Source: Desulfobacterales bacterium (GTDB lineage: Bacteria > Desulfobacterota > DSM-4660 > Desulfatiglandales > Desulfatiglandaceae). From it: a stretch of DNA of 5,443 bases. This document shows, in pieces, positions 1-5,443 of this stretch. Below the pieces are notes generated by a model that worked only from the letters and a program-made list of their open reading frames with translations, ran no database searches and had not been told where the DNA came from. How positions within the stretch are numbered: position 1 is the first letter of the stretch; each line of letters opens with the position of its first letter. The position numbers were made by a program, and so were the translations under genes. The stretch spans positions 1 through 5,443 of the forward strand of contig JAKLQB010000878.1 of NCBI GenBank assembly GCA_022013615.1, given 5' to 3'.

Positions 1-2
1 AC

Positions 3-353
3 ATCATTCAAGCGGCTACCCACCTTTTCGCCGAACAGGGTTTTGAAGGCACCACCACCCTCCAGATAGACCATGAGGCCGGTGTCACGGAACCCCTGAT
101 CTATTACCACTTCAAGGGCAAAGACGACCTGTTCAGCCACATATTAGAAACTTCATTCAAAGCGTATTTTTCAAGTCTCGAAGCCCTGGAAAGAGAAACC
201 GGGACCCAGTTTAAAAGGATCGAGGCACTCCTGGATTTTCATTTCCAGTTTGAAGCAATAGGTGTCAGGCCTACACAGTTGACAATAAAGCAATCTGCAT
301 TACAGAAGTTTAGGCCGAGTTACGATTTGTTCCAAAACTTGCATGAATGTTGA
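3..353 (+). pseudogene. TetR/AcrR-family transcriptional regulator, truncated (5' end outside window)
   Basis: The frame from the left edge reads as the N-terminal DNA-binding domain of a TetR repressor. It starts within helix 1 (IIQAATHLFAEQGFEGTTTL), runs through the turn and recognition helix (IDHEAGVTEPLIYYHFKGKD), and continues into DDLFSHIL. These are hallmark TetR HTH positions, including the YYHF-K-K/D-L segment. About 86 codons look native. From 261 onward the protein is read out of the inverted-repeat element (residues GVRPTQ onward) and ends at TGA 351-353. TetR proteins are normally about 190-210 residues, with a helical ligand-binding C-terminal domain that is missing here. The product would bind DNA poorly if at all, because dimerisation uses the lost domain. 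The family call is firm; the regulated genes cannot be named. The remaining 5' codons lie outside the window. Confidence 0.85.
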
Positions 354-381
354 GGTGTGTGAAATGTGTAGGCCTGACACC
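261..381. mobile_element. 121-bp MITE/REP-like element with perfect 17-bp terminal inverted repeats
   Basis: The left end GGTGTCAGGCCTACACA (261-277) is the exact reverse complement of TGTGTAGGCCTGACACC (365-381). Each 17-mer is itself nearly palindromic around AGGCCT, with GTGT/ACAC arms and one bulged base. The 87-bp interior has no credible gene. The left flank is TetR coding sequence and the right flank is RecG-like coding sequence, so no common target gene and no obvious target duplication surround it. The ends resemble the G-G-x-G-T-C-A-x-G-x-C-T termini that I associate with IS200/IS605-like or RAYT-linked repeats. A related end appears at 1831-1854. It is probably non-autonomous, as no transposase is in the window. 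The inverted repeat is certain; the class is a guess. Confidence 0.7.
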
Positions 382-572
382 CATGCCTTTTCACTGGTCG
401 CCGAGGCTTTTCATCGCACAGGCGCGGTTGAGGTTTGGGGCCGCGGAACCAACCGAGTCATAGCGATGTGCGAGAAGCATGGTGCGGTTTCGCCGACCTT
501 TGAGGAACGGCAGGGCTTTGTCATCGTCACGTTCAAAGCAGCGATAGTCGAAGTCACGGAAAAAATATCGGG

Positions 573-605
573 GGCACCAGTCACGGCACCAGTCAGGGCA
601 CCAGT
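573..605 (+). repeat. three-copy 12-bp tandem repeat (GGCACCAGT core) inside the RecG-like fragment
   Basis: The 9-bp core GGCACCAGT recurs at 573, 585 and 597, a strict 12-bp (four-codon) period that keeps the frame and encodes APVTAPVRAPV. Members of this regulator family commonly carry short Q-V/P-V-rich repeats between the ATPase-like region and the winged helix. It is therefore most likely a flexible, slippage-prone interdomain linker and not a regulatory site. Confidence 0.75.
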
Positions 606-839
606 GCTCAGGCTTTTAGAACTTCTGTTTTCCAAGGGAAACCTCGGGAATGCAGAGATTCTTGCAGCATTGGGGCTTAAGAACCGTCGGCGGATGCGTG
701 AGACTTATATCGCCCCGGCGATGCACGCGGCGTTGATTGAGTATACTATCCCCGACAAGCCCAACAGCCGGTTGCAAAAGTACCGGCTGACATCAGCCGG
801 AGATAAGGTGCTGAGGGAACAACAACCGGGGAGGGCGAG

Positions 840-905
840 ATGCCCGCACAACCCACCGCATTTACCCCAGATATTCGAGGCAATGGCGTTTATGAAACAT
901 TCTGA
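840..905 (+). CDS. short open frame with strong ribosome-binding site; likely start of a lost gene
   Basis: An ATG at 840 is preceded by a purine-rich GGGGAGGGCGAG tract that would act as a good Shine-Dalgarno. The frame begins MPAQPTAFTPDIRGNG and stops at TGA 903-905 after 21 codons. It overlaps the end of the RecG-like fragment in another frame. A good ribosome-binding site joined to so short a frame suggests the beginning of a downstream operon gene that was later broken or frameshifted. I do not recognise the peptide. It may equally be chance. Confidence 0.2.
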   Translation: MPAQPTAFTPDIRGNGVYETF

Positions 906-916
906 ATTTTGAGATC

Positions 917-1027
917 ATGGACGTCCCGATGCCCCAGAAGTTAGAAAAAATCACCGGAGCGGCGGCGGTCACTTTTAAGGTGGATGTTCGTGGGTTTCAG
1001 CAAACCGTCGATCAAGTCACTGCATAA
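917..1027 (+). CDS. unrecognised 36-codon open frame
   Basis: ATG 917 to TAA 1025-1027 encodes MDVPMPQKLEKITGAAAVTF followed by KVDVRGFQQTVDQVTA. The composition is protein-like, with an amphipathic helix followed by alternating hydrophobic residues. It directly follows the broken 840 frame and could be its continuation after a frameshift between about 900 and 917. No family is recognised and no clear ribosome-binding site is seen. Kept at low confidence as a probable gene remnant. Confidence 0.2.
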   Translation: MDVPMPQKLEKITGAAAVTFKVDVRGFQQTVDQVTA

Positions 1028-1525
1028 CTTAGGACGGAAACAGTCTCAAGTCTGGCCCAGGTGACATGGTGCCAAAAACTGGACATAAACTGGACAAACA
1101 GGACACGGACGCGGCGATACATTACGCCAGAAGTGAGCCAAGTACGCAAAATGCAGCAGAAAATCCGATACTTGAGAAACGGCTCGCAAACGGTCTACGA
1201 ATACGAATTTAAGGACCGGCGCACCGGCGTCTATGATGCCTTGCGGAAAATCTTGAAAGCAGGCCCTCGCCTGAGTATGGGGAATCGTTATGAACATAGA
1301 AATAAGCGAACATTTGCAAGCATTGAACTGTTGGCGCGAGCAAGGGCGACTGGAAATGCTTGGAAAGGGCAGAGACGCCAAATGGCGGCGGAAAGATTGA
1401 AAGTAGGAATACCACTTTAATGTGGGAATAATTTAGCAGGAAGGTGAAACGTTCCCATTAGAAACCCCAAGGGCAGAAAAAGGGTTATCCACGGGCGGAG
1501 GCCCTATAGAAAGGCTCAAAATCAG
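1028..1525. other. about 500 bp without a convincing gene
   Basis: No frame here can be assigned to a family with confidence. The longest + frame, 1061-1420 (119 codons), contains KIRYLRNGSQTVYEYEFKD then RRTGVYDALRKILK. Its Y-E-x-x-F-x-D-(K/R)-x-x-A pattern is faintly like the C-terminal end of phage terminase small subunits, but it lacks a ribosome-binding site and the rest is arginine-rich and low quality. Opposing minus frames of similar length look like shadows. A small 11-bp-period repeat, AAACTGGACA with variants, spans about 1076-1105 in three degenerate copies. TCAAGTCT at 1045-1052 matches 8 bp of the repeat end at 1831-1854. No RNA gene, promoter or terminator is evident. Best read as degraded accessory DNA. 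Confidence 0.4.
1290..1400 (+). CDS. 36-codon open frame resembling the end of a winged-helix domain
   Basis: ATG 1290 has a good Shine-Dalgarno, GGGGAA at 1279-1284, five bases upstream. The product, beginning MNIEISEHLQALNCWREQGR and ending LEMLGKGRDAKWRRKD, ends in a pattern (L-x-x-L-G-K-G-R-x-x-x-W/Y-R-R) typical of the final beta-wing of small winged-helix proteins, such as the tails of RecG-like or BlaI/ArsR-like regulators. It stops at TGA 1398-1400. It could be a second regulator remnant or a tiny real gene. The family resemblance is inferred from a short stretch only. Confidence 0.22.
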   Translation: MNIEISEHLQALNCWREQGRLEMLGKGRDAKWRRKD

Positions 1526-1717
1526 ATGGCGAAACAAAAGAAAAAAAATCATTCGGTTATTCCGCCTGTCCTTGGCGAGGCCATTGCCGATGTTGGGGAC
1601 GAGGAGGACTTTGTCGATTTTCTGAGGCATGAGCTGGAGTGGCCTATCCCAATGAACGTGCAACGCTTGGTGGATGTGACAGTGGATTTTTGCCGCAGAA
1701 GTCTTGTCAAGAATTGA
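1526..1717 (+). CDS. small hypothetical protein, possible N-terminal fragment of a restriction-modification enzyme
   Basis: The 63-codon frame starts with a lysine-rich stretch (MAKQKKKNHS), then PPVLGEAIADVGDEEDFVDF and LRHELEWPIPMN, and ends RRSLVKN at TGA. A weak purine tract (AGAAAGG, 1508-1514) precedes the ATG. The E/D-F-x-x-F-L-R-x-x-L-x-W-P-I-P segment is reminiscent, from memory, of the N-terminal region of some Eco57I-type methylase/type IIG proteins. Those are around 1000 residues or more, so this would be only a stub. No catalytic motif (such as NPPY) is present. The residues after WPIP do not match my recollection, so it could also be an independent small protein. The frame lies within the degraded left region, so I favour a remnant. 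Confidence 0.35.
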   Translation: MAKQKKKNHSVIPPVLGEAIADVGDEEDFVDFLRHELEWPIPMNVQRLVDVTVDFCRRSLVKN

Positions 1718-1753
1718 AATAGGCTTTACTTGTCGGAGCATTGCGTAGATCCC

Positions 1754-1802
1754 GCTATCGGGGCCCCGTGGAATTGCAATCCATTTCACTGGGGCTGATA
1801 GC
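1754..1802. repeat. 49-nt imperfect palindrome (REP-like hairpin)
   Basis: GCTATC (1754-1759) pairs with GATAGC (1797-1802). After a two-base bulge, CCCC (1764-1767) pairs with GGGG (1791-1794), then GTG (1768-1770) pairs with CAC (1787-1789) across one bulged T, and an AATTGCAAT-containing loop caps it. No run of T follows, so it is not a typical intrinsic terminator. Position, size and bulged structure fit a REP-type palindrome or a subterminal hairpin of an IS200/IS605-like element whose right end is about 50 bp downstream. The pairing is directly visible; the role is inferred. Confidence 0.55.
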
Positions 1803-1830
1803 TGACATCTGAACGCTTTATAAATAGACA

Positions 1831-1854
1831 AGAGTCAATCAAAGACTTGACCCC
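1831..1854 (-). repeat. REP/IS-like repeat end abutting the truncated reverse transcriptase
   Basis: On the minus strand this reads GGGGTCAAGTCTTTGATTGA and on to CTCT. It matches the 261-277 element end in the pattern GG-x-GTCA-x-G-x-CT followed nearby by TTGAC. GTCAATC (1834-1840) can pair with GA-c-TTGAC (1844-1851) around an AAA loop. I recall very similar sequence at the boundaries of repeats linked to Y1/RAYT transposases. Homology to reverse transcriptases starts immediately to its right, so it appears to mark the breakpoint that removed the gene's 5' end. No transposase and no convincing opposite end are present. Confidence 0.5.
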
Positions 1855-3276
1855 TTCTGTTACCGCTGGCCGTTACATGAGCGGGAAGGTCGAAGTTTCT
1901 CATATTTCTTTTCCGGATACCAAGAGCGAAATAATCTCGTAACGAAGTACTTAAACACTGATCCAGATTACGTTGTAGTTGTCCTTGATATTAAGAAATT
2001 CTACCCATCGGTTAATCGTGAGATTGTCTGCGAACGATTCAATAATCGTCTAATTGACTTAAAGGACAATAAACTTCGGGAATATATCAGCTCCACCTGT
2101 TGGCAAATGGTAAACGTGGCAGAGTCAGGTATTCCCATAGGGCCTGGTTTGAGTCATGTGCTTGGAAATTTAGCCTTGGAGAAGGTGGACGCCCGTATGA
2201 GCAAAAAGATTGGTGGTAGATACTTGCGATACGTGGATGACATCTTTCTGGTTTTATCTCCAAAGGAAATTAAAACCTCAGAACTAGCATTAAATGAGGT
2301 CGTTCGCTCTGAGGGTTTGGAGCTGCACGAAAAAAAATACGATCAGATGTCCACACATGATTGGATGGAAAGTATTCATAGTTTAGAAGAAAAAATGCTA
2401 GCTGATAGATTTCATGAATTTGTCCAACGCATTCGTCTTTTACTTTGGCTAAAACCAGATAAGCTTCCATCGCTTCAGAAGGTTTTCGCAGAGGAAGGAC
2501 TCTATATGCCCCTAAAAAGATTTTCACTTGATGCCCGATACGGCAGATTTCATCGCTTCATGGGTGGCATCTTGAAAACCTCACATTGGGGTTGGCAACA
2601 GGTATCACAGCTTCTTTCGGAAACAGAGGAGAGCCTCGTATACGCAGCTCACAAATTGTGCAATGATTTCCAGTCAATTCTTTACAAAATAGTCGACCTT
2701 GACTTGCCGGATCGTGGTATGATGAGGCGATTCCGTATACAGCGTTTACGTTTCGCATTGAATCGATTGCTATATCTTCTTCCTGTTGAGGATTATAAGT
2801 TATTACTCAATATAGCCCCAGATATTGATGAGCTTTTTGAATACCGCCAGTTAGTAAAAGCATTTGTTGAAGGAAATCTGGATCATATTCTTACAATTCC
2901 CGGTCCTGCTGTTTCAACATTTGCATCAATCTGGCATGAAAGAGGTGATAAAAAACTCATGGCATATAGTAAGAAACTCCTTGATGCCGAGGGATCTATT
3001 GAAAGCGTTTGCATTCTTTCTTCATTTGGCGTGATAGATCCACCGAAGTCATGGGTGGAGCAATTGTCTAAATCGGATGCTGAATTGATTCGCTTCAGTT
3101 TAATGTCTACTCCAGAAATGAGAATTTTAACGGATCATTCATTTGAAGATGAAATTCGTACGTTACAACTTGGAGTATCATCCGATGAAATGATAAGTAT
3201 AATAAATACTAGATTCAGTGATCTGGAAGCACTCAATCTTGACGGATTATTACTCTCGAAATATGGATCCGGTTAG
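1855..3276 (+). pseudogene. reverse transcriptase of the Abi/UG (defence-associated) type, 5'-truncated
   Basis: The open frame runs from TAG 1825-1827 to TAG 3274-3276 and is RT-like from about 1861. Counting from 1855, motif A is VVVLDIKKFYPSV (catalytic Asp about residue 45, codon 1987), motif B is GIPIGPGLSHVLGN (about 92), motif C is YLRYVDDIFLV (YVDD at 2230-2241) and motif D is GLELHEKKY (about 154). All palm catalytic residues are present. About 300 residues of mostly helical C-terminal sequence follow, with no maturase-X, HNH endonuclease or integrase signature, so group II intron and retrotransposon RTs are unlikely. It fits the Abi/UG RTs with helical-repeat C-termini used in phage defence; retrons are less likely. 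No ATG, GTG or TTG occurs in frame before ATG 2107, which lies after motif A, so the shortest normal product would lack one catalytic Asp. The N-terminal fingers are missing and REP-like sequence lies where they should be. RT identity is firm; subclass is open and activity is doubtful. Confidence 0.85.
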
Positions 3277-3290
3277 TTTGAGGGATGTAA

Positions 3291-3343
3291 CTTAAAAAAC
3301 TAAATAACTCAACACAAACAACATAAACTCGATTCTGTGATGG
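3291..3343 (+). repeat. 53-bp diverged direct repeat, copy 1 (upstream of DUF429-like fragment)
   Basis: Aligned without gaps to 5391-5443, 42 of 53 bases agree. Two 14-bp blocks are identical, AATAACTCAACACA (3303-3316) and CGATTCTGTGATGG (3330-3343), separated by a variable 13 bp. The second block includes the ATG of the DUF429-like frame. No Shine-Dalgarno or convincing -10/-35 pair is conserved between copies. It could be shared upstream sequence of two related genes or a recombination site; the sequence alone does not decide. Confidence 0.7.
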
Positions 3344-3636
3344 AATTAGCCGTGCAACGAATGCACCCACCACACCGCATCTATGGTATCGATTTCAGCG
3401 GGGCTCAAGACGCAGGTAAGAAGATCTGGATTGCCGAAGGCGTTGTAAAGGGAGACTCGTTTTTGATCGAAGATTGTTTCAGGGCAAGAGATTTACAAGA
3501 TTCAGGAAATGAACGGTACAAATATCTGCCCGTGTTAAAGGATTTCATGAAGGAGAATCAAGATGCGGCGTTCGGCCTGGATTTTCCTTTTAGCAACGAA
3601 ATGAATAAATCACGGAAAGCATTATGGACCTCATGA
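3340..3636 (+). pseudogene. DUF429-like predicted RNase H-fold nuclease, N-terminal fragment
   Basis: The frame contains IYGIDFSGAQDAGKKIWIAE near its start and AAFGLDFPFS near its end. These are the two signature strands of the DUF429-like family (GIDFSGA...K.IWIAE and GLDFPF), each carrying an Asp expected at an RNase H-like active site (residues 18 and 81 counted from ATG 3340). Family members are usually about 230-260 residues, with a further conserved region after GLDFPF. Here the similarity stops right after FPFS, and 14 unrelated residues lead to TGA 3634-3636. The N-terminal third has therefore been retained and the rest lost. GTG 3337, ATG 3340 or ATG 3361 could start it; none has a good ribosome-binding site. 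The stop overlaps ATG 3633 of the next gene as ATGA, so the fragment may still be translated and coupled to it. Family call fairly confident; function as a 98-residue protein doubtful. Confidence 0.65.
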
Positions 3637-5351
3637 CACATTTGGTATACGAGGATATTTTTAACCAAATAGGAAAAAGTGGCTTGACCCTCCCGTTGTC
3701 ATGTCTTGGTGATAAGAGAGTTATTGATGAATTAATAGACGAACTTATAAGCGGGTTGGACCCGGTAGAGGCCATTTCATATAGTTCGTTCTTGAACATG
3801 ATTGTACAGACCTGCGAACCAGAAGAATCAGCGCGATTAGGAAGAAAGGAGATTGCGGCTGTTGGTTTTAGAAAAAAAATACCGGACACCAAAGTTTTTT
3901 TCCATAGGGATTGCCTGTTACATATGATGTCGCGGATAATCGCGGGCAGTAAAGACGGAACTATGCGCATAACGGGTGGAAGCGACAGGCGCGGGACGGC
4001 AAAATACTATAAAGCATTACTCCTTATAAACAGCAAAATCAACACTAACACAGAAGATAAACGACACACTCTCCTAAAGGATTATTTCATCCGAGATTAC
4101 CCTCCGACTTATTCTCCCACTACCACAAGTACTATCTTTAAAAATAGACTGCAACGCTACTGGTATATCTATAACCATATATTACCCAAAATGGAAAAGC
4201 GCAAAGCAGAGTTAATCAAGAAAGGTATAGATGTTCTGAAAAAAGATTCGGGGCTGACTCTGCGAGAACATTATTTAGTGTTAGCTGGCATACTGGGCTG
4301 GTTTTTGATATTACCGGTTGAAAAACAAAAAAGTCAAAATGAAGAAATATCTATATTAGGATTTGATTATCGCAATATTGGCAGTTTTTATATAAGAAAG
4401 AATAATTTCCCCGATGCCGACCGATTTATTTGCCTTATTAAGTCTCTTGCGCAAGACAAAAATTGCATACAAAAACACTTTGCCAGAAAAAGGCGAGACG
4501 AAGTAACTGGTTTTTATAGGCACTTCAGTGATTTCTTTGACCGGCCTGTCTTTAAGATTGACGATGACAGTTTCTGCATACTCGATTTGAAGTTTCTCAT
4601 TGAAGGTTTATGCTCCGGACTCCTATGGCGCATAAACGATATAGCATCTTCCAATGGCGGACTTCAAGGTCTGAAAGGATACTACGGTCAACTTATCGAA
4701 AAATACTTTGACTTTCTTCTTGAACAGATATTCGGTCATACCAAAATTTCTAAATCTGCAGGCAGCGGCCCTGATTCGATTGTCGAGACCGACGACTATT
4801 TGATCATTTTTGAATTTACGACTGAATATTACAGATTTTCATCGCTCTATAACGCATCGACAAACTCTTTTGTGGAGGATTTGCATCGGTTGCTTTTTAA
4901 TATAGGAGAGAGTGATCCGTGTGGCAGAAGCAAGAAGGACAAAGGCAAGTTCTTCAAGCTTAACGAATATCTGAATTCTACGGGAAAACAGGGAAAAACA
5001 GTTATACCAATCCTTGTTACCGAAAATTATCTCGGCGATTATGATCTCCTGAATCAGTTTGACAATTTCCTTGATAAAAAAATTCAAAAATATGGATTGA
5101 CAAACATTCTGAAACATAAGCCTTTAATCCTTTGTCTCGATGACCTTGAAATATTTTGGGCGTTGAGTAGTGAAGATAAAGCTATACAGGAGTTAGAAAC
5201 CCGCCTTCAGACTTGGGAAAAATCTGACAAAGGGAAGTTTTTGTACAACTTCTCTTATTTCATATCGAGCCATAGCGACGCTATTATAAAAAGTAAAAGC
5301 TACACAAACTTTTTTGATTATTCCAAATTTTGGGATGAACTTGCAAAATGA
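3624..5351 (+). CDS. uncharacterised 575-residue protein with PD-(D/E)XK-like C-terminal domain
   Basis: This is the only long gene here that looks intact. Residues 1-350 are mainly helical and charged, with no family I recognise. Around residues 355-515 the layout suggests a PD-(D/E)XK nuclease fold: YYGQLIEKYFDFLLEQIF (helix, Glu359), GPDSIV (Asp384), LIIFEFTTEYYRF (Glu397), then a helix, a strand PILVTENY and a final strand-turn KPLILCLDDLEIFW. The usual E-x-K lysine is Thr399, so catalysis may be lost, altered, or rely on a nearby basic residue such as Arg403. No signal peptide is seen. ILGWFLILPV is short and hydrophobic but probably buried in a soluble protein. ATG 3624 has GGAAAG four bases upstream; ATG 3633 forms an ATGA overlap with the preceding stop, so either start is possible. 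The setting beside an RT and flanking repeats suggests a defence effector. That and the fold are inferences. Confidence 0.8.
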   Translation: MDLMTHLVYEDIFNQIGKSGLTLPLSCLGDKRVIDELIDELISGLDPVEAISYSSFLNMIVQTCEPEESARLGRKEIAAVGFRKKIPDTKVFFHRDCLLHMMSRIIAGSKDGTMRITGGSDRRGTAKYYKALLLINSKINTNTEDKRHTLLKDYFIRDYPPTYSPTTTSTIFKNRLQRYWYIYNHILPKMEKRKAELIKKGIDVLKKDSGLTLREHYLVLAGILGWFLILPVEKQKSQNEEISILGFDYRNIGSFYIRKNNFPDADRFICLIKSLAQDKNCIQKHFARKRRDEVTGFYRHFSDFFDRPVFKIDDDSFCILDLKFLIEGLCSGLLWRINDIASSNGGLQGLKGYYGQLIEKYFDFLLEQIFGHTKISKSAGSGPDSIVETDDYLIIFEFTTEYYRFSSLYNASTNSFVEDLHRLLFNIGESDPCGRSKKDKGKFFKLNEYLNSTGKQGKTVIPILVTENYLGDYDLLNQFDNFLDKKIQKYGLTNILKHKPLILCLDDLEIFWALSSEDKAIQELETRLQTWEKSDKGKFLYNFSYFISSHSDAIIKSKSYTNFFDYSKFWDELAK

Positions 5352-5395
5352 AAGATAGGCGAGAATATGAAATAGGTGGTCCGGGACGTCCTTAA
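5348..5395 (+). pseudogene. 15-codon frame coupled to the 575-residue gene; likely stub of a lost gene
   Basis: ATG 5348 overlaps the TGA at 5349-5351 as ATGA, the arrangement typical of translationally coupled operon genes. The peptide MKDRREYEIGGPGRP ends at TAA 5393-5395, and the second direct repeat begins at about 5391. The frame thus ends where unrelated repeat sequence begins, as if a former downstream gene was replaced by the repeat and whatever follows. Chance cannot be excluded for so short a frame. Confidence 0.3.
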
Positions 5396-5443
5396 ATATT
5401 TCAATAACTCAACACAGCCAGCATTGATCCGATTCTGTGATGG
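5391..5443 (+). repeat. 53-bp diverged direct repeat, copy 2 (at window end)
   Basis: This is the second copy of the 3291-3343 sequence, 42/53 identical and in the same orientation, with AATAACTCAACACA at 5403-5416 and CGATTCTGTGATGG at 5430-5443. The window ends just after ATGG, the position equivalent to the start codon of the DUF429-like frame. A second, possibly complete, DUF429-like gene may start at 5440. The repeat may extend past the edge, so its true length is unknown. Confidence 0.7.

Follow-up and report, generated by a model that had tools for sequence, protein, structure and literature searches.

The one-ended elements of the IS91/ISCR type have one precise end and one ragged end, and they carry adjacent genes along. 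In integron cassette arrays, co-oriented accessory genes lie between related repeats. The TIRtron/TIRYT elements (Y1 subclass 2.1) are described as having a Y1 transposase with a C-terminal DnaA-like HTH, and terminal inverted repeats that start with GGGG and also occur as dispersed families and dimers; the TIR motif GGGGWSAS is published for the majority of TIRYT elements, not for all of them (PMC3733652, PMC6006769). The C-terminal helix-turn-helix expected of a TIRYT element is one of Bac_DnaA_C, HTH_23 or HTH_28. In the case of REPs, REPINs and RAYTs, it is presumed that a Y1 protein mobilises the dispersed short repeats in trans (PMC3733652, PMC6006769). It is an open question by which route defence and toxin–antitoxin genes are brought together outside integrons and phages; the locus described below bears on it.

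The window, that is, the whole stretch of DNA that was analysed, is an entire contig of 5,443 bp. The sequences at 3291–3343 and 5391–5443 are identical at 42 of 53 positions when aligned without gaps, and their starts are 2100 bp apart. This is the top 53-mer self-match within the window, and the best of 12 first-order Markov shuffles, which reach only 30–34 identities, gives 34/53: the direct repeat reported in the preliminary description is real. Each copy was also said to begin soon after the end of a gene or frame and to finish at a possible start codon, and this is so: the copies, as noted below in their full extent, begin 5 nt after the reverse transcriptase-like frame (which ends at 3276) and 31 nt after a 575-aa ORF (which ends at 5351), and GTGATGG, the start of a DUF429-like stub, is present in both. 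The right end of the contig falls within copy 2, which suggests that the assembly probably halted in a multi-copy repeat. The motif is also found near contig ends in related genomes (for example, G038:C79, G036:C240, G055:C107 and G089:C321), and contig ends at such repeats make “cassette” readings of a single contig unreliable.

On balance, we favour the interpretation that the 53-bp repeats represent the left end (LE) of small mobile elements, a family dispersed in the genomes of related uncultured bacteria, whose units would move by one-ended Y1 transposition, followed by recombination between copies. Copy 1 is longer than first noted: positions 3282–3591 align to the copy of the related genome G015 (L046/L159) with 88.4% identity. 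It consists of a degenerate terminal-repeat part (GGGATGTAACTTAAA..AATAACT, 3282..3309), a leader with weak promoter-like hexamers (score 7/12) that includes the GTGATGG stub start (3310..3343), and the 5' part of a DUF429-like gene (the stub, 3337..3591), where the homology to G015 stops at 3591 and the open frame continues to 3636; the block originally noted (3291–3343) straddles the terminal-repeat part and the leader. Copy 2 (GGGACGTCCTTAAATATTTCAATAACT and the leader, 5383..5443), which is cut at the contig end, aligns over its 61 nt to the same G015 copy with 98.4% identity, versus only 79% identity to copy 1, so that the two repeats do not form the matched pair initially supposed. All these features, and the genes around them, are on the plus strand, and the window reads as two joints in succession: RT / LE–stub–575 / LE.

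The gene 5' of copy 1 (1942..3276) is a UG36-type reverse transcriptase frame (PADLOC RT_UG36, E 2.5e-97, profile positions 135–551 of 557, and a Pfam RVT_1 match), which is without about 134 N-terminal positions of the profile. The 575-aa ORF (3624..5351) has no match in Pfam or PADLOC models; its C-terminal half probably has a PD-(D/E)XK-like nuclease fold, and the closest structural neighbour in a second structure comparison is named Upx. The name of the DUF429-like stub rests on one protein match (41.9% identity over 73% of the stub): the 99-aa stub matched no Pfam family and PF04250 was found in 0/3 genomes, although the model may fail to detect so short a stub. We also note that, in the first part of the window (3–912), a pair of 40-nt inverted repeats (245–284 / 358–397) lies where a TetR frame passes into a Fic-like_C/HATPase_c_4 fragment, so that here too truncated genes are joined at a repeat.

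When 26 bases from the blocks shared by the two copies were kept fixed in a search pattern, three MAG contigs matched, two from genomes named Deltaproteobacteria and one from a genome named Desulfobacteraceae. A composite copy used as query gave 46 matches at E 0.01 in all three of these genomes (6, 21 and 19). By pooling several searches we catalogued 37 LE–DUF429 copies, the 2 of the window and 35 in seven related genomes (17 in G002, 11 in G003, 3 in G038, and one each in G001, G015, G033 and G083), two of which, L176 and L192 3438, are possibly one locus seen at contig ends. They have a common layout, GGGACGTCC-NTAAATA-NNNN-AATAACT followed by a leader ending in GTGATGG and by a DUF429-like 5' part that is cut at differing points. 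Two G002 matches without a left end were dropped from the alignment set (L041 2113 and 3043; the latter, without LE and N-terminal part, continues into the remainder of the DUF429-like gene), as were three G078 matches to the terminal repeat (L157, L158) and L001, which is the same place as L045.

In the coordinates of the G015 copy, the left ends lie at q1–q8 in 33 of the 37 copies, hence agree within 8 nt, and at q11–q21 in the other 4. The right ends are scattered from q50 to q311; these are BLAST ends, and some copies resume past a gap (L034 9846 by eye, L042 2677, and the rep2 types). Two copies are cut by contig ends, and six are alike only for the first ~51 nt before other sequence follows, two of which (L036 9426 and, judged by its module, L205) rejoin the DUF429-like sequence further on. 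Homology extends upstream of the LE in five copies (L034 9846, L039, L043, L191 and L197), over ~50 nt in L039, L043 and L191, and a shorter upstream homology is common to L041 7146, L042 2677 and L198. The copies are not all independent, since one stub–module junction is common to three genomes.

A conserved anchor next to which genes are swapped, as proposed in the earlier view, is not supported: the DUF429-like stub is itself part of the repeat and is found at many loci. Open frames of 255–286 aa that are related to the stub occur in 8 of 148 genomes, and BLAST of their loci gave no LE 5' of these frames. Among the candidates listed, an intact gene behind an LE–DUF429 end was not found; the searches for it, in which two candidates were scored per genome, returned at least 15 of 297 and at least 6 of 395 genomes.

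The motif GGGACGTCCNTAAATANNNNAATAACT was found, with at most 2 mismatches, in 58 of the 197 genomes around G003, and the reversed control gave 2 matches in total. At five loci, two motifs face each other 1084–1115 bp apart, around a single ORF and with inverted 27-bp ends. The five ORFs all match Y1_Tnp above cut-off, and all five have a C-terminal Bac_DnaA_C match at E 7e-4 or better (above the Pfam cut-off in 2/5). The outer 27 bp of the LE is the terminal repeat of TIRYT-type Y1 (HUH) transposase elements, and these five two-ended elements fit the TIRYT elements, or Y1 subclass 2.1, as they are presented in PMC3733652 and PMC6006769, with ends that read (G)GGGACGTCC and do not match the published TIR motif. 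The left ends of the two-ended elements all contain promoter-like hexamers at a spacing of 17 bp, with scores of 8–10 out of 12; none of the five right ends (RE) reaches 8, and 3.4% of random positions do. Among 14 DUF429-type leaders scored, 13 are at 7–9 and one is at 6; a score of at least 7 is attained by 14% of random positions, so it is doubtful that the copies of the window have a functional promoter.

Truncated relatives of the elements are also found: in L148, the LE occurs four times in direct orientation among small genes, each time with a truncated transposase 5' end, and the points of truncation are at least two. The motif also forms short inverted doublets, six of 67–121 bp and two of 210 bp among those listed. 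In one lineage, the LE leader precedes a DUF429-like gene in place of the transposase. No oppositely oriented motif (at most 4 mismatches) was found in the scanned loci with LE–DUF429 copies, so no two-ended unit was seen there, and the window contains neither a transposase ORF nor an inverted motif (right end): its copies are a derivative of the TIRYT family, not an intact member. As a separate observation, the motif copies of L147 and L152 are all in one orientation, opposite to most surrounding genes, ~1–3 kb apart, and between small genes, some of which look toxin–antitoxin-like by eye. Positions 1831–1854 of the window (AGAGTCAATCAAAGACTTGACCCC) are, by eye, close to the sequence that follows three motif copies in L147 (G038:C79).

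The search of related genomes that the preliminary description had called for was fruitful, as copies were found flanking different genes at many loci. A left neighbour could be called for 33 of the 37 copies; it is co-oriented in 29/33, and a co-oriented stop lies within 60 bp in 14/33, versus 47% and 17% respectively for 3410 random intergenic points, a control that omitted points inside ORFs, a filter that was not applied to the copies. The binomial value for 29/33 is 1.1e-6, which overstates the significance because the copies are related, and the bias is weaker over the whole motif family (55/92). The ORFs come from a simple longest-ORF script, and left neighbours are possibly several hundred bp away. 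A listing of neighbours at a distance of up to 350 bp covered 29 of the 37 copies and came to 43, of which 32 were scanned. Upstream, they include GMP synthase, isocitrate/isopropylmalate dehydrogenase, LUD, GNAT, cupin, SLFN_AlbA_2, AbiEii, HTH_3 and helicase genes; downstream, they include Fic (two), HigB, SLFN_AlbA_2, EcsC, DUF1877, PilZ, HTH_3 and ATPase genes, a transposase fragment (rve) and several genes without a match. The neighbours are mixed on both sides, and a bias towards accessory genes downstream is only an impression.

The edges of the modules were obtained from an all-against-all comparison of selected loci. The gene of the 575-aa protein was found in 1 of 395 related genomes, as an internally deleted copy in G002 (G002:C337) with homology only to window positions 3593–3713 (92.6%) and 5030–5358 (93.6%). 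The module so delimited (outer limits 3593..5358) begins 2 bp from the stub and stops 25 bp before copy 2, and the neighbours are different in G002, where the upstream sequence differs and no LE–DUF429 stub is in front; a diverged LE-like motif can be recognised by eye ~13 nt past the stop of the G002 copy. The idea that this gene is a cassette is thus borne out in part, as it recurs from the stub junction onwards beside other neighbours, but it is not bracketed by a matched pair. A module with an 81-aa ORF is 98% identical over 251 nt in G003 and G002, with homology that begins within ~10 nt of the stub end, and an 809-nt LE–stub–module unit is common to the same two genomes, with homology that begins 4 bp outside the LE and flanks that differ. 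The 575-aa, 81-aa ORF and 809-nt modules fit moving units. In G003, G002 and G038, a module that contains an EcsC gene (by the Pfam scan of the G038 copy) lies behind one and the same stub junction, with differing sequence on the LE side; rep2-type and DUF429-type copies likewise have a stub–module junction in common and different LE sides, while L040 and L193 are alike upstream and over the first ~46 nt of the LE and then diverge. The EcsC module and the L040/L193 pair fit recombination inside the repeat. We also observed a ~620-nt module with an identical palindromic right edge (ACGTAAT..ATTACGT) in four genomes (L035 10883–11503, L043, L151 and L207), which has an LE in front in two of them.

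The dehydrogenase gene shared by G015 and G033 is 95% alike, and the homology parts 4 nt past the stop, after which G015 has an LE, a stub and a HigB gene, and G033 has other DNA; the locus varies, then, but does not qualify as an empty site. When the dehydrogenase locus was compared across 41 genomes, 4 matched, one of them closely, and no clean empty site was found. At the GMP synthase locus (41 genomes), the homology stops at the stop codon in the 36 other genomes with a match, and there is no empty site either. The expected empty site with a single repeat was therefore found at neither of these two loci. The case that was to refute the cassette reading, namely that tandem paralogues at a locus that never varies merely have the repeat in common upstream, fails because the loci differ. 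The notion of reusable boundaries survives in that the repeat lies between different genes at many other loci: the boundaries recur, but not as matched recombination sites.

In the mechanism that we favour, a Y1 transposase acting in trans would cut at the LE, transposition would stop at arbitrary points on the right, so that downstream DNA is carried along, and later recombination between dispersed LE copies would reshuffle the modules. One-ended Y1 transposition would explain the near-constant left ends and the ragged right ends, and recombination between copies would explain the EcsC module and the L040/L193 cases. A different possibility, which we take seriously but find somewhat doubtful, is that the repeat was passive: truncated LE copies would have been inserted, or would have decayed, beside pre-existing genes, and ordinary homologous recombination among copies would have swapped modules, a transposase taking no part in the joining. 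Cross-overs inside the repeat can indeed be seen (L040/L193, and rep2-type versus DUF429-type copies), upstream extensions are common to subgroups of copies, and short inverted doublets of the motif exist; nevertheless, recombination alone leaves unexplained that one end is near-constant and the other ragged, and that the orientation is biased (29/33). If the favoured mechanism is pushed further, a left end whose leader resembles a promoter, together with a TIRYT-type Y1 transposase that acts on it in trans, might constitute a one-ended gene-capture system, which would assemble accessory and defence genes into co-oriented series downstream of host genes and so do the work of an integron with neither integrase nor attC; we put this forward as a speculation that is rather unlikely.

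An attC-like nature of the repeat, with mobilisation by an integron integrase, is very unlikely. Co-oriented genes, some of toxin–antitoxin or defence type, do lie between repeats, and an integrase (TIGR02249) is above cut-off in 5 of the 10 genomes searched (G001, G003, G015, G025 and G038), but G002, the genome richest in copies, has none above cut-off, and Y1 elements have this motif as their terminal repeat. Furthermore, a home-made search for attC-like sites (R'' RYYYAAC ... R' GTTRRRY), which has no positive control and also gave 0 in four integrase loci, found 0 in the window and none in 13 of 14 other loci; its sole other result was a pair of hits at a single place in L152, one on each strand. 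A stretch of L147 that we had taken for an attC by eye was not reported by this search. An attL/attR-like nature of the repeats, or their origin as the target-site duplication of a single inserted element with the 575-aa gene on it, can hardly be maintained: two direct copies flank this gene, but copy 1 extends ~250 bp further into a gene, and the copies resemble each other (79%) far less than copy 2 resembles that of G015 (98%), an unequal ancestry that counts against this reading unless copy 2 underwent conversion at a later time. The suggestion that an imperfect inverted pair in the shared blocks forms recombinase arms is not upheld either, since in L034 9846 TCAACACA is TCGATATG next to an unaltered TGTGATGG. 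Carriage by a phage or a plasmid was also considered and rejected: the whole window had no match when compared with phages, and the repeat pattern had 0 matches in viral contigs; against plasmids, neither the DNA of the repeat and stub nor the 575-aa protein had a match, and the stub protein had one distant hit. Rfam gave 0 matches in 12 sources.

Titles and abstract openings of the literature on DUF429, on Y1/REP/cassettes and on Desulfobacter/integrons contain no description of the LE–DUF429 arrangement. As regards TIRtrons/TIRYT, the likeness lies in the transposase with its DnaA-like C-terminus and in the GGGG start and dispersal of the terminal repeats; unlike what PMC3733652 and PMC6006769 describe in the parts on which we rely, the terminal repeat of the LE family reads GGGGACGTCC / GGGGACGT, which GGGGWSAS does not fit, and the copies of the window carry a DUF429-like stub in place of the transposase, have no right end and lie between other genes. 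Like REPs/REPINs/RAYTs, the LE family has short inverted doublets, but one-ended units with gene fragments do not appear in the same parts of these two papers. The resemblance to integron cassette arrays is in the arrangement of the genes; unlike in the latter, no attC was found in the window by a crude search, the window has no integrase, and the right ends of the repeat are variable. A dispersed transposon end with a near-constant left border and a ragged right border provides a concrete, searchable boundary between host genes and other genes. In having one near-constant and one ragged end it is like IS91/ISCR, whose transposase family differs from that of the LE family, so that the likeness is one of pattern only.
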